From: Bacteroidetes bacterium 41-46
Lineage (GTDB): Bacteria; Bacteroidota; Bacteroidia; Bacteroidales; UBA932
Assembly (NCBI GenBank): GCA_001897515.1
Contig: MKTA01000008.1
Coordinates: 1-64,000, forward strand
DNA: 64,000 nt
Direction of reading: 5' to 3'
Shown here: in pieces, positions 1 through 64,000 of the stretch
Layout: each line of letters opens with the position of its first letter
How positions within the stretch are numbered: position 1 is the first letter of the stretch
Notes under the pieces: model-generated
Seen by the model: only the letters and a program-made list of their open reading frames with translations
What the model was told of the DNA's origin: nothing
Databases searched by the model: none
Translations under genes and position numbers: made by a program

Positions 1-82
1 CCCAGAGCCGGGATCGAACCGGCACAGCCTTGCGGCCACTGGTGTTTGAGACCAGCGCGTCTACCGATTCCGCCATCCGGGC
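1..82 (-). tRNA. tRNA-Leu (CAA), 3' end cut by window edge
   Basis: The reverse complement folds as a tRNA with a 7-bp acceptor stem starting GCCCGGA, a D arm, and an anticodon stem CTGGT/ACCAG enclosing CTCAAAC, which gives anticodon CAA. A short variable arm and a TTCGATC T-loop follow. The last acceptor base and the discriminator lie beyond position 1. The base-paired variable region (GGCCGCAAGGC) marks it as a class II tRNA, as expected for leucine. Confidence 0.93.
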
Positions 83-137
83 ATCTTTTTTCAGGCTCCT
101 CTTAGGAGTTGCCTGCTGTCTCGGTAAACAAGGGTGA

Positions 138-168
138 CAAAGGTATGTAAAAAATTAAAAACCCCAAA
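138..168 (-). promoter_or_regulatory. Promoter of tRNA-Leu
   Basis: On the minus strand TTTG (168-165) is followed after 19 nt by TACCTTTG (145-138). This matches the Bacteroidota primary sigma consensus TTTG-N19-21-TAnnTTTG. It lies about 55 nt upstream of the mature tRNA 5' end. The -33 element sits inside the terminator hairpin of the preceding M16 gene. Confidence 0.75.
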
Positions 169-191
169 AGCAATTATTCACTTTTGGGGTT
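149..191 (-). terminator. Intrinsic terminator of the M16 peptidase gene
   Basis: An 11-bp perfect stem (160-170 paired with 181-191; AACCCCAAAAG on both strands) closes a 10-nt loop. On the minus strand it is followed by a T-rich run (A-rich 149-160 on the plus strand). It begins 27 nt after the stop codon at 218. Confidence 0.85.
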
Positions 192-217
192 CTATCTTCT
201 ATATGTTTAGTAGCGCT

Positions 218-3028
218 TTACCTCTGTACAAGTACTGGCTTGCCAAGACCAAGCTGCTCTAGCGACTTCATCTGACTCTTTGCATCGCCGACAACAACAT
301 AAATCATATCGTCAATATTCATATATTTTGATACAATCTCCTTAAGCTGATCAGCGGTGATGTTGTTAATTGTGTTCTCCTGTTGCTTAACATAATCAAA
401 AGGAACGTTGTAGTTAGCTATATCGTTTAACATTCCAAGTATATCACCAATTGTTTCAAATGATGAAGTTTTTGACTTAAGCAGTGAGTTCTTCACAGGA
501 GCAAGCATCTCGTCATTAATCATATCGCTGTAACCTCCTATGAGATCCTTAAATGTTTTAACGGCATCCATAGTAACGCTACCCTGAACACTTGACTGAG
601 CCATAAAAACATTCTGGTACTGGCCGGCCATAAAGTTTGAGTATGCTCCGTATGTATAACCCTTTTGAAGTCTTAAAACATCAAAAAGCATCCCTTGTGA
701 ACCTGATCCCAGCTTATAGTTTGCAATAACGGCAGGGTAGTAATCCGGATCGTTGAAAGGCATTGCAGTCTTTGCAAGTATAATCATTGACTGAGGTGCG
801 TTAGGGTAGTCAACAAAATAGATTGTACCTCTTTTTGCTGAAATACCGGCTACAGGCTCCGGTATGGTAACCTCTTTAACAGGCCACTTCTCCGCAAGAG
901 CGGTGAGGGCTTTAACAGCTCTTTTCTGATCAGGTGCTCCTGCGACAGTAATATTGGCTATTGAAGGACTGTAATTTGCCTCATAAAATGCTTTGACATC
1001 ATCAAGAGTGATGGCATCTATTGTTGCAGCTGTTCCATATGTGTTTCTTGAGAGTGTGCCATCTTCTCCGTAAAGTAACCTGCCTGCTGTTTCAGTTGCG
1101 ATTGCCCTTGGATTTGCAGACATCTGGCGGATAGTGGTTTTGATTTCGTTCCTCAGGCGTTCAAAAGCTGCTGAGTCAAATCTTGGCTGGAGTAACATCT
1201 CTTCAGCAATAGCTATAATCTTCTCATAGTTCTTTGACAGACCGTTGATGCTTATTCCCATTCTCTCAGTACCTGAATAGAATCGTACTCTTCCTCCTAA
1301 AAGACCCATTGCGCTCTCAAGCTCTTCCGGCGACTTAAGGGCGGTCCCTTCGTTCATCAGCTGGGCTGTGAGATATGCCAGACCCTCTTTTCCCTTAGGG
1401 TCAAGCAGCATTCCGCCCTTCATGTTAACTGAAGCCTGGAACAGAGGAAGCTCTTTGTGGAGAATACCGTAAGCTTTTATAGCATTTGGCAGGTCTGCTG
1501 TCCAGATGGGAGGGACTGTGATTGTTGGTGTGTTTGCAAGGAAATCGGGCTCTACAGAGCGGTCAAATGCCGATGGTGTGCGCTCGTACGGATCGTCAAT
1601 GAGTTTGCCGGTTTGTGATTTCATTGTCTGGTCAGCTACGTTCTCTATTGCTACAGATGCAACGTTAGACTCAGCAAGCGCAAGAGTACTCTTTCCGGCG
1701 GGAACCATGCTAAGTGCAAAGTATGGTTTGCCTTTGAAGTATTTTTCATATACTCTGATAATATCCTCTTTTGTAACAGCCTGGTATCTCTTAAGGTCAT
1801 CAAATGTTGCGTCAGGTTTGCCTCCGAACTCTGTGTCTCTGGCCATCATCATGGCTTTGCCCAGAATTCCGGACATTCTGTTGTAAACAGATACCTCCTG
1901 GCTAACCTTTAGTTTTTCTAACTCCTGAACATCCACACCCTCTTTTTCAAACCTCTCAAATGCCTCGTTAACTGCTGCATATACATCATTTAGATTAACA
2001 TCGTTGAATGCACGAATCTGAATCTGGGCATGCCCGGCAACTTCACGAGCCATATTGTATGCTCCGACTGAAGGGGCAAGTTTCTTCTCCTCAACAACAA
2101 CTTTGTAGAGAGGAGCCTTTTTGCCGTTTGCAAATAGCGATGTAAAGAAGTAGAGCGGATATGCATCATCGTTGTACTGCTCTACTGTTGGGTAGGCCAA
2201 TGATAGCTGAGGAAGTTTTGCATACTGATCCTCAAATACCAGTCTTTTACTCTCTTCAAATACCAGTGGCTGAACCTCTGGTTTAGGAACATCGTTGCCC
2301 TTTTTAATCTCTCCAAAATATTTCTGAATAAGCTCTTTCGCCTGAGCGGGATCAAAATCACCGGTAAGAACCAGTGTGGCATTATTAGGAACATAGTATG
2401 TATTGTAGAACTCTTTAACATCATCTATTGTAGCGGCTCTGAGGTCTGCAATCTCTCCGATTGTTGTCCAGCTGTATGGGTGGCCTGCCGGATACATCTC
2501 TCCTGCCATAATTGTGCTTGAGTGTCCGTATGGCTGACTGTCGTAATTCTGACGCTTCTCGTTTGATACTATGTCAATCTCTCTCTCAAGTCCTCCCTGT
2601 GTAACGGTATTGATAAAAAATCCCATTCTGTCTGACTCCATCCAGAGTACCTTCTCCAGAGCGTCTCTGGGGACAACTTCATAATAATTGGTTCCGTCTG
2701 AATTGGTTGAGCCGTTGAACTCACCGCCCAATTTTGCAATTTTTGTAAAGAACGCATTTCTTGGGAGGTTCTCTGAGCGCTGAAACAGCATATGCTCAAA
2801 AAAGTGGGCGAAGCCTGTTCTTCCGGGCTTCTCTCTTCCTGAACCCACATGGTACTGTATTGCTACTGCCACAATAGGGTCCGATTTGTCCTGGTGGAGG
2901 ACTACTTTAAGTCCGTTTTCCAGAGTGTACTGTTCATAGCTTAACTCTACCTTCTCCTTCTGGGCGGAGCAGGCGGCTAAAGTAAAGGCTAAAGCCGTGA
3001 TCAGCAGGATTTTGAGTGATCTTGTCAT
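218..3028 (-). CDS. M16 family zinc metallopeptidase, lipoprotein
   Basis: 936-residue pitrilysin-type peptidase with two M16 halves, like PqqL and other long bacterial M16 proteins. The first half carries the inverted zinc motif HFFEH (H75, E78, H79), with the third ligand probably E157 in SNEKRQ. The second half, from about residue 510, lacks the motif, as is usual for the inactive partner domain. The N-terminus MTRSLKILL..LAAC is a lipoprotein signal with lipidation at C20, so the enzyme is probably tethered in the periplasm or outer membrane, where it would degrade peptides. It is a single gene with its own terminator; upstream it faces the B12 riboswitch promoter divergently. The exact substrate cannot be read from the sequence. 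Confidence 0.93.
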   Translation of the reverse strand: MTRSLKILLITALAFTLAACSAQKEKVELSYEQYTLENGLKVVLHQDKSDPIVAVAIQYHVGSGREKPGRTGFAHFFEHMLFQRSENLPRNAFFTKIAKLGGEFNGSTNSDGTNYYEVVPRDALEKVLWMESDRMGFFINTVTQGGLEREIDIVSNEKRQNYDSQPYGHSSTIMAGEMYPAGHPYSWTTIGEIADLRAATIDDVKEFYNTYYVPNNATLVLTGDFDPAQAKELIQKYFGEIKKGNDVPKPEVQPLVFEESKRLVFEDQYAKLPQLSLAYPTVEQYNDDAYPLYFFTSLFANGKKAPLYKVVVEEKKLAPSVGAYNMAREVAGHAQIQIRAFNDVNLNDVYAAVNEAFERFEKEGVDVQELEKLKVSQEVSVYNRMSGILGKAMMMARDTEFGGKPDATFDDLKRYQAVTKEDIIRVYEKYFKGKPYFALSMVPAGKSTLALAESNVASVAIENVADQTMKSQTGKLIDDPYERTPSAFDRSVEPDFLANTPTITVPPIWTADLPNAIKAYGILHKELPLFQASVNMKGGMLLDPKGKEGLAYLTAQLMNEGTALKSPEELESAMGLLGGRVRFYSGTERMGISINGLSKNYEKIIAIAEEMLLQPRFDSAAFERLRNEIKTTIRQMSANPRAIATETAGRLLYGEDGTLSRNTYGTAATIDAITLDDVKAFYEANYSPSIANITVAGAPDQKRAVKALTALAEKWPVKEVTIPEPVAGISAKRGTIYFVDYPNAPQSMIILAKTAMPFNDPDYYPAVIANYKLGSGSQGMLFDVLRLQKGYTYGAYSNFMAGQYQNVFMAQSSVQGSVTMDAVKTFKDLIGGYSDMINDEMLAPVKNSLLKSKTSSFETIGDILGMLNDIANYNVPFDYVKQQENTINNITADQLKEIVSKYMNIDDMIYVVVGDAKSQMKSLEQLGLGKPVLVQR

Positions 3029-3061
3029 AATGTTGGATTGTTATTGGTTAGTGAAAACTAC

Positions 3062-3069
3062 CAAATTTA
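3062..3069 (-). promoter_or_regulatory. Possible -7 element for the M16 gene
   Basis: TAAATTTG on the minus strand fits TAnnTTTG, 33 nt upstream of the M16 start codon. No convincing -33 element is seen at the right distance, so this is tentative. Confidence 0.4.
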
Positions 3070-3076
3070 ACAAAAA

Positions 3077-3109
3077 TTTGTCCGTTATGTATAAAATAAG
3101 TTATCTTTG
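3077..3109 (+). promoter_or_regulatory. Promoter of the B12 uptake operon
   Basis: TTTG (3077-3080), a 21-nt spacer and TATCTTTG (3102-3109) match the Bacteroidota promoter consensus. It lies immediately upstream of the cobalamin riboswitch, so transcription would start at the first bases of the aptamer. Confidence 0.75.
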
Positions 3110-3113
3110 TGGC

Positions 3114-3262
3114 GTTCCAGCTTCAGGGAATCCCGTGTAATCCGGGAACAGTACCCGCTGCTGTAAAGCTCTCCCCATCTTTTTTGGGGTTTTCTTCAGT
3201 CGGCCACTGCCATTTGGTGGGAAGGCGAAGATGCAAAAGCTGAGTCAGAAGACCTGCAGGAA
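3114..3262 (+). promoter_or_regulatory. Cobalamin (B12) riboswitch
   Basis: Typical conserved blocks appear in order: AGGGAATCCCGTGTAATCCGGGA, CAGTACCCGCTGCTGTAA, a variable stem (3169-3193), GCCACTG..GGTGGGAAGGC, and the B12 box AGTCAGAAGACCTGC at 3243-3257. The aptamer ends about 40 nt before the BtuB-like start codon. No clear intrinsic terminator separates it from the gene, so control is probably at translation initiation, with adenosylcobalamin reducing expression. Confidence 0.93.
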
Positions 3263-3301
3263 CAAAACATATTTAATCGAACTTTCGGGAAAAAGAGAGC
3301 G

Positions 3302-5230
3302 ATGAAAAACTATTTTTCATTATTTGTATTTGTTTTTGCCATTGTGGTGCATACCATCGCACCAGCAGGTAAACTTTGTGCACAAAAGAGAGACTCTCTA
3401 AAGGTTAGCAAGCTGGATTCTGTTACCGTAACTGCCTTCCAGATAAAGAGCCCGGTGGAGCTTAAGCGATTCTCTCCCGGAACTCACGTTATCTCCTATT
3501 CATCAGAGGAGGTAAAGAGGATGCAGAGTGCGTCGCTGGCTGATTTTATAAAGGCCGAGAATGCTGCCTATATTAAGGAGTATGGGAGGGGAATGAATGC
3601 ATTTCTCTCAATAAGGGGTACCTCATCCTCTCACACAACAATAGACTGGAATGGCCAGAATATGTCACTCCCTACAATGGGACAGGCAGATCTCTCTCAC
3701 ATTCCGCTTTACTTCTTTGATGCAATGGATATTCATATAGGCGGGGCCTCTGCGCTCTATGGTGACGGGAGCATCGGGGGTACGCTGAGACTTAAAACAG
3801 GAGCGAAATGGGAGAGGGGACACAGCGGTGACGTGTCGTTAAGTGCTGGGAGCTTTGGAACTCTGTTCACAGGTGCCACTTACAGATACTCGGGCAGAGG
3901 CGTTGAGTCAAGGAGTTCTGTCCTGTATAACAGAGCGTTAAACAACTACTCTTTTGAGAATAACACAAAACCGGGAAGACCAAGAGAGAAGTTAAACAAT
4001 GCATCTCTCTCAAACTGGGGAGTTTTGCAGGAGCTTCATATAAAAGCAGGCGGGGCCGGAGTTGTATCTGCCTCAGTTATGTATATGGATTTCAACAGAG
4101 AGATTCAGCCGTCGGTCTCTTTGAATGACCGTCCGGAGAGCCACAACTCAATTTTTGACAATAACCTTAAGGTATCCGCCTCACTTGAGGGCTCTTCAGG
4201 CAAACTCTCATGGAGAGCAACAACCTCTTATGCACATGATATGGAGAGGTACAAGGAGGATACCATCTCTGCCAGCAGATTTATTGCCAATGCAGATATT
4301 GAGTACAAAAAATCCATCTTCTCAGTAAGGGGAGGGGTGAACGGGGAGTATATCAGCCCTGATGTAAAATCCTATGTTGCAGATGCAGATGAGAGAAGGG
4401 CGGGAGCCTACATTATTTCAAGACTGGATGGGGGAGTTGTGTCGGCCTCTGTGGGAGCTAGATATATGTACTCCTCATCTGGAGAGCTTCCGATTATGCC
4501 ACTGCTGAATTTAAGGCTCAGACTGCCTGTCGGTGGAGGACACTCTCTTCATCTGAGAGGCTCCTGGTCTGGAAATGCAAAGATCCCATCACTAAATGAC
4601 AGATATTGGGGAGGCAATAACATATATCTTAAAAGCGAGAGGTCAAGAAGTGCAGAGGCCGGAATAAACTGGGGCTGGTACAGGGGTAGATGGAGCACTT
4701 CGCTCTTTCTGACAGGGTACAGAAGTGTAGTGATGGACTGGATACGGTGGCTGCCGGCGGGGGAAGTATGGAGGCCAAGAAATATTCCGGAGGTTCTTTC
4801 AAGGGGTTTGGAGGCAGGGGCGGATGCTGAGTACTCGGCGGAGGGTATGAGGATCTCTCTTAAAGCCAACTATGCTTTTACTGACATAAGAACAGTTACT
4901 CCACTCTGGAGTGAGGACCCTGCAAAGGGGGAACAGCTTGCTTATCAGCCTAAGCACTCATGGAGAGCTAAGGTTGCCGCTGAGACGGGAAGAGTAACCT
5001 TCAATGTCTCATTAAGCCACACCGGACGCAGAACTACTCTGGACATATATGATATACTTCCATCATATACCTTAACAGATTTTGGGGTCTCATTGAGAGG
5101 AAAAGTAATGGGAAAAGAGTTTGTTGTGGGTGGGATGCTAAAGAACATCTTTAATGTCAGCTATCAGAATGTTAAATTCTATGCAATGCCCGGAATTAAC
5201 TGGATCGTAAATATTCAATACAGATTTTAA
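3302..5230 (+). CDS. btuB: TonB-dependent outer-membrane cobalamin receptor (BtuB-like)
   Basis: 642 residues. An N-terminal signal peptide ends near LCAQ (about residue 28). A plug domain follows (about 40-160; includes RGTSSSHTTIDWNG and GGASALYGDGSIGGTLRLKTG), then a beta-barrel ending in ..NIQYRF with the terminal aromatic residue typical of outer-membrane proteins. TonB-dependent receptors of this type import large chelates across the outer membrane using TonB energy. The substrate assignment rests on the cobalamin riboswitch directly upstream and the BtuG-like propeller gene 24 bp downstream, not on the receptor sequence alone. Confidence 0.88.
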   Translation: MKNYFSLFVFVFAIVVHTIAPAGKLCAQKRDSLKVSKLDSVTVTAFQIKSPVELKRFSPGTHVISYSSEEVKRMQSASLADFIKAENAAYIKEYGRGMNAFLSIRGTSSSHTTIDWNGQNMSLPTMGQADLSHIPLYFFDAMDIHIGGASALYGDGSIGGTLRLKTGAKWERGHSGDVSLSAGSFGTLFTGATYRYSGRGVESRSSVLYNRALNNYSFENNTKPGRPREKLNNASLSNWGVLQELHIKAGGAGVVSASVMYMDFNREIQPSVSLNDRPESHNSIFDNNLKVSASLEGSSGKLSWRATTSYAHDMERYKEDTISASRFIANADIEYKKSIFSVRGGVNGEYISPDVKSYVADADERRAGAYIISRLDGGVVSASVGARYMYSSSGELPIMPLLNLRLRLPVGGGHSLHLRGSWSGNAKIPSLNDRYWGGNNIYLKSERSRSAEAGINWGWYRGRWSTSLFLTGYRSVVMDWIRWLPAGEVWRPRNIPEVLSRGLEAGADAEYSAEGMRISLKANYAFTDIRTVTPLWSEDPAKGEQLAYQPKHSWRAKVAAETGRVTFNVSLSHTGRRTTLDIYDILPSYTLTDFGVSLRGKVMGKEFVVGGMLKNIFNVSYQNVKFYAMPGINWIVNIQYRF

Positions 5231-5254
5231 AACATATTAAATTACATTCAAGAA

Positions 5255-6331
5255 ATGAAAAAAGGTTTCCAATTATTTGCTGCCTTACTCTTTTCAGCAT
5301 TTATCCTTGCATCTTGTGAGCAGGACAATCCAACTCCAAATGTATCTTTTGAACAAAAGGTGCTTATTATTAATCAGGGAAATTTTACTGAGCACTCAGC
5401 CAGCCTCTCCCTCTTTGATGAAAAGACTATGTCAATTACAAACAGAGTATATGAGACTGCAAACGGTATCTCTATTGGAGCAACCATTGTCTCCGGAACT
5501 ATCTCTCCTCAGAAGGAGGCCTATCTGGTATGTAACAACCCGGATAAAATTGATATTATAGATGCTGCTTCGGGTAAACTGAAATCAACTATTTCCGCTT
5601 CACTCGCCTCTCCCAGAAATATGATTTTTGCAGGAGATAAGCTTTTTGTCACCAATTGGGACTACAATTATGTCGTTAATGATTTTGGATGGTGGGAGTA
5701 TCCCGATTCATACATAGCAATTTACGATGCAGTTACCAAGGCATTTATCAAAAGAATTCCCGCAGGCACAGATGCTGAGGGTATAGCTATGTTCGGCACC
5801 AGACTATTTGTAGCTGTTAAGGAGGGTGTAAGGGTCTTTGATGCCTCAAGGGAGGACTATCCTGTTATTGCGACTATCAGACCTGAAGGAGTTACGGGAA
5901 ATGCAAAACATCTAGTATTTGACGGCTCTTACAAACTGTGGGCCTCTTTCCCTGATAAGGGACTGGTAAGGATTGATCCGGTTACTCTGGTGGCTGACAG
6001 GATTGTTGCTATCCCCGTAGACTATATGGATGGTTTTATCACCTCTGACGGCAAGGGTAAAAAGATATATACCTACATTACTGAATTTGATGCAAATTAC
6101 AACCCTTCAGGAGCATCTATCTTCTCTCTGGATGTTGAGACTTTAAGCGTGGATGAAGTTCTTGGGGGAACCTATTTTTACGGGGTTGGTGTAAGCCCGT
6201 CAACAGGAAACATATTTACTGCGGAGACCAGCTTCTCCTCTAATTCGTTGCTTAAGGTGGCAGGCCCGGACGGAACTTTAAAAACAACGGCCGGTGCCGG
6301 AATTGGCACCAGCCGATATCTCTTCTTCTGA
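5255..6331 (+). CDS. btuG: Surface beta-propeller lipoprotein, BtuG-like (DUF5074/YncE type)
   Basis: 358 residues with a lipoprotein signal (FILASC, lipidation at about C20) and repeated propeller strands of the YncE type (for example IAIYDAVTKAFIKRI, LVRIDPVTLVADRIV, IFSLDVETLSVDEV). In Bacteroides, BtuG is a surface lipoprotein propeller encoded beside BtuB that binds B12 extremely tightly and hands it to the receptor. The same gene order and the shared riboswitch leader support that role here. The specific BtuG assignment is inferred from family and context; other DUF5074 lipoproteins accompany other receptors. It is followed by a strong terminator. Confidence 0.75.
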   Translation: MKKGFQLFAALLFSAFILASCEQDNPTPNVSFEQKVLIINQGNFTEHSASLSLFDEKTMSITNRVYETANGISIGATIVSGTISPQKEAYLVCNNPDKIDIIDAASGKLKSTISASLASPRNMIFAGDKLFVTNWDYNYVVNDFGWWEYPDSYIAIYDAVTKAFIKRIPAGTDAEGIAMFGTRLFVAVKEGVRVFDASREDYPVIATIRPEGVTGNAKHLVFDGSYKLWASFPDKGLVRIDPVTLVADRIVAIPVDYMDGFITSDGKGKKIYTYITEFDANYNPSGASIFSLDVETLSVDEVLGGTYFYGVGVSPSTGNIFTAETSFSSNSLLKVAGPDGTLKTTAGAGIGTSRYLFF

Positions 6332-6356
6332 TTATTGAAAGTTGTCGCTGAAGAGA

Positions 6357-6395
6357 GGGGCCCGGTCAAATGCCATTGACCGGGCCCCCTTTTTT
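6357..6395 (+). terminator. Intrinsic terminator of the B12 uptake operon
   Basis: A 13-bp GC-rich perfect stem (6357-6369 with 6376-6388), a 6-nt loop and a run of six T. It separates the operon from the convergent osmC-like gene, whose stop codon starts at 6396. Confidence 0.95.
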
Positions 6396-6806
6396 CTACT
6401 CTTCCGGTTGGTGGTAGGTTATTGTTTTGATTATATCCGGATGGATACTGTTGGCAACGGGACAAGTCTTTACAGAGCTCTCTATAAATCTCATCTCCCT
6501 TTCACTGTATTTCTGAGGAAGATATATATCCAGCTTTAGTTCTGCAACCCTGCGGGGATTTGAGGCCATAATCTTCTCAGTCTCAATCCTCATCCCGTCA
6601 ACAGAGAATCCGTGGACCTGAGCTGCAATTCCCATAATTGTCATCATACACGAACCCAGCGATGTTGCAAAAAGATCTGTAGGTGAAAACATCTCCCCTT
6701 TGCCGTTATTATCCTCAGGTGCCTCTGTCATCAGTTTGCTTCCTGATTTGAGATGCTCAGCTTCAGTCTTGAGATCTCCAATGTAAAAAGTGCGAATCTT
6801 TGTCAT
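6396..6806 (-). CDS. OsmC family thiol peroxidase-like protein
   Basis: 136 residues, the usual length for the OsmC/YhfA family. The two conserved cysteines are C53 in the SLGSCMMT helix and C115 in KTCPVANSI. Characterised members of this fold reduce organic hydroperoxides in the cytoplasm. The YhfA-like subgroup, which this resembles in its short N-terminus, is less well defined. It is the second gene after miaB, 12 bp downstream, so the two are probably cotranscribed. Confidence 0.88.
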   Translation of the reverse strand: MTKIRTFYIGDLKTEAEHLKSGSKLMTEAPEDNNGKGEMFSPTDLFATSLGSCMMTIMGIAAQVHGFSVDGMRIETEKIMASNPRRVAELKLDIYLPQKYSEREMRFIESSVKTCPVANSIHPDIIKTITYHQPEE

Positions 6807-6818
6807 ATTAACAGGTTT

Positions 6819-8195
6819 TTATTTAATAATCTCTTTTCCAATAAGAGTTGCGGAGGTGCAACTCTCTATTTTAACAGTCACATAGTCGCCCGCCTTGTGG
6901 TCGCCTGCCGGAAAGACGACAACCTTGTTCTGTTGTGTTCTTCCCGTCAGTTCAGCTTTTGACTTTTTTGAATAGCCCTCTGCAAGTACTTCAAACTCCC
7001 TGCCAAGGTCTGCCTTGTTGCTCGCAAGAGAGAGTTCACCCTGTAGCTTAATTATCTCATTCAGCCTTGCGCTCTTAATTTCAGGCGGAATATCGTCGGG
7101 ATACCTTCTGGCAGCTTTAGTGTTAGGCCTCTCTGAGTACTGGAACATAAACGCTGTATAGTAACCCACCTCTCTCATTACAGAGAGTGTCTCTCTGTGG
7201 TCATCTTCGCTCTCACCGGAAAAACCGGCAATAATATCTGTAGAGATTGAACAGTCGGGCATTATCTCCCTTATTTTTGCCACCCTCTCAAGATATTGCT
7301 CCCTGGTATATTTTCTGTTCATCTTAAGTAGCATTGCATCGCTTCCTGACTGTACCGGAAGATGGATGTGCTTGCAAATGTTATTATACATGGCCATAGT
7401 ATATAAAACAGCATTGCTCATATCTTTTGGATGAGAGGTAGAGAATCTGACCCTCAGGGCAGGATTAATCAATGCAACCATCTCAAGGAGCATGGCAAAT
7501 GTGGTTGTCTCAGTTGGGTTGTCAGGGTTTGTCCAGTGGTAAGAATCCACATTCTGTCCTAACAGGGTAACCTCTTTATAGCCATTTTGAAACAGAACTC
7601 TAGCCTCCTCCACAATGGTCTGCGGATCACGGCTTCTCTCACCCCCTCTTACATAAGGTACAACACAGTAGGAGCACATATTATTGCAACCTCTCATAAT
7701 AGATATAAAGGATGAGACACCGTTTTTATCCATTCTTACAGGAGAGATGTCTGCATATGTCTCCTCCTGTGAAAGTATTGTGTTTATCTGTTTGCTCCCT
7801 CCATCCAGGCTCTCAATCAGTAATGGAAGAGATCTGTATGAGTCAGGACCGGCGACAAGGTCAACAGCAGGGTGGATCAAAAGCTCCTCTTTAAGCCTTT
7901 CAGCCATGCATCCCAGCACACCTACCTTTAGCCCCCTGCGCTTTACCTTTTCAATCCTGAAGAGGTCAAGTCTTCCCCATATCCTCTGTTCGGCATTATC
8001 TCTTATTGAGCAGGTGTTTATAAGTATCAGGTCTGCCTCTTTATATGAGTCACAAAGAGAGTAACCTGCCGGCTGGAGTATTGAGAGTACTACTTCACTG
8101 TCATTTACATTCATCTGACAACCGTATGTCTCAATGAAAAGCTGCCTCTCTCCCTCCCCTCTGATTGGTTTTACGGAATGATATTTGTTTGTCAT
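6819..8195 (-). CDS. miaB: tRNA-2-methylthio-N6-dimethylallyladenosine synthase MiaB
   Basis: 458-residue radical-SAM methylthiotransferase that adds the 2-methylthio group to i6A37 of tRNAs reading UNN codons. The N-terminal domain has the three auxiliary-cluster cysteines C26 (TYGCQMN), C62 (NTCSIR) and C96 (GCMAER). The radical-SAM motif is C170-x3-C174-x2-C177 followed by VVPYVRG, and a C-terminal TRAM domain ends the protein. The TYGCQMN and CSIRDNAEQRI signatures favour MiaB over MtaB or RimO. It is the first gene of a two-gene unit with the OsmC-like protein. Confidence 0.96.
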   Translation of the reverse strand: MTNKYHSVKPIRGEGERQLFIETYGCQMNVNDSEVVLSILQPAGYSLCDSYKEADLILINTCSIRDNAEQRIWGRLDLFRIEKVKRRGLKVGVLGCMAERLKEELLIHPAVDLVAGPDSYRSLPLLIESLDGGSKQINTILSQEETYADISPVRMDKNGVSSFISIMRGCNNMCSYCVVPYVRGGERSRDPQTIVEEARVLFQNGYKEVTLLGQNVDSYHWTNPDNPTETTTFAMLLEMVALINPALRVRFSTSHPKDMSNAVLYTMAMYNNICKHIHLPVQSGSDAMLLKMNRKYTREQYLERVAKIREIMPDCSISTDIIAGFSGESEDDHRETLSVMREVGYYTAFMFQYSERPNTKAARRYPDDIPPEIKSARLNEIIKLQGELSLASNKADLGREFEVLAEGYSKKSKAELTGRTQQNKVVVFPAGDHKAGDYVTVKIESCTSATLIGKEIIK

Positions 8196-8214
8196 CTTAT
8201 CTGTTTAATGGGTG

Positions 8215-8222
8215 CAAATATA
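8215..8222 (-). promoter_or_regulatory. -7 promoter element for miaB
   Basis: TATATTTG on the minus strand, 20 nt upstream of the miaB start codon, fits TAnnTTTG. No clear -33 element is seen. Confidence 0.55.
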
Positions 8223-8231
8223 GCTTTTTTA

Positions 8232-8239
8232 TACCTTTG
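8232..8239 (+). promoter_or_regulatory. -7 promoter element for the LEA-like lipoprotein gene
   Basis: TACCTTTG, 18 nt upstream of the ATG at 8258. It fixes the start codon: a longer in-frame reading from 8165 would begin upstream of this promoter and overlap miaB. Confidence 0.65.
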
Positions 8240-8257
8240 CATAAATTTGGATTGAGA

Positions 8258-8725
8258 ATGAGAAGATTTTGGTTGATAGCATTAGTTACTCTGACTGCCT
8301 TATCTACAGGCTGTAACAGATACAGTGAGATAGAGATAGTAAGTGTAAAGCTGACAGATATAAAAATTCACAGCACCTCCAGGGCAGAGGTTGAAGTGGA
8401 ATATATTGTTAAAAACGGATCAAAAAGAGATCTTACACTCTCAGGTGCTGACGGTTTTCTTACAAAAGAGAGGGTTAATTTTGCTCAATTTACATTAATG
8501 GAGTCTGAGATGATTGAGAGAGGAGCAACTACTGCCAGCAAAGCCCGGTTTAAAGTTGAACTCTTGGATCCGCTCTCTCTATTCTCAATGGGGTTAAATA
8601 TTAACAGCTGGAAAATGTCAGATTTTGAAATTGATGCAAGAGGGACAATTTCCAATGACAGAGGGAGCAAAAGAACCTTCAAGTTTAAAAACCTCCCGTT
8701 GGAAAAGATGTTAAAAAGATTTTAA
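8258..8725 (+). CDS. Small lipoprotein, LEA14-like beta-sandwich
   Basis: 155 residues starting MRRFWLIALV with a lipobox ending STGC (about C18). The mature part has strand-rich sequence (KLTDIKIHSTSRAEVEVEYIV.., and a conserved-looking ISNDRGSKRTFKFKNLPLE tail), as in LEA type-2 / water-stress domain proteins, though I place it there only weakly. The start at 8258 is preferred over the in-frame codon at 8165 because a promoter element lies at 8232-8239. It is followed after 2 bp by the SPOR-domain gene, so the two form an operon. Function is unknown. Confidence 0.75.
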   Translation: MRRFWLIALVTLTALSTGCNRYSEIEIVSVKLTDIKIHSTSRAEVEVEYIVKNGSKRDLTLSGADGFLTKERVNFAQFTLMESEMIERGATTASKARFKVELLDPLSLFSMGLNINSWKMSDFEIDARGTISNDRGSKRTFKFKNLPLEKMLKRF

Positions 8726-8727
8726 AG

Positions 8728-9249
8728 ATGAGAAAGTTTTTGTTCGCACTTTTTATATTTTCTTTTGCTGGGGCTATAAGAACTTCTGCTCAGGAGCTTA
8801 TAGTTGTAAATCCTGATACGCTTAGGATTGCAACCCCTCCTGTTATGGACTCTTCACTTTACATGAAGAGTATATTCGGGATTTTATCTGAGCCGGGAAC
8901 CAATGGAGCAAAAATAAATCTCATTCAGAGCAGAAATCTTGAAAGAGCTGTCAAAGAGCATATAGAGTCTGCACCAACGAAAAAGATAACGGGTTTCAGA
9001 GTGCGAATCTATTTTGATAATAAACAGAACGCAAGAGGTGTTTCCCAGGAGGTTATGAACAGCTTCTTGAGTAAATACCCATCCATAAGAGCCTACTGGA
9101 GCCATGAGAGTCCATTCTTCAAAGTAACTGTGGGTGATTTCAGAAACAGGTCAGAGGCTATGAGACTTCTTAACAGAATATCTGCCGAATATCCTGCTGC
9201 ATTTGTTGTAAGAGAGAATATCAACTTTCCGCCCCTATCTTCTCCCTAA
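8728..9249 (+). CDS. SPOR-domain secreted protein
   Basis: 173 residues with a signal peptide cleaved after about ..IRTSAQ. The C-terminal part (about 85-165) reads as a SPOR domain: GFRVRIYFDNKQNARGVSQ, then YWSHESPFFKVTVGDFRNRSEAMRLLNRI, ending AAFVVREN. SPOR domains bind peptidoglycan strands lacking stem peptides, often at division or remodelling sites. The gene sits 2 bp behind the lipoprotein gene and overlaps the convergent glsB-like gene by 15 bp at the 3' ends. Confidence 0.85.
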   Translation: MRKFLFALFIFSFAGAIRTSAQELIVVNPDTLRIATPPVMDSSLYMKSIFGILSEPGTNGAKINLIQSRNLERAVKEHIESAPTKKITGFRVRIYFDNKQNARGVSQEVMNSFLSKYPSIRAYWSHESPFFKVTVGDFRNRSEAMRLLNRISAEYPAAFVVRENINFPPLSSP

Positions 9250-10236
9250 CTTACTTTTCCTTCTGGCTCTTGCTGCAATCTCTTTAGTCGTTAACCACCA
9301 TTTTGTGCGGAATTTCTCTGCCAATGCCATAAGTGGTGTAATGTAACGCTCAATTTTTTCCGGATATACATCCTTAATGCTTACCAGGATTCCGGTCTCC
9401 TCCACGCCTCCAAAATGTTCATTTATTGCCGTCCCAAACACCTTCATGTTAGGGGATAAATTCATATAAGAGTTTATAAGAGGTGGTATATGCTCGCCAA
9501 GGTCTCTCACCTCCTTGGACATAATTTTATAGGCATCCTTATAGCTGAGATTTTCGAATAGTGAGGCGTAATAAGGATTTATGCTGTCATAGTCCAGAGG
9601 GATTATGGGTGTGACAAGCCTTTTTTGGTCGGGAAAATAAATATTTAGAAAGTTTAGCAAAATGTTTCTTGCACCCATGTGATATGAAGTGTACATAGTA
9701 ACCTTGCCAAAAAAGTACTTAATATTCGGATGCCTGAGCATTAGTGCTCCAAGCCCGTCCCATAGGTTGTCAAGTGCAAAAAGCCCCTTCCTTTTTATAT
9801 TTGTACTTTGATAATTGGGCTGAATAAAAGATCTTCCTAACTCAATTGTTACAGGCATATAGTCCTTAATAAACTCCTCTGAAAAATTAAAGAGTTCGCT
9901 GGTTGCAAGGTGCTTGGGATCAAGTCCCGTACAGTGTATGTACCTGTACCCTCCAAGAATCTCCTCATCCTTAGGATCCCATACAATGAGCTGTTTATAA
10001 GGATACCTTGCATCTGTATCAAACTCATCTATGTCAAGTGGCTTACCGGTACCCCCTCCGGCTAATCTAAATGAGATCTCCCGTAATCTTCCCAGCTCCC
10101 TCATTGTGTTTGGGGAGTCGTGGTATGTGATCTCATATATTTTATTGTCACCCTTGCGGGTGTTTCGGATAAACTTGTCGGCAGTAAGCTCTTCAATTAT
10201 CAGCTTTCTGTCAACTGGTTTTATTACCGGTTCCAT
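9235..10236 (-). CDS. glsB: Glycine N-acyltransferase for glycine lipids (GlsB-like GNAT)
   Basis: 333 residues of the OlsB/hemolysin-type GNAT family, with motifs such as LREISFRLAGGGTG, IVWDPKDEEILGGYRYI and IELGRSFIQPNYQ. In Bacteroides, the N-acyltransferase GlsB and O-acyltransferase GlsA make the phylum's glycine lipids (N-acyl-3-acyloxyacyl glycine), and are encoded side by side as here. GlsB would transfer a 3-hydroxyacyl chain from acyl carrier protein to the amino group of glycine at the inner membrane. An ornithine-lipid OlsB role is possible by family; the Bacteroidota context and pairing favour glycine lipids. It starts 1 bp after the glsA-like stop. Confidence 0.82.
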   Translation of the reverse strand: MEPVIKPVDRKLIIEELTADKFIRNTRKGDNKIYEITYHDSPNTMRELGRLREISFRLAGGGTGKPLDIDEFDTDARYPYKQLIVWDPKDEEILGGYRYIHCTGLDPKHLATSELFNFSEEFIKDYMPVTIELGRSFIQPNYQSTNIKRKGLFALDNLWDGLGALMLRHPNIKYFFGKVTMYTSYHMGARNILLNFLNIYFPDQKRLVTPIIPLDYDSINPYYASLFENLSYKDAYKIMSKEVRDLGEHIPPLINSYMNLSPNMKVFGTAINEHFGGVEETGILVSIKDVYPEKIERYITPLMALAEKFRTKWWLTTKEIAARARRKSKLGRR

Positions 10237-10237
10237 A

Positions 10238-11065
10238 TTATTGTCTGTTTAGGTTATACACTTCTCTTCTGAGTCTCTCGCTCCAGTATGCCGGACTGCC
10301 TTCTGTCACAAGAGTTTCATGACTTACAGGCTCTCCTATGAATATATTGAATACAGCGTTTCTCTGCAAAAACATCTCCCGGGGCAGCAGTATCGTTTCA
10401 TAATTGAATTTTATCCCAAGAGACTTTCTGATGTTTGCAAATTTGTAAAAAAATGTTGAGTTTCTTCCTCCAAAAAAGATGGGAACAATATCCCTTCCGT
10501 GCTTGATGGCCTGGTTTACAAAACTCTTTTTCCATTCAAGGTCCTGAATTTTTCCGTTAACCATTCTTGAACATAGTCCGGCAGGGAAGTAGAGAATCTG
10601 AGCATTTGAGTCATATGCCTCCAGAATCATCTTTGTGTTGTCAATTTTCTGACGACCATATTTGTTTACCGGTACGAAGACCGACTTTAGCGGCTCTATA
10701 TGCATCAGCAGATCATTTACAACAAATTTCACATTTTCAAACATCTCGCCAAAGACCTCTATCAGTATCATGCCGTCCAACCCTCCAAGAGGGTGGTTAG
10801 AGACAAACATATATCGTCTCTCCTTTTTTATCTTCTCAATTCCGTGAACTCTGTACTTAATTCCCAGGTCTCCGAGGGCTGCACTTGCAAACGCCTTGCC
10901 TTTGAGATGTCCGTGATGCTCAAGTATCTCATTTATCTCTCTCTGATGAATTAATTTTTTTGCAAAATTGATAAGGAAAGAGGGAATTATCTTGAGAAGT
11001 TTTGGGTTCTTTGACCCAATAACCTTCTCAATGTCTATCCGGAGATTGTTCTCATTTTCATTCAT
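10238..11065 (-). CDS. glsA: Lysoglycine-lipid O-acyltransferase (GlsA-like, PlsC family)
   Basis: 275 residues of the PlsC/LPLAT family. The catalytic block is SNHPLGGLDGM (H91, D97) and the glycerophosphate-loop equivalent is FPAGLCSR. The His-to-Asp spacing is five residues rather than the four of textbook HX4D. In the glycine-lipid pathway GlsA adds the second acyl chain to the 3-hydroxyl of the N-acyl glycine made by GlsB. It is the first gene of the pair and divergent from rpoN. An alternative is a general 1-acylglycerol-3-phosphate acyltransferase, but the partnership with the GNAT gene argues otherwise. Confidence 0.8.
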   Translation of the reverse strand: MNENENNLRIDIEKVIGSKNPKLLKIIPSFLINFAKKLIHQREINEILEHHGHLKGKAFASAALGDLGIKYRVHGIEKIKKERRYMFVSNHPLGGLDGMILIEVFGEMFENVKFVVNDLLMHIEPLKSVFVPVNKYGRQKIDNTKMILEAYDSNAQILYFPAGLCSRMVNGKIQDLEWKKSFVNQAIKHGRDIVPIFFGGRNSTFFYKFANIRKSLGIKFNYETILLPREMFLQRNAVFNIFIGEPVSHETLVTEGSPAYWSERLRREVYNLNRQ

Positions 11066-11107
11066 TGGGACGGGGTTTAATCTAAGTGCGAAGTTAAATA
11101 AAAATCA

Positions 11108-11115
11108 TATCTTTG
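11108..11115 (+). promoter_or_regulatory. -7 promoter element for rpoN
   Basis: TATCTTTG, 19 nt upstream of the rpoN ATG, in the 69-bp divergent interval with the glsA-like gene. On the opposite strand TAACTTCG (11096-11089) could serve glsA. Confidence 0.6.
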
Positions 11116-11134
11116 CATAAACGGGACCTATTAT

Positions 11135-12544
11135 ATGTTAAAACAAGGTTTACAGCAAAAGTTACAGCAGAAGCTTTCGCCGCTCCAGATTCAAACTATA
11201 AAATTACTGGAGCTGCCAACACTGGAACTTGAGCAGAGGATAAAGAAGGAGCTAGAGGAGAATCCTGTGCTGGACGAGGGGTCGGACGAAGAGGATAGGG
11301 AGGAGATAGAGTCTGGAAATGTCTCTCTTAGTGACTATGGAGCTGAGGATCAAATTCCGTCTTATAAACTGTATGCCAATAACCAGGGAAAGGATATCAA
11401 ACAGGAGTACAGTGTTTTCTCTGTAAAGGAGAGCTTTCATCAAAGCCTGATATCGCAACTGGGATTCAGCGATATGGATGAACACTCCAAAACAATAGCA
11501 AGATACATTATTGGGTCACTTGATGATGACGGATATCTTAGAAGGGATACAGACTCCCTTGCAGATGATATTGCATTCAGACAGGGGATTCTGACTGACC
11601 AGAATGAGGTTGAGTATATCCTGTCTAAAATCCAGGAGTTTGAACCTGCAGGGATAGGTGCGAGAGATCTGAGAGAGTGCCTCCTTCTCCAGATTAAAAC
11701 AAAGAGGGAGAGTAAATATCAGAAAATGGCAAGAGAGATTCTTGAGGACTACTTTACTGAGTTTACAAAAAAGCACTACTCAAAAATAATCTCAAGGATG
11801 GGGATTACAGAAGAGGATCTCAAAAGTGCCATTGAGGAGATTCTTCACCTCAACCCCAGACCAGGAGGCCAGATTGATGACTCATATACCGAGCAGGCTC
11901 AGCAGGTTGTTCCCGATTTTCTCCTGGAGTACAAAGATGGTGAGCTGGTTATGACAATGCCCAGATTCTCTATTCCTGAGCTCAGAGTTAATAAAAGATA
12001 TGCAGATCTTCTTGCCACATCTGCAAACTCTTCCAGCAGAGAGGGTAAGGAGGCGGCTACATTTGTAAAACAAAAACTGGACTCAGCCAAATGGTTCATA
12101 GAGGCAATAAGACAGCGCCACAATACTCTTGAAAACACAATGAACGCAATAATTGACTTCCAGCGGGACTACTTTGTAGAGGGTGACGAGACCAAACTTA
12201 AGCCAATGGTATTAAAAAACATTGCAGAGAAGACGGGTTTGGACATCTCAACAATTTCGCGAGTAGTAAATTGCAAATATATACAGACCCACTTTGGTAT
12301 ATACCCCCTGAAATACTTCTTCTCAGAGGGTCTGATGACTGATAGCGGCGAGGAGGTCTCAACCAGAGAGATTAAAAATATTCTGGCATCAAGCATTGAT
12401 GTTGAGGATAAAAAGAAACCGCTAACTGATGAGGAGCTGGTTTCTGTGTTAAGTGATAAGGGATATAAAGTGGCAAGGCGTACCGTGGCCAAATACAGGG
12501 AGCAGCTTAATATACCTATAGCAAGATTGCGCAAGGAATTATAA
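11135..12544 (+). CDS. rpoN: RNA polymerase sigma-54 factor
   Basis: 469 residues. Region I is glutamine- and leucine-rich (LKQGLQQKLQQKLSPLQ.., residues 2-45) and contacts the activator; an acidic region II follows (48-65). The core-binding domain spans about 95-290, a helix-turn-helix (TGLDISTISRVVN) lies near 375-390, and the RpoN box ARRTVAKYRE that reads the -24 element lies near 448-457. The protein directs core polymerase to -24/-12 promoters that need AAA+ enhancer-binding proteins. No such activator is encoded in this window. Eleven bp separate it from the amidohydrolase gene downstream. Confidence 0.97.
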   Translation: MLKQGLQQKLQQKLSPLQIQTIKLLELPTLELEQRIKKELEENPVLDEGSDEEDREEIESGNVSLSDYGAEDQIPSYKLYANNQGKDIKQEYSVFSVKESFHQSLISQLGFSDMDEHSKTIARYIIGSLDDDGYLRRDTDSLADDIAFRQGILTDQNEVEYILSKIQEFEPAGIGARDLRECLLLQIKTKRESKYQKMAREILEDYFTEFTKKHYSKIISRMGITEEDLKSAIEEILHLNPRPGGQIDDSYTEQAQQVVPDFLLEYKDGELVMTMPRFSIPELRVNKRYADLLATSANSSSREGKEAATFVKQKLDSAKWFIEAIRQRHNTLENTMNAIIDFQRDYFVEGDETKLKPMVLKNIAEKTGLDISTISRVVNCKYIQTHFGIYPLKYFFSEGLMTDSGEEVSTREIKNILASSIDVEDKKKPLTDEELVSVLSDKGYKVARRTVAKYREQLNIPIARLRKEL

Positions 12545-12555
12545 TAAAACATCAA

Positions 12556-14184
12556 ATGAAAAAAGTGATATTGGGCATCTTTGCGGCCCTGATGATAACA
12601 TCATGCGATATGAAGGAGTCTGTAGATTTAATAATTTATAACGGAAACATCTACACAGTAGATTCATCCTTTTCAGTTTGCACGGCAGTTGCAGTAAAAG
12701 AGGGCATTATTGTCTCAGCCGGAACGGACAATGAGATTCTTAATACTTACCGTTCAATGAACATGATAGATCTTGAAGGCAGGGCAATGTATCCCGGTTT
12801 CAATGATGCACACTGTCATATTACAGGTCTGGGAGCGGGCTTGCTGAGAGTTGATCTGAGAGGGGCCCGGTCATTTGATGAGATAATTGACAGACTTGTT
12901 GAAAGAGAGAAGGAGTCTCCTGTTGATTTTCTTCTTGGAGACGGCTGGGATCAAAACTTATGGCAGGAGAAGAGATTCCCGGATAATAAAAAGCTAAACG
13001 AACTTTTCCCGGATGTTCCGGTAATCTTGTCCAGAATAGACTTTCACGCAGTAATAGTGAATGATGCTGCCATTAAAATGCTTGGAATAAAACCCGGTGA
13101 CCCGTCAATTCTCCCGGGAGAGGCAATAATGAAGGGAGGGGCTTTTACCGGTGTATTCCTTGAGAATACTGCCGATAGATTTAAGGAGATTCTTCCGGAT
13201 CCGGACGGTAAAGAGCTAAGAAGAATGTTGCTTGCAGCTGAAAAAGAGTGCTTTAAGTATGGCTTAACATCTATATCAAGTGCCGGAGCTGATCTTCCTC
13301 TTGTTGAGGTGCTTGACAGTATGCAGAGCGAAGGCGATCTTAAGCTGAGGATAGATTTGTGGCTTACCCCCGGAGAGGAGATGTTCAAAAAGGTTAACAA
13401 GCCTTATTCAAAGGGACGTCTTAGGGTTGGAACAATTAAGATGTATGCGGATGGTGCTCTGGGATCAAGAGGAGCCCTGATGATAAAGCCATATTCAGAT
13501 GAGCCCGCTGTATACGGAATTCAGGCGACACCATCTGAGACACTTGATGCATATGCAAAGTGGGCATACGAAAATGGATTTCAGGTTGCTATTCACTGTA
13601 TAGGCGATGCAGCCAACAGATTGGCTTTGAATCTCTATTCAAAATATTTACCACAGGGAAACGATCTCAGATGGAGGATTGAACACTCCCAGATAATCCA
13701 CCGGGATGACATGGAACTGTTCGGCAGGTATTCCATTGTGCCTTCAATACAGCCTACTCACGCTACCTCAGATATGCTCTGGGCAGTTGACAGAGTCGGT
13801 GACAGAATTAAAGGTGCTTACGCATACCAGGAGCTTTTGCAGCAAAATGGCTGGCTCCCCTCTGGAACAGACTTTCCTATTGAACAGGTCAATCCAATCC
13901 TGACATATTTTGCTGCTGTGCACAGAGTAAATTCTGACTTTATTCCGGCTGAAGGGTTTCAGATGGAGAATGCACTTACACCTGAGCAGGCTCTGAGATC
14001 TATGACACTATGGGCTGCCAGAGCCTCGTTTGAGGAGAATTTAAAAGGGAGCATAGAGAGAGGCAAAGTTGCAGACTTCACTGTATTGGACAGAGATATA
14101 ATAACAGCCTCAAGAGAGGATGTAATAAAAGCAAAAGTTGTCAGAACTTTTGTTGCGGGAGAGGAGGTTTACAGGGCTGAATAG
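12556..14184 (+). CDS. Amidohydrolase family lipoprotein (YtcJ-like)
   Basis: 542 residues with a lipoprotein signal ending MITSC (about C17). It is a metal-dependent amidohydrolase of the YtcJ/LAF3 type. The metal motif HCH occurs in NDAHCHITG, with later ligands in VAIHCIGDAANR and IEHSQIIHRDD and the catalytic aspartate in PSGTDFPIE. A C-terminal beta segment (GKVADFTVLDRD) completes the split beta-sandwich. The substrate is unknown; the family includes N-substituted formamide deformylases. Periplasmic lipidation is unusual compared with cytosolic relatives. It is probably cotranscribed with rpoN. Confidence 0.88.
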   Translation: MKKVILGIFAALMITSCDMKESVDLIIYNGNIYTVDSSFSVCTAVAVKEGIIVSAGTDNEILNTYRSMNMIDLEGRAMYPGFNDAHCHITGLGAGLLRVDLRGARSFDEIIDRLVEREKESPVDFLLGDGWDQNLWQEKRFPDNKKLNELFPDVPVILSRIDFHAVIVNDAAIKMLGIKPGDPSILPGEAIMKGGAFTGVFLENTADRFKEILPDPDGKELRRMLLAAEKECFKYGLTSISSAGADLPLVEVLDSMQSEGDLKLRIDLWLTPGEEMFKKVNKPYSKGRLRVGTIKMYADGALGSRGALMIKPYSDEPAVYGIQATPSETLDAYAKWAYENGFQVAIHCIGDAANRLALNLYSKYLPQGNDLRWRIEHSQIIHRDDMELFGRYSIVPSIQPTHATSDMLWAVDRVGDRIKGAYAYQELLQQNGWLPSGTDFPIEQVNPILTYFAAVHRVNSDFIPAEGFQMENALTPEQALRSMTLWAARASFEENLKGSIERGKVADFTVLDRDIITASREDVIKAKVVRTFVAGEEVYRAE

Positions 14185-14189
14185 CTTTA

Positions 14190-14843
14190 TCAGAGCTTGC
14201 TGCCATAAGCAAGGTCTCCGGCATCTCCGAGGCCAGGTACTATGTATGACTTAATGGTGAGCTCTTCGTCAATTGCCCCTACCCATAGTGTTGTCGTTTT
14301 ATGTGGCAGATGCTTCGCTAGGTACTCTATACCCTCTGTGCTTGCTATCGGACAGACAAGATGTGTATGGGCAGGCTGTGCTGCTTCGCACAACTTGTTG
14401 TAGGTAAGCACAACAGATGATCCGGTTGCCAGCATTGTATCTGCAAGAATCAGTATTTTCCCTTCAACAGAGGGGCTGCTTGCATACTCAATCTGGATTG
14501 TGAATTTGTTGTCCTTTCCGTATTTTCTGTAGGCCGCAATAAAGGCATTCTGAGATTTGTCAAAATAGTGAAGAATACCGTCATGCAGAGGGAGTCCGGC
14601 TCTCATAATGCTTGCAATTACAATGTCATTGTCGTAAGTGCGGCACTTGGCGATGCCCAGCGGTGTTGTGACATCCTTTCCTGAATAATCAAGAGTTCGG
14701 CTTATTTCGTATGCAAATATCTCCCCAATCCTTTCAAGATTTCTCCTGAATCTCATACTGTCTTTTTGGATGATGTGGTCGCGTATCTCCGCAATGAAAG
14801 AGTTGAGAACGGAGTCCTTCTCACCCAGGTTGATTATCTTCAT
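14190..14843 (-). CDS. upp: Uracil phosphoribosyltransferase
   Basis: 217 residues. The enzyme makes UMP from uracil and PRPP in the pyrimidine salvage pathway. The PRPP-binding loop is LADTMLATGSS and the uracil-binding end is YIVPGLGDAGDLAYG. Length and motifs match Upp. It is convergent with the amidohydrolase gene (5 bp between stops) and has its own TATATTTG promoter element upstream. Confidence 0.95.
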   Translation of the reverse strand: MKIINLGEKDSVLNSFIAEIRDHIIQKDSMRFRRNLERIGEIFAYEISRTLDYSGKDVTTPLGIAKCRTYDNDIVIASIMRAGLPLHDGILHYFDKSQNAFIAAYRKYGKDNKFTIQIEYASSPSVEGKILILADTMLATGSSVVLTYNKLCEAAQPAHTHLVCPIASTEGIEYLAKHLPHKTTTLWVGAIDEELTIKSYIVPGLGDAGDLAYGSKL

Positions 14844-14867
14844 CTGATTTTGATTGTGAAATTTTCA

Positions 14868-14875
14868 CAAATATA
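14868..14875 (-). promoter_or_regulatory. -7 promoter element for upp
   Basis: TATATTTG on the minus strand, 24 nt upstream of the upp ATG, fits TAnnTTTG. It lies between upp and the radC stop codon. Confidence 0.6.
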
Positions 14876-14883
14876 TGAAATAA

Positions 14884-15573
14884 TCAGATTATTCCATCGT
14901 CGGCAAAGCTGAAGTATTTATCTCCGGCTATTATAATGTGGTCAAGGAGAGTTATATCAAAATAGGAGGCTGCCTCTTTCAGTATCTTTGTCTGGGTCTT
15001 GTCGCTTTCCCCTGGTTTTGCATTGCCACTTGGATGGTTGTGGACAAGTATTATTCCGCTTGCGAGCTTCTCCAGTGCACTTTTGACTATTAATTTGACA
15101 TCTACAACTGTAGAGGAGATCCCCCCTTTTGACATTCTGGTTTTTGAAATCAGTCTGTTTGCTCTGTTCAGATATAATACCCAGCACTCCTCATACGGCA
15201 GATCCATTAATAGAGGACTTACTATGCTTGCAGCACTTTGAGATGAGTATATTTCCGGAAGCTCTTTAGATCTTGCTTTTGAGATTCGTTTCCCAATCTC
15301 GGCTGCGGCAATGAGCGATATTGCTTTTGTTTTACCAATACCCTTAACTGACATCAGGCTCTCCGGCGAGGCAGAGGCCAGACATCTCAGACAGTTCTCA
15401 TGCTTGCTTAGAAGCGACCTTGCTACATCTACTGCAGACTCCTCTCCGCTTCCGGTTCCAATAATAATGGCGGTAAGCTCAGCATCGCTCAAACTATCCG
15501 CCCCTTTTGAGATAAGCCTCTCCCTTGGCCTCTCATCCTCGTTCCACTCCTTGATAGTTAGTTTTTTTGACAT
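14884..15573 (-). CDS. radC: RadC family JAB/MPN-domain protein
   Basis: 229 residues. An N-terminal helix-hairpin-helix region (SLMSVKGIGKTKAISLIAA, about 68-90) precedes a JAMM metalloprotease-like domain. Its zinc motif is HNHPSGNAKPGESD, with an upstream glutamate in the DLPYEECW segment. The protein was named for DNA repair, but its biochemical role remains uncertain and the old repair phenotype was later assigned elsewhere. It lies directly behind the rpsT terminator with no clear promoter, so expression may depend on partial readthrough. Confidence 0.94.
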   Translation of the reverse strand: MSKKLTIKEWNEDERPRERLISKGADSLSDAELTAIIIGTGSGEESAVDVARSLLSKHENCLRCLASASPESLMSVKGIGKTKAISLIAAAEIGKRISKARSKELPEIYSSQSAASIVSPLLMDLPYEECWVLYLNRANRLISKTRMSKGGISSTVVDVKLIVKSALEKLASGIILVHNHPSGNAKPGESDKTQTKILKEAASYFDITLLDHIIIAGDKYFSFADDGII

Positions 15574-15585
15574 AGTTCAGTAAAA

Positions 15586-15615
15586 TAAAAAAAGCTTCCC
15601 AATATTAGGGAAGCT
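15586..15615 (-). terminator. Intrinsic terminator of rpsT
   Basis: An 8-bp stem AGCTTCCC/GGGAAGCT (15593-15600 with 15608-15615) has a 7-nt loop. On the minus strand it is followed by seven T (15593-15587). It lies 33 nt after the rpsT stop and 13 nt before the radC start. Confidence 0.88.
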
Positions 15616-15647
15616 CTTTAATTTCTCTGTGTCAAAAGGTAAATTTC

Positions 15648-15899
15648 TTACAGTTTGTTCACGTGGCTAGAAATACCGCTTTTTAGATTTGATGCTTTAT
15701 TGGCATGAATAACATTGATTTTAGCCAATTTGTCAAGCATTGAGAAAACCTTTGGCAGGAGTGCCGTAGCTGCCTCTTTATCTGTTGTGTTACGAATCGC
15801 TTTGATAGCGTTTCTAGTTGTGCGAGCATAATATTTATTATGCAGCCTGCGCTTTTCGCTCTGACGCGCGCGCTTTTCTGCGGAAGCGTGATTTGCCAT
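15648..15899 (-). CDS. rpsT: 30S ribosomal protein S20
   Basis: 83 residues starting MANHASAEKRARQSEKRR, the typical lysine/arginine-rich S20 N-terminus that contacts 16S rRNA, followed by three predicted helices. Length matches the family. The gene lies 22 bp downstream of tRNA-Glu and ends in a clear terminator, so the tRNA and rpsT are probably one transcript. Confidence 0.97.
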   Translation of the reverse strand: MANHASAEKRARQSEKRRLHNKYYARTTRNAIKAIRNTTDKEAATALLPKVFSMLDKLAKINVIHANKASNLKSGISSHVNKL

Positions 15900-15921
15900 T
15901 TTTGAATTTTTTTGTTTTTTG

Positions 15922-15993
15922 TAGTCCGTAGGGGAATCGAACCCCTATTGCAAGAATGAAAATCTTGAGTCCTAACCGTTAGACGAACGGACC
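15922..15993 (-). tRNA. tRNA-Glu (TTC)
   Basis: The reverse complement is 72 nt. The acceptor arm GGTCCGT pairs with ACGGACT (a G-U at the first pair). The anticodon stem CAAGA/TCTTG encloses TTTTCAT, giving anticodon TTC, and the T arm is AGGGG/CCCCT with TTCGATT. No CCA is encoded. Upstream of rpsT on the same strand. Confidence 0.96.
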
Positions 15994-16036
15994 GTTTCCC
16001 AACCCTGTAACGGTGTTCTGTTTTAAGTTGGGAGTG

Positions 16037-16067
16037 CAAAGGTATAAAGATTTTTTATAGTTGCAAA
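16037..16067 (-). promoter_or_regulatory. Promoter of tRNA-Glu and rpsT
   Basis: Minus-strand TTTG (16067-16064), 19-nt spacer, then TACCTTTG (16044-16037). Spacing and -7 sequence are identical to those of the tRNA-Leu promoter. The -7 element lies 43 nt upstream of the tRNA 5' end. Confidence 0.8.
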
Positions 16068-16073
16068 AAAATC

Positions 16074-17057
16074 TTAAAAATTCTCATAGGAATAGATAAT
16101 GGACTCAACCTGTCTCAGGTAATTCCTTTTATCATAGCGAGGTGCGTAAACGAAGGCCTCCAGACCAATTATATTTTTGCCCTCTTTATCTAGGAAGAAG
16201 TGGCTTACGAATGGGCCACCCATGAAGTCATTCTGAACCTCCCAAAGTCCTCTCAGTTCTGCAAAATTTCTCTGTTTGTACGTTATCCACTTCAGCCCCG
16301 GCTCTATAAGCTGGTTGGTTATCATGTATGTATTCTCCAACTGGCCCGGGACATTCTGCTGCATGATAGTGTTACGTATGTTTATAAGGCTTTCGCGGCT
16401 GAAATCAGTAGAGTCTTTGAATGGAACGCGATATATGAATATCCCTTGATTGGTTCCTGTGGTTTCATATGATATCCAGATAAAGTTATCTGTCTTTTTC
16501 CTAAGATTATATCCGGTAGGATAGTATGGGGAGCCTCCGAATGCCTCTGAGACAGCAGCCCTCAGGCCTCTCTCTTCGTATTTTTTTGCATTGGCAATGT
16601 TTCTGTTCCTCTCTGCCTGTAGGATAGAGTTTGCCAGTTTATCACTTTGTCTCTGAATCTCTTCAGCTGCAGATTTTGCATCGGGGGCAGAGATTGTAAT
16701 TACAATCTGAGGTGCAGCCCAAACATTCTCCTGATAGACGATTTTTGTTGCATTAAACTCCTCTTTGATGGATACGATTACAATGTTTCTGTGAACCTGG
16801 AAAATACTTGTGAAGGCATTTTCCGGTATGTTTATCAATGTGAATATTGGTTCACGCTGAGGAAGGAAGGGCTGGTCTATCGCGAGAATTGACCTGAGTG
16901 CAATTCCTGGATCACTCTCCCAATGTCCTTTGTTTATTACTACAACAACCTCTCCGGCCTTTCCGCTAATGCTTGGCATTAACCTAGGCCCGTTTTTGCA
17001 CGATACCAGCGATAATGTCGCTATGGCAATCGCTACTAATATTCCTCTTACCTTCAT
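16074..17057 (-). CDS. DUF4837 family lipoprotein
   Basis: 327 residues from the ATG at 17057, chosen because it begins a lipoprotein signal (MKVRGILVAIAIATLSLVSC, lipidation at C20) and lies 7 bp after the rseP stop. The in-frame codon at 17102 would overlap rseP and bury the signal. The body matches the Bacteroidota family DUF4837, whose function is unknown: SGKAGEVVVVINKGHWES near the N-terminus, PQIVITISAPD in the middle and GLEAFVYAPRYDKRNYLRQ near the end. It is last in the superoxide reductase-M23-dxr-rseP operon, which suggests an envelope role. Confidence 0.82.
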   Translation of the reverse strand: MKVRGILVAIAIATLSLVSCKNGPRLMPSISGKAGEVVVVINKGHWESDPGIALRSILAIDQPFLPQREPIFTLINIPENAFTSIFQVHRNIVIVSIKEEFNATKIVYQENVWAAPQIVITISAPDAKSAAEEIQRQSDKLANSILQAERNRNIANAKKYEERGLRAAVSEAFGGSPYYPTGYNLRKKTDNFIWISYETTGTNQGIFIYRVPFKDSTDFSRESLINIRNTIMQQNVPGQLENTYMITNQLIEPGLKWITYKQRNFAELRGLWEVQNDFMGGPFVSHFFLDKEGKNIIGLEAFVYAPRYDKRNYLRQVESIIYSYENF

Positions 17058-17064
17058 AACCTGA

Positions 17065-18390
17065 TTAGTTGAATAATCTGTAAATATCATTACCAAATGC
17101 AAGGAACATTATCGCAAGTAGCACCAGCATTCCTGCTACCTGTGCATATTCCAGGAATTTATCGCTTGGCCTCCTTCGTGTAACTATTTCATAAAGGAGG
17201 AAGAGTATGTGACCACCGTCAAGGGCTGGAATTGGCAGGAGGTTAACAACAGCCAGCATTATTGACAGCCAAGCTGTTAAATTCCAAAAAATGTGCCAGT
17301 CCCAAGCTGACGGGAATATGTTTCCTATCGCAATAAAGCTACCAACAGATTTATAGGCCTCTGTCTTGGGAGAGAAGATTAACTTCAACTCTTTGATATA
17401 GTTGCTGATTGTAGATACGGCCTTTTTTGCTCCTGCAGGAACTGCTGCAAAAACTGAGTAGTCTGAGGTTGTAATTTTAAAGAATTTGTACAAATCACCA
17501 TCAAGGGCTACCCCTATAAGTCCGTTTTCGTCAACCGCCAGTTTCTTCTCTAAAACAGCCTCTCCCCTGCTAATCAGCACATCAACGGAGTCGCCTTTGT
17601 TAGCCTGAAGAATCGCCTGTATGTCCTGTATGATAAATGCATCTGTTGAGTCAATTCCAATAATTCTGTCTCCGGGCAGAAGGCCGGCAGTAGCGTTTAT
17701 TGAGGAGTCAGGAACAGTCAGAATCTGGAAAGGAACCCTCAGTGAAAACATCCCGGGGGTGTTAAGTACAGCCGGAATGAATACCGGATCAATTGTAAGC
17801 TCCTTGCTCTCGGACCCTCTGATTAATTCAGCCTTTTCAGCCTGATTTCTTGCAAGAATAACCTGAAGCTCGTTGAATTTATCAACTCTCTCTCCGTTAA
17901 ATGAGATTATCCGGTCTCCGTTCTCAAAGCCTATCTCTTTTGCAAGTTCGTTGCACTGAACGCCATATATGGCATCCTCGTTTTTCAGATACTCCTCACC
18001 CCATGTAAAGAGTGTTGCAGAGTAAATAAGGATTGCCAGAATGAAATTGAAGAAAACGCCTCCAAACATAACAAAAAACCTCTGCCAGGCCGGCTTGCTT
18101 CTAAACTCCCATGGCTTTGGCTCTTGTTTGAGCGCCTCTTTGTCCATTGACTCATCTATCATACCGGAAATCTTGCAGTAGCCACCCAATGGCAACCAGC
18201 CAATTCCATATTCAGTATCAGAATTCTTTGGTTTGAATTTAAACAGGGAGAACCATGGATCAAAGAACAGGTAGAACTTCTCAACCCTGATCTTGAATAG
18301 CCTTGCAAAGAAAAAGTGCCCGAACTCGTGGACAAGAACAAGGATTGATAGAGCGAGGACTACCTGGAGAATTTTTATTATTATATCCAT
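17065..18390 (-). CDS. rseP: Site-2 intramembrane zinc protease RseP
   Basis: 441 residues. The first membrane segment holds the catalytic HEFGH (H21, E22, H25). Two PDZ domains follow (GDRIISFNGERVDKFNE near 155-170 and GDRIIGIDSTDAFIIQD near 235-250). The C-terminal membrane part has the third ligand motif NLLPIPALDGGH. RseP-type S2P enzymes cut membrane-anchored anti-sigma factors and remnant signal peptides after a first cleavage. The gene lies 9 bp after dxr, the gene order common in many bacteria. Possible substrates in this window are the anti-sigma-like protein at 31290-31805 and the membrane-linked ModE-WtpA fusion, but that is speculation. Confidence 0.95.
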   Translation of the reverse strand: MDIIIKILQVVLALSILVLVHEFGHFFFARLFKIRVEKFYLFFDPWFSLFKFKPKNSDTEYGIGWLPLGGYCKISGMIDESMDKEALKQEPKPWEFRSKPAWQRFFVMFGGVFFNFILAILIYSATLFTWGEEYLKNEDAIYGVQCNELAKEIGFENGDRIISFNGERVDKFNELQVILARNQAEKAELIRGSESKELTIDPVFIPAVLNTPGMFSLRVPFQILTVPDSSINATAGLLPGDRIIGIDSTDAFIIQDIQAILQANKGDSVDVLISRGEAVLEKKLAVDENGLIGVALDGDLYKFFKITTSDYSVFAAVPAGAKKAVSTISNYIKELKLIFSPKTEAYKSVGSFIAIGNIFPSAWDWHIFWNLTAWLSIMLAVVNLLPIPALDGGHILFLLYEIVTRRRPSDKFLEYAQVAGMLVLLAIMFLAFGNDIYRLFN

Positions 18391-18398
18391 TTTTAGAA

Positions 18399-19562
18399 TT
18401 ATTTAGCTTTGAATTTTTTTAGAATCTCTGCTGCAAACTCTCTTGCAGCTCTGTCGGTGTTGAATATATCTGACAATGTTGGTACTGCAACAAACTTCGT
18501 TCCATTAACAACCTCCTGAGTAATCTTGTGAATGCTGGCAAATGGCACTATCCCATTAAGAAAGGCCTCAACAGCAATTTCGTTTCCTGCATTCATTGCA
18601 CAGGGTATATTTCCTCCTTTGGAAATTGCTTCATATGCTATTGTTATGCTCGGAAACTTCTCTCTGTCCGGATCAAAAAAATCAAACCTTCCAAATTCGG
18701 CAAAATTTACCCTCTTTGTATCAAGAGAGAGTCTGTTTGGATAGGCAAGCGCATATTGAATAGGAAGTCTCATATCTGGTGTGCTCATTTGCGCCGTTAT
18801 GGATCCATCCCAGAACTGAACCATTGAGTGGATAATGGATTGTGGATGTACTACTATCTCAATTTCGGAAGGTTTCATGTTGAACAGCCATCTTGCCTCT
18901 ATCATCTCCAGCCCCTTATTCATCATTGTTGCTGAGTCAATTGTGACCTTTGATCCCATTTTCCAGTTAGGATGGCTGAGAGCCTCATTTATGGTTACAC
19001 TCTTGAGCTCTTGTATGCTTTTGTTTAAAAAAGGGCCCCCTGATGCAGTTAGTATGATCTTTTCTGCCCGCCCTCTCTCTCCCTGGAGGCATTGAAAAAT
19101 GGCAGAGTGTTCAGAATCAACGGGTATAATGGGAGAGCCCGATTCTTTTGCCAGTGATACAACTAACTCCCCCGCAGCAACAAGAGTCTCTTTATTTGCC
19201 AGAGCAATTGCCTTGCCCGCCTTTATTGCAGCTATTGTCGGCTCAAGTCCGCTAAAACCTACCATGGCTGTCAGCACAATGTCTATCTCCTCGCTCTTTA
19301 CGAGTGAGGTAATGGAGTCCATTCCTGTAAAAACCTTAACTCCGTGGGAGGAGAGTGCTTTATTAACCTTGTCGTATTTATCCTCGTCTGTTATTACTAC
19401 TGCGTTTGGCTGAACTTTAATGGCTTGTTCAATCAGGAGATCTGCATTCTGTTTTGCTGTAAGAAGCTCTACTGAGAATTGCTCCGGGTGTCTTGTGCAA
19501 ACATCAATGGCCTGTGTGCCTATAGAGCCGGTTGAGCCTAAAATTGCTATTCCTCTTCTCAT
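18399..19562 (-). CDS. dxr: 1-deoxy-D-xylulose 5-phosphate reductoisomerase
   Basis: 387 residues from the ATG at 19562, which begins MRRGIAILGSTGSIG, the normal Dxr N-terminus with its NADPH-binding loop. The in-frame start at 19628 would overlap the M23 gene. Active-site motifs are PVDSEHSAIFQCLQG, ASGGPF and MNKGLEMIEA. The enzyme commits DXP to the MEP pathway of isoprenoid synthesis. It is third in the operon, after the M23 gene (10 bp) and before rseP. Confidence 0.97.
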   Translation of the reverse strand: MRRGIAILGSTGSIGTQAIDVCTRHPEQFSVELLTAKQNADLLIEQAIKVQPNAVVITDEDKYDKVNKALSSHGVKVFTGMDSITSLVKSEEIDIVLTAMVGFSGLEPTIAAIKAGKAIALANKETLVAAGELVVSLAKESGSPIIPVDSEHSAIFQCLQGERGRAEKIILTASGGPFLNKSIQELKSVTINEALSHPNWKMGSKVTIDSATMMNKGLEMIEARWLFNMKPSEIEIVVHPQSIIHSMVQFWDGSITAQMSTPDMRLPIQYALAYPNRLSLDTKRVNFAEFGRFDFFDPDREKFPSITIAYEAISKGGNIPCAMNAGNEIAVEAFLNGIVPFASIHKITQEVVNGTKFVAVPTLSDIFNTDRAAREFAAEILKKFKAK

Positions 19563-19572
19563 CCGGGTTGAT

Positions 19573-20439
19573 TTAGAATTTGATGTATTTTGTCGGGTCA
19601 ACAGCAGAGCCTTTATACCAGAGTTCAAAATGGAGATGGTATCCGGTGGTCAGAGATCCGGTGTTGCCTACCAGTGCAATTGCCGAGCCTGCCTTGACCT
19701 TATCTCCTGTTCTTTTGAGTAGTTTGGAGTTGTGCTTGTAAATTGAGATTAGGTCGTTTGAATGCTGAATCTGAATTGTGAATCCTGTTTCGTCTGTCCA
19801 TGCGGCCATTATTACGGTTCCGTCCAGTACGGATGAGACAACAGAGTTAGCGGGGGCGGCAATGTCCACGTAGGGGTGGTTTGCGGCAAGGTTAAAACCG
19901 TCTGAGATTATGCCTTTTACAGGAGGGAAGAAGTGAAGACCCTCAATCTGGTTTACTCTGTTTGACTCAGAACCGATATTAAACTGCTCCTGTCTCATAA
20001 CCTCCAGCCTAAGCAGCGAATCCTCTTTGGAGACCCTCCCTGAGATTCCATCTGGATTTAATGAGTCTTGAGCTATAATTATATCGCCCAGTTCAAGGGG
20101 TGGCTGGCCGGTTGCAATTCTCTGAATGTTGTTAAGCTGAAAGTCCCAGAGTCTGACTGTCTTCTCAAGTGAATCAAGCTTTAGAGCGTTCTGTACTATA
20201 TCTCTTCTTGTCTGGGCATTTGGATAACCCGGAATAAATTCTCTCAGCGGAGTGTATGATATTAGTATAGTAACAGACAGCACTATAAAAATTACCGAAA
20301 GCACAAGACTCAAAAGCATCATCAGACCATTTGCCCTGAATACAAAAAGCTCTTCATGAGTTGTGTCATTGAATATAGAGAAGCGAAACTTGTTTCTCAG
20401 CCTATTCTTTCTCTCTTTTTTTATCTTCTCTTTAGCCAT
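19573..20439 (-). CDS. M23 (LytM) family peptidoglycan endopeptidase
   Basis: 288 residues. A cytosolic basic stretch (KEKIKKERKNRLRNK) precedes one membrane segment (about 36-62), a helical linker, and a C-terminal M23 domain (about 175-288). Zinc ligands are visible as HPYVD (H-x3-D) and HLHFE, so the enzyme appears catalytically intact. It would cleave peptide crosslinks in the periplasm. It is 2 bp downstream of the superoxide reductase gene and 10 bp upstream of dxr. Confidence 0.9.
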   Translation of the reverse strand: MAKEKIKKERKNRLRNKFRFSIFNDTTHEELFVFRANGLMMLLSLVLSVIFIVLSVTILISYTPLREFIPGYPNAQTRRDIVQNALKLDSLEKTVRLWDFQLNNIQRIATGQPPLELGDIIIAQDSLNPDGISGRVSKEDSLLRLEVMRQEQFNIGSESNRVNQIEGLHFFPPVKGIISDGFNLAANHPYVDIAAPANSVVSSVLDGTVIMAAWTDETGFTIQIQHSNDLISIYKHNSKLLKRTGDKVKAGSAIALVGNTGSLTTGYHLHFELWYKGSAVDPTKYIKF

Positions 20440-20441
20440 CT

Positions 20442-20834
20442 CTATTTATTGGGGCTATCATTCACTTTTACAAATACCTCTTCACTCTCCCAAAGACCGT
20501 GCCTGTTGCAGTAGGCAAGAGCCTTAAGCCTGAGGCTTACCTTTGGGATAATTGAGAACTCAGTCTCAATGAACAGCGGGTCGTCACCGTAGCTTGACCG
20601 CTGAAGCCTTACCTCACCCATCAGAGTCTCCAGACTCCATAGCTGTATGTACTCATAATGGTGGTCGGGTGCATTGGGATGTTTAACACTTGTTCCTATC
20701 CTCACCTTTACTTTGAATGGGCAGTCTCTTGCCGCTTCTCTGTCACAAATAATAACCGGAGCATGCTTGTCTGCATACTGTCTAACTTTGTTGCTCCCGG
20801 ATTCAAAATCTTTATAGGAAAATAGTCTTGGCAT
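20442..20834 (-). CDS. Neelaredoxin-type superoxide reductase
   Basis: 130 residues. It aligns by eye with class II superoxide reductases: DKHAPVI, KHPNAPDHHYEYIQLW and YCNRHGLWES. The five ligands of the Fe(His)4(Cys) site are all present, as H24, H52, H58 (or H59), C109 and H112. The lysine before the first histidine, which in this family helps protonate the peroxide intermediate, is K23. The enzyme reduces superoxide to peroxide without making oxygen, a typical anaerobe defence. It lacks the N-terminal desulforedoxin domain of class I enzymes. First gene of the five-gene operon that continues to 16074. Confidence 0.9.
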   Translation of the reverse strand: MPRLFSYKDFESGSNKVRQYADKHAPVIICDREAARDCPFKVKVRIGTSVKHPNAPDHHYEYIQLWSLETLMGEVRLQRSSYGDDPLFIETEFSIIPKVSLRLKALAYCNRHGLWESEEVFVKVNDSPNK

Positions 20835-20851
20835 ACTTCTCTTTAAACCCC

Positions 20852-20859
20852 CAAAAGTA
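20852..20859 (-). promoter_or_regulatory. -7 promoter element for the superoxide reductase operon
   Basis: TACTTTTG on the minus strand, 17 nt upstream of the ATG at 20834, fits TAnnTTTG. No good -33 element is visible. Confidence 0.5.
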
Positions 20860-20871
20860 CTAAAAAAAAAC

Positions 20872-20879
20872 TAACTTTG
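20872..20879 (+). promoter_or_regulatory. -7 promoter element for the ruvX operon
   Basis: TAACTTTG ends only 4 nt before the ruvX ATG at 20884. If this element is used, transcription would start at or next to the start codon, giving a leaderless or nearly leaderless message. Confidence 0.55.
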
Positions 20880-20883
20880 CGAC

Positions 20884-21318
20884 ATGGAAAGAATTGTGGG
20901 AATTGACTATGGACGGAAAAGAGTGGGTATAGCCGTGAGCGACCCTCTGGGAATATTTGCATCGGCACTTGATACACTCCCCTCCGGATCGGTCCTGTCA
21001 TTCCTGAAAAGCTACATTGAGAGGGAGCGTATATCAAGATTTGTTGTCGGCTATCCGGTTAATCTGGACAATAAACCTTCAGAGGCAGCAAAGGATGTTG
21101 ATCACTTTCTTAATATGCTCAGAAAACAATTTCCGGAGATTCCTGTTACACTTGAGGATGAACGTTTCACATCAAAAATGGCTATGAGAACCTTGATTGA
21201 GGGGGGGATGAAAAAGAGCGACAGAAGAGTAAAAGGGAATGTGGACAAAGTAAGCGCCGCAATAATTCTTCAGTCGTATCTGGACTCTAGAGCCAGGCTT
21301 GATAATAATGGCAATTGA
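20884..21318 (+). CDS. ruvX: RuvX/YqgF RNase H-fold nuclease
   Basis: 144 residues starting MERIVGIDYGRKRVGIAVSD, the standard RuvX N-terminus with the first catalytic aspartate (D8). Further motifs are VVGYPVNLDN, LEDERFTSK and KVSAAIILQSYLDSR. YqgF-family proteins act as putative Holliday junction resolvases and in pre-16S rRNA maturation. It heads a long plus-strand gene run and is 2 bp from def. Confidence 0.94.
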   Translation: MERIVGIDYGRKRVGIAVSDPLGIFASALDTLPSGSVLSFLKSYIERERISRFVVGYPVNLDNKPSEAAKDVDHFLNMLRKQFPEIPVTLEDERFTSKMAMRTLIEGGMKKSDRRVKGNVDKVSAAIILQSYLDSRARLDNNGN

Positions 21319-21320
21319 TT

Positions 21321-21896
21321 ATGATACTTCCAATTTATATTTACGGATCAGAGGTGCTCAGAGAGAGGGCCTCTGACTTTGATATTTCGGCACCTGATGC
21401 TGCCGGAACAATATCTAAACTTGTTTCCGACATGTTTGAAACAATGTACCAGGCAGATGGTGTGGGCCTTGCGGCTCCTCAGGTTGGGAAATCAATTAGG
21501 GTACTGGTTGTGGACGGTGCCCCTTTGGCGGATGATATGCCGGAACTGAAGAATTTTAAAAGGGCTATGATTAACCCGGTTGTACTTGAAGAGAGCGAGG
21601 AGACTATTGAGTATAACGAGGGCTGTCTTAGCATACCTGATATTAATGCCGGTGTTGTAAGACCAAAGAAGATAAGAGTAGAGTACCTGGACGAAAATCT
21701 TTTTAAAAGGGAGGAGGAGCTTGATAACTTTGCGTGCAGAATGGTCCAGCATGAGATTGACCATCTGAACGGAGTCCTGTTTACTGATCTTTGTGCCCCT
21801 ATTAGAAAAAAGATGCTTCAGTCAAGGCTTAGCAACATAATGAACGGGAAGGTTAAAACTCATTATAAAACGGCTCCTTCTGCCAGAAAGAGATAA
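21321..21896 (+). CDS. def: Peptide deformylase
   Basis: 191 residues from the ATG at 21321, preferred over the TTG at 21315 that overlaps the ruvX stop. The three family motifs are all present: GVGLAAPQVG, EGCLSIP (metal cysteine) and QHEIDHLNG (two metal histidines and the catalytic glutamate). It removes the formyl group from nascent proteins. The C-terminal extension is short and basic. Confidence 0.97.
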   Translation: MILPIYIYGSEVLRERASDFDISAPDAAGTISKLVSDMFETMYQADGVGLAAPQVGKSIRVLVVDGAPLADDMPELKNFKRAMINPVVLEESEETIEYNEGCLSIPDINAGVVRPKKIRVEYLDENLFKREEELDNFACRMVQHEIDHLNGVLFTDLCAPIRKKMLQSRLSNIMNGKVKTHYKTAPSARKR

Positions 21897-21915
21897 TTTT
21901 TAAAAAAGCAATATT

Positions 21916-23268
21916 ATGGGAGCATTTCATGCATATGATATAAGAGGTGTTTATAACAGAGACTTTGACCGGGAGACGGTTTACAGGGTTGGGTATTTCC
22001 TCCCGGAGCTTCTGGGAGCAGACAAGGTTTTAGTCGGCAGAGATGACAGAGAGTCCTCTCCGGAGATGCATAAAGCCCTTCTAAAGGGTATTACTGATGC
22101 CGGAGCAGATGTATATGACCTTGGCCTTACTACCACCCCTATGGTCTATTTTGCTACTGGTAAATATGGGTTTAAGGCTTCTGCGCAAATAACGGCCTCT
22201 CATAATCCAAGAGAATATAACGGTTTAAAGATATCCAGAGAGAATGCTCTTCCTGTCGGATTTGATACCGGACTTGGCAGGCTGAAGGAGTGGATTGAAA
22301 CAAGAGAACTGACAGCTTCCGGGAAGAGAGGCGAGGTCCATCAAATGGATATTAAAGGAGAGTATATTGAGTTTCTAACTAAATATAAAAGAGATCTTTC
22401 CGGGCTGAATATCGGCATGGACCTTTCAAATGGGATGGCAGCCCTTCTTATAAAGGATGTTATAGGGGGAGAGAGCGACCTCCTGCACTATATCTTTGAT
22501 GATATGGACGGAACCTTTCCAAACCATGAGGCAAATCCGCTTGTTCCGGAGAATATTGTTGACTTGCAGAGGCTTGTTAAAGATAGAGGGTGCGATATTG
22601 GGGTAATCTTTGATGGCGATGCAGACAGAGTAATGTTTGTAGATGAAAACGGAAGGTTTATCTCGCCTGATCTTATGATAGCCCTTATGGGCCACTATTT
22701 CCTGGAAGAGAGAGGAGAGAGGGGAGCAGTTCTGCAGGATATCAGGAGTTCAAAAGCCGTGGGAGAGTACCTTGCTCCTATGGGGGCCGAGATGCATACA
22801 TGGAGAGTTGGCAGGGCCTTCGCCGCTCACAAGCTTAGAGAGATAGATGGGATTTATGGAGGAGAACTTGCCGGGCATTACTACTTCAAAGACTTTTACT
22901 ACAGTGATTCCGGAATATTGGCGGCATTGATAATTCTGGGTATTGTTGCTAAGAAGAGGAGAGAGGGAAGGAGCCTCTCATCACTCATATCAGATATTGA
23001 GAAATACAATAATTCAGGTGAAATAAACTTCAGAATAGAGAAGAAGCGTGAGGCCATGGACAGGGTCAGGGACTACTTTGCCTCATCAGAGAAGCCAACG
23101 GCTTACTATGACTTTGACGGTTACCGGGTTGAATTTGAGTCTTGGTGGTTCAATATCCGCCCCTCCAACACTGAACCCTATTTGAGATTTATTGCCGAGG
23201 CTAAAGGGGAGGATCTACTTGCTCTGAAGGTGTCAAAGGTTAGAGAGTTGCTTAAAGAATTTGAATAA
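21916..23268 (+). CDS. Phosphomannomutase/phosphoglucomutase
   Basis: 450-residue alpha-D-phosphohexomutase. The active serine loop is ITASHNPREYNG, the magnesium loop FDGDADRVMF, the sugar-binding loop GGELAGHYYF and the phosphate-binding loop RPSNTEPYLR. These four domains interconvert hexose 1- and 6-phosphates for nucleotide-sugar synthesis. GEXSGH-type loops tell mannose/glucose enzymes from glucosamine ones; the GELAGH here fits ManB/Pgm rather than GlmM. It is cotranscribed with def (19 bp). Confidence 0.92.
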   Translation: MGAFHAYDIRGVYNRDFDRETVYRVGYFLPELLGADKVLVGRDDRESSPEMHKALLKGITDAGADVYDLGLTTTPMVYFATGKYGFKASAQITASHNPREYNGLKISRENALPVGFDTGLGRLKEWIETRELTASGKRGEVHQMDIKGEYIEFLTKYKRDLSGLNIGMDLSNGMAALLIKDVIGGESDLLHYIFDDMDGTFPNHEANPLVPENIVDLQRLVKDRGCDIGVIFDGDADRVMFVDENGRFISPDLMIALMGHYFLEERGERGAVLQDIRSSKAVGEYLAPMGAEMHTWRVGRAFAAHKLREIDGIYGGELAGHYYFKDFYYSDSGILAALIILGIVAKKRREGRSLSSLISDIEKYNNSGEINFRIEKKREAMDRVRDYFASSEKPTAYYDFDGYRVEFESWWFNIRPSNTEPYLRFIAEAKGEDLLALKVSKVRELLKEFE

Positions 23269-23281
23269 TAGGATAATGTAA

Positions 23282-24256
23282 ATGTTTCGATTACTCTCTC
23301 TGATACTTATTACTACTCTGTTTGCAAAAATATCTCCTGCAGAGGTGAGGAGGGAGTATCGGGAGCTGATCCCTAAGTCAAGAGTAGTAATAAACTATCC
23401 ACAAGAGGATCAATACAGAGAAGACAGACCTCTTGTACTTATACTCTATGCGCTCCCTAATGGAAATACTATTGAGGAGACAGAGGGTCGGGGAGGGCCG
23501 CTACTCTCAGGTGAATGGCGTTATAACATTCAACACATTGCAGCACAGGTTAGATATCTAAGAGAAAATGACAGCCGCTTCAATTATGTTATAGCTTATC
23601 TTGAGGCTACTCAAAAAGGGTGGACTATACATGCGTCGGAGTATAAGAATTCGGCGGAGCTATATAAAATTCTTACAGATACAATTATTAAAATTGTAAG
23701 TCTGTCACTGCCGGATAAAATCAAGTCAGAAAAAATCTCTGTTGCATTAACAAGTCATAGTGGTGGAGGAAGATTTGTACTTAACTTTATCCGTGGAGTT
23801 GACTCTATTCCACCTTTGATTGAGAGGATATCGTTTATTGATAGCAATTATGGTTATGAAACAGATTTGCACTCGGATAAACTTCTGTATTGGCTTAGGG
23901 GTGATACCAACCGCTACCTTGGAGTTATGGCTTATGTAGATACAACAGTAGTTCTTAATGGTAAAAGAATTGTCAGCAGTAAAGGAGGTACAGGATATCG
24001 CTCTGTACTGATGGCAGATGACCTGAAGAGAGCAGGGGTGACGTTTGTAGAACAACGGGATACCTCTTTTCTAAAAATGGTTTCACAGGATGGGAGGGTG
24101 GCTTTCTGGATTAAGGAGAATCCGGAGGGCAGAATTTACCATACAATACTTGTTGAGAGAAACGGACTAATACATCAAATGCTTTTTGGAGCAGTACAGG
24201 AAGAGAAGGGATACGAGTTCTGGGGTGAGAGATGCTATGTAAGACATATAAGATGA
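23282..24256 (+). CDS. Secreted putative alpha/beta hydrolase
   Basis: 324 residues with a signal peptide (MFRLLSLILITTLFAKISPA). I recognise no named family. The core has features of an alpha/beta hydrolase: a strand RPLVLILYALPNGN, then SHSGGGRFVLNFI with S160 in the nucleophile-elbow position, and a downstream FIDSNYG segment that could supply an acid. The elbow reads S-H-S-G-G rather than strict G-x-S-x-G. It sits 13 bp after the phosphohexomutase gene and 13 bp before the DUF5009 acyltransferase gene, so a role in envelope sugar or glycan metabolism is conceivable but unproven. Confidence 0.6.
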   Translation: MFRLLSLILITTLFAKISPAEVRREYRELIPKSRVVINYPQEDQYREDRPLVLILYALPNGNTIEETEGRGGPLLSGEWRYNIQHIAAQVRYLRENDSRFNYVIAYLEATQKGWTIHASEYKNSAELYKILTDTIIKIVSLSLPDKIKSEKISVALTSHSGGGRFVLNFIRGVDSIPPLIERISFIDSNYGYETDLHSDKLLYWLRGDTNRYLGVMAYVDTTVVLNGKRIVSSKGGTGYRSVLMADDLKRAGVTFVEQRDTSFLKMVSQDGRVAFWIKENPEGRIYHTILVERNGLIHQMLFGAVQEEKGYEFWGERCYVRHIR

Positions 24257-24269
24257 AAAACTTCATAAT

Positions 24270-25622
24270 ATGAAAAGATATCTCTCCCTGGACATTCTCC
24301 GGGGGCTTACAATTTTTGGGATGGTCTTCTCTGCTATAATCCCACACAAGGTTCTGCCTGCCTGGATGTACCATATCCAGAATCCGCCTCCTGACCATCA
24401 TCTTGACTTCTCAGTTTCAGGTATCGGATGGGTAGATTTAGTATTCCCTATATTCATATTTTGTATGGGTGTTGCAATACCACTTTCAGGTTCTTCAGGA
24501 AAGATGACACTTAGATCAATTTTTTCAAGATTTTTAATGTTGTGGCTGTTTGCATATCTATATGTCTTCCTTGATTTCTCAACTGCTCCCGGACTCCTGC
24601 CTCAGTTTGCTACACTCGGAGGGTTTGGGGCACTTTTTATGCTTTATATGTCAAAACCTCCTTACAGATGGTTGCGATATGCAGGAGGTGCGCTTGCGCT
24701 AGCCCTTATAGTGACGGGAGCCCTCATCTTTGGAGAGAAAATCTCAATTTACAGGAGCGGAATCATAATATTTCTTCTATCATTTATATATCTTCTTGGA
24801 GCAACGATATGGCTCTATACCAAGGATAACCACAGAGTAAGATTAGCCATATTTCTGATTGTTCTTCTTTTTGCTTCGGTTACAATGCACTACTCTCTTC
24901 AAGGTAGATTGTATGCGGTTAAAGAGATAAGATGGTTTTTCAATATGGAGTATATCTACTTTCTGCTCATCCTTCTGCCTGCAACATATATTGGCGACCT
25001 GCTCAGGAAGAGGATTGCTTTGCCCGACGGATACAATCCAATAAGAAGTTCTCATTCATCTTCTCTGGTGAAAATACTAATGTTTCTGTTTCTCTTGCTG
25101 TTTATGGTGTGGCTAATGATTGCGCTATACAGCGAGTGGAGTCTGTACAAATTTCTGTTTAGTACCTTTACCTCTCTATTAGCCTGGCTGATAATCCGCA
25201 GATCATTTCCTGAGCACAGAGAGATGGCTCTCATTGCATCCTTACTGACTATGGGGGGAGGAGCTATGCTTTTTGCCGAGGGGGCAGTTACAAAGGTTCC
25301 ATGCACAATATCATACTGTCTGTTTACAACCGCAATTTCTGTCTATCTATTAATGATTTCCGACTTTCTTGCATATAAGTTCCCCGGATCTCTCTATTCT
25401 AGATTATTTGCCGGAGCCGGAAGCAATCCTCTAATGAGTTATATAGCTTTTGGAGCATTTGTTATGCCTCTCTTTAAAATTACAGGGCTGATACATTTTT
25501 ACAATGCTGCCTATCCATCCGGATGGCCCTGGATAGGGACCCTTAGAGCCGCTGTTGCGGTTCTTCTGACCATGGCCCTGGTCGCCTTAGTCAGTGAGAA
25601 AAAAATATTCTGGAGAGCATGA
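24270..25622 (+). CDS. DUF5009 / HGSNAT-like membrane acyltransferase
   Basis: 450 residues with about eleven hydrophobic segments. The N-terminus RYLSLDILRGLTIFGMV is the family hallmark, followed by WVDLVFPIFIFCMGVAIP, as in heparan-alpha-glucosaminide N-acetyltransferase relatives (DUF1624/DUF5009). Animal homologues move acetyl groups across a membrane to a terminal glucosamine. Bacterial members are thought to acylate envelope or imported sugars. Its last four bases overlap the AsmA gene start, which indicates translational coupling. Confidence 0.85.
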   Translation: MKRYLSLDILRGLTIFGMVFSAIIPHKVLPAWMYHIQNPPPDHHLDFSVSGIGWVDLVFPIFIFCMGVAIPLSGSSGKMTLRSIFSRFLMLWLFAYLYVFLDFSTAPGLLPQFATLGGFGALFMLYMSKPPYRWLRYAGGALALALIVTGALIFGEKISIYRSGIIIFLLSFIYLLGATIWLYTKDNHRVRLAIFLIVLLFASVTMHYSLQGRLYAVKEIRWFFNMEYIYFLLILLPATYIGDLLRKRIALPDGYNPIRSSHSSSLVKILMFLFLLLFMVWLMIALYSEWSLYKFLFSTFTSLLAWLIIRRSFPEHREMALIASLLTMGGGAMLFAEGAVTKVPCTISYCLFTTAISVYLLMISDFLAYKFPGSLYSRLFAGAGSNPLMSYIAFGAFVMPLFKITGLIHFYNAAYPSGWPWIGTLRAAVAVLLTMALVALVSEKKIFWRA

Positions 25623-28336
25623 AAAGATACCTGTTGGCAAAAGGATTCAGACGGACAGGGCTGACCATTCTGGTACTTTTTGTTGCCTCTCTGGCAGCAC
25701 TTCCTGCCCTCTTCCCGGGAAAGATAGAGGAGCGGGTAAAATCTCTGGCTTCAAAGATGTTGGGAATGGAGGTAAGCTACACCTCTTCCAGACTCTCCTT
25801 TTTCAAACACTTCCCAAATCTTACAGTCTCCTTTGAGCAATTCAGTATAGTAAACTCCGACTCATTATCCAGAGACACTCTGTTTTTTGCTGCTGAGGCA
25901 TCGGCTGGAATAAATCTTATTTCACTAATAAAAGATGAGGTAGAGATTTCCGGTATCTACATTGTAGGGGGGCTCCTGGTAATAGATAAAATATCTAATC
26001 TTGAGGGAGAATCCTCAAAGATAGAAAATCAGCCTGATACCTCGCAGGGTGATGTAAAGGTAGCAATTTCTAAAATCAGGGTTTCTAATACAGATATTGT
26101 TTACAAAGATATTGCCTCTGATAGTGAGTTCTCTCTGAGGGGGGTTGATTATAAGGGTAGTGGTTCCCTTAGTGGAGAGAGTTTTAACCTGAAGTCACGC
26201 CTTATTAAGGGCCGTTTGTCTGCAAGAGTTGGTGTTGATGTGTATTTAAGAGAGAGATCTGTAAAGGCAAAACTCTCAACTGAGATTGGTATTGGAGAGC
26301 AGTTCTCTCTGAGAGTTAACAGGGGGATGGTTGACGTTGATGATGTGCCTCTCTTTTTGAATGGAGATTTTTCAACAATGGCAGAAGGATTTATTGCAGA
26401 TATGTCACTGGAGACGGGAGAGGTTAAGTTAAGACAACTATTCGCTCTGCTTCCTGATTCTATGCTTGAGTGGAGAGATGGCTTAAAGATAGAAGGGAGG
26501 GGTAGTGTTGGAGGTTTTATAAAGGGTGAATGGAACGACTCCCTTGGGCTCAGACCTGATCTGAGAGCAGAGTTGTCGGTCTTAAGAGGTTACCTGAAGC
26601 ACAAAGAGGCATCTACTCCTTTGGAAGATATAGAAATCAAGGCGTCAATATCCACTATAAATGGTAATTCATCAGGGGCAGAGATAAATCTTGACACCCT
26701 TAACTTCAAAATAGATGGAAGGATCAATTCAGGTAAAATCAAACTAAAAATGGGAGAGATTCCGTTAATTACCGGTGGGTTTAAAGGGGGGGTGGATCTT
26801 AACCTCTTAACCAAGGCTATTGGTTCTGACTTCTACAGATTCGGAGGAGATTTAGTTTACGATGCCAGCTTTAGTGGCTTATATGACCATAAGAACAAGA
26901 GGCTTCCCACTGCTTTGGTAATGCTAAGATGGAGCGGAGGATCTGTTTCAGCCGGTGAGTATCCGTTAAAAGTGGAGAACCTTAATGCTGACATAGTTGC
27001 ATCGGTACCTGATGGATCATACTCAACCGCATCTTTTGTCATTGATCCGTTTAATTTTATTTTTGATGATAAGCCCTTTAATCTAAAAGCCTCTCTGAGT
27101 AATTTCAACGATCTTGTTTATGATGTTAAATCTAATGGAGATCTGGATATTGAGAGCTTACTTGATATGCTTTCAATTAAGAGTTTTCCTGTAACAGGTA
27201 AGATCTCCGCAGATCTTTCGCTTCTTGGTGCTCAGGCAGATGTCAGAGATGGGAAGGTTGAAAAACTTGACAATAAGGGAACACTATTGCTGAGAAACTT
27301 CAGATATACAAGCAGTTCATTTAAAAATCAACTCATTGTTCCATCTGCAGATGTAAGATTTGACGGAGAGAAGGCCTGGCTTGAGGGAGCCTCGTTTAAA
27401 ACAGGGAATACAACCATAAAGATAGATGGATATGCCTCAAACTATATGGGTTACTATTTTGAAGGTGGAGAACTTAACGGCAAGGTTGATTTTAAATCAG
27501 ATAAGATTATTGTCAGCGACCTGTTGCCAAATATTGAACCTTTAAAAGATGATACAGTTAAAGCTTATAATTATGGTACTGTTCAATTGCCTGACAGGAT
27601 AAATCTCATTGTGAACATAGATGCTAAGGAGGTTGATTACGACAGCATACCTGTTAAAAATGTTGCTGGCAGGATATATCTTACTAAAAACGGCCTTTCG
27701 CTCAAAGGAGGTAAGATGGAAATTGCCGGAGCAAGGTTTTTGACAGATATAGATTACTCGGCCCCCTCATTGGAGAGAGCTTTATTTTCGGTTAATGCAA
27801 AAGCAGATTCATTTAGTATAAAAAGGGTTTACAGAGAAATTCCTCTCTTTAGGGAACTTTTTTCATCGGCCTCTGCGATGGAGGGGTTAATTTCGCTTAA
27901 TTACTCTCTTAGCGGAGCACTGGACGGAGAGATGTCTCCGGTTCTGACTACACTAAAAGGGAAAGGGGAGATAGTATTGGATGATGTAAAGGTTCAGGGA
28001 TTGAAGGTTCTAAGTGCAATCAGTCGGGAGATGGGAAGGGATAGCATTGACAATCCGCAACTTAGATCTGTTGTGATAAAAAGTTCCATATCAGACAATA
28101 TCATAAAAATTGAAAGAACACGCCTCAGAGTATTTGGATTTAGACCAAGATTTGAGGGAGAGGCATCTCTGGACGGAAGGCTGAACATAAGATTCAGACT
28201 TGGATTGCCCCCTTTTGGAATAATCGGTATTCCGGCGACTATAACTGGAACAATGGACAAACCTAAGGTTAATCTGAGAAGATCAAGGGAGGGAGACTCC
28301 ATCCTGACCGACACAGAGGAGCCGGACAATAATTGA
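25619..28336 (+). CDS. AsmA family envelope protein
   Basis: 905 residues. A single N-terminal membrane segment (about 13-33) is followed by a long repetitive beta-strand region of the AsmA/TamB-like kind, with a C-terminal AsmA block (KGKGEIVLDDVKVQGLKVLSAI, then ..PPFGIIGIPATITGTMDKPKV). AsmA-like proteins form periplasm-spanning hydrophobic grooves linked to lipid transfer between membranes. The start overlaps the preceding gene by 4 bp, and a BamA-like barrel is encoded two genes downstream, reminiscent of TamA/TamB pairing although the order and partner differ. Confidence 0.85.
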   Translation: MKRYLLAKGFRRTGLTILVLFVASLAALPALFPGKIEERVKSLASKMLGMEVSYTSSRLSFFKHFPNLTVSFEQFSIVNSDSLSRDTLFFAAEASAGINLISLIKDEVEISGIYIVGGLLVIDKISNLEGESSKIENQPDTSQGDVKVAISKIRVSNTDIVYKDIASDSEFSLRGVDYKGSGSLSGESFNLKSRLIKGRLSARVGVDVYLRERSVKAKLSTEIGIGEQFSLRVNRGMVDVDDVPLFLNGDFSTMAEGFIADMSLETGEVKLRQLFALLPDSMLEWRDGLKIEGRGSVGGFIKGEWNDSLGLRPDLRAELSVLRGYLKHKEASTPLEDIEIKASISTINGNSSGAEINLDTLNFKIDGRINSGKIKLKMGEIPLITGGFKGGVDLNLLTKAIGSDFYRFGGDLVYDASFSGLYDHKNKRLPTALVMLRWSGGSVSAGEYPLKVENLNADIVASVPDGSYSTASFVIDPFNFIFDDKPFNLKASLSNFNDLVYDVKSNGDLDIESLLDMLSIKSFPVTGKISADLSLLGAQADVRDGKVEKLDNKGTLLLRNFRYTSSSFKNQLIVPSADVRFDGEKAWLEGASFKTGNTTIKIDGYASNYMGYYFEGGELNGKVDFKSDKIIVSDLLPNIEPLKDDTVKAYNYGTVQLPDRINLIVNIDAKEVDYDSIPVKNVAGRIYLTKNGLSLKGGKMEIAGARFLTDIDYSAPSLERALFSVNAKADSFSIKRVYREIPLFRELFSSASAMEGLISLNYSLSGALDGEMSPVLTTLKGKGEIVLDDVKVQGLKVLSAISREMGRDSIDNPQLRSVVIKSSISDNIIKIERTRLRVFGFRPRFEGEASLDGRLNIRFRLGLPPFGIIGIPATITGTMDKPKVNLRRSREGDSILTDTEEPDNN

Positions 28337-28344
28337 TAGAAAGA

Positions 28345-29505
28345 ATGAATACAGCACTTCTTATACTTGTTTATATTCTGACTCCGGCTGCAATCTTGTG
28401 GCTCACTTCAAAGGTCACTCTGTTAAGAAAAATTGGTCCGGTACTCCTTCTCTACCTTGTTGGGATAATTATTGGAAATACCGGTGCAGTCCCTGAAGGA
28501 GCTAATTCAATCCAGGATTTGTTAGTGACCATTATTATCCCTCTCGCAATTCCTCTTATGCTATTCTCCTGCGATTTTAAGAGATGGGATATAAAAAATG
28601 CAATACTTACCCTTATCACAGGAACATTTGCCGTTATAACTTCTGTATTGGCAGGGTATTTCATATTCAAACCATTGATTAGCCTGGATCCCGATATGGG
28701 ATCTCAAATGGATAAAATTGCCGGAATGCTGGTAGGCGTGTACACAGGGGGGACCCCAAACCTTGCAGCAATAAAGATTATGCTTGGAGTGCCTAACGAG
28801 ACGTACATTCTTATCCACTCATACGATATGGCTGTAAGCCTTATTTATCTAACATTTGTACTGTCATTTGGAATACCCCTGTTCAGGAAAATTCTCCGAT
28901 ACCCGGCAGGGAGAATCTCTTCAGAGTATCACCTGCCTGTAGAGGGTTATGATGAGACACCATACAGAGAATTCTTTAAAAAGAGGAGTATATTACAGCT
29001 GTTGGCTGCCATTGGACTCTCAGTCCTCATTTTCGGCATTGCCGGAGGTATGTCACTAATTCTGCCTGATAGTATCCAAATGGTTGTAGTAATTCTCTCA
29101 ATTACAACCTTGGGAATAGTCGCTTCATTTTTCAGAAGGGTCAGGGAGATTAAAACGAGCTATAATGCAGGGATGTATTTGGTTTACATATTTAGTATTG
29201 TAGTTGCCTCTATGGCAGATTTGTCAAAACTAAATCTCTCAGGAGGGATCTATCTTTTACTTTATATAACATTTGCAATTTTCTTCTCTCTTGCTGTTCA
29301 GCTAATGCTGTCAAAATTATTTAAACTGGATGCGGATACAGTACTTATCTCATCGGTTTCACTAATAAACTCTCCCCCCTTTGTCCCACTCGTTGCTGCT
29401 GCAATGAAGAACAGGGATGTAATAATTACAGGTCTGACAGTAGGGCTTGTTGGATATGCGATTGGAAATTATCTTGGTTATTTAATCAGTCTCATTTTAG
29501 TATGA
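28345..29505 (+). CDS. DUF819 family membrane protein
   Basis: 386 residues from the ATG at 28345. An in-frame TTG at 28333 overlaps the AsmA stop and is less likely. About ten to twelve membrane segments are seen. The DUF819 (YjcL) pattern includes LLYLVGIIIGNTG, PLAIPLMLFSCDF and GVYTGGTPNLAAIK; the last resembles the reentrant loops of secondary transporters. Function is unknown; an anion or amino-acid transporter fold has been suggested for the family. The gene overlaps the BamA-like gene by 4 bp. Confidence 0.85.
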   Translation: MNTALLILVYILTPAAILWLTSKVTLLRKIGPVLLLYLVGIIIGNTGAVPEGANSIQDLLVTIIIPLAIPLMLFSCDFKRWDIKNAILTLITGTFAVITSVLAGYFIFKPLISLDPDMGSQMDKIAGMLVGVYTGGTPNLAAIKIMLGVPNETYILIHSYDMAVSLIYLTFVLSFGIPLFRKILRYPAGRISSEYHLPVEGYDETPYREFFKKRSILQLLAAIGLSVLIFGIAGGMSLILPDSIQMVVVILSITTLGIVASFFRRVREIKTSYNAGMYLVYIFSIVVASMADLSKLNLSGGIYLLLYITFAIFFSLAVQLMLSKLFKLDADTVLISSVSLINSPPFVPLVAAAMKNRDVIITGLTVGLVGYAIGNYLGYLISLILV

Positions 29506-30746
29506 AAAAATTTTTAACTGCAGCAATACTATTGCTGACTCTATCACCTTTTTGCAAGCTGCACTCACAGGTCAAAAAGGGGTGGAGTATCGGACCACTT
29601 CCTGCTATAGGATACAACAGTGATTTGGGTTTCCAGTACGGAGCCCTGGCAGATATTTTTTGGTTTGGAGATGGTAGCACATTTCCTGAGTACATCCATA
29701 AATTCAATGTTGAGGTTTCTCAATATACCAAAGGAACAGGTGTTTATCACCTTTTCTATGACTCTGAGCATCTTCTTAAGGGTATAAGAACTACGGTGGA
29801 TGTTAGTTATATTACTGATAAGATGATGGATTTCACAGGATTTAACGGATATGCAGCACTATATGATCCAATTTTTGCTCAGGAGAATCCCTCTTTCTAT
29901 AAAATTGACAGAAGACTCTTCAGAGCAACGATAGATTTGCAGGGATCACTTGGCGGAAACTGGAGATGGGCAGCCGGTGCCGGCATATACTCATACAGAG
30001 TTGGCGAGGTGAGGCTTGATAAATACGAAGGGGATGACAATCTCTATTCCAGATATATTGATGAGGGTATTATCTCTGTGGATGAGTCCGCCGGTGGGGG
30101 TAGAGTTGAGATAAAGGCAGGAGTAGTGCATGACACTAGGGATAATGAGTCAGACCCGGTAAAAGGCTTTTGGACTGAGTCCATTCTTTTTGGCTCTCCG
30201 GGTCAGAAAAGCTATCTTAAACTCTCACTCGTCCACAGAGGGTATTTACCAATCTACAAAAAGAGGCTGACTTTTGCATACAGAGTTGCTATGCAGGCTA
30301 ATATTGCAGGCGAGGCACCATTCTATATGCAACAGAATCTCTCAACTCTCTACTTCAGACAGATAACTTCTGAGGGGCTGGGTGGAATTAATACTTTAAG
30401 GGGTGTAATGAGGAACAGAGTGGTAGGCAAGGGTGTTGCATGGGCAAACCTGGAGCTGCGATACAGATTCTTAGACTTCAAACTTTTCAGGCAGGACTGG
30501 TATCTGGCTCTCAACCCATTCCTTGATGCAGGAAGGGTAATTCAATCATACAGGCTGGATGAGATGAAGGCCTCTGCAGATCCGTTAATTTGGTCTGCGG
30601 CGGAGGAGCGGCTTCACCTCTCTGCCGGTGCAGGAATAAAGGCGGTTATGAACAGAAATTTTATTGTCTCGTTTGAGTGGGGGAAACCATTTAACAGAAA
30701 AGACGGCAAGAACGGTATGAATGTGGGGCTTAACTATATTTTTTAA
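29502..30746 (+). CDS. BamA/TamA-like outer-membrane barrel protein without POTRA domains
   Basis: 414 residues with a signal peptide (..CKLHSQ). It is an Omp85-type (bacterial surface antigen) barrel. The conserved GGINTLRGVMRNRVVG segment resembles the L6 RGF/Y region, VHDTRDNESDPVKGFW is the typical D-R-N/D-P-G strand, and the protein ends ..GLNYIF. At this length there is no room for POTRA repeats. Its role could be lipid or protein export to the surface. The start overlaps the DUF819 gene stop by ATGA. Confidence 0.83.
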   Translation: MKKFLTAAILLLTLSPFCKLHSQVKKGWSIGPLPAIGYNSDLGFQYGALADIFWFGDGSTFPEYIHKFNVEVSQYTKGTGVYHLFYDSEHLLKGIRTTVDVSYITDKMMDFTGFNGYAALYDPIFAQENPSFYKIDRRLFRATIDLQGSLGGNWRWAAGAGIYSYRVGEVRLDKYEGDDNLYSRYIDEGIISVDESAGGGRVEIKAGVVHDTRDNESDPVKGFWTESILFGSPGQKSYLKLSLVHRGYLPIYKKRLTFAYRVAMQANIAGEAPFYMQQNLSTLYFRQITSEGLGGINTLRGVMRNRVVGKGVAWANLELRYRFLDFKLFRQDWYLALNPFLDAGRVIQSYRLDEMKASADPLIWSAAEERLHLSAGAGIKAVMNRNFIVSFEWGKPFNRKDGKNGMNVGLNYIF

Positions 30747-30772
30747 AAGAAAAATCAAATACACTGCAACAA

Positions 30773-31306
30773 ATGTTTACATCTGGTCGTCATATTCACG
30801 GTATGACTTCACAGGAGTTTAACAGAACGATAAGCGCATTAAGGCCCAAACTTGTAAATTTTGCGGCACTTTTTGTGAACAGAGGTGCGGCAACTGCAGA
30901 GGATATGGTGCAGGATGCCATCCTTAAGTTATGGAAAGCTCAGGAGTCTCAGGAGATAAAAAATCCTGAAGCTCTTTCTCTGCACATAGTAAAGAATGTA
31001 TGTCTGGATTATTTGAAGTTAAAGAAAAATAATACGGAAGCACTTCAACCCCTCTTTTCTATGCCCGAGTCAGGGAATCCACATACTGTACTTGAGAATA
31101 GAGATGGGATGGCTTTTATTAAAAGGTGTATGGAGAGTCTTCCAGGAGACCAGATGGTAGCAGTAAGACTGAGAGATGTTATGGGGTATGAAATGGATGA
31201 GATAGCTGCAATTTTAGGGACAACGGAGGTTAATGTAAGAACTATGTTGTCAAGAGCAAGACAGAAACTAAGAGAAAAAATTCTTACCAATGAAAAGAGT
31301 AAGTGA
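30773..31306 (+). CDS. ECF RNA polymerase sigma factor
   Basis: 177 residues. Sigma region 2 is near 25-75 (FAALFVNRGAATAEDMVQDAILKLWK) and region 4 near 115-170 (LPGDQMVAVRLRDVMGYEMDEIAAILG..VNVRTMLSRARQKLRE). An in-frame ATG at 30803 (MTSQEFN..) may be the true start; both fit. The downstream gene overlaps by 17 bp and encodes a one-TM protein, a normal sigma/anti-sigma layout. The target promoters cannot be read from here. Confidence 0.9.
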   Translation: MFTSGRHIHGMTSQEFNRTISALRPKLVNFAALFVNRGAATAEDMVQDAILKLWKAQESQEIKNPEALSLHIVKNVCLDYLKLKKNNTEALQPLFSMPESGNPHTVLENRDGMAFIKRCMESLPGDQMVAVRLRDVMGYEMDEIAAILGTTEVNVRTMLSRARQKLREKILTNEKSK

Positions 31307-31805
31307 AACAGAGGTGATCCTCTTAATTGAAAAGTATTTCAACGCAGAGACTTCGCTCTCTGAAGAGGAGCAAATTAGAGATTACTACAGGAGAACTCCT
31401 GATGTAGTGATGAGCAATGAGCTAAAAGCGTACAGAGATATGTTTGCGCTCTTTGATGAGGAGAGAGAGTCTCTTAATAATGACTCTATAGTAATAGACA
31501 AAAAGAGCAATCCCCTGATAAGACCCTATCTGATGAGATGGATTAGTGTTGCGGCTGCTGCTGTTGTCCTTATTGCTCTGTTTCTTTCGGGCCCCGGACA
31601 GAGCGATTCACTGAAATTCTATATTGACGGAGAGAGAATAAAAGATAAGGAGTTGGCATTGAATATGGCAGAGACAAATTTAGAAAAGGTCAACCATATG
31701 ATGAAGGGACTGGAGAGAGGGGAGAGACGCCTTAATGCATTGGTTAAGGCAGACCAGTCAATATCGGCATTGGAGAGGCTGAACAGTAAATTGTCACAAA
31801 ACTAG
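31290..31805 (+). CDS. Putative anti-sigma factor, single membrane segment
   Basis: 171 residues. The cytosolic N-terminal part (about 1-85) begins RVSETEVILLIEKYFNAETSLSEEEQIRDYY, which resembles the short helical anti-sigma domains found next to ECF sigma genes in Bacteroidota. One membrane helix (about 90-107, ISVAAAAVVLIALFLSG) and a small periplasmic helical tail follow. Because the gene overlaps the sigma gene by 17 bp, it most likely holds that sigma factor inactive. The family was not identified by name, so this rests on topology and position. Confidence 0.68.
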   Translation: MKRVSETEVILLIEKYFNAETSLSEEEQIRDYYRRTPDVVMSNELKAYRDMFALFDEERESLNNDSIVIDKKSNPLIRPYLMRWISVAAAAVVLIALFLSGPGQSDSLKFYIDGERIKDKELALNMAETNLEKVNHMMKGLERGERRLNALVKADQSISALERLNSKLSQN

Positions 31806-31857
31806 AGTTAAGTTCGTCTTATAGTTGAACAATTCAAACAATAAAAAAATCAAACAA

Positions 31858-32331
31858 ATGAAAAGAATACTCATAATACTATTTGCATTGGCGGCTTTTC
31901 CAATTGCTATGACAGCTCAGAACAAAGAGATAAACGACATACTGGACAAATACGAGAAGAGGAAATCTGTTGAGTCAGTAACAATCTCGTCAGACCTGCT
32001 GGCAATGGCAGGTAAAGGAAATGACTGGGGTGGAAAGATCTCTAAAATAAGAATTGTTTCCGTTGACTCAAATGTGATAGAGAACAATGTTCCAATAAGG
32101 GTTGAACTTAAAAGAGATATGGACGAACTTGTTCTGAAGTTCAAATTTATAAGCGCACTAAAGGTAAAAGACGGGAATGAAGAGGTTGAGATGTATATTA
32201 ATCAGAACAAAAGTGGTGCACTTCTGTTCCTGAACAGTTCAAAAGAGGAGTTTGCCGTCATTGCAATGTTTGGCAATATTGACGACAAACTCATTCAGAC
32301 AGCATTAAAGGGTGGAATCTCTATAAAGTAG
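31858..32331 (+). CDS. DUF4252 secreted protein
   Basis: 157 residues from the ATG at 31858; the in-frame TTG at 31825 is rejected because the ATG begins a clean signal peptide (MKRILIILFALAAFPIAMTAQ). The mature part (INDILDKYEKRKSVESVTISSDLL.., ending KLIQTALKGGIS) matches the DUF4252 family of small secreted Bacteroidota proteins, often encoded beside ECF sigma genes. Function is unknown. It is 52 bp after the anti-sigma-like gene and overlaps the convergent lipoprotein gene by 11 bp. Confidence 0.8.
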   Translation: MKRILIILFALAAFPIAMTAQNKEINDILDKYEKRKSVESVTISSDLLAMAGKGNDWGGKISKIRIVSVDSNVIENNVPIRVELKRDMDELVLKFKFISALKVKDGNEEVEMYINQNKSGALLFLNSSKEEFAVIAMFGNIDDKLIQTALKGGISIK

Positions 32332-33151
32332 AGCTCTCCCAGTTTTCTGTAGTACCGTTATAGGTAAGCTTATATAAGATTCTTGTTGACGATCCGGAGA
32401 GGATTTCAACAAGAATTTTGTCATCTACAGCACTGTTCTTCTTATCATTTACAGTGATTGAACACTTGCCCTGATAGGCTCTGTAGAAATAGTTGTTAAA
32501 TAGAGACTGAACAGACTGAGGATGGAAGGTCATCTCTGCAGATACTTCATAGGATATAATCAAGCTCTCGTTAATAAATGAGTACTCAAAAGGGATATAG
32601 CTTCCTCCCCCGCTAACGGTATAAATATAGCCGGCTGCATTGGCAGGGTTTTCAACCCTTCTTCCCGAGAGTCCCATTTCAAACTCAAATTCGTCATTAG
32701 CAGCTTCTCCGTCATATGTGGCAATTTGCCACTCCAGATCACCTGTGCACTCAATTGTAATATGCATACGACGTGTAGGAGGGTATGTATATAGCGGATC
32801 AGCAAACATAACCTTCCAAACGGAGCCTACTGTGTGGATAGATTTATTATCAGGGTAAATAAATACAGGTGTGCCGGTCAAATTCCACACCCCCTGAGTC
32901 ACCCTTATTTTTGAACCGGGAAAGTATCTGTCTTCAATCTGATTTTTCTGACTTTCGGGAGCGGTCATCCAAAGGTCCAGCTTAAGTGCTAAATCAGCCG
33001 CGTAAAGATTGCCGGATATAACATTTGAAGTTGCATCCCATATCAGTTTTGCTGCCTGAGTCCTCTTCTCGGGTTTGTAGCCCTCTTCAAGAATACAAGA
33101 GTATGCCGAAAAAGTCAGCAGCACCATAGATAAAATTACTTTTGCCCTCAT
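32321..33151 (-). CDS. Lipoprotein of unknown function
   Basis: 276 residues from the ATG at 33151, preceded by GGAGGT at good spacing on the minus strand; a GTG at 33160 is the alternative. The lipoprotein signal ends FSAYSC. The mature part has strand-rich sequence with a middle section RRMHITIECTGDLEWQIATYDGEAANDEFEFEMGL-type strands, and no family that I recognise. ATG overlaps the TGA of the preceding outer-membrane protein gene (33148-33151), so the two are translationally coupled and probably work together at the cell surface. Confidence 0.65.
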   Translation of the reverse strand: MRAKVILSMVLLTFSAYSCILEEGYKPEKRTQAAKLIWDATSNVISGNLYAADLALKLDLWMTAPESQKNQIEDRYFPGSKIRVTQGVWNLTGTPVFIYPDNKSIHTVGSVWKVMFADPLYTYPPTRRMHITIECTGDLEWQIATYDGEAANDEFEFEMGLSGRRVENPANAAGYIYTVSGGGSYIPFEYSFINESLIISYEVSAEMTFHPQSVQSLFNNYFYRAYQGKCSITVNDKKNSAVDDKILVEILSGSSTRILYKLTYNGTTENWESSTL

Positions 33152-33828
33152 CTCTGCCACCTCCTTTTGTCTGGCACAACCCTGTAACCCACTCCCATAG
33201 TAAACACACCAAGCGTACCGATAGTTTGTACCTCAGAAAACCAGAAGAGTCTCTTTCCAACGGATATCCCAAAGCCCGTAAGTTGGATAGATGGTCCCCA
33301 CTCAAGATAGGGCTCACCATTTCCGCCTCCCCTTTCATAGGGTTGCTTAATCATTAAGCCAACTCCGAGACCCACAGATGAGTACATCCTGACCCACTCT
33401 CTGTTAAACCAGGCAAAGCGTAGAGTTGGGGTGAAGAACAGACTTCTTGAGCACTCCCTGTCAACAATCTCGTTTGTAGCAGTTGAGTAAATGTTGCGGA
33501 AGTTACCGACATAAGTGAGCGTCGCACCCATCTCAAGCCATTTTGCCACCTTAATGCTGTGAGCCATACTCAAAGCTCCGGTGCTGTACAGATTGCCCCT
33601 GTATGTCTGCAAACTGTAGTATTGATCTGTTAAAGAGGGAGGTGCTATGTCCCAAGACCAATTGAATAAATCAAAATCGTAGGTTAGTGGAAGAAGTCCA
33701 TGGCTGAATCTGATTTCAGCTTCGGGCATATGCTTCTGGTTGTAATACCCCCTGTAGCTCATTTGCCCGTTTGCCACCCCTGCAAAAATTGTTGCAGAGA
33801 CGACCAGCATTAGTATTTTCCTGAACAT
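33148..33828 (-). CDS. Putative outer-membrane protein, family unknown
   Basis: 226 residues from the ATG at 33828, which begins a signal peptide (MFRKILMLVVSATIFAGVANGQ). The longer in-frame reading from 33876 would add a non-signal leader. The body alternates polar and hydrophobic residues with many aromatic ones (RFAWFNREWVRMYSSVGLGVGL, FSEVQTIGTLGVFTMGVGYR), as in small beta-barrels. No closing phenylalanine is seen: it ends in KRRWQR. It lies 37 bp after rimM on the same strand and overlaps the next lipoprotein gene by 4 bp. Confidence 0.65.
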   Translation of the reverse strand: MFRKILMLVVSATIFAGVANGQMSYRGYYNQKHMPEAEIRFSHGLLPLTYDFDLFNWSWDIAPPSLTDQYYSLQTYRGNLYSTGALSMAHSIKVAKWLEMGATLTYVGNFRNIYSTATNEIVDRECSRSLFFTPTLRFAWFNREWVRMYSSVGLGVGLMIKQPYERGGGNGEPYLEWGPSIQLTGFGISVGKRLFWFSEVQTIGTLGVFTMGVGYRVVPDKRRWQR

Positions 33829-33865
33829 CTTTAATTTGTTTATCACTACGAAGGTAGTGTTTTTT

Positions 33866-34408
33866 TCAGAGATCAAGAAGCCCTGATGGCAAGTTCATTA
33901 CAATTTTGTTATTTTCAAACTCCACAGAGACAATAAAATCTTCATGAAGCGGGATTAGAACCTCCTTATGAGAAAACTCAACAATTATCCCTATGCATGG
34001 ATTTCCCGGATAGTCGTGGAAAGATGAAATTGTACCCATTCTGGATTCATGAGAATCATAAACATTAATTCCCACCAGCATTTCAGGAGTTAGCTCCTCC
34101 TCTTCCCTTGTTTTTGAACTTTTTTTACTTTTGACCGGTTCTGCATAGACAAATTCCCCTTCAATTTCTGATGAGAGTGCGGGGGAGTCTATGGCATCAA
34201 GTTTTACAAAGTATTTCTCGGAGCCTTTCTGCTCCATTTCTGAAATAAAAAAGGGGACCGGAAGACCATCATAATAGATGAAAACCGGTCCCTTTTTATT
34301 GATTTTGCTCAACATTCCGGAGGCAACTCTTAGAATTACTCCTCCGTCCGTGCCGAACGATTTGATAACCTTTGCTACAGGCAGCAATCTATTTGCTGAC
34401 TCTTGCAT
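33866..34408 (-). CDS. rimM: Ribosome maturation factor RimM
   Basis: 180 residues. The N-terminal beta-barrel starts ANRLLPVAKVIKSFGTDGGVILRV, and the C-terminal PRC-type barrel includes LVGINVYDSHESRMGTIS and VLIPLHEDFIVSVEFENNKIVM. RimM helps assemble the 30S head and binds S19. It is 4 bp after rpsP, the normal rpsP-rimM arrangement. The linker is long and charged (KSKKSSKTREEEE). Confidence 0.93.
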   Translation of the reverse strand: MQESANRLLPVAKVIKSFGTDGGVILRVASGMLSKINKKGPVFIYYDGLPVPFFISEMEQKGSEKYFVKLDAIDSPALSSEIEGEFVYAEPVKSKKSSKTREEEELTPEMLVGINVYDSHESRMGTISSFHDYPGNPCIGIIVEFSHKEVLIPLHEDFIVSVEFENNKIVMNLPSGLLDL

Positions 34409-34412
34409 AGTG

Positions 34413-34973
34413 TTATGCTTCTGTTGTCTCTTCTGCAGCAGGTGCCTCAGGTGCGCTCTCTTCTGCTACCTCAGCCTGTGCCTCAGCGGCAGCAGCTTCT
34501 GCGGCTTTACGCTCCTCCTCCTTTCTCTTAGCCAGCTCAGCAGCTCTTGCTTCGTTAACCTTAGCCTCTTCAGCAACAGCAGCCTTCTTGGCATCGCGAG
34601 AACTTTGAGCAATCTGAGAAACCTTTGAGGATAGTTTGTTATCCTTTTCGGCAACCCATGCACTCCACTTCTGATCTGCAACCTCTTGAGTAATGGCTCC
34701 CTTCTTAACTCCCTCCTGAAGGTGCTTCCTGAGAAGGACTCCCTTGTAAGAGAGAATTCTGCGACAAGTATCGGTAGGCTGAGCTCCGTTATTGAGCCAT
34801 TTAAGAGCTCCTTCTGAGTCCAGTTCAATTACTGCAGGATTTGAGTTAGGATTGTAGGTACCAAGTTTTGCGATATAACGACCATCGCGAGGTGCACGAC
34901 TATCGGCTACTACGATATGAAAGAATGCGAAATTCTTTTTACCGTGGCGAGCCAGGCGAATTTTTACAGCCAT
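34413..34973 (-). CDS. rpsP: 30S ribosomal protein S16 with long C-terminal extension
   Basis: 186 residues. The first ~80 are canonical S16 ([20 protein letters not shown].., [19 protein letters not shown]). The rest is a lysine-rich helical segment followed by an alanine/glutamate-rich tail ending EETTEA. Most S16 proteins are 80-100 residues, but long Ala/Glu tails are common in Bacteroidota. First gene of the rpsP-rimM unit, behind a strong promoter at 35034-35064. Confidence 0.95.
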
Positions 34974-35033
34974 AATGCTTTGTTTATTAAGTTTTTAAAT
35001 ATTAACTTCCTTATCTTCCCGAGAAAAGGTCCG

Positions 35034-35064
35034 CAAATATACAACCTTTTTACTTATCTGCAAA
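35034..35064 (-). promoter_or_regulatory. Promoter of rpsP-rimM
   Basis: Minus-strand TTTG (35064-35061), 19-nt spacer, then TATATTTG (35041-35034), a full match to the Bacteroidota consensus. It gives a leader of about 55 nt before the rpsP ATG. Confidence 0.8.
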
Positions 35065-35071
35065 CTTTGAA

Positions 35072-35110
35072 TAAAAAGTAAATGTCGTTCCGGAAACCCG
35101 AAACGACATC
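35072..35110 (-). terminator. Probable terminator of the AOR-dipeptidase-PHP gene run
   Basis: An inverted repeat ATGTCGTT/AACGACAT (35082-35089 with 35102-35109) extends inward by three pairs after one mismatch. It is followed on the minus strand by the T-rich run TTTACTTTTTATT. It lies 44 nt after the PHP gene stop and just upstream of the rpsP promoter. Confidence 0.65.
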
Positions 35111-35153
35111 ACCCCTTTCTTAACCTAAAACTTAAACTATGAAAAAACTTCAA

Positions 35154-36290
35154 TTAAAAGATTTGCAAATCGTGTGCCAAAAGTTCGTTTTCATTTACAA
35201 ATATGTTCATAAAAGTAAATTTTAGGTCTGAACTGTTAGATGGCGCTGAAAACCTTACGGAAGATGATTTTGGCACAAAAATCTCCTGTCTTCCAATTTT
35301 AATATGAAAAGGTATATCGCACTTATTATCAAGAATGTAATCCGTATTGGAGCCGTTTGCTCCTAATCTTTTCAGATGAAGATTAGAGTTAACAAATTCT
35401 ATTGCCAACTCCCTTTTTGCTGCAATTATGTTATGGAAACAGGCCAAAGTTCTTCCGGATTTCAACCCCTCCTTAAGCCCCTCTAATGTTCTCTCTTTTG
35501 CAAGCACTATAGTTAAAGGTCTCATAATCCCTAACTCTGCAAGCCTGCCCTTCTCAATACTGCCATGTGCATCAGAAGCTGCAATCATAGCCAGGTTTTT
35601 CTCAATAGCCCATCTCATGCTTACCGGATAAAACTCTGTATTGTTAAAGACCTCAATGGCATCAATCAAACCCTCCTTAATAACCTCTCTTTGAAAATCA
35701 CGAATGAATGTTGAATCAACTGCCCATCCGGGGTGGTTCCATATTATGTATGCTCCCTGAGCTTTTGCTGTTCTCAGTGCCTCCTTCGGATCCTTAACAT
35801 CAAGGGGATTTGAGTCGTTTAAAAAGAGGGCATTGAAGTGCCCCATTGTCCTTTGAGTGCGCGTAATCTCTGACCCTTTAACAAGTATAAGCCCAACCTT
35901 GTCTGCAGTTACTTTGGCAATATCATAAGAGGTATTGTGGTCATTATTTGTGTATTTTTTAAATGGTCTGTACTCAATATGATCAGTAATTGATATTGCA
36001 TCCAGACCCTCACTCCACGCCTCTGATACTCTGATGTCCGGCCAAACCAAACCATCTGAGAAAATTGTGTGTGTATGAAAATCGCACAGCATTACCTTAT
36101 ACCCGCTCACATCCGGAAAGGAGGGCCTGCTTCTCTCCATTACTCCATATGATGGATAAAATACTTTGTTTGGATTAAGCGTTGTTTTAGTACCGCCCCA
36201 CTGTGCAGAAGATTTTACGGAGAATAAGAATGTTGCTGCAATTAAAAATATCACTGCAACTTTAAAGCTTTTACCGGAAATAGTCCTCAT
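35154..36290 (-). CDS. Secreted PHP-domain phosphoesterase
   Basis: 378 residues with a signal peptide (..FSVKSSAQ). The PHP domain starts CDFHTHTIFSDG (H72, H74, D79) and continues with SITDHIEYRP, IWNHPGWAVD and ASDAHGS, supplying the metal ligands expected of a trinuclear phosphoesterase. After about residue 280 a small beta domain follows. Secreted PHP proteins of this type are common in Bacteroidota and probably hydrolyse phosphate esters; the substrate is unknown. Its start overlaps the VanX-type dipeptidase stop by 4 bp. Confidence 0.85.
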   Translation of the reverse strand: MRTISGKSFKVAVIFLIAATFLFSVKSSAQWGGTKTTLNPNKVFYPSYGVMERSRPSFPDVSGYKVMLCDFHTHTIFSDGLVWPDIRVSEAWSEGLDAISITDHIEYRPFKKYTNNDHNTSYDIAKVTADKVGLILVKGSEITRTQRTMGHFNALFLNDSNPLDVKDPKEALRTAKAQGAYIIWNHPGWAVDSTFIRDFQREVIKEGLIDAIEVFNNTEFYPVSMRWAIEKNLAMIAASDAHGSIEKGRLAELGIMRPLTIVLAKERTLEGLKEGLKSGRTLACFHNIIAAKRELAIEFVNSNLHLKRLGANGSNTDYILDNKCDIPFHIKIGRQEIFVPKSSSVRFSAPSNSSDLKFTFMNIFVNENELLAHDLQIF

Positions 36291-37021
36291 TTTTTCTTTA
36301 ATTTTTCAAGTTCTTCAAAAGAGATATTCAGAAGCCCCATCCCTTCTCTTTTATGGAAATTGTAATGCCACCACTCATGAGAATATTTCTCAAAACCATA
36401 TCTCTCCATTATGGTTAAGAGCTTCTCTCTGTTGGCCAGAGCTATGCTGTCTGAGGGTATGTAGTTATGTGATGCGGCTTCAGAAAATTCATCAAAAGGT
36501 GTTGGCATAACAAGCTCTTCGCCTGTCTTCGTGTTAACAATGGTCAGGTCTATAGCACAACCTCTGTTGTGTATTGAGCCTTTCCAAGGAGCTGCTACAA
36601 ATGTTGTATCCGGATACACCTCATAAAAATAGAGAGTTGCTGAATAGGGGCGGTAAGCGTCATAAACCTTAATGCCTAATCCATCTCTGTTTAACTCCTT
36701 CTGGATTTTCAGAAGTGAGTCAGCAGCCTCTTTTCTGAGATAGGCCTTTGGAGCCGAGTAAATCTTTGTCCCGGTAAAATTGTCTGTTCCTGCATATCTG
36801 ATATCCATTACCACACCCGGAATGTGCTCCTCCAGATCTATCAGCAATAATGAGCTGTCAGTTGCAACCGCAGCAAGATACTCTTCTGCCGTTGACACCA
36901 TATCCAATCCATATGGGTTTTGATCTTTAGGTGATTGGCAGGCCGTAAAAAAGAGGCTCACCGCCAGAAGGGCAGTGAGCATAACTCTTTGAACGGCAAT
37001 TTTAAAAAATTTTGCGTTCAT
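36287..37021 (-). CDS. ddpX: D-alanyl-D-alanine dipeptidase (VanX/DdpX type), lipoprotein
   Basis: 244 residues. The lipoprotein signal ends FFTAC (C28). The zinc peptidase motifs are SIHNRGCAID (H151, D158) and EWWHY (catalytic E216, H219), with the substrate arginine in YDAYRP. The enzyme splits D-Ala-D-Ala in the periplasm. Without vanH/vanA neighbours this looks like wall-peptide recycling, not vancomycin resistance. It lies 8 bp after the oxidoreductase gene and overlaps the PHP gene by 4 bp. Confidence 0.93.
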   Translation of the reverse strand: MNAKFFKIAVQRVMLTALLAVSLFFTACQSPKDQNPYGLDMVSTAEEYLAAVATDSSLLLIDLEEHIPGVVMDIRYAGTDNFTGTKIYSAPKAYLRKEAADSLLKIQKELNRDGLGIKVYDAYRPYSATLYFYEVYPDTTFVAAPWKGSIHNRGCAIDLTIVNTKTGEELVMPTPFDEFSEAASHNYIPSDSIALANREKLLTIMERYGFEKYSHEWWHYNFHKREGMGLLNISFEELEKLKKK

Positions 37022-37029
37022 TTTAGAAA

Positions 37030-39186
37030 TTATTGTAATGGTTTAACTACTTCAATAAGTTCCGGGAGATCCATTCCAATTTTTTTAAGGTGTTCAATTG
37101 TCGGAACCCCGTTTTTGTTCCACCCTCTTCTGTAATACACGGCATCAAGCAACTTTTCGTATTGATCCTCTCTGTAGTCCCTGTGTGCCTTCATCTTCTC
37201 GCTAAGGGACATACGCTCAGGATCAAGCCCCATCTTATCTTTTAGCTGAGCATCGTATCTCTCCTGACGACTAATATACTCCTCCTCTGTAACAGGTCCG
37301 GCGGCTCTGTAGGGCTGCTTATCAAACTCTCTGGTTCCGAATCCAAGCCTGATATTGAGTATTTTCTGAAAGTTATAAACCCTTTCAGACATCTTGATCA
37401 TCTCCTCCTTATCAAAATTCCGGCCTGTAACTGCCTTAAAAATTGTCACATAGTTATCAACGTGTTCAGGCACCTTATTCGGTTCAGGCTGCTCGGCGTT
37501 GTCTGCAGGCTCTACATCGTTCCAGCAAAGTTTGCAGAATCCTGCCAAACCGAACCAGGTGCGGAAATAAGGGAAGTAGTGTAGTGCCTCTGCCTTATTT
37601 TCAAAAGTTGGTATCATGTTGTTTACCATATCCATGAAGATAAGCCATGCTTCATCGTGTTGAGGTCCTTTGTTAGTCATTGCATATCCTCCCTGTTGTG
37701 CAAGCGACTCTTTTGAGAGGTACATAGAGTACTCTAGCCCTTTATTCTCCATTCCAATATCCTCCAGAAACTGTCTGTCTCCCCAGCCATTGTCGGCGAA
37801 CATCTTTTTTAGCCTCATAACTCCAAGCCCTGCAGTTACTCCGAAGCCCTCTCCCCTTGCCATCTGGTGAAGAAGCTCAAGAGAGGCATCGGCATTGCCC
37901 CATGAAAGGTCAACCCCCCCTGTACGTTCTGAATTTAGAATTCCGTTTTCCCAGCACTCCATAAGAAATCCCACAATATTTCCCCAGGTAATCGTACAGA
38001 CTCCGTATGTATCGCAATAGAAGTTCTGTTCAATGATATCTCTAGGGTCAAAAACAGCAATATTGGATCCGAGTGCTGCGGCATTCTCATATTCGGGACC
38101 ATCAACAATAACTTTGCTTCCTTTGTATGGGCCGGTTCTTAGTTCAAAATCATCAACGCCCTTTGCACATGACATATTACAACCTATCCAGCAACCATCA
38201 GGAACACCTTGGGTAAAGAAGGTTTTCCATACCTCCATGTCAATTTTTGGACAATCTTTATGGTCTCCGTATTTGAAATTCATCACAGGCAGAATGTCGT
38301 ATTTTTCAAGGACCCCCATTAGGTGGGCAGTTCCAACTTTACGCATCTGGCACTGAATGTCATCCAGATCGCGCATCTCCTTGTTAAATCTTTTACCTCT
38401 CTCTGTGATTGCCGGCAAGTCCACTACATTGTTGAAATTTCCTGTTACCTTAGGAATTTTAGCTACAATGGCACGAACACCCTTGTGGCGCATAAGAGTT
38501 CCAATTCCTCCCCTGCCTGCCTGTTTAAGTCTTACCTTACCCCTCTTAACATCCCAGAATGTAAAGTTGAGCATCCCGATAAGAGAGTGCTCTGCCGCCT
38601 TTCCGGATGCAACTACAGATACATTGATTTTATCTTTTTCATTATCTGCAAACATATCAAGAAGCTCCTCTCCCAAAAGATGAGAGTCATAACTAAGCTC
38701 CTGCGGGGTTTCAAAAATTTCTACTATGTGATCTATTCCATTGATGTAAATTATGACATCCTTTGGAGAGTTCCCCTGTATCTCCATAGCGTCAAAGCCG
38801 GCAATCTTGAGGTGGGGGCCAAAGTGGCCACCTACGTTGCTGTCAATAATCTTCTCTGTCTGAGGTGAGATTGAGACAACGATTGATTTGCCGGACCCTG
38901 AATACTGAGTAACTCCGCAACATGGACCTCCGGAAATTATAATTTCGTTCTCAGAATCCTGCCATTTTGTGTCAGGTTTAATGGCATCCCACAGCATTCT
39001 CAGACCATACCCCTTTCCTCCGATAAACAGATCTCTTGTCTGAGGAGAGATTTGCCTGGTCTCAATTTTTCCTGTTTCAACATTAACGTAAAGACTTTGG
39101 TCGCTGTATCCACGCTCCATTGGCTTCCAGATATATGGAAAGGAGGCAGTGACTTTTCTTCTGGATTTTATATCCTGATAGTTCAT
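37030..39186 (-). CDS. Aldehyde:ferredoxin oxidoreductase family protein (tungsten/molybdenum bis-pterin)
   Basis: 718 residues. The N-terminal AOR domain has GGKGYGLRMLWD, SGGPCCGVTQYSGSGKS and NVGGHFGPHLKIAGFDAMEIQG, which bind the pterin cofactor. Cysteines likely to hold a [4Fe-4S] cluster are C332, C336, C340 and one of C551/C554 (CKLC); the spacing is C-x3-C-x3-C rather than the C-x2-C-x3-C of the Pyrococcus enzyme. At about 700 residues it resembles the YdhV-like branch more than the ~600-residue archaeal AORs. It would oxidise aldehydes or reduce acids with ferredoxin. It is divergent from a ThiF/ThiS-like pair that could serve cofactor sulfur transfer. Confidence 0.9.
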   Translation of the reverse strand: MNYQDIKSRRKVTASFPYIWKPMERGYSDQSLYVNVETGKIETRQISPQTRDLFIGGKGYGLRMLWDAIKPDTKWQDSENEIIISGGPCCGVTQYSGSGKSIVVSISPQTEKIIDSNVGGHFGPHLKIAGFDAMEIQGNSPKDVIIYINGIDHIVEIFETPQELSYDSHLLGEELLDMFADNEKDKINVSVVASGKAAEHSLIGMLNFTFWDVKRGKVRLKQAGRGGIGTLMRHKGVRAIVAKIPKVTGNFNNVVDLPAITERGKRFNKEMRDLDDIQCQMRKVGTAHLMGVLEKYDILPVMNFKYGDHKDCPKIDMEVWKTFFTQGVPDGCWIGCNMSCAKGVDDFELRTGPYKGSKVIVDGPEYENAAALGSNIAVFDPRDIIEQNFYCDTYGVCTITWGNIVGFLMECWENGILNSERTGGVDLSWGNADASLELLHQMARGEGFGVTAGLGVMRLKKMFADNGWGDRQFLEDIGMENKGLEYSMYLSKESLAQQGGYAMTNKGPQHDEAWLIFMDMVNNMIPTFENKAEALHYFPYFRTWFGLAGFCKLCWNDVEPADNAEQPEPNKVPEHVDNYVTIFKAVTGRNFDKEEMIKMSERVYNFQKILNIRLGFGTREFDKQPYRAAGPVTEEEYISRQERYDAQLKDKMGLDPERMSLSEKMKAHRDYREDQYEKLLDAVYYRRGWNKNGVPTIEHLKKIGMDLPELIEVVKPLQ

Positions 39187-39255
39187 CCGTGAGTTTTTTT
39201 AGTTTTTAAATTTTTGTAAATTTACGAAAATTCGCAATCCGGACAACCCCTTTTT

Positions 39256-39846
39256 ATGCCAACCTTTAACCAAATACGAGCTTTTTTATCACAAAAAACA
39301 ATAGGAATTGCCGGAGCCGGGGGGCTCGGATCAAATTGTGCCGAATCTCTGCTTAGATGTGGTGCAGGCAAGCTTATAGTAGCAGATTTTGACAGAGTAT
39401 CTGATGCTAATCTTAACAGACAATTCTATTTTCATGATCAAATTGGAGAAAAAAAGGTGGAGGCGTTAAGGGACAACCTACTTAGAATAAACCCTTTTGC
39501 CTCTTTGCAGATGCATTTTTCAAAGGTTGATCCTGATAACCTCAAACTTTTATTCTCTACATGCGATGTGGTAGTGGAGGCCTTTGACTCGGCATCAGAA
39601 AAGTTGATGCTTATAGAGGAGATGGCCCTTCAGCTTCCTGATATACCGGTTGTGGCAGCCTCCGGTTTAGGTGGCTGGGGTGAGGCAGATTCACTAAAGG
39701 TAATCAGAAGCGGGAATTTGTTTATTTGCGGAGATGAGTATAGCGAGGTCACTGAAAATAGACCACCATTGGCCCCAAAAGTCAGAATAGTTTCTAATCT
39801 TCAGGCAGATGTAGTGCTTGAAATTTTACTGAAAGATTTTAAATGA
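39256..39846 (+). CDS. ThiF/MoeB-like adenylyltransferase (short E1)
   Basis: 196 residues. The ATP-binding Rossmann loop is GIAGAGGLGSN (about 18-27), followed by VADFDRVSDANLNRQF with the adenylation aspartate and arginine. The zinc CxxC pairs of MoeB are absent, as in the short ThiF family 2. It would adenylate the C-terminal glycine of a ubiquitin-fold sulfur carrier. The partner is the adjacent gene, overlapping by 4 bp and ending in Gly-Gly. The position, divergent from the AOR gene, suggests service to pterin-cofactor rather than thiamine synthesis, but no other thi or moa genes are in view. Confidence 0.88.
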   Translation: MPTFNQIRAFLSQKTIGIAGAGGLGSNCAESLLRCGAGKLIVADFDRVSDANLNRQFYFHDQIGEKKVEALRDNLLRINPFASLQMHFSKVDPDNLKLLFSTCDVVVEAFDSASEKLMLIEEMALQLPDIPVVAASGLGGWGEADSLKVIRSGNLFICGDEYSEVTENRPPLAPKVRIVSNLQADVVLEILLKDFK

Positions 39847-40046
39847 AGATATTGCTTAACAACAGAGAAGAGGAGTTTCCGGCTGACAGGTTATCAATAA
39901 AGGAGATAATGGATATAAAATCCTTTACCTTTAAAATGCTTGTAGTTCGGTTGAACGATAGAAGCATAAAGAGAGAGGAGTATGCAACCACTTGCGTTAA
40001 AGATGGTGATGATCTGAAAATCATACATCTTGTTAGCGGAGGCTAG
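39843..40046 (+). CDS. ThiS/MoaD-like ubiquitin-fold sulfur carrier
   Basis: 67 residues, beta-grasp fold by pattern (KILLNNREEEFPADRLSIKEIM.., VRLNDRSIKREEY, DGDDLKIIHLVSGG). It ends in the Gly-Gly that is activated and turned into a thiocarboxylate. The start overlaps the ThiF-like gene by 4 bp. In AOR-type gene clusters, MoaD-like carriers and E1 enzymes are frequent companions. Sequence alone cannot tell ThiS from MoaD here. Confidence 0.87.
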   Translation: MKILLNNREEEFPADRLSIKEIMDIKSFTFKMLVVRLNDRSIKREEYATTCVKDGDDLKIIHLVSGG

Positions 40047-40047
40047 T

Positions 40048-41133
40048 CTAATTCAGCTTGTTGGAGAGTCCCATTTTGTTTATTATCTCAAACTGTTGTC
40101 TGACAGACTCTTCGTGGATTGATTCAAGAATCTGCTTAACAAACTCTTCATCCAGTTCAAGCCCCAGAGCCTGAGCAATCCTGCTTGTTACCATTCTGTC
40201 ATACCTTATGGGCTGAAGAACCTGCATATTGTTCTCCATTTTATATTTACCAATCTCTCTGGCAATAGACATTCTTTTTGACAGGAGGTTGAGAAGTCTG
40301 TCGTCAAGCTCGTCTATCTCCCTTCTCAGGTCTGCCAGATACTCTGACGGCTCACTTTTATCCCTTATTACAATAAGTTTAAGAATCCTTTCAAGTAGCT
40401 GGGGTGTTATCTGCTGCTCTTTATCGCTTAATGCTTCAGACGGATTTATATGGGTCTCAACCATTAGACCGTCAAAACCCAAATCCATTGCCTGCTGAGA
40501 GATGGGGTATATAAGATTTTGCCTTCCTCCAATATGACTTGGATCGCACAATAGAGTCATTGAGGGTAGTCTTCTTTTTAGTTCAATAGGAATGTGCCAC
40601 TGAGGCTGATTTCTGAAAAGCCCCTTTTCATAAGCTCCAAAACCTCTGTGAACAAAGGCAAGATTCTCTGTCCCGCATGATATAAGCCTCTCTGCAGCAC
40701 CAATCCATAACTCAATGTCAGGGTTGACCGGATTCTTTACCAGTACAGGAAGTCCGGTACCACCCACTGCTTCAGCTATTTCCTGAACTGCAAAAGGATT
40801 TGCTGTTGTCCTTGCACCTATCCAAAGTATATCCACTCCAGACCTTATAGCCTCTTCGACATGTCTTGCATTCGCAACCTCAGTAGCCACGAGCATGCCC
40901 GTTTTCCTCTTGACAGTACTAAGCCACTCAAGTCCGGCAGAGCCCACTCCCTCAAATCCTCCCGGCTTTGTTCTGGGTTTCCAGATTCCGGCTCTGAATA
41001 TTTTAATTCCCTGAGAGGAAATTAGCTTAGCAGTGTTAACCATCTGCTCCTCACTCTCAGCACTGCATGGTCCGGCTATGACGAGAGGGCGTGTAGTGTC
41101 AATCCCCTCTATGTATAATGGTTTTATCTCCAT
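40048..41133 (-). CDS. DAHP synthase / chorismate mutase fusion
   Basis: 361 residues from the ATG at 41133 (MEIKPLYIEG); an in-frame ATG at 41166 would add 11 non-conserved residues. The N-terminal part (about 10-265) is a KDSA/DAHP synthase barrel: VIAGPCSAESEEQ, GIWKPRTKPGGFEG, VKNPVNPD and LCDPSHIGG. The C-terminal 90 residues are an AroQ chorismate mutase (LRREIDELDDRLLNLLSKRMSIAREIGKYK). The fusion is typical of Bacteroidota and couples the first step of the shikimate pathway to phenylalanine/tyrosine synthesis, with the mutase often acting as the feedback sensor. Convergent with the ThiS-like gene, 1 bp between stops. Confidence 0.94.
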   Translation of the reverse strand: MEIKPLYIEGIDTTRPLVIAGPCSAESEEQMVNTAKLISSQGIKIFRAGIWKPRTKPGGFEGVGSAGLEWLSTVKRKTGMLVATEVANARHVEEAIRSGVDILWIGARTTANPFAVQEIAEAVGGTGLPVLVKNPVNPDIELWIGAAERLISCGTENLAFVHRGFGAYEKGLFRNQPQWHIPIELKRRLPSMTLLCDPSHIGGRQNLIYPISQQAMDLGFDGLMVETHINPSEALSDKEQQITPQLLERILKLIVIRDKSEPSEYLADLRREIDELDDRLLNLLSKRMSIAREIGKYKMENNMQVLQPIRYDRMVTSRIAQALGLELDEEFVKQILESIHEESVRQQFEIINKMGLSNKLN

Positions 41134-41181
41134 CTGATTTTGAGTCCGTTTGAAAACAGTGTGCAAGTTAGCAGTTTTTTA

Positions 41182-41189
41182 TATCTTTG
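41182..41189 (+). promoter_or_regulatory. -7 promoter element for the Mo/W-related operon
   Basis: TATCTTTG, 14 nt upstream of the ATG at 41204. No clear -33 element is found at the expected distance, which may mean activator dependence. Confidence 0.55.
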
Positions 41190-41203
41190 TGAAAACTTAA
41201 AAA

Positions 41204-42259
41204 ATGAGAACAAAAACAATACTGGTGCTGATAGCACTTTTTTTATCGCTGGCGAGTTGCAAATATTTGCATATTGATGGTTATTCAGGGTCAACTTTAA
41301 TTTGGGAATCAGGGGCTAATAATTACTTCAACACCGAGTCCCCCTCATTACTTGATTTGGTATCAGAAATAATAATAACAGGTGAAACTGATGGCGAACA
41401 GAAAGTTTCTTTGGAAAACATGCCCTGGCATTCGGTTACTCTAAGAGAGGTTGTGATGGATGGTGACTCTGCAAAATTTCTGGGAACCTTCAGATATGAC
41501 GGGGTTGCGCTATGTGATATATTAAGCTCAGTTAAGATTGATAAAGAGTCCAAAGAAGATTTTTACCCACCGGTTGATCTATATGTTGAGGTGTGGAACG
41601 ATGCCGGGGAGTTCGCAACATTCAGCTGGGGTGAGATTATTTACTCAAACGATGTTTACAATATTATTATAGCAAAGGCTGCAACAAGAGTTGTCCCGGG
41701 TAAGACCGGAGAGAAATGGGAGATTCCTCAATCAGGGAAAATTGTAGTTGGAACAGACCTCTTTGCTGAGAGAGGTATATCAAATCCAACTAAAATTGTA
41801 GTGAAATCATTAAAGGGTAACTTCAAGGTTGACAGAGACCCTGAGAAATTCTACTCAGAGAAACTAGAGATAATAGATGGCAATAATATTGTTGCTGACT
41901 TCTCTTCTATACCTGTGAATCTCCCTAAACTTGACAGAAGAACAATCTATTATGGTCACGGCATGGGGTATAAGGGTGTAAGAACCTTTAGTGGAGTAAG
42001 GATTGACGGTTTGCTCAGGAGTCTGCTGCCTTCAACAAAAGAGGATCTTAGAACAGGGCTGATATGTATAGAGGCTGTTGACGGATACAGAGCCTCTTTC
42101 TCCCTTTCTGAGCTTATAAACAGAGTTGATGGAGCCGAACCCCTTCTAATGTACGGTGAGTCAGGAGAAAAGGGGAGAGAGTCGTTCTCAGTATATGCAG
42201 ACAGTGATATGTTTGCAGACAGATCTGTTAAAGGTGTGAACAAGATTACTCTCTACTAA
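41204..42259 (+). CDS. Lipoprotein with two sulfite-oxidase-fold-like repeats
   Basis: 351 residues with a lipoprotein signal (FLSLASC, about C19). Two repeats resemble the pterin-binding domain of the sulfite oxidase fold: the first around 75-165 (SVTLREVVMDGDSAKFLGTFRYDGVALCDIL), the second around 250-350 (FSGVRIDGLLRSLL.., EAVDGYRASFSLSELINRV). No convincing metal-ligand cysteine is seen, so it may bind ligand or partner without catalysis. The likeness is by eye and moderate. It is the first gene of the operon, 1 bp before the ModE-WtpA fusion, which ties it to molybdenum or tungsten. Confidence 0.6.
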   Translation: MRTKTILVLIALFLSLASCKYLHIDGYSGSTLIWESGANNYFNTESPSLLDLVSEIIITGETDGEQKVSLENMPWHSVTLREVVMDGDSAKFLGTFRYDGVALCDILSSVKIDKESKEDFYPPVDLYVEVWNDAGEFATFSWGEIIYSNDVYNIIIAKAATRVVPGKTGEKWEIPQSGKIVVGTDLFAERGISNPTKIVVKSLKGNFKVDRDPEKFYSEKLEIIDGNNIVADFSSIPVNLPKLDRRTIYYGHGMGYKGVRTFSGVRIDGLLRSLLPSTKEDLRTGLICIEAVDGYRASFSLSELINRVDGAEPLLMYGESGEKGRESFSVYADSDMFADRSVKGVNKITLY

Positions 42260-42260
42260 T

Positions 42261-43517
42261 ATGGCTGGCAACAAAGGGACAAAATATTACGATATATTCC
42301 TGGATTACCGGCTATGGCTTACCAAAAGAGGGAGTGGTGAGGTGTTGGGTCATGAGCAGTTTCAAATTCTTCAAAAGGTTGCTGAGGGAAATTCTCTTCA
42401 TTATGCGGCAGATAGTCTGGGTATGAGCTACAGAAAGGTCTGGGACAGAATAAGAAACTCTGAAAAAGAGCTCGGCTTTCCCCTGATTGAGACATTCAGA
42501 GGGGGAAAGGAGGGGGGTGGTACCAGGCTCTCTGAAGACGGAAGAAGACTGTTGGAGTCCTATACTGTGCTGAGGAGCGATATTGACAATCTCATTAAAG
42601 AGAGGGTAAAGAGCTTCTTCCATTCAGTCAATAAGTTGGTAGTTATTGCGCTGACTCTCGCAGTGGCTCTCTCATGCAAGGGCAGGGGCTCGGTTACAAA
42701 CTCGGATGACAATGAGTTAAAGGGAGATTTAATAATTTTTCATGCAGGATCACTCTCAAAGCCTTTTAAGGTTATTGCAGACTCCTTTATAAGAATTCAT
42801 CCAAATGTCAATATATTATCGGAGGCATCAGGAAGTATTGATGCAGCCAGAAAAATAACGGAGCTGGGAAGAGATTGTGATATTATGGCCTCTGCAGATT
42901 ATACCGTAATAGATAAACTTTTAATCCCTGATTATGCATCAGACAACATAAAATTTGCAGCAAATGAGATGGCTGTAGTCTTTAATGAGAAGTCAAGGTT
43001 CAGTAATGAGATTAATTCATATAACTGGAGAGAGGTGCTTTCAAGAAAAGATGTCACATATGGAAGATCAGACCCTAATGCTGACCCCTGCGGATACAGG
43101 ACAATCATCATGTTACAGCTTGCAGGTGCAGATACAAAGCAATTTTTGGAGAAGGACAAGCGCTTTGTAAGGCCTAAAGAGGTGGATCTGCTGGCCTTAT
43201 TAGACGTAAACGCAGTGGACTACATCTTTCTTTATAAATCAGTAGCTGTTCAGCATGGATTAAGGTACATAGAGCTGAATGATTCAGTTAATCTGTCAAA
43301 CCCTGAACTCAATGAATGGTACTATAATGCAGAGGTGAAGGTAAGAGGCTCAGCACCTGGAGATACAATTTTAATAAAGGGTGAGGCTATGGTCTATGGT
43401 GTTACAATTTTGAAAAACTCACCCAATAAAATAGCAGCAGAAGAATTTGTAAAATTTCTTTTGTCGGAGGATGGGGGAAGGAGAATTCTGTCACAGATGG
43501 GACAGTCGCCAGTGTAA
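42261..43517 (+). CDS. ModE-type DNA-binding domain fused to WtpA-type tungstate/molybdate-binding protein
   Basis: 418 residues in one open frame. Residues 12-115 are a ModE/LysR-type winged helix (LHYAADSLGMSYRKVWDRI, then GGGTRLSEDGRRLLESY). Residues 125-139 (KLVVIALTLAVALSC) form a hydrophobic segment that also reads as a lipoprotein signal ending at C139. From 155 on, the protein matches WtpA/ModA-type oxyanion-binding proteins: LIIFHAGSLSKPF, ASGSIDAARKITELGRDCDIMASADYTVIDKL and SDPNADPCGYR. No in-frame ATG precedes the second part; only a TTG at 42636 could allow separate initiation. The layout places a DNA-binding domain in the cytosol and a ligand sensor outside, as in ToxR-type one-component regulators. 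No ABC permease is nearby. Confidence 0.85.
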   Translation: MAGNKGTKYYDIFLDYRLWLTKRGSGEVLGHEQFQILQKVAEGNSLHYAADSLGMSYRKVWDRIRNSEKELGFPLIETFRGGKEGGGTRLSEDGRRLLESYTVLRSDIDNLIKERVKSFFHSVNKLVVIALTLAVALSCKGRGSVTNSDDNELKGDLIIFHAGSLSKPFKVIADSFIRIHPNVNILSEASGSIDAARKITELGRDCDIMASADYTVIDKLLIPDYASDNIKFAANEMAVVFNEKSRFSNEINSYNWREVLSRKDVTYGRSDPNADPCGYRTIIMLQLAGADTKQFLEKDKRFVRPKEVDLLALLDVNAVDYIFLYKSVAVQHGLRYIELNDSVNLSNPELNEWYYNAEVKVRGSAPGDTILIKGEAMVYGVTILKNSPNKIAAEEFVKFLLSEDGGRRILSQMGQSPV

Positions 43518-43544
43518 AACTAACCAAATACATAATTAAGTAAT

Positions 43545-45623
43545 ATGAACTCAAAAAATCTGGGGTTAGCCCTGCTTTTTATGGCCAGCCCTCTGATGCA
43601 TCTTAATGCACAGGAGGGCGATACGGCAAAAATGTACAATATTAAGGATGTTGTTGTAAGTGCAACAAAAACCGGAAGGGAGATACTTCAGACTCCCGTT
43701 CGAATTTCAAACATTCCGGTTCAGAGCATAAGGTCTGCATCTGTAATGAACTCTGATGATATCCTAAAGGGGGTTTCAGGTCTGTTAGTAACAAGGAATA
43801 TGGGTATTTTTGACAAGCATGCTACTGTCTCAGCCAGAGGTGTAGGCAAAGAGCAGGCAAGAACCCTGATTCTTGTAGATGGAATTCCAATTAACAAACT
43901 TTCTACCGGCAGCGCCAACTTTGGCATGATTAATCAGGCTGTTCTTGAGAGAGTTGAGGTTGTAAAAGGCCCAAATTCAAACATCTTTGGCGGAAACGCA
44001 ATGGGCGGTTCGGTAAACTATATCTCAAAAGATGTGAGAAATGGATTCAGAACGCATCTTCAGACAGAGTATGCCTCTTTCAACACCATTGGAACTAGAA
44101 TTTCAACCACATACGGGAATCGTGGATTCTTTGCCGGGGTTAGCGGATTTTTCAGAAAGAGCGATGGTTACAACCCGTCTGAAACTATTGATTCAACAAC
44201 AATCAATATGTCTCTTGATGAAAAAAACGGTGGAATAATAGTAGGATACCGGGGTGACAAATTTGGTACCATTAAGGCTGAGCTAAACTATACAGATGCA
44301 TTGCGGGGAAAAGGGGAGAGACTCTTCTCTGCCGGAGGTGTTATAGATGCAGTAAACCACTATGTTAACAAAAACTACAGAGTGACTTGGAACAAAGTTT
44401 CAGGAAACTCCTCTATGAGCGCAACAGGTTATTTATCTACTGAGGATTATTCTGAAATTAAATGGAAGGGTACAGACATTTTTGATGTAATTGTAGATAG
44501 AAAAGATTACGGAGCCTGGCTTTCTTATTCATATTCAGGAATTAAGAATAATACTGTCTCTGCAGGCTTTGAGTTTAAAGGGGGATCAGTTGATGGAAAA
44601 GACATATACAGGACATCTACCGACAGAGTCATAAACAGGGGAGAGAGCAATTCTGCCTCAATATTTATACAGGACGAGATTCTTCTCGCCGGGGGAAGGC
44701 TGCTTATACTACCATCTTTAAGAGGAGAGATGGTTTGGATTAGAGACGGAGGATTCTACATTGAAGGGGGACCCGCTATTACAAATTTTCTGAAGCCATA
44801 TACAGGAGATCTTGGTAACTCATCATGGAGTTCATTAATTCCTAAACTGGCAGCAAGATGGTCTCTTGGGGAGAGGAGCAGAATTTATGCTTCTGCATCA
44901 AGAGGATTCAGGCCGGGTTCACTTGAGGATATGACAAGAACAGGAAGCATAAGCGGAGGAGTTATTCTTGCAAATACATCATTAAGGCCAGAATATATAA
45001 ATACGTATGAGGCTGGCGGAGACTTCAGAATTGCTGAGAATCTTTACCTCTCTCCCTCTGTTTACTACTCTCTGGGAACAGATTTCCATTACGCAGTAAA
45101 TACCGGAGAGACAATAAGAATAGGTAATAAAAACAGACCTCTAATGAGTATGCAAAATGTGGGCAAGGTTGAGATTGCAGGAGCAGAGGCAGATTTAAAC
45201 TACTCTCCGGCAGTGGGACTTGATCTAAGCCTCAACTACACATTTACAAACTCAAAAATTGTTGAATATGACATTAACCCTGCAGCCGGTAGTACAGATA
45301 TCTCCGGGAAGTATCTTACATATACACCAAAGCATATGATTAATGGCTCCTTAACATGGAGAAACAGATTTGTAAGCCTTAACGCAATCTACAGGTACAC
45401 TAGCAGCCAGTTTATGAACTCTCTTAATCTGCCAAATGATGACAGAGGTGTAAATGTTATACCGGCTCTTAATTATGTTGACTTAAAGGTGTGGAGAGGA
45501 ATTGGAAGCCATCTTGTTGTAAGTGCGGGCGCAACAAATCTCTTTAATCAGAGGTATGTTGATTCATCAGGAATGCTCTCACTGGGTAGATTCCTATTCC
45601 TGCAACTGACTGTTAATATATGA
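43545..45623 (+). CDS. TonB-dependent receptor of the Mo/W-related operon
   Basis: 692 residues. A signal peptide (..LMHLNAQ) is followed by a plug domain (about 30-155: NIKDVVVSATKTGREILQ, RGVGKEQARTLILVDGIPIN, VVKGPNSNIFGGNAMGGSVNYIS) and a beta-barrel with the C-terminal ..GRFLFLQLTVNI. It lies 27 bp after the ModE-WtpA fusion gene in the same orientation. The substrate is unknown; the context suggests molybdate, tungstate or a chelate of either. Ordinary siderophore or cobalamin receptors look the same at this level. Confidence 0.87.
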   Translation: MNSKNLGLALLFMASPLMHLNAQEGDTAKMYNIKDVVVSATKTGREILQTPVRISNIPVQSIRSASVMNSDDILKGVSGLLVTRNMGIFDKHATVSARGVGKEQARTLILVDGIPINKLSTGSANFGMINQAVLERVEVVKGPNSNIFGGNAMGGSVNYISKDVRNGFRTHLQTEYASFNTIGTRISTTYGNRGFFAGVSGFFRKSDGYNPSETIDSTTINMSLDEKNGGIIVGYRGDKFGTIKAELNYTDALRGKGERLFSAGGVIDAVNHYVNKNYRVTWNKVSGNSSMSATGYLSTEDYSEIKWKGTDIFDVIVDRKDYGAWLSYSYSGIKNNTVSAGFEFKGGSVDGKDIYRTSTDRVINRGESNSASIFIQDEILLAGGRLLILPSLRGEMVWIRDGGFYIEGGPAITNFLKPYTGDLGNSSWSSLIPKLAARWSLGERSRIYASASRGFRPGSLEDMTRTGSISGGVILANTSLRPEYINTYEAGGDFRIAENLYLSPSVYYSLGTDFHYAVNTGETIRIGNKNRPLMSMQNVGKVEIAGAEADLNYSPAVGLDLSLNYTFTNSKIVEYDINPAAGSTDISGKYLTYTPKHMINGSLTWRNRFVSLNAIYRYTSSQFMNSLNLPNDDRGVNVIPALNYVDLKVWRGIGSHLVVSAGATNLFNQRYVDSSGMLSLGRFLFLQLTVNI

Positions 45624-45625
45624 TA

Positions 45626-46198
45626 CTATTCGTTATCAGGGATATAGATTAGCTCGTCAAGAGACCTTTTGGGCACATGGTGAATCCCGGCAGCATCTCT
45701 CCAGTACTTCACGTCTCCCATCTTAATATCATCAATAACAACTACCTCCTTAGGTTTGCCAAGTGCAATCACCAATATTGGTGTCATGTAATTTGGCAGT
45801 CTAAGGAGTTTTGTTATCTCATCCTTTTTAAATGTGGCAATCATACAGCCTCCAAAACCTAGATCTACTGCCTGAAGTAAAATACTTTGCGCGAAAATTC
45901 CGTTGTCACATGAATAAGCAGGAGCTATAGATGTATCGTGAAGAAGAATTATATATGCCGATGGTCTTTCACCCTCTTCAGGGCCTGCCCACTCTTTAAG
46001 ATAACCAGCCCAGCCCAGATTTGGAAAAATGTGCGAGTTCATTTCGCTATCGTTACACACAAAAAATTTTATAGGCTGGATATTTCTTGAAGATGGGGAG
46101 AGTCTTGCTGCCTCCACCATTAACCTCAGTTGATCCTCTAAGATTTGTTCGTTTTGAAAAAACCTTCTGTAGCTTCTGTTTTGGATGAAAGGTATCAT
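45626..46198 (-). CDS. Nitroreductase family flavoprotein
   Basis: 190 residues. The N-terminal NRSYRRFFQNEQILEDQL and AARLSPSSRNIQPIKFFV are the usual FMN-binding segments, and LLQAVDLGFGGCMIATF is the central helix motif. Short members of the family (170-200 residues) reduce quinones, nitroaromatics or act in flavin chemistry. The specific substrate is unknown. It is convergent with the TonB receptor gene, 2 bp between the ends, and follows the HAD gene after 17 bp. Confidence 0.9.
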   Translation of the reverse strand: MIPFIQNRSYRRFFQNEQILEDQLRLMVEAARLSPSSRNIQPIKFFVCNDSEMNSHIFPNLGWAGYLKEWAGPEEGERPSAYIILLHDTSIAPAYSCDNGIFAQSILLQAVDLGFGGCMIATFKKDEITKLLRLPNYMTPILVIALGKPKEVVVIDDIKMGDVKYWRDAAGIHHVPKRSLDELIYIPDNE

Positions 46199-46215
46199 GT
46201 TATAGTGTTTATTTA

Positions 46216-46899
46216 TTATTGTTCAAAAAGATTAATAGATAGTCTGCCAGCCTTTTTAAGACGTGGATGCTCTATCTCCTCTGCCACTTCATGGGCCCAT
46301 ATAATTTCCGATGGGATATAAATTGCGTTTCCGCCAATTTCCAGAACAGGAAGTATATCAGACTTAAAGGAGTTACCTACCATTAGAAAATTCTCGGGAT
46401 TTACTGAGTGTTTTTTAACAATTCTAGAGTAACTATCTCTATTTTTCTCACTCAGAATCTCAATTGCAGAAAAATATTTTTCAAGCCCTGATCTCTCAAT
46501 TTTTGACTCCTGCTCCTTGAGGTCTCCTTTAGTTGCCAGAATAAGCGGGTATCTTGAGGAGAGTGTTGAGAGAATGTTCTCAACTTCAGGCATCAACTCA
46601 ATTGGTTTTCCTATTGTATCTTTCCCTATTTCAATTAGTTCAAGAATTTCATAGTTCGATATTGTGCCTTTGCTAATCTCAATCCCCGTCTCTACTAAAG
46701 AGATTATAAAAGGTTTGGAACCATAACCAAGCAGAGGTAGATTCATCTTCTCTCTCTTCAATAGAAGCTCATTTGCCTCATCTTCTGATATATATTTCTT
46801 CATCTTTTCGCAGAATCGTAGTTCAGCGTTCCTGTAGTGATACTCGTTTATCCACAGAGTGTCGTCTGCGTCAAATGCAATAAGTTTAATCTGATCCAT
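46216..46899 (-). CDS. HAD family hydrolase
   Basis: 227 residues. Motif I is FDADDTLW (nucleophile D10, acid D12), motif II is LILATKGD, and motif III/IV is a conserved lysine with MVGNSFKSDILPVLEIGGNAIYIP. A helical cap lies between about residues 20 and 100. The enzyme is probably a small phosphatase of the GmhB/YjjG-like kind with unknown substrate. Its promoter element lies right behind the POT transporter terminator. Confidence 0.9.
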   Translation of the reverse strand: MDQIKLIAFDADDTLWINEYHYRNAELRFCEKMKKYISEDEANELLLKREKMNLPLLGYGSKPFIISLVETGIEISKGTISNYEILELIEIGKDTIGKPIELMPEVENILSTLSSRYPLILATKGDLKEQESKIERSGLEKYFSAIEILSEKNRDSYSRIVKKHSVNPENFLMVGNSFKSDILPVLEIGGNAIYIPSEIIWAHEVAEEIEHPRLKKAGRLSINLFEQ

Positions 46900-46917
46900 T
46901 CATTAGAAATTGGAGTA

Positions 46918-46925
46918 CAAATATA
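46918..46925 (-). promoter_or_regulatory. -7 promoter element for the HAD hydrolase gene
   Basis: TATATTTG on the minus strand, 18 nt upstream of the ATG at 46899. It lies within the T-rich tail of the preceding terminator. Confidence 0.55.
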
Positions 46926-46926
46926 T

Positions 46927-46965
46927 AAAAAGAGGATGACCTTTAATTTTTGGTCACCCTCTTTT
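46927..46965 (-). terminator. Intrinsic terminator of the POT transporter gene
   Basis: Hairpin with stem AAAAGAGG-A-TGACC (46928-46941) against GGTCA-C-CCTCTTTT (46952-46965), one A-C mismatch and a 10-nt loop, followed on the minus strand by T-rich sequence. It lies 21 nt after the stop codon at 46986. Confidence 0.8.
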
Positions 46966-46985
46966 AAAAAATCTTTTAGGACGTG

Positions 46986-48596
46986 TTATTTTGCTACCCT
47001 CTCAAGCCACTTAACCATTGAGAGCATTACAAGCATTGACAGAGCACATGCAACTGCAAATACCATCCAGCATGCCCACAGTGGAACCAATGTGTAAAGA
47101 AGTCCGCCGATAAACAGCAGCAGATTACCTATTGCAGTAGCTGCCAGCCACGCACCCTGCATTAAACCCTGAAGGTGAGGAGGGGCAACTTTTGAAACAA
47201 ATGAAAGTCCAAGTGGAGAGATAAATAACTCAGCAACAGTAAGTATAAAATACATTCCAATCATCACCCAAGGGGTTAGCTTCATCATATCCAGATCACC
47301 GGAAGCCATAGATGAGAGAGCAGATTTATCAGGAAGTGCCATTGAAACAATCAGAAGGAAGATATACGCAACAGCAGCAATACCCATACCTATTGCAATC
47401 TTTCTGGGTGTTGAAGGCTCGTTCCCTTTTCTTCTCATTGTTCCAAAGAACCACATAATTATTGGAGTAAGAAGAACTACAAAGAATGGATTAACAGCCT
47501 GGAATATCTCGGCACCCTTTATTGAAGTGAAGCCCAGATCTATATTGATAACATCCAGATTGATATAGTCCCTTGCAAAGTATGTAAGAGAGTAACCATT
47601 TTGGTGGAATGAGAACCAGAAAAATATAACAACACCAAACACAGCAAACAGAGCATAAATTCTTTGTCTGATTTCTGATGCAGCCATTGTAATCTCCTCT
47701 TTTGAGATGTTCTTGCTGTCTTTGCTCTTTCCTTTTGTAGCAGCAGGGTCCGGGAACTGGTTTTTGTTAACCATATAAATGATAAAGGAGATGAAAATCG
47801 CAACTATAGTTGCAATAAATGCGTAGTGGAAGCCCCTGTTGAAAACATCAAGATATTGATTGCTGAAAGCAGTTAAATCGGCAACCGGAGTGCCATCCAG
47901 AGTAACCTGTGAAGCGTATGTGGTGAGATTGTTAATTTGCTCTGCACTCATTGATGCCTGGTCACCTACGAACTTGTGAGCAAGCTCAGGTAATTGCGCA
48001 TTGTAGTCAAAGCCGTTGTGCTTAAGCCACCAGTTTCTTACAGCTATTGCAATAAACGGAGCAAAGAAACCTCCGATGTTGATAAACATGTAGAAAAGCT
48101 GATAACCGGCATCTCTCATATCTCTCTTTGGTTTTCCGTTTTCGTCAACACCAAACTCCTTAGCAATTCTGTCTTTGTACTCCTTTTTGTCGTACATCTG
48201 ACCTACAATTGCCTGAAGGTTGCCTTTGAAAAGACCATTACCAAATGCAATTACAAGAAGTCCAAGACAAGTCAAACCCAGGTACAGAGGAAGACTTGGA
48301 ACAGGTGTTGGAGTAGGAATCGCAATAATAAAGTAACCTACTGCCATTAGAACAAGTCCCCATAAAATTGTTCTTTTGTAATTCTGAGTTTTGTCTGCAA
48401 TAAGACCTCCCACGAGTGCAAGAACATATATTGAGGCATAGAATGCCGAATATATGTATCCGGTGGTAGTTTCAGACAAACCGAATTTTGATGAAATGAA
48501 CAAAGTGAGGATTGCCATCATGATGTAGAAACCGAAGCGCTCGCCCATATTTGTGAGGGCAGCTGCAAGTAGTCCTTTTGGATGGTTCTTAAACAT
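46986..48596 (-). CDS. POT (PTR2) family proton-dependent oligopeptide transporter
   Basis: 536 residues with about 14 membrane segments. The POT signature is clear: the N-terminal NMGERFGFYIMMAILTLF with the E-x-F/Y motif, a YSAFYASIYVLALVGGLIADK loop and FYMFINIGGFFAPFIA. These inner-membrane carriers import di- and tripeptides with protons. A cytosolic or periplasmic loop near 205-250 is longer than in Escherichia coli members. A dipeptidase gene (pepD) follows within 3 kb on the other strand, which fits peptide use. Confidence 0.93.
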   Translation of the reverse strand: MFKNHPKGLLAAALTNMGERFGFYIMMAILTLFISSKFGLSETTTGYIYSAFYASIYVLALVGGLIADKTQNYKRTILWGLVLMAVGYFIIAIPTPTPVPSLPLYLGLTCLGLLVIAFGNGLFKGNLQAIVGQMYDKKEYKDRIAKEFGVDENGKPKRDMRDAGYQLFYMFINIGGFFAPFIAIAVRNWWLKHNGFDYNAQLPELAHKFVGDQASMSAEQINNLTTYASQVTLDGTPVADLTAFSNQYLDVFNRGFHYAFIATIVAIFISFIIYMVNKNQFPDPAATKGKSKDSKNISKEEITMAASEIRQRIYALFAVFGVVIFFWFSFHQNGYSLTYFARDYINLDVINIDLGFTSIKGAEIFQAVNPFFVVLLTPIIMWFFGTMRRKGNEPSTPRKIAIGMGIAAVAYIFLLIVSMALPDKSALSSMASGDLDMMKLTPWVMIGMYFILTVAELFISPLGLSFVSKVAPPHLQGLMQGAWLAATAIGNLLLFIGGLLYTLVPLWACWMVFAVACALSMLVMLSMVKWLERVAK

Positions 48597-48634
48597 AGTT
48601 AGTATATAGTTTTAGTTAAAAATTTGCTCACAAG

Positions 48635-48666
48635 TTCGCAAAAATAGTAAAAAATGGATAACTTTG
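48635..48666 (+). promoter_or_regulatory. Divergent promoter region between the POT and DUF4831 genes
   Basis: Plus strand: TTCG (48635-48638), 20-nt spacer, TAACTTTG (48659-48666), pointing to the DUF4831 gene. Minus strand: TATTTTTG (48646-48639), pointing to the POT gene 43 nt away. The two promoters overlap almost completely, so RNA polymerase could probably serve only one at a time. Confidence 0.6.
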
Positions 48667-48706
48667 TTAACTGTGCTAATTTAAAATTGTAATAATTTTT
48701 CTAAAA

Positions 48707-49783
48707 ATGGATAAAGTTTATAAGACACTTCTGACCCTTACTGCAATACTGTCAGTTTTACCCCTGAATTCTCAAGTTATTAACCCGGGCGAAGCTGTTC
48801 CAAAGGGTGCAATTGTCTATTCTCTCCCATCAACATCCTTCAGAGTAATTGCAGAGGCTACACTTGAGTCATTCACAGCAGGCCCTTTTGCACGATTTTC
48901 CCAAAAATACCTTGGGATTTCTGCTAGAGAGAGCAGTGGAGAGTTCTATACACTATCTTCAGTAGAGTTAAACTCATTTGTAGAGGCAGACAGAAGCGCA
49001 AACATAGCCCTCAATCTTGGAAACAACGCAAGGGCAACGGCCAATTTTCTTGAGATGATGAGTCAGGGACTTGTTATGTGGTCAGATGCCGGGGCATCAA
49101 AAAACAGCTATGTCAGATTTCCCGGGGCCAGAGATATAACAGCTTTTAATACAGCATTGGCTGCATCAAATCTCACAAATGTAAACACAACGCTTTACAA
49201 AACTATCAGGACAAATTCCGGAATGGAGAGGGTTCCTGTTCAGCAGACTCAGGTAGTTGAAAAAAGTCTGGAGAAGAGAGCAGAGGAGACAGCAACTGCA
49301 ATATTCAGACTGAGGGCAAAAAGACTTGAGATCATAACAGGCGAGACTGATGCAACATTCAGCGGAGAGGCCCTAAAAGCGGCTATTAATGAGATAAACA
49401 GACTGGAAGAGGAGTATTTGAGCCTTTTTATAGGTAAAAGCACTTATGATAAACAAAGGATGACCTTTGATGTTGTACCTGTACGGGAGAGTCCTCGCCA
49501 GATTTATATAGCATTCAGGATCTCGGAAAACCAGGGATTGCTCCCTGCCGACAATGTGTCGGGTAGCCCGGTTGTATTAGAGTTGCTAAAGGAGAACGGA
49601 CAGCCCGCAGCGTCTTTTAATATGGATCTGACTGCAGAAAGAGGAAGAGTTTTGTACAGGGTGCCAGAGATAATGATTGCTAAGATTTCTGACGGACAGA
49701 ACACTCTGTTGCAAACACGTGTGCCTGTTTATCAGTTTGGGAAGGTACTCTCATTCCCTATAGACATTGCACTTGGAAAATAG
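48707..49783 (+). CDS. DUF4831 family secreted protein
   Basis: 358 residues with a signal peptide (..LSVLPLNSQ). It matches the Bacteroidota family DUF4831: GAIVYSLPSTSFRVIAEAT near the N-terminus, KRAEETATAIFRLRAKRLEIITGE in the middle and VFVPVRESPRQIYIAFRISENQGLLP-like strands towards the end. Function is unknown. It is followed by pepD after 46 bp, probably on one transcript. Confidence 0.8.
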   Translation: MDKVYKTLLTLTAILSVLPLNSQVINPGEAVPKGAIVYSLPSTSFRVIAEATLESFTAGPFARFSQKYLGISARESSGEFYTLSSVELNSFVEADRSANIALNLGNNARATANFLEMMSQGLVMWSDAGASKNSYVRFPGARDITAFNTALAASNLTNVNTTLYKTIRTNSGMERVPVQQTQVVEKSLEKRAEETATAIFRLRAKRLEIITGETDATFSGEALKAAINEINRLEEEYLSLFIGKSTYDKQRMTFDVVPVRESPRQIYIAFRISENQGLLPADNVSGSPVVLELLKENGQPAASFNMDLTAERGRVLYRVPEIMIAKISDGQNTLLQTRVPVYQFGKVLSFPIDIALGK

Positions 49784-49829
49784 GTGTATATTAAGGTAAG
49801 AAAAACTATTTATTATAAATTTTTTTGAT

Positions 49830-51287
49830 ATGAACATTTCAGAATTGAATCCAACCAGGGTATGGAAGCATTTTTACGCCCTAACCCAAATTCCAAGACC
49901 ATCCAAAAAAGAGGAGAAGGCTATCGCTTTTCTAGAAAAATTTGGAAAGGATTTAGGTCTTGAGACTATTAGAGATGGTATAGGTAACATAATTATTAGA
50001 AAACCTGCCACTCCGGGAATGGAAAACAGGAAGGGAATTATACTTCAGGCGCATATTGACATGGTTCCTCAGAAAAACAGCGACAAGGTTCACGACTTTG
50101 AAAAGGACCCTATTCAACCAAGAGTTATTGACGGATGGGTTTATGCAACCGGCACAACTTTAGGTGCCGATAATGGATTGGGTCTCGCTGTAGCAATGGC
50201 TGTTCTTGAGGCAAAGGATCTTGTTCACGGGCCTGTTGAAGCTCTGTTTACAGTAGATGAGGAGACAGGAATGACAGGAGCAAGGATGCTTCAGCCTGGC
50301 ATTATTAAGGGCGATATACTGATTAACCTTGACTCGGAAGATGAGGGCGAGCTTTATGTTGGTTGTGCCGGAGGTCTGGACGCAACAGCAACATTTAACT
50401 ACAAGAGTGAAAATACTCCTGCAGATCTGAATGGATATAAACTTTCAGTTACAGGTTTAAAGGGTGGTCACTCAGGAATGGATATTGTACTTGGCAGAGG
50501 AAATGCAAATAAGGCTATTGTAAGGATTTTACTCCCACTAATGGAGCAATTTGGTGCCAGACTTGCCTCTATTGAGGGAGGTAGCCTCAGGAACGCAATT
50601 CCAAGGGAGGCTTTTGCCTGTCTGGCTATGAGTAAGGCAAATGAGAGCGGAGCAATGGAGCTTGTTAACAGACACCTTGCAGAGATGAAGGCAGAGCTCT
50701 CTGCCCACGAACCAGATCTTAGCATTGTTCTTGAACCGGCAGAAAGACCTGCTGAACTGATTGATGCCGAAACCGCACAAAAAGCTGTTATGGCTGTTTA
50801 TGGAGCGCCTAATGGAGTTGAGAGGATGAGTGATGCAATGCCTGGCCTTGTTGAGACATCCAATAATCTGGCAATAGTAAAATCAGAGGGCGGAAAAATT
50901 CAGATAAAATGTCTTATGAGAAGCTCGGTTGATACGGCAAAGGATATTCTTGCGCAATCACTGGCGTCAGTATTTAAATTAGCTGGAGCTAATGTTGAGT
51001 TCTCCGGAGGATATCCCGGCTGGAAACCAAATATGGATTCTGACATTCTTGGAACTATGAAGGTTGTTTACAGCGAGATGTACGGGAAGGAGCCTGAGGT
51101 TAAAGCTATTCACGCCGGACTTGAGTGTGGAATTCTTGGTGGCATTTATCCTAATTGGGACATGATATCTTGCGGACCTACAATTCGCTCTCCACACTCG
51201 CCAGACGAGAGGACAAATATTGAGACAGTAGGAAAATGGTGGGACTATGTTGTTAAGGTGCTTGAAAAGGCGCCGGTGAAAAAATAG
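49830..51287 (+). CDS. pepD: Cytosolic beta-alanyl-histidine dipeptidase PepD (M20)
   Basis: 485 residues of the M20C family. Metal-binding motifs are LQAHIDMVPQ, GTTLGADNGLG, DEETGMTGA with its catalytic glutamate, NLDSEDEGE and AIHAGLECG. A lid domain (about 205-395) sits between the two halves. The enzyme splits Xaa-His and other dipeptides in the cytosol, which fits with the POT importer nearby. It ends in a strong terminator. Confidence 0.95.
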   Translation: MNISELNPTRVWKHFYALTQIPRPSKKEEKAIAFLEKFGKDLGLETIRDGIGNIIIRKPATPGMENRKGIILQAHIDMVPQKNSDKVHDFEKDPIQPRVIDGWVYATGTTLGADNGLGLAVAMAVLEAKDLVHGPVEALFTVDEETGMTGARMLQPGIIKGDILINLDSEDEGELYVGCAGGLDATATFNYKSENTPADLNGYKLSVTGLKGGHSGMDIVLGRGNANKAIVRILLPLMEQFGARLASIEGGSLRNAIPREAFACLAMSKANESGAMELVNRHLAEMKAELSAHEPDLSIVLEPAERPAELIDAETAQKAVMAVYGAPNGVERMSDAMPGLVETSNNLAIVKSEGGKIQIKCLMRSSVDTAKDILAQSLASVFKLAGANVEFSGGYPGWKPNMDSDILGTMKVVYSEMYGKEPEVKAIHAGLECGILGGIYPNWDMISCGPTIRSPHSPDERTNIETVGKWWDYVVKVLEKAPVKK

Positions 51288-51318
51288 TTGGTGGGCTGCA
51301 AAATAATACATATATTTG
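51288..51318 (+). promoter_or_regulatory. Promoter of rpsF-rpsR-rplI, embedded in the pepD terminator
   Basis: TTG (51288-51290), 20-nt spacer, TATATTTG (51311-51318). The -7 element covers part of the loop and the 3' arm of the terminator hairpin. The ATG of rpsF is 40 nt downstream. Confidence 0.65.
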
Positions 51319-51332
51319 CAGCCCATTTTTTT
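51293..51332 (+). terminator. Intrinsic terminator of pepD
   Basis: A 10-bp perfect stem GGGCTGCAAA/TTTGCAGCCC (51293-51302 with 51315-51324), 12-nt loop, then A and seven T. Confidence 0.9.
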
Positions 51333-51357
51333 AAACAATAATTTATAAACAAAGAGT

Positions 51358-51699
51358 ATGAATCATTACGAAACCGTTTTCATTTCAACTCCCGTTTTAT
51401 CTGATGTTCAGATAAAGGAAGCGGTAAAGAAGTACCATGATTTCATCGTTGACAACGGCGGCGAAATTGTGCATGAGGAGGATTGGGGCCTGAAAAAGCT
51501 GGCATATCCCATCCAGAAGAAGACAACAGGATTTTATCACCTGATAGAATTCAAAGCAGATCCTGCTTTTATTGCAAAGCTTGAAATTCAGTACAGAAGA
51601 GATGAGAGGATTATTCGCTTCTTAACTTTTGCACTTGACAAACATGCTATTGCTTATGCAGAGAGAAGAAGAGCTAACAAATCAGAATCAAAAAACTAA
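51358..51699 (+). CDS. rpsF: 30S ribosomal protein S6
   Basis: 113 residues starting [21 protein letters not shown], with [21 protein letters not shown] and [15 protein letters not shown], the standard S6 fold that pairs with S18 on the platform of the 30S subunit. First gene of rpsF-rpsR-rplI. Confidence 0.97.
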
Positions 51700-51712
51700 G
51701 GAGGAGTAGATC

Positions 51713-51985
51713 ATGGCAAATCCCGCAAACAACGAAATTCGCTATCTGAATCCTCCGACAGTTGAGGTAAAGAAGAAGAAGTACTGCCGTTTCAAGAAGG
51801 CAGGCATCAAATATGTAGATTACAAGGACGCTGAGTTCCTTAAGAGATTCCTCAACGAGCAGGGCAAAATTCTGCCTCGCCGCCTTACAGGAACCTCTCT
51901 TAAGTTCCAGAAGAAAGTATCACAGGCAGTAAAGCGCGCAAGACATCTTGCACTGCTTCCATATGTAACAGATTTATTGAAATAA
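51713..51985 (+). CDS. rpsR: 30S ribosomal protein S18
   Basis: 90 residues. Core motifs are [33 protein letters not shown] and [12 protein letters not shown]. It binds 16S rRNA together with S6. The start at 51713 follows AAGGAGG at good spacing, one of the few strong Shine-Dalgarno sites in this window. Lies 13 bp after rpsF. Confidence 0.97.
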
Positions 51986-52003
51986 GCTAAGGAGATATAA
52001 ATA

Positions 52004-52456
52004 ATGGAGATAATACTTAAACAAGATGTTCCGAACCTCGGCCACAAAGATGATATCGTAGTGGTTCGCAATGGTTATGCGTCAAATTATCTGATTCCCC
52101 AAGGCTTTGCAATAATGGCTACGCCTTCGGCAAAAAAGGTACATGCTGAGAATTTGAAACAAAGAGCTCATAAAGAGGCCAAACTTCGTGATGATGCTGC
52201 TGCTTTGGCTGCGAAACTTGAAGGTACTCAGGTTAAACTCGCAACAAAGATAAGTTCAACCGGCAAAATATTTGGCTCGGTTAACAACATACAGGTTGGC
52301 GAAGCTCTTGCAAATCTGGGATTTGATATTGACCGCAGAAATATTACAATCGTTGGAGAGTCTAATATTAAAGAGATTGGTACTTATGATGCTGTTGTAA
52401 AAATTTACAAGGATGTTAAGGCCAATATCAAAATTGAAATTGTAGGCGAAGAGTAA
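52004..52456 (+). CDS. rplI: 50S ribosomal protein L9
   Basis: 150 residues: MEIILKQDVPNLGHKDDIVVVRNGYASNYL, followed by the long connecting helix and the C-terminal domain (GKIFGSVNNIQVGEAL). It binds 23S rRNA near the L1 stalk base. It is last in the operon and precedes a terminator by 22 bp. Preceded by AAGGAG. Confidence 0.97.
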   Translation: MEIILKQDVPNLGHKDDIVVVRNGYASNYLIPQGFAIMATPSAKKVHAENLKQRAHKEAKLRDDAAALAAKLEGTQVKLATKISSTGKIFGSVNNIQVGEALANLGFDIDRRNITIVGESNIKEIGTYDAVVKIYKDVKANIKIEIVGEE

Positions 52457-52478
52457 AATCCTAATAATCAATAAATGA

Positions 52479-52507
52479 GAAGCCACCCAATGGGTGGCTT
52501 CTTTTTT
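52479..52507 (+). terminator. Intrinsic terminator of rpsF-rpsR-rplI
   Basis: A 10-bp stem GAAGCCACCC/GGGTGGCTTC (52479-52488 with 52492-52501), 3-nt loop, then six T. Confidence 0.95.
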
Positions 52508-52518
52508 GTTTAAAAATA

Positions 52519-52547
52519 TTGTTTTAATAATTTTTTTACTATTTTTG
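52519..52547 (+). promoter_or_regulatory. Promoter of the OmpA-family gene
   Basis: TTG (52519-52521), 18-nt spacer, TATTTTTG (52540-52547). A second TAnnTTTG match, TAGATTTG, lies at 52570-52577. Either would give a long A/T-rich leader (about 105-135 nt) before the ATG at 52691. I see no known riboswitch in it. Confidence 0.6.
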
Positions 52548-52690
52548 CACAAGATATGAACACTTTATGTAGATTTGCGTTCTAAAGTTGTGGCAAATCG
52601 GAAGTATAGAAGTTAGAATATTTTCATTTTTCTAATTTTTAAGTTTATATTTATGATTGATTAACTGGACATAATATAATTCAAATCACT

Positions 52691-53875
52691 ATGAAAAGAA
52701 CATTTTTTACACTGGTTTTGCTGATGTTTGCTGTTTCGGCTATCGGCCAGCAGGGAAACAAGAGGGGGCCATACCTGACAAATGGCGTCTGGGATAACTG
52801 GTTTATCTCTGTAGGTGGTGGTGTTAACCTCTATTTCAGCGAGTACGACAACAAAATGGAGCTTCAGGAGAGACTTACACCTGCTCTTGATCTCTCAATA
52901 GGCAAGTGGCTTACTCCTACAATCGGTCTTCGCCTTCAATATGCCGGCATGAATGCAAAAGGTAAAGTTTATTACTATCCTGGCGACAATGCATATATCT
53001 CAAAGGATGCACCTATAAATCAAGATGGCTATCTGGTAGAAAAATTCAACGTTATGAATCTTCACGGAGATGTAATGTGGAATATCTCAAATGCTATCAG
53101 CGGCTACAGACCTGACAGAACATGGGATCTGGTTCCTTTTGCCGGTCTGGGTTGGGCAAGATCATGGAACATGAAGGATTGGAACCCTGCTAAGAAGTCT
53201 AATAATGAAATTGGCCTGACTGTGGGTCTTTTAAATAAAATTCGTCTTTCTGAGGCACTTGATCTGAATGTAGAGTTGAGACACCTTATCGTTAACGAAT
53301 CATTTGACTTTGTAGCAAGAGGCAGCAGATGGGAAGGAATGAGCACTGCAAGTATCGGTCTAAGCTACAAATTCCCTAGAAGAGATTTTGAACGTTATGT
53401 AAAGGTTGAACCAGCTGACTACACACCTTACAATAACCGCATTTCTGCCCTTGAGAAGCAACTTGCAGAGAAAGATGCTAATGCTAAACGCATAGCTGAC
53501 GAACTGGCTGCTGAGAAAGCAAGAAAAGCACAGGTTGTTCAGCCTGAACCTGAATATATTGTATCTCCTCTGGCAGTATTCTTCCAAATAGGAAGGGCTG
53601 ATCTTACAGATAAAGAGATTATTAATCTGGGATATGCAGCAGACATCATTAAGAAGTCCGGAAAGAAATTCAAAATCCAGGGGTCTGCTGATAAAGCGAC
53701 TGGTAATGCAAGAATTAACCAGACACTTAGCGAAAGACGCGCAAACAGAGTTTACGATGTTCTTGTAAATAAATTTGGAGTTAACCCAACACAGCTTGAG
53801 GTTATCGCTAAAGGTGACAAGGACGAGCCGTTCGGTAAACCTGTACTTAACAGAGTTGTTATTGTTGAGAACTAA
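52691..53875 (+). CDS. OmpA-family outer-membrane protein
   Basis: 394 residues. A signal peptide (..VSAIGQ) precedes an N-terminal barrel of about 220 residues, a coiled linker (NRISALEKQLAEKDANAKRI, about 250-285), and a C-terminal OmpA peptidoglycan-binding domain (FFQIGRADLTDKEIINLGYAA, then LSERRANRVYDVLVNKFGV). It probably anchors the outer membrane to the wall and is likely abundant. It has its own promoter with a long leader and its own terminator. Confidence 0.92.
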   Translation: MKRTFFTLVLLMFAVSAIGQQGNKRGPYLTNGVWDNWFISVGGGVNLYFSEYDNKMELQERLTPALDLSIGKWLTPTIGLRLQYAGMNAKGKVYYYPGDNAYISKDAPINQDGYLVEKFNVMNLHGDVMWNISNAISGYRPDRTWDLVPFAGLGWARSWNMKDWNPAKKSNNEIGLTVGLLNKIRLSEALDLNVELRHLIVNESFDFVARGSRWEGMSTASIGLSYKFPRRDFERYVKVEPADYTPYNNRISALEKQLAEKDANAKRIADELAAEKARKAQVVQPEPEYIVSPLAVFFQIGRADLTDKEIINLGYAADIIKKSGKKFKIQGSADKATGNARINQTLSERRANRVYDVLVNKFGVNPTQLEVIAKGDKDEPFGKPVLNRVVIVEN

Positions 53876-53898
53876 TTTCTTAATTAATATAATAGTTG

Positions 53899-53932
53899 AA
53901 GAGACCGTAATAATTTACGGTCTCTTTTTTTT
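53899..53932 (+). terminator. Intrinsic terminator of the OmpA-family gene
   Basis: A 12-bp stem (53899-53910 with 53915-53926; GAGACCGTAA/TTACGGTCTC core), 4-nt loop and a run of eight T. Confidence 0.95.
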
Positions 53933-53980
53933 GTGCTTATTATTGATGTAACAATTAATACAACCTGCAAACTATAAATA

Positions 53981-54017
53981 ATAGTTAAGTAACTATGAAA
54001 AATAGTTGCGCAACTAA
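53981..54017 (+). promoter_or_regulatory. Tandem BlaI-type operators
   Basis: Two dyads with the same 4-nt gap: ATAGTT-aagt-AACTAT (53981-53996) and ATAGTT-gcgc-AACTAA (54002-54017), 21 bp centre to centre, about two helical turns. Extra half-sites AACTAT (53970-53975) and TTAGTT (54023-54028) flank them. The second dyad covers the -33 element of the blaI promoter. This is the expected layout for an autoregulated BlaI/MecI-type repressor. Confidence 0.75.
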
Positions 54018-54035
54018 TATATTTAGTTATATTTG
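54006..54035 (+). promoter_or_regulatory. Promoter of the blaI-M56 operon
   Basis: TTG (54006-54008), 19-nt spacer, TATATTTG (54028-54035). It is overlapped by the downstream operator. The ATG is 24 nt further on. Confidence 0.75.
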
Positions 54036-54058
54036 CATTATCGTTAATATCTACATCT

Positions 54059-54451
54059 ATGAAGAACCAAAATGAGACTAATATTTTTAGACTTACGGCT
54101 AAGGAAGAGGAGGTGATGAACCACTTCTGGGTTAAAGGTGAGTTGTTTGTGCGTGAATTACTTAATATGTACGATGATCCTAAACCCCATTTTAATACTC
54201 TGTCAACTATAGTAAGAGGATTAGAAGAGAAAGGTTATATTGGACACCAGTCCTTTGGTAATACGTATAGATATTACCCTTTAATCTCTAAAGAAGATTA
54301 TAAAAAAGGAGCTCTGATGCGGGTAGTAAACAAGTATTTTAAGAGCTCATATCTTGGAGTCGTATCCTCTCTTATAGAAGAGGAGGAGATATCTATTGAT
54401 GAGCTGAAAATGTTGATCAAGAGAGTAGAAGAAACAAATAAAGCCAAATAA
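54059..54451 (+). CDS. BlaI/MecI/CopY family transcriptional repressor
   Basis: 130 residues. A winged-helix domain (LTAKEEEVMNHFWVKGELFVRELLNMY, FNTLSTIVRGLEEKGYIGHQ) is followed by a C-terminal dimerisation helix region ending SIDELKMLIKRVEE. Relatives repress their own operon and are inactivated by a BlaR1/MecR1-type membrane protease. The next gene, 3 bp away, encodes that M56 partner. No beta-lactamase gene is present nearby, so the signal may be cell-wall stress or something else. Confidence 0.93.
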   Translation: MKNQNETNIFRLTAKEEEVMNHFWVKGELFVRELLNMYDDPKPHFNTLSTIVRGLEEKGYIGHQSFGNTYRYYPLISKEDYKKGALMRVVNKYFKSSYLGVVSSLIEEEEISIDELKMLIKRVEETNKAK

Positions 54452-54454
54452 ACT

Positions 54455-55975
54455 ATGGGTGAGCTTTTTGTGTACATACTTAAGTCCTCTCTTTGTCTGG
54501 CTGTTTTCTACCTCTTTTTTATGGTTGCCCTCAGCAAAGAGACGCTCTACAGATTCAACAGGTATATTATTGTTTTATTATTTGTTTTATCTCTTTTAAT
54601 CCCATTTGTAAATATTACTATAGGAAGTGAAACTTCATATTCCGGTATAGCTCTTAATATAGAGGATTTGCTTGCAACGGACGGTTCAGATACAGGTACA
54701 GAGGATGGAATGTCAGCTACATCTTCGTTTTTTGTGTTAATCTTTGTTATTTACTTTGCAGGTCTTCTTGCTGCATTCGGAAGAGCTTTGGCCTCTTTTA
54801 TACAGATGATTAAGATGGTTAGACAAAAGGGGGCACAAAAATCAAGGCTCTCAGGGGGTGTATCACTTATTATTCACGATAAGGTACTGGCGCCATTCTC
54901 CTGGATGCGGTTTATAGTTATCTCCAGCAGGGACTATGAGGAAAGTGGAGAAGAAATAATCACACATGAGCTTGCACACATAAATAATAGGCACTCTATA
55001 GATCTTATTGTGGCAGAGGCAGTGAAAATTATTCATTGGTTCAATCCGGCAGCCTATCTGCTTAAACGTGAGTTACAAAACATACACGAGTACCAGGCAG
55101 ACGAGGAGGTTATTAAACATGGCATCGATGCAAAAAAATATCAGCTATTATTAATTAAAAAAGCTGTTGGCGACAGGCTCTACTCTATGGCCAACAGCTT
55201 CAATCACAGTAAACTTAAAAACAGAATTACCATGATTTCAAAGAAAAAATCTCAAAAAAGGAGTGCACTCAAGGCTTTGTTCCTTCTACCACTCACTATG
55301 CTTGCTGTTGCTGCATTCGCAACAGAAGAGGTATCAACTGCCCTTAAACCTGTATCTGATCTCAAAGTTACTGATTTAATTCTGAGAGACACAATTAAAA
55401 CAAAAATGACAAGGATTGTTGTCAATAAAGTTGAAGAGAATAGAAAAGATACTGCCGATATTAAAAGGAATGTCAAAGTATTTGTTTATAATATTGATAC
55501 GACTTTGAACGATGTTGATGTTAAAGTTAAATCAGATATTAAAGTGGCTGCATTCAAATCATCAGGGGATACAACCAATGTAATAGTCTTTATTGACGGA
55601 ATTGAAAAAGACAAAGATGTGATAAAACAAATTGATTCAAAAGATATTAGTGAGGTTAGGGTATTAAGGGGGGAGAAAGCAATGGAGCAATATGGGGGCA
55701 GAGCAAAAGATGGTGTTATTGTAATAACTACGAAAAAATCTGATAGGGAGGGTGAGATGAGCACTAAAACTGTTGAAAGAATCGTAGTCAAAACGTCTGA
55801 TAAGGGTGTAAAGCCACTTTATGTAATTGATGGCAACTTGCAGAGTGAAGAGGGCCTTAGCAGCATTGATCCAAAATCTATTGAGAAGATTGATGTACTC
55901 AAGGGTGAAGCTGCTATAAAGTTGTACGGAGATAAGGGTAAGAATGGCGTTGTAATGATAACCCTAAAAAAGTAA
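54455..55975 (+). CDS. M56 family BlaR1-like membrane metalloprotease with C-terminal TonB-plug-like repeats
   Basis: 506 residues. Three or four membrane helices lie in the first ~120 residues and one near 275-295. The M56 zinc motif HELAH (H171, E172, H175) precedes a cytosolic segment with EYQADEEV. The C-terminal 210 residues hold no penicillin-binding domain. Instead there are two repeats of the receptor-plug type: SEVRVLRGEKAMEQYGGRAKDGVIVIT and EKIDVLKGEAAIKLYGDKGKNGVVMIT. Each ends in the I-T-x-K-K pattern. The protease probably cuts the BlaI-type repressor when its periplasmic part senses a signal; the plug-like modules suggest a ligand or partner other than a beta-lactam. Confidence 0.88.
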   Translation: MGELFVYILKSSLCLAVFYLFFMVALSKETLYRFNRYIIVLLFVLSLLIPFVNITIGSETSYSGIALNIEDLLATDGSDTGTEDGMSATSSFFVLIFVIYFAGLLAAFGRALASFIQMIKMVRQKGAQKSRLSGGVSLIIHDKVLAPFSWMRFIVISSRDYEESGEEIITHELAHINNRHSIDLIVAEAVKIIHWFNPAAYLLKRELQNIHEYQADEEVIKHGIDAKKYQLLLIKKAVGDRLYSMANSFNHSKLKNRITMISKKKSQKRSALKALFLLPLTMLAVAAFATEEVSTALKPVSDLKVTDLILRDTIKTKMTRIVVNKVEENRKDTADIKRNVKVFVYNIDTTLNDVDVKVKSDIKVAAFKSSGDTTNVIVFIDGIEKDKDVIKQIDSKDISEVRVLRGEKAMEQYGGRAKDGVIVITTKKSDREGEMSTKTVERIVVKTSDKGVKPLYVIDGNLQSEEGLSSIDPKSIEKIDVLKGEAAIKLYGDKGKNGVVMITLKK

Positions 55976-56004
55976 ATAAAAAGTAATTAGCAGGAAAAAT
56001 TTTG

Positions 56005-56012
56005 TACCTTTG
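56005..56012 (+). promoter_or_regulatory. -7 promoter element for glyA
   Basis: TACCTTTG, 41 nt upstream of the glyA ATG, fits TAnnTTTG. No clear -33 element. Confidence 0.5.
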
Positions 56013-56053
56013 GAGACTTTTTCATATGCATTTTATTAGCAAAACATAACAAA

Positions 56054-57334
56054 ATGAAACAAGATCTTCAAATTTCCGAATTGATAAAGAAAGAGGAGAA
56101 TCGTCAATTGCATGGCATTGAGCTAATTGCTTCAGAGAATTTTGTAACTCCACAGGTTCTCTCAGCTTTGGGCTCTGTCTTAACAAATAAATACGCTGAG
56201 GGTTATCCGGGTGCAAGATATTATGGAGGCTGCGAGGTTGTTGATCAGGTGGAGCAACTTGCCATTGACAGACTTTGCCAGCTCTTTGAAGCTGAGTACG
56301 CCAATGTACAACCCCACTCAGGAGCTCAGGCTAATATGGCTGTTTTTATGGCATGCCTGAAGCCTGGTGATACATTTATGGGTCTTGATCTGGCTCACGG
56401 AGGACACCTCACTCACGGATCGCCTGTAAACATGTCAGGCCTATGGTATAATGCAATTGCTTACCAGCTTAATGAGGAGACTGGAATGGTTGATTATGAT
56501 GACATGGAACGAAAGGCTTTGGAGTTTAAGCCAAAGCTTATTGTTGGTGGAGCATCTGCCTACTCCAGAGAGTGGGACTGGGCACGAATGAGGTCTATTG
56601 CTGATAAGATAGGTGCTATCTTTATGGTGGACATGGCACATCCGGCCGGCCTGATTGCTGCGGGTCTCTTAGAGAATCCGGTTAAACATGCGCATATAGT
56701 TACATCTACCACTCATAAAACTTTAAGAGGGCCAAGAGGCGGGATTATTTTAATGGGTAAAGACTTTGAAAATCCATTTGGAATCAAAACGCCAAAAGGT
56801 GAGATAAAAATGATGTCAGCAGTTCTTAATTCAAGTGTGTTCCCGGGTATTCAGGGTGGCCCGCTTGAGCACTGCATAGCGGCAAAGGCTGTCTCATTTT
56901 TTGAAGCTCTCCAGCCTGAATTCAAGAATTATCAGCTTCAGGTAAAGAAAAATGCCTCTGCAATGGCAACCGCTTTTATTGATAAGGGATATAAAGTTGT
57001 TTCCGGAGGTACAGACAATCACTTGATGCTTATAGACCTTAGAAGTAAATTCCCGGAATTGACAGGTAAGGTTGCAGAAAAAGTATTAGTTTCTGCAGAT
57101 ATTACGGTAAATAAAAATATGGTTCCTTTTGATAGTCGCTCGCCTTTCCAGACTTCAGGAATCAGGGTTGGAACACCTGCTGTAACATCAAGAGGTCTTG
57201 TTGAAAAGGATATGCCTTTTATTGTTGATTTGGTTGACAAAGTACTGTCAAACATTGACAATCCTCAGGTGATTGAGGAGGTTAAGGAGCAGGCAAGAAA
57301 GAAGATGCATGGACTACCGCTGAATATCTGGTAG
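56054..57334 (+). CDS. glyA: Serine hydroxymethyltransferase
   Basis: 426 residues. PLP enzyme that interconverts serine and glycine with tetrahydrofolate. The N-terminal [16 protein letters not shown], the [15 protein letters not shown] block and the PLP-lysine segment [13 protein letters not shown] are all intact. Its glycine product would also feed the glycine-lipid enzymes encoded earlier, though that is a general link only. The 3' end overlaps the convergent OstA-like gene by 21 bp. Confidence 0.98.
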
Positions 57335-59281
57335 AGAGTGCATTAAATCAGAACTCTTTTTAAGTGGCAGGTCGGTATTACCGGCCTGCTCTGTTTTTGG
57401 GAAGAAGCGTCTGGTATTTGGAAATAGTGGCTTCTCAATTTTCATTGTCTTTTCACTTTCAGACTCTTTTATATCTCTATTACATACATCAAACCTGGAG
57501 AGGGGTCTTTCGCTCTCTCTCCATTTAAACCCTTTTAATTTATCTTTTCCCTTCTCTAATGATACAAGAGGGAATAAGTCGCTCTTAATTCCGTCAAAGT
57601 ATTTTACCCTGCTTAGTTTTCCACTATCTATGGCGGCACTTAAAAACTTGCACTCCTTTTCATTCATCATGGTCATTACACTATCCTCTGCAAGAAAAAA
57701 CAGCAGAGAAGCCCCTCCCAGTGCATCAAATCTAAACAGGGAGTTCTCCCTGAAATGCCCAATCATATCTGTACTTTTTACCTGATTGAAATATAGAGAG
57801 TCCTCTCGGGAGATGTAGTAGGCGTTGGACAACAGCTCTGCTTTTTTAAGTTTCCCTGAGGTGATGATAAATTGTATGCTGTCTGAAGTAAACTGGCTTC
57901 CTTCATTCCACATAACTGGATTTGAGTATAACCTGGCTATTGAGTCTAAGGAGTTAAATGAGAGGGAGTCTGCACGCGCCTGCATCTCTCCGCTGTATAT
58001 TTTGACATTATTAAATGCAAGTGCGAATCTTACAGTTGTTGTGTCACTTAATTTTGATTCTGCAACAGGATCTCTAAGCGAAATGCTGTCATTAGTTATA
58101 GGCTTGATGTTTATCGTGTCTATTGGTGAATTGTTTTTGTCAGGGGGTGCTGTGGCAGGCGGTTGTGGATTAATTGATGTATTCCTGCCAGGGCCTGTTG
58201 GTTTAGGCTGTTGTGACTGCCTATCCCTCTTCACGTTTTCAATTAACCTCTCCAAAGGATCTCTCTTTGACTCTTCATATCGCTCTATAGATGATGCAAC
58301 AAAGATTGAGTCAAGCTCGCCAATTGTTTTTGTGTAGTATTTCAGTGTATCTGCCGACAGGAAGAGGGTGTCTCTTTTCTCTTCGTTTAAAGAGTAGTAT
58401 GCAAGCGACGGATTTCTACTAAGTGTTGCTGTCAGAGGCTCCCTGGTATAAACCCCCTTGTCGGCAAAAAAAATGGTCTTTTGAACAGTGTCTGTTATCT
58501 GTATATTGTTTGTCAGCTCTGCAACGGATGCCCTTTTATCATAGTAAATAGTGTCGGCCCATACCTCCTGTTCCCTTGTAAGTATGTAAGCGTTTTCAGA
58601 AAAGAGATACCTCTCTGCCTCTCTTTCATACCAACCGCCATTGGCTCTTAAGTAGACGGTATCCTGCCAGACATTTGTTAACCCGAGGAAATATGCTTTC
58701 TGTGTCTCTGTATAGTATGCCAGCGAGTCTGACTTAACCAGTGTGGAGTCGCTCTCCATCTCTACATTGTTTAGAAATTTGAAGCGCTTTATTTTGGATT
58801 CATATACACCGTTTAAGCTTTCAATAGTGTTCCCGTCTTTATTCCTCATGCTTCCGCCTCTAAAGAAGCGAGCTATGCTGTCTCTGGTGTGAAAGTCAAG
58901 GTAGTGTGTTCTGAGTGTGTTGCTCTCTTTGTCTATCAGCTGAACAAGATTGCCTCTGACCTTGGCAAGAGAACTATCTGCAATGTAGTGAATCTTATCG
59001 CTGTAAAGAACCGTTTCGTTCTGTATTACCTGGACATTCCCCATTGCGTCAACCACATTCTTTTCAACATTCCATATTGCAGAATCGCACAATATGTATG
59101 TGTCATTATGGAGAAACTGAGCGGGACCGGTAACTTTTCTGTAGTTTACGCCTCCTCTTTCAATTAATTGCGCAGATTCTGCGTTTAGTAACCTTACAAG
59201 CTTCCTGCCGGCTGATGTATCTGCCGGTGCAACATGCCCTGCAAGGGCTACGGCAACCACAGTCAGAAAATGTGCAAGCAT
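57314..59281 (-). CDS. OstA-like protein (LptA-type LPS transport domain)
   Basis: 655 residues with a signal peptide (..[11 protein letters not shown]). The N-terminal half is built of repeated short strands typical of the OstA/LptA fold ([68 protein letters not shown]). A proline-rich linker (near 355-385) leads to further strand repeats. In the periplasm such proteins form a bridge carrying lipopolysaccharide to the outer membrane. Last of four genes starting with guaB, it overlaps the SurA-type gene by one base and overlaps glyA by 21 bp at the 3' end. Confidence 0.85.
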
Positions 59282-60645
59282 TATTTAATCCAGCCTTCTC
59301 GTTTAAAAGGACAACCGGCAAAAAGAGGGTCAATTCTAATAAAGGTACTCTCCTGCCTCTTTGTTATAAATTTGTCAATCTCTTTTAATGCAGCTTGGTT
59401 CTTCGCTTCATTTAGCAGGATATGGAAGTCATCCTTGAATGTGGCTACATGTGATGGGACAATCTTTTCAAGTTTGATAATCTTGTATATTGTATTTCCG
59501 CTTCTTCCTTCATTGTCTGTTGATTCAAAAGGTTCAGAAATTTCTCCCACCTTCATGTCCTTGATTATTGCATAGTCCTCCGGCTTCAGAAGATCCTTCT
59601 CAAAAAGAGAGGAGCCTGAATTTTGCTCGGCCATAAGCCCTCCGTTTATGTAGGTTTTTGGATCCTGAGAGAATCTGAATGCAGCTGTTTCAAAATTAAT
59701 GCTGTCAGCCATAATCTTCGTTCTTAAGCTATCCAGCTTTGAAAAGGCTTTAGTTCTGTCATCGCTTGTGTAAAGCGGCTTAAGGAGAATGTGTCTTGCA
59801 TTGAACATATCTCCGTCTCTCTCAATTAACTGTATAAGGTGGAATCCATCAGGCGTCTCCACTATTTGTGATACCTGTCCCGGTTTAAGTGACATGGCAG
59901 CATCCGAGAAAGCGGGCCAGTAAAGCTGCTTTGATGCCATTCTCAGCTCTCCACCCTTCATTGCACTCCCCGGATCCTGAGAGTAGATTGTAGCAAGATT
60001 TGCAAATCTCTCTCCCTTCATAACTCTCTCTCTGAATTCAAGCAACCTCTCTTTAACTGCGAGAACAGCAGCCTCTTTATTTGGATACAGTACAATCTGT
60101 TTTATTTGATACTGAGTTGATATTATTGGCAGTGAATCCTTGGGTGTCCTGTTATAAAATGCCTCTACATCAGACGGGGTAAGCTCAGGAGCCCCTTGTG
60201 CCACTTTTCTCTGCATCTCCTGAGTCAGGAGCTGTTCATGAATAGCCTCTCTCCACTCTTGCCTGAGCTTGAATAGCGGCTTTTTGAAGTACTCTTCAAG
60301 AGCCTTCTCTCCTCCAAGCTGAGTCATAACTTGTTGAATTCTGTTGTTTAGCTCTCCCTCAATATTCTCAGTGCTAACATTTATGCTGTCAAGTCTGGCT
60401 TGAGTCAGTAGGAGTTTGTTAACAAGTAGCTCTTCAAGAATTTCACATCTGATATTTTTATCTGAAGTAACTCCCTGAACCATCATCATCTGCACCTCAG
60501 CCTCAATAGACGAGAGTTGTATCATGTCATTGCCAATTATGGCTACAGTCTTGTCAACCAGCCCATTGTTGTACTTCTGTGAAGCAGCGGAGAGTGATGT
60601 GGCAATTATTGCCAATGTTAAGACTGCTTTGAGTGTCCTTCTCAT
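59281..60645 (-). CDS. SurA-type periplasmic peptidyl-prolyl isomerase/chaperone
   Basis: 454 residues with a signal peptide (..SLSAASQ). The N-terminal SurA-like helical domain (VDKTVAIIGNDMIQLSSIEAEV) is followed by two parvulin domains near 175-275 and 280-385. The first has the clear motif ATIYSQDPGSAMKGGELRM, the second FSQDPKTYINGGLM. It would fold outer-membrane proteins in transit. It overlaps the upstream SurA-like lipoprotein gene by 4 bp and the OstA-like gene by 1 bp. Confidence 0.9.
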   Translation of the reverse strand: MRRTLKAVLTLAIIATSLSAASQKYNNGLVDKTVAIIGNDMIQLSSIEAEVQMMMVQGVTSDKNIRCEILEELLVNKLLLTQARLDSINVSTENIEGELNNRIQQVMTQLGGEKALEEYFKKPLFKLRQEWREAIHEQLLTQEMQRKVAQGAPELTPSDVEAFYNRTPKDSLPIISTQYQIKQIVLYPNKEAAVLAVKERLLEFRERVMKGERFANLATIYSQDPGSAMKGGELRMASKQLYWPAFSDAAMSLKPGQVSQIVETPDGFHLIQLIERDGDMFNARHILLKPLYTSDDRTKAFSKLDSLRTKIMADSINFETAAFRFSQDPKTYINGGLMAEQNSGSSLFEKDLLKPEDYAIIKDMKVGEISEPFESTDNEGRSGNTIYKIIKLEKIVPSHVATFKDDFHILLNEAKNQAALKEIDKFITKRQESTFIRIDPLFAGCPFKREGWIK

Positions 60646-61505
60646 TTTTGTTCTTTGTTAATGTTTGTTTTTAGATGGTTCCTTTCAACGGCATCCCTGA
60701 TTAGATTCTTCTCCAGATCAACAAGCAGCTGCTGCTTTCTCTTGCTTAATATTATCTCACGGATTTCATTAATATAGTATTCAAACGGAGCTAATGTGCC
60801 TGAAGGAAACTTGTCATTGTAGTAAATAAGATAAGTGTATAGAGAATCTTTTATTTCAAGTGAATTTGATGAGACAAGATTCTTCTCCAAGGCTTGAGTG
60901 TCATATGGCACCTCTCTTGCCACAAGCGACAGGTCTGTCCATTGATTGTTAAAATTACCATATTTCTCTGCCGAACTGTAGCAGAGTCTTTCAAAATCTT
61001 CAATCTCTTCAATTGACTGAGCTTTGTAACCCCTTCTTAGGCTCTCAAGATTTGGAGAGGAGTTGGAAACCTTTGCAAACCGCGCTTTAACTACAGGGGA
61101 CGAGAGTACAAAATGTGGAGCATTTTTATCATAGTACTCTCTGCATTCATTTTGAGAAATTGCTGTATCCAGGCGCTGGTCAATATAATTCTTCTCATAT
61201 CTGTACATCAGCAGCGAGGACCTGTAATCCTCCATCTCCTGTTCAATGTCTCTCTCCTCCTTAGAGAGCTCATCTTCTGCCTTTTTGAGTAGAAGCTGTT
61301 TCAATGCCCACCTGTTTACATACTGTTTAAGCATCTCAATACTGTCTGTAGCAGGCGTCCCGGCCGGGACAAGCGAACTGACCTCTGAAACATAAAGCCT
61401 TTTTCCGTTTACCTCGGCAACAACCTCATCTTTTGATCTGAAATCAAGGTATTTGCAAGATACTGCTGTTAAAATTGTAAGTAGTAGAAAAATTGCACTC
61501 CTCAT
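60642..61505 (-). CDS. SurA N-domain-like lipoprotein without isomerase domain
   Basis: 287 residues with a lipoprotein signal (LTAVSC, about C17). The start of the mature part, DEVVAEVNGKRLYVSEVSSLV, followed by long helices, resembles the SurA chaperone domain. I see no parvulin motif, so it is probably a chaperone or assembly factor without isomerase activity. It lies between guaB (13 bp) and the full SurA-type gene (4-bp overlap). The family is inferred from pattern and neighbours. Confidence 0.72.
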   Translation of the reverse strand: MRSAIFLLLTILTAVSCKYLDFRSKDEVVAEVNGKRLYVSEVSSLVPAGTPATDSIEMLKQYVNRWALKQLLLKKAEDELSKEERDIEQEMEDYRSSLLMYRYEKNYIDQRLDTAISQNECREYYDKNAPHFVLSSPVVKARFAKVSNSSPNLESLRRGYKAQSIEEIEDFERLCYSSAEKYGNFNNQWTDLSLVAREVPYDTQALEKNLVSSNSLEIKDSLYTYLIYYNDKFPSGTLAPFEYYINEIREIILSKRKQQLLVDLEKNLIRDAVERNHLKTNINKEQK

Positions 61506-61518
61506 CTTTTAATATAAA

Positions 61519-62988
61519 TTATCTACTGTAGTTAGGCGACTCTCTGGTTATTGTCACATCATGAGGATGGTTCTCAACAACACCTGCGGCAGTTACTCTG
61601 ACAAAGCTTGCCTTAAGCAGCTCCTGAAGATTTTTTGCACCGCAATAACCCATACCGGCTCTAAGTCCCCCCAGCATCTGATATATCACTTCGCTTAATG
61701 TTCCCTTGTATGGCACCTGTGCTACAATTCCCTCAGGTACTAATTTCTTAATATCGTCCTCCATATCCTGGAAATATCTGTCCTTGGAGCCCTGTTGCAT
61801 AGCCTCAAGTGAGCCCATGCCACGGTAAGCTTTAAATTTTCTTCCGTTAAGTATAATTGTCTCTCCGGGTGACTCCTCAACACCTGCAAACAAAGACCCT
61901 GCCATAATTGTAGATGCTCCTGCCGCAAGAGCTTTAACAATATCTCCGGAATACCTGATTCCTCCGTCTGCTATAATCGGAATTCCGGTGCCCTTTAGTG
62001 CTTCGGCAGCAAGCATTATTGCCGAGAGCTGAGGCACTCCGACACCCGCAACAACCCTTGTAGTGCATATGGATCCCGGTCCAATCCCCACCTTCACACC
62101 GTCAACCCCACACTCAGCCAGTGCTTTGGCAGCCTCAGCAGTTGCAATGTTACCTGCAATTATTTCAAGCCCCGGAAATGCGTCCTTTGCACTTTTTACT
62201 GTTTTGAGGACATTTACCGAGTGTCCGTGTGCGGTGTCAATTACAACAGCATCAGTACCAACTGAAACTAATTTCTCAATCTTTAGAAGAGTGTCTGAAC
62301 CGACTCCGACTGCGGCAGCAACAAGAAGTCTTCCCTTCTCATCTTTACTCGCTTGCGGGTTGTCCTTTATTTTTGTTATATCCTTGTATGTAAGTAATCC
62401 TATAAGCTTACCATTATTATCCACAACAGGAAGCTTCTCAATTTTGTACTTTTTGAGAATGGCAGATGCCTGCTGGAGGTCTGTTCCCTTGGGAGCTGTA
62501 ATAAGATTCTCCTTTGTCATGATCTCCTCAATGGGAGTTTTGAGATTGTCAATAAACCTTAAGTCTCTGTTAGTTACAATCCCAATAAGTCTATGATTAT
62601 CATCCACAACGGGAATACCTCCAATACCATTCTCTTTCATTATCTGAAGGGCACCTCCTACAGTTGAGTCCTTCAAAATTGTAATGGGGTCGTAAATCAT
62701 ACCGTTCTCAGCTCTCTTCACCTTCCTTACGTGTTCCATCTGAGACTCTATCGGCATATTTTTATGTATAACTCCAATGCCACCCTCCCTTGCGATTTCT
62801 ATTGCCAAAGCAGCCTCAGTCACTGTATCCATTGCTGCAGATACAACAGGAGCACTTATTCTTATGTTTCGTGAGAACATTGTTGAAAGGTCAACTTCTC
62901 TCGGTAAAACCTCGCTTCTTGCAGGGATCAGAAGTACATCGTCAAATGTCAGGCCTTCAGGTATAATTCTATTAACTAGTGATTGCAT
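61519..62988 (-). CDS. guaB: Inosine-5'-monophosphate dehydrogenase
   Basis: 489 residues from the ATG at 62988 ([20 protein letters not shown]); the in-frame TTG at 63012 is rejected because it would lie in the promoter. The active-site loop [16 protein letters not shown] carries the catalytic cysteine. Two CBS domains (about 95-210) are inserted in the barrel, and the flap end is [15 protein letters not shown]. It converts IMP to XMP for GMP synthesis. It heads the operon that continues with envelope-assembly genes. Confidence 0.97.
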
Positions 62989-63009
62989 GGTTGTAGTAGT
63001 TATAATTGG

Positions 63010-63017
63010 CAAAGATA
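63010..63017 (-). promoter_or_regulatory. -7 promoter element for guaB
   Basis: TATCTTTG on the minus strand, 21 nt upstream of the guaB ATG. No clear -33 element. Confidence 0.6.
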
Positions 63018-63056
63018 ATTAAAAAATGGTTATATTAGGGGGCAAACTAAACGGTT

Positions 63057-64000
63057 ATGAAATACAGATTAGCACTTTTTTTAGGGTTGTTTCTGGCACT
63101 GGGGACAGCCTGTACAGGAACAAAAGAAAAAACTTCTATGGAGCTTACAAATATTGACAGCAGCACTGAGAGATCAATAGTTGAGAAAATAGTCAGAGAA
63201 AATCCTGAGATTGCTGATACGGTCACGCTTGCTGCCGGAGTAAGACAGGCTGCTCAGCAGTGGAGAGAGAGGTTTGGAACAAAAGAGGATTTTATAAATT
63301 TCTGTTCTGAAAACTATATGGCAACCCCAGAGAGGAGAAGAGAACTTTTCAATAAACTTTCTGTTGCATTTGAGGCAATGTGGGGTGGTTATAATAAAAT
63401 GAGCGTAGAGTTGAAAAAGCCGATGCATCTTGATGGAGATCCATTGACAGCAGTTGATTATATATTTGGAGGATACGATCCCTCCAGCCATCTTTCAGAG
63501 GATTTATATAATAACAAAATTGCTTTTACAACTATACTTAATTTCCCCTTCTATACTTTGAATCAGAAGGAGGAGCTTGGGAATTCCTGGAGCAGACTAG
63601 AGTGGGCCTACGCAAGAATGGGTGATATATTTACTCCTGATCCACCGGCTTCTGTAAAACAGATGGTTGCCGATGCAGAGATGGCGGCAGAAAGTTATAT
63701 AGCGGATTACAATATTATGATGGGCAGGCTGGTCGCTGAAGATGGGAGAAGACTCTTTCCAGATGAGATGGTTCTGCTAAGTCACTGGAATTTAAGGGAT
63801 GAGATTAAATCCAACTATGCTGCAATTCCTGATAATTTGGAGAAGCAGAGAATGATATACAAAATCATGCTTCATATAGTTGAACAGACTATTCCAAAAA
63901 ATGTTATTAACAGCTCTGAGTATGAGTGGAAGCCGTACTCAAATACTGTTTTGAAGGATGGTACAGTAATGGACGTTCAGCCTGAGGGTGTAAAAAGATA
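63057..64000 (+). CDS. Lipoprotein of unknown function, 3' end beyond window
   Basis: Open from the ATG at 63057 to the window edge (314 codons, no stop), so the gene is partial. The N-terminus MKYRLALFLGLFLALGTAC is a lipoprotein signal with lipidation at C19. The mature part is helical and polar (RQAAQQWRERFGTKEDFINFC, FYTLNQKEELGNSWSRLEWAYARMG). I do not recognise a family. The divergent arrangement with guaB says nothing about its role. Confidence 0.8.
   Translation, partial: MKYRLALFLGLFLALGTACTGTKEKTSMELTNIDSSTERSIVEKIVRENPEIADTVTLAAGVRQAAQQWRERFGTKEDFINFCSENYMATPERRRELFNKLSVAFEAMWGGYNKMSVELKKPMHLDGDPLTAVDYIFGGYDPSSHLSEDLYNNKIAFTTILNFPFYTLNQKEELGNSWSRLEWAYARMGDIFTPDPPASVKQMVADAEMAAESYIADYNIMMGRLVAEDGRRLFPDEMVLLSHWNLRDEIKSNYAAIPDNLEKQRMIYKIMLHIVEQTIPKNVINSSEYEWKPYSNTVLKDGTVMDVQPEGVKR

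Follow-up and report, generated by a model that had tools for sequence, protein, structure and literature searches.

A single reading frame joining a ModE-type DNA-binding domain to a WtpA-type receptor in a genus of Bacteroidales, a fusion that seems to have arisen twice

Results

The frame at 42261-43517 (+) of the 64,000-nucleotide stretch of DNA analysed here (the window) is genuine and conserved, a fusion of known parts that has apparently come about more than once. The predicted chain opens with a winged helix of the ModE type, runs through a hydrophobic stretch that closes with Cys139 and goes on into a complete receptor of the WtpA type. The gene is a single open reading frame with an ATG start, 418 amino acids and zero internal stops, and it comes from a 34-contig draft genome that is 93% complete. 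The N-terminal half (residues 1-124; 42261..42632, +) matched Pfam HTH_1 at residues 32-95 with 38.3 bits (cut-off 26.6) and, under the cut-off of 98.5, NCBIfam ModE_repress TIGR00637 (66.4 bits; 66-69 over searches); by sequence alignment its structural relatives are 2ijl and E. coli ModE (1b9m/1o7l). The junction (residues 125-139; 42633..42677, +) has the highest 15-residue hydropathy in the protein and consists of a hydrophobic segment at residues 126-138 followed by Cys139, resembling a lipoprotein-type signal. The C-terminal half (residues 140-418; 42678..43514, +) matched Pfam SBP_bac_11 at residues 159-411 (99.1 bits; cut-off 25) and NCBIfam tungstate_WtpA TIGR03730 (290.7 bits, above the cut-off of 242.75), fell slightly short of the cut-off of 355 for a second WtpA model (NF003196, 334.7 bits), and has the archaeal WtpA/ModA proteins of PDB 3cg1, 3cij and 2onk as structural relatives. 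The ORF, Pfam and NCBIfam results bear out the preliminary description of this DNA, which had read here one uninterrupted frame with a ModE winged helix and a WtpA domain. When the fusion and the lipoprotein-like protein encoded upstream were modelled from two-row alignments, the pLDDT values were 44 and 32, too low for use.

The predicted metal pocket of the receptor half is retained. Through the 3cg1 alignment, D275 and E307 correspond to Asp160 and Glu218 in the WtpA of P. furiosus, the two residues that PMC10221389 describes as the tungsten-binding carboxylates that complete octahedral binding. Both residues are kept and invariant in 21 aligned sequences (20/22 WtpA proteins of the genus plus that of G424), in keeping with the earlier claim of a complete oxyanion-binding domain. 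The fusion protein is the sole SBP_bac_11 match in the source genome, which has two BPD_transp_1 permeases, on contigs 15 and 19, and none on the window's contig. The contig 19 permease is WtpB-like (281 bits to its best NCBIfam match; equivalog cut-off 340) and the adjoining ATPase is short and WtpC-like (209 bits to its best NCBIfam match; equivalog cut-off 440). The absence of a nearby permease, pointed out in the preliminary description, is thus true of the window and its contig, while the genome at large has a WtpB/WtpC-like pair. Since this pair is encoded elsewhere and no second SBP_bac_11 match was found, a receptor role is likely, and the fusion protein most likely still acts as the receptor of the WtpB/WtpC transporter; this comes close to the arrangement that had been set against the original reading as a sensor, namely a permease elsewhere using the protein as an ordinary receptor. 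Among the 22 wtpA-bearing genomes of the genus, 20 gave a strong WtpB match, the misses being G547 (84% complete) and G596 (73% complete), and the three genomes of the genus without wtpA gave either no WtpB match (two genomes) or a weak partial match at 20% identity (G561). The short WtpC-like ATPase at L003:2067-2702 (211 aa) matches only the first 210 of 347 WtpC positions. At L095 (G000 contig 23:52748-52822) and L094 (G539 contig 124), residues 1-25 of the WtpB frame as listed are matched a second time with 84-92% identity; these short matches are probably copies of a DNA repeat that precedes the real wtpB start.

A search of 25 genomes of the genus, 22 of them with a match, found the fusion in five (the source genome, G539, G547, G464 and G601), separate neighbouring modE and wtpA genes in five (G606, G476, G435, G596 and G591, the last known from the match table only, with a wtpA match that covers part of the gene) and no ModE in 15. 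The same architecture, which the preliminary description had proposed to look for in other Bacteroidota, is therefore present in four further genomes of the genus, each with the same unbroken frame. G464 is a single contig and the other fusion carriers are drafts; G547 and G464 are nearly identical at the locus (branch length 0.004), leaving four distinct fused sequences, and L052, a Bacteroidales MAG that is probably the same genome as G539, was counted once. ModE is present in 10/25 genomes, one copy each, and 12/22 wtpA-bearing genomes gave no ModE match. Outside the genus we examined overlapping samples, all within the one phylum: no fusion was found outside the genus among the matches listed, best first, for the order (393 genomes, 176 with a match), nor in the phylum sample (395 genomes, 109 with a match) or the class sample (395 genomes, 65 with a match), and in the family sample (398 genomes, 38 with a match) every fusion belongs to the genus. 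ModE was a separate gene just upstream of wtpA in 14 of the 33 best-scoring order and phylum loci (with short flanks; one locus, L011, is a genus member). Since the parts are separate outside the genus and in 5/10 of its ModE-bearing genomes, the fusion is by this comparison a local innovation and not the normal form of the family; homologues are thus two genes outside the genus and in half of the ModE-bearing genomes within it, and one gene in the other half. In G606 modE and wtpA lie in the same frame, parted by a single stop with 30 bases from stop to start, so that the step to a fusion is short, and in G435 and G596 the two genes overlap by four bases.

The fusion seems to have arisen twice within the genus. 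In a tree of six neighbouring proteins from 21 genomes (four are less than half filled, and G520 is 30% filled), the four close fusions formed one clade (100/100) and G601 stood apart beside the ModE-less G520 (100/100), and a single clade of all five fusions was rejected on this tree (p-AU 5e-96). The tree of WtpA only, in which 6 of 18 inner branches are open, needs three changes, of which its starred branches force at least two; though weakly resolved, this tree also joins G601 to G520 through a starred branch. The ModE-only tree is compatible with a single origin (12% of bootstrap trees), and the junctions differ between the four-fusion clade and G601. One old fusion that was later split again in several lineages would be a less economical account. 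In pairs with at least one fused gene, the ModE half had a pN/pS of 0.14-0.39 and the WtpA half one of 0.19-0.32, with pS of 0.70-0.95, ratios that are rough because synonymous sites are near saturation; the set comprised four fused and three split genomes, leaving out G547 and G596 (near copies) and G591 (partial). Comparisons of one fused gene with another gave the same two pN/pS ranges with pS of 0.70-0.87. Both halves thus show purifying selection. Between the window and G539, identity is 81% in the ModE half and 73% in the WtpA half.

The N-terminal half shares with the ModE N-terminal domain (1b9m/1o7l; 2ijl) the winged helix, an SYRKxW helix and an RGGK-GG wing, and differs from ModE in its score below the ModE_repress cut-off and in being joined to a receptor that would be exported. 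E. coli-type ModE also has a molybdate-binding Mop/TOBE domain; no Pfam match to this sensing domain was found in the 418-aa protein, and TOBE was matched in 0/25 genomes of the genus, in a search whose controls matched in 12/14 genomes. Because ModE in this genus has no Mop/TOBE sensor, the joined WtpA half is an attractive candidate sensor, although split-gene relatives have a ModE that would work without any join to WtpA. Over seven distinct ModE sequences, 59/124 positions are invariant, including 10/17 in the wing and 7/23 in the helix-turn-helix versus 52/101 in the remainder (borders of both elements set by eye). The lipoprotein gene and wtpB each have a divergent promoter, and by eye, without statistics, no ModE-specific operator was seen in either. 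Inverted repeats in these two promoters were considered as ModE sites and rejected, as they resemble facing promoter boxes and are also present in genomes without ModE.

In most of the loci fetched from the genus (contig ends truncate some, and different genes occur in some), the gene order is aldehyde:ferredoxin oxidoreductase, ThiF-like adenylyltransferase, a protein whose sequence suggests a DAHP synthase/chorismate mutase, a 351-aa lipoprotein-like protein, ModE where present, and WtpA. In the window the oxidoreductase gene (37030..39186, -; AFOR_N + AFOR_C) encodes a member of a tungsten-type enzyme family, and this neighbourhood may be read as agreeing with tungsten uptake for the oxidoreductase. 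The 351-aa lipoprotein-like protein (41204..42259, +), which belongs to no assigned family and is a recurrent neighbour of WtpA, adjoins wtp genes in other Bacteroidales families too (L009, L027, L029 and L030) and is possibly a degenerate molybdopterin-oxidoreductase fold: 5/12 members matched Oxidored_molyb with a best E of 5e-4, the window member scoring 14.8 bits (cut-off 24), and a search of the PDB with a 12-row profile gave no relative even at an E of 10. By eye, the protein looks as if it might hold two degenerate copies of an Oxidored_molyb-like domain. Directly downstream of the fusion lies a TonB-dependent receptor gene (43545..45623, +; Pfam Plug and barrel), and a TonB-dependent receptor is found directly downstream of wtpA in 7/9 ModE-bearing loci of the genus compared to 0/10 ModE-lacking loci with visible downstream DNA; the receptor might be the outer-membrane importer for tungstate, molybdate or a chelate. 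Near the locus in two relatives is a gene for a protein of ~820 aa with a weak MG2 match (L059:9229-11676 and L057:8293-10776), and similar-sized frames without a counterpart in the window lie near the locus in several others.

The most hydrophobic stretch of the protein sits at the junction in all five fusions and is followed each time by Ser-Cys-x-Gly-Arg-Gly-Ser, with the Cys at residue 139 in four of them and at residue 143 in G601. The hydrophobic run is ~14 residues long in the fusions, as it is in several and perhaps most of the unfused WtpA signals of the genus (16 in G435; all lengths by eye), and its sequence drifts while the Cys is kept in 5/5. A usual lipobox has L, V or I at position -3; here three of the four distinct sequences of the fusion have A, A and T instead, and the unfused relatives are likewise loose at this position. 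Of the lipoprotein-like segment described earlier, then, the closing Cys is conserved in the five fusions and position -3 is off the lipobox in three of four sequences; similarly, when the linker was compared as had been advised, the Cys and its following motif proved conserved and the hydrophobic run did not. The signal-like length and the invariant Cys suggest cutting by signal peptidase II, which would yield a lipoprotein plus a ModE that keeps a hydrophobic tail. The three fusion-bearing genomes searched all have LspA and one M50 protease, and the M50 gene of the source genome lies inside the window (17065..18390, -; PF02163 with 188 bits at contig 17113-18363), its RseP-type intramembrane protease being a candidate for later processing. 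In three other genomes (G487, G573 and G424; two of the genus, one of another genus), WtpA is instead fused to the 351-aa lipoprotein in frames of 631-633 aa (L063:5951-7846, L061:860-2755 and L070:2510-4411), and there WtpA lacks a signal and Cys of its own; because G487 is a close relative of G573, the three genomes count as two events. This loss, where the lipoprotein signal could export both parts, supports an export role for the junction segment in the ModE-WtpA fusions.

Discussion

We propose, at roughly even chances, that the gene encodes a two-part precursor that is parted at Cys139 and whose receptor half serves WtpB/WtpC. The single chain would place a ModE-type winged helix in the cytosol, continue with a lipoprotein signal in its interior and end in an exported receptor of the WtpA type. 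Signal peptidase II would most likely cut before Cys139. One product would be the mature lipoprotein receptor; the other, a small regulator of the ModE type, would keep a hydrophobic tail and either stay at the membrane or be released by another protease. The receptor half, lipidated at Cys139, would serve the WtpB/WtpC encoded elsewhere in the genome and feed tungsten enzymes such as the neighbouring aldehyde:ferredoxin oxidoreductase. We infer export, lipidation, cleavage, DNA binding, regulation and the oxidoreductase link from the features of the sequence. Counted against this precursor are the mismatch at position -3 of the lipobox, the helix-turn-helix, less conserved than the rest of the ModE half, and the absence of a ModE operator in the two promoters read by eye, and a folded domain of 124 residues ahead of a lipoprotein signal is unusual.

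The reading first put forward, an uncut ToxR-like one-component sensor in which external tungstate alters DNA binding by the inner winged helix, possibly while also serving WtpB/C, seems to us possible but not likely. A DNA-binding domain, a single hydrophobic segment and a ligand-binding domain stand in one frame in five genomes, the WtpA half could supply the sensor that ModE here lacks, and membrane transcription regulators are common in Bacteroidota according to PMC10269533; against it, ModE is a separate gene in half of the ModE-bearing genomes of the genus, and the run is of signal-peptide length and the Cys is kept, though needless in an uncut protein, which together favour cleavage at C139. 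It is unlikely that the halves are made as separate products, with an internal start in the ModE half giving WtpA an ordinary signal and the fused product being minor or serving ModE alone. Every fusion genome does have in-frame start candidates (TTG126 or GTG103 in the window; ATG125 in G464 and G547; ATG108 in G539; ATG108 and TTG129 in G601), and modE and wtpA overlap or lie close in split relatives. However, no start codon stands at a shared place across the fusions, G539 has zero in-frame ATG, GTG or TTG between codon 109 and codon 150, and an intergenic stop is absent throughout a clade with near-saturated synonymous sites.

That the ModE half is a passenger, a mere long leader on a normally working receptor, appears very improbable: the many wtpA-bearing genomes that manage without ModE and the variable helix-turn-helix would fit it, but the ModE half is constrained like the WtpA half in fused pairs, as the comparison of the window with G539 illustrates, and the wing is well kept. 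The least credible account is a join made in assembly or sequencing. The draft state of the source genome and of all fused genomes but one left room for it, but three further genomes, one of them a single contig, have the same junction at 73-75% identity, and a different junction occurs in G601; an assembly join is ruled out by this recurrence in other species.

The predicted precursor can be set beside known systems. From the WtpA of archaeal-type WtpABC, which it resembles in scoring above the TIGR03730 cut-off, in both carboxylates and in having WtpB/WtpC-like genes in its genome, it departs by the 124-residue DNA-binding domain before the signal and by a gene that lies apart from wtpBC. 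Like the ToxR/CadC-like and other membrane regulators, it joins a DNA-binding domain to another domain through one hydrophobic segment in a single chain; unlike ToxR and CadC, its helix is of the ModE/LysR (HTH_1) type and not the OmpR-type Trans_reg_C, a lipoprotein-type Cys closes the segment, and the outer domain is a transporter's receptor. In the Bradyrhizobium fbcH cytochrome b/c1 polyprotein, a fused precursor is cut at an internal signal sequence so that one gene gives two proteins; in that case the two are both respiratory subunits, parted by signal peptidase I, whereas the present frame would give a regulator and a lipoprotein through a predicted internal cut. A literature search of titles and abstract openings turned up no account of ModE fused to WtpA or to ModA, and PMC6147048, which covers molybdoprotein fusions, does not name a ModE-WtpA fusion in the portion of its text examined.

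Taken further, and as a tentative proposal that we consider possible but not probable, a tungstate 'transceptor' would have evolved twice in one genus, serving as WtpBC receptor and membrane-held regulator and signalling via ligand and the cut at Cys139, then possibly via M50. Here the receptor of a metal importer and a ModE-type regulator are united in one chain that probably crosses the membrane and seemingly evolved twice. The arrangement would be a case of a lipoprotein signal inside a protein, after a folded cytosolic domain, and it opens to direct test how tungsten or molybdenum may be sensed by a ModE without a Mop domain.
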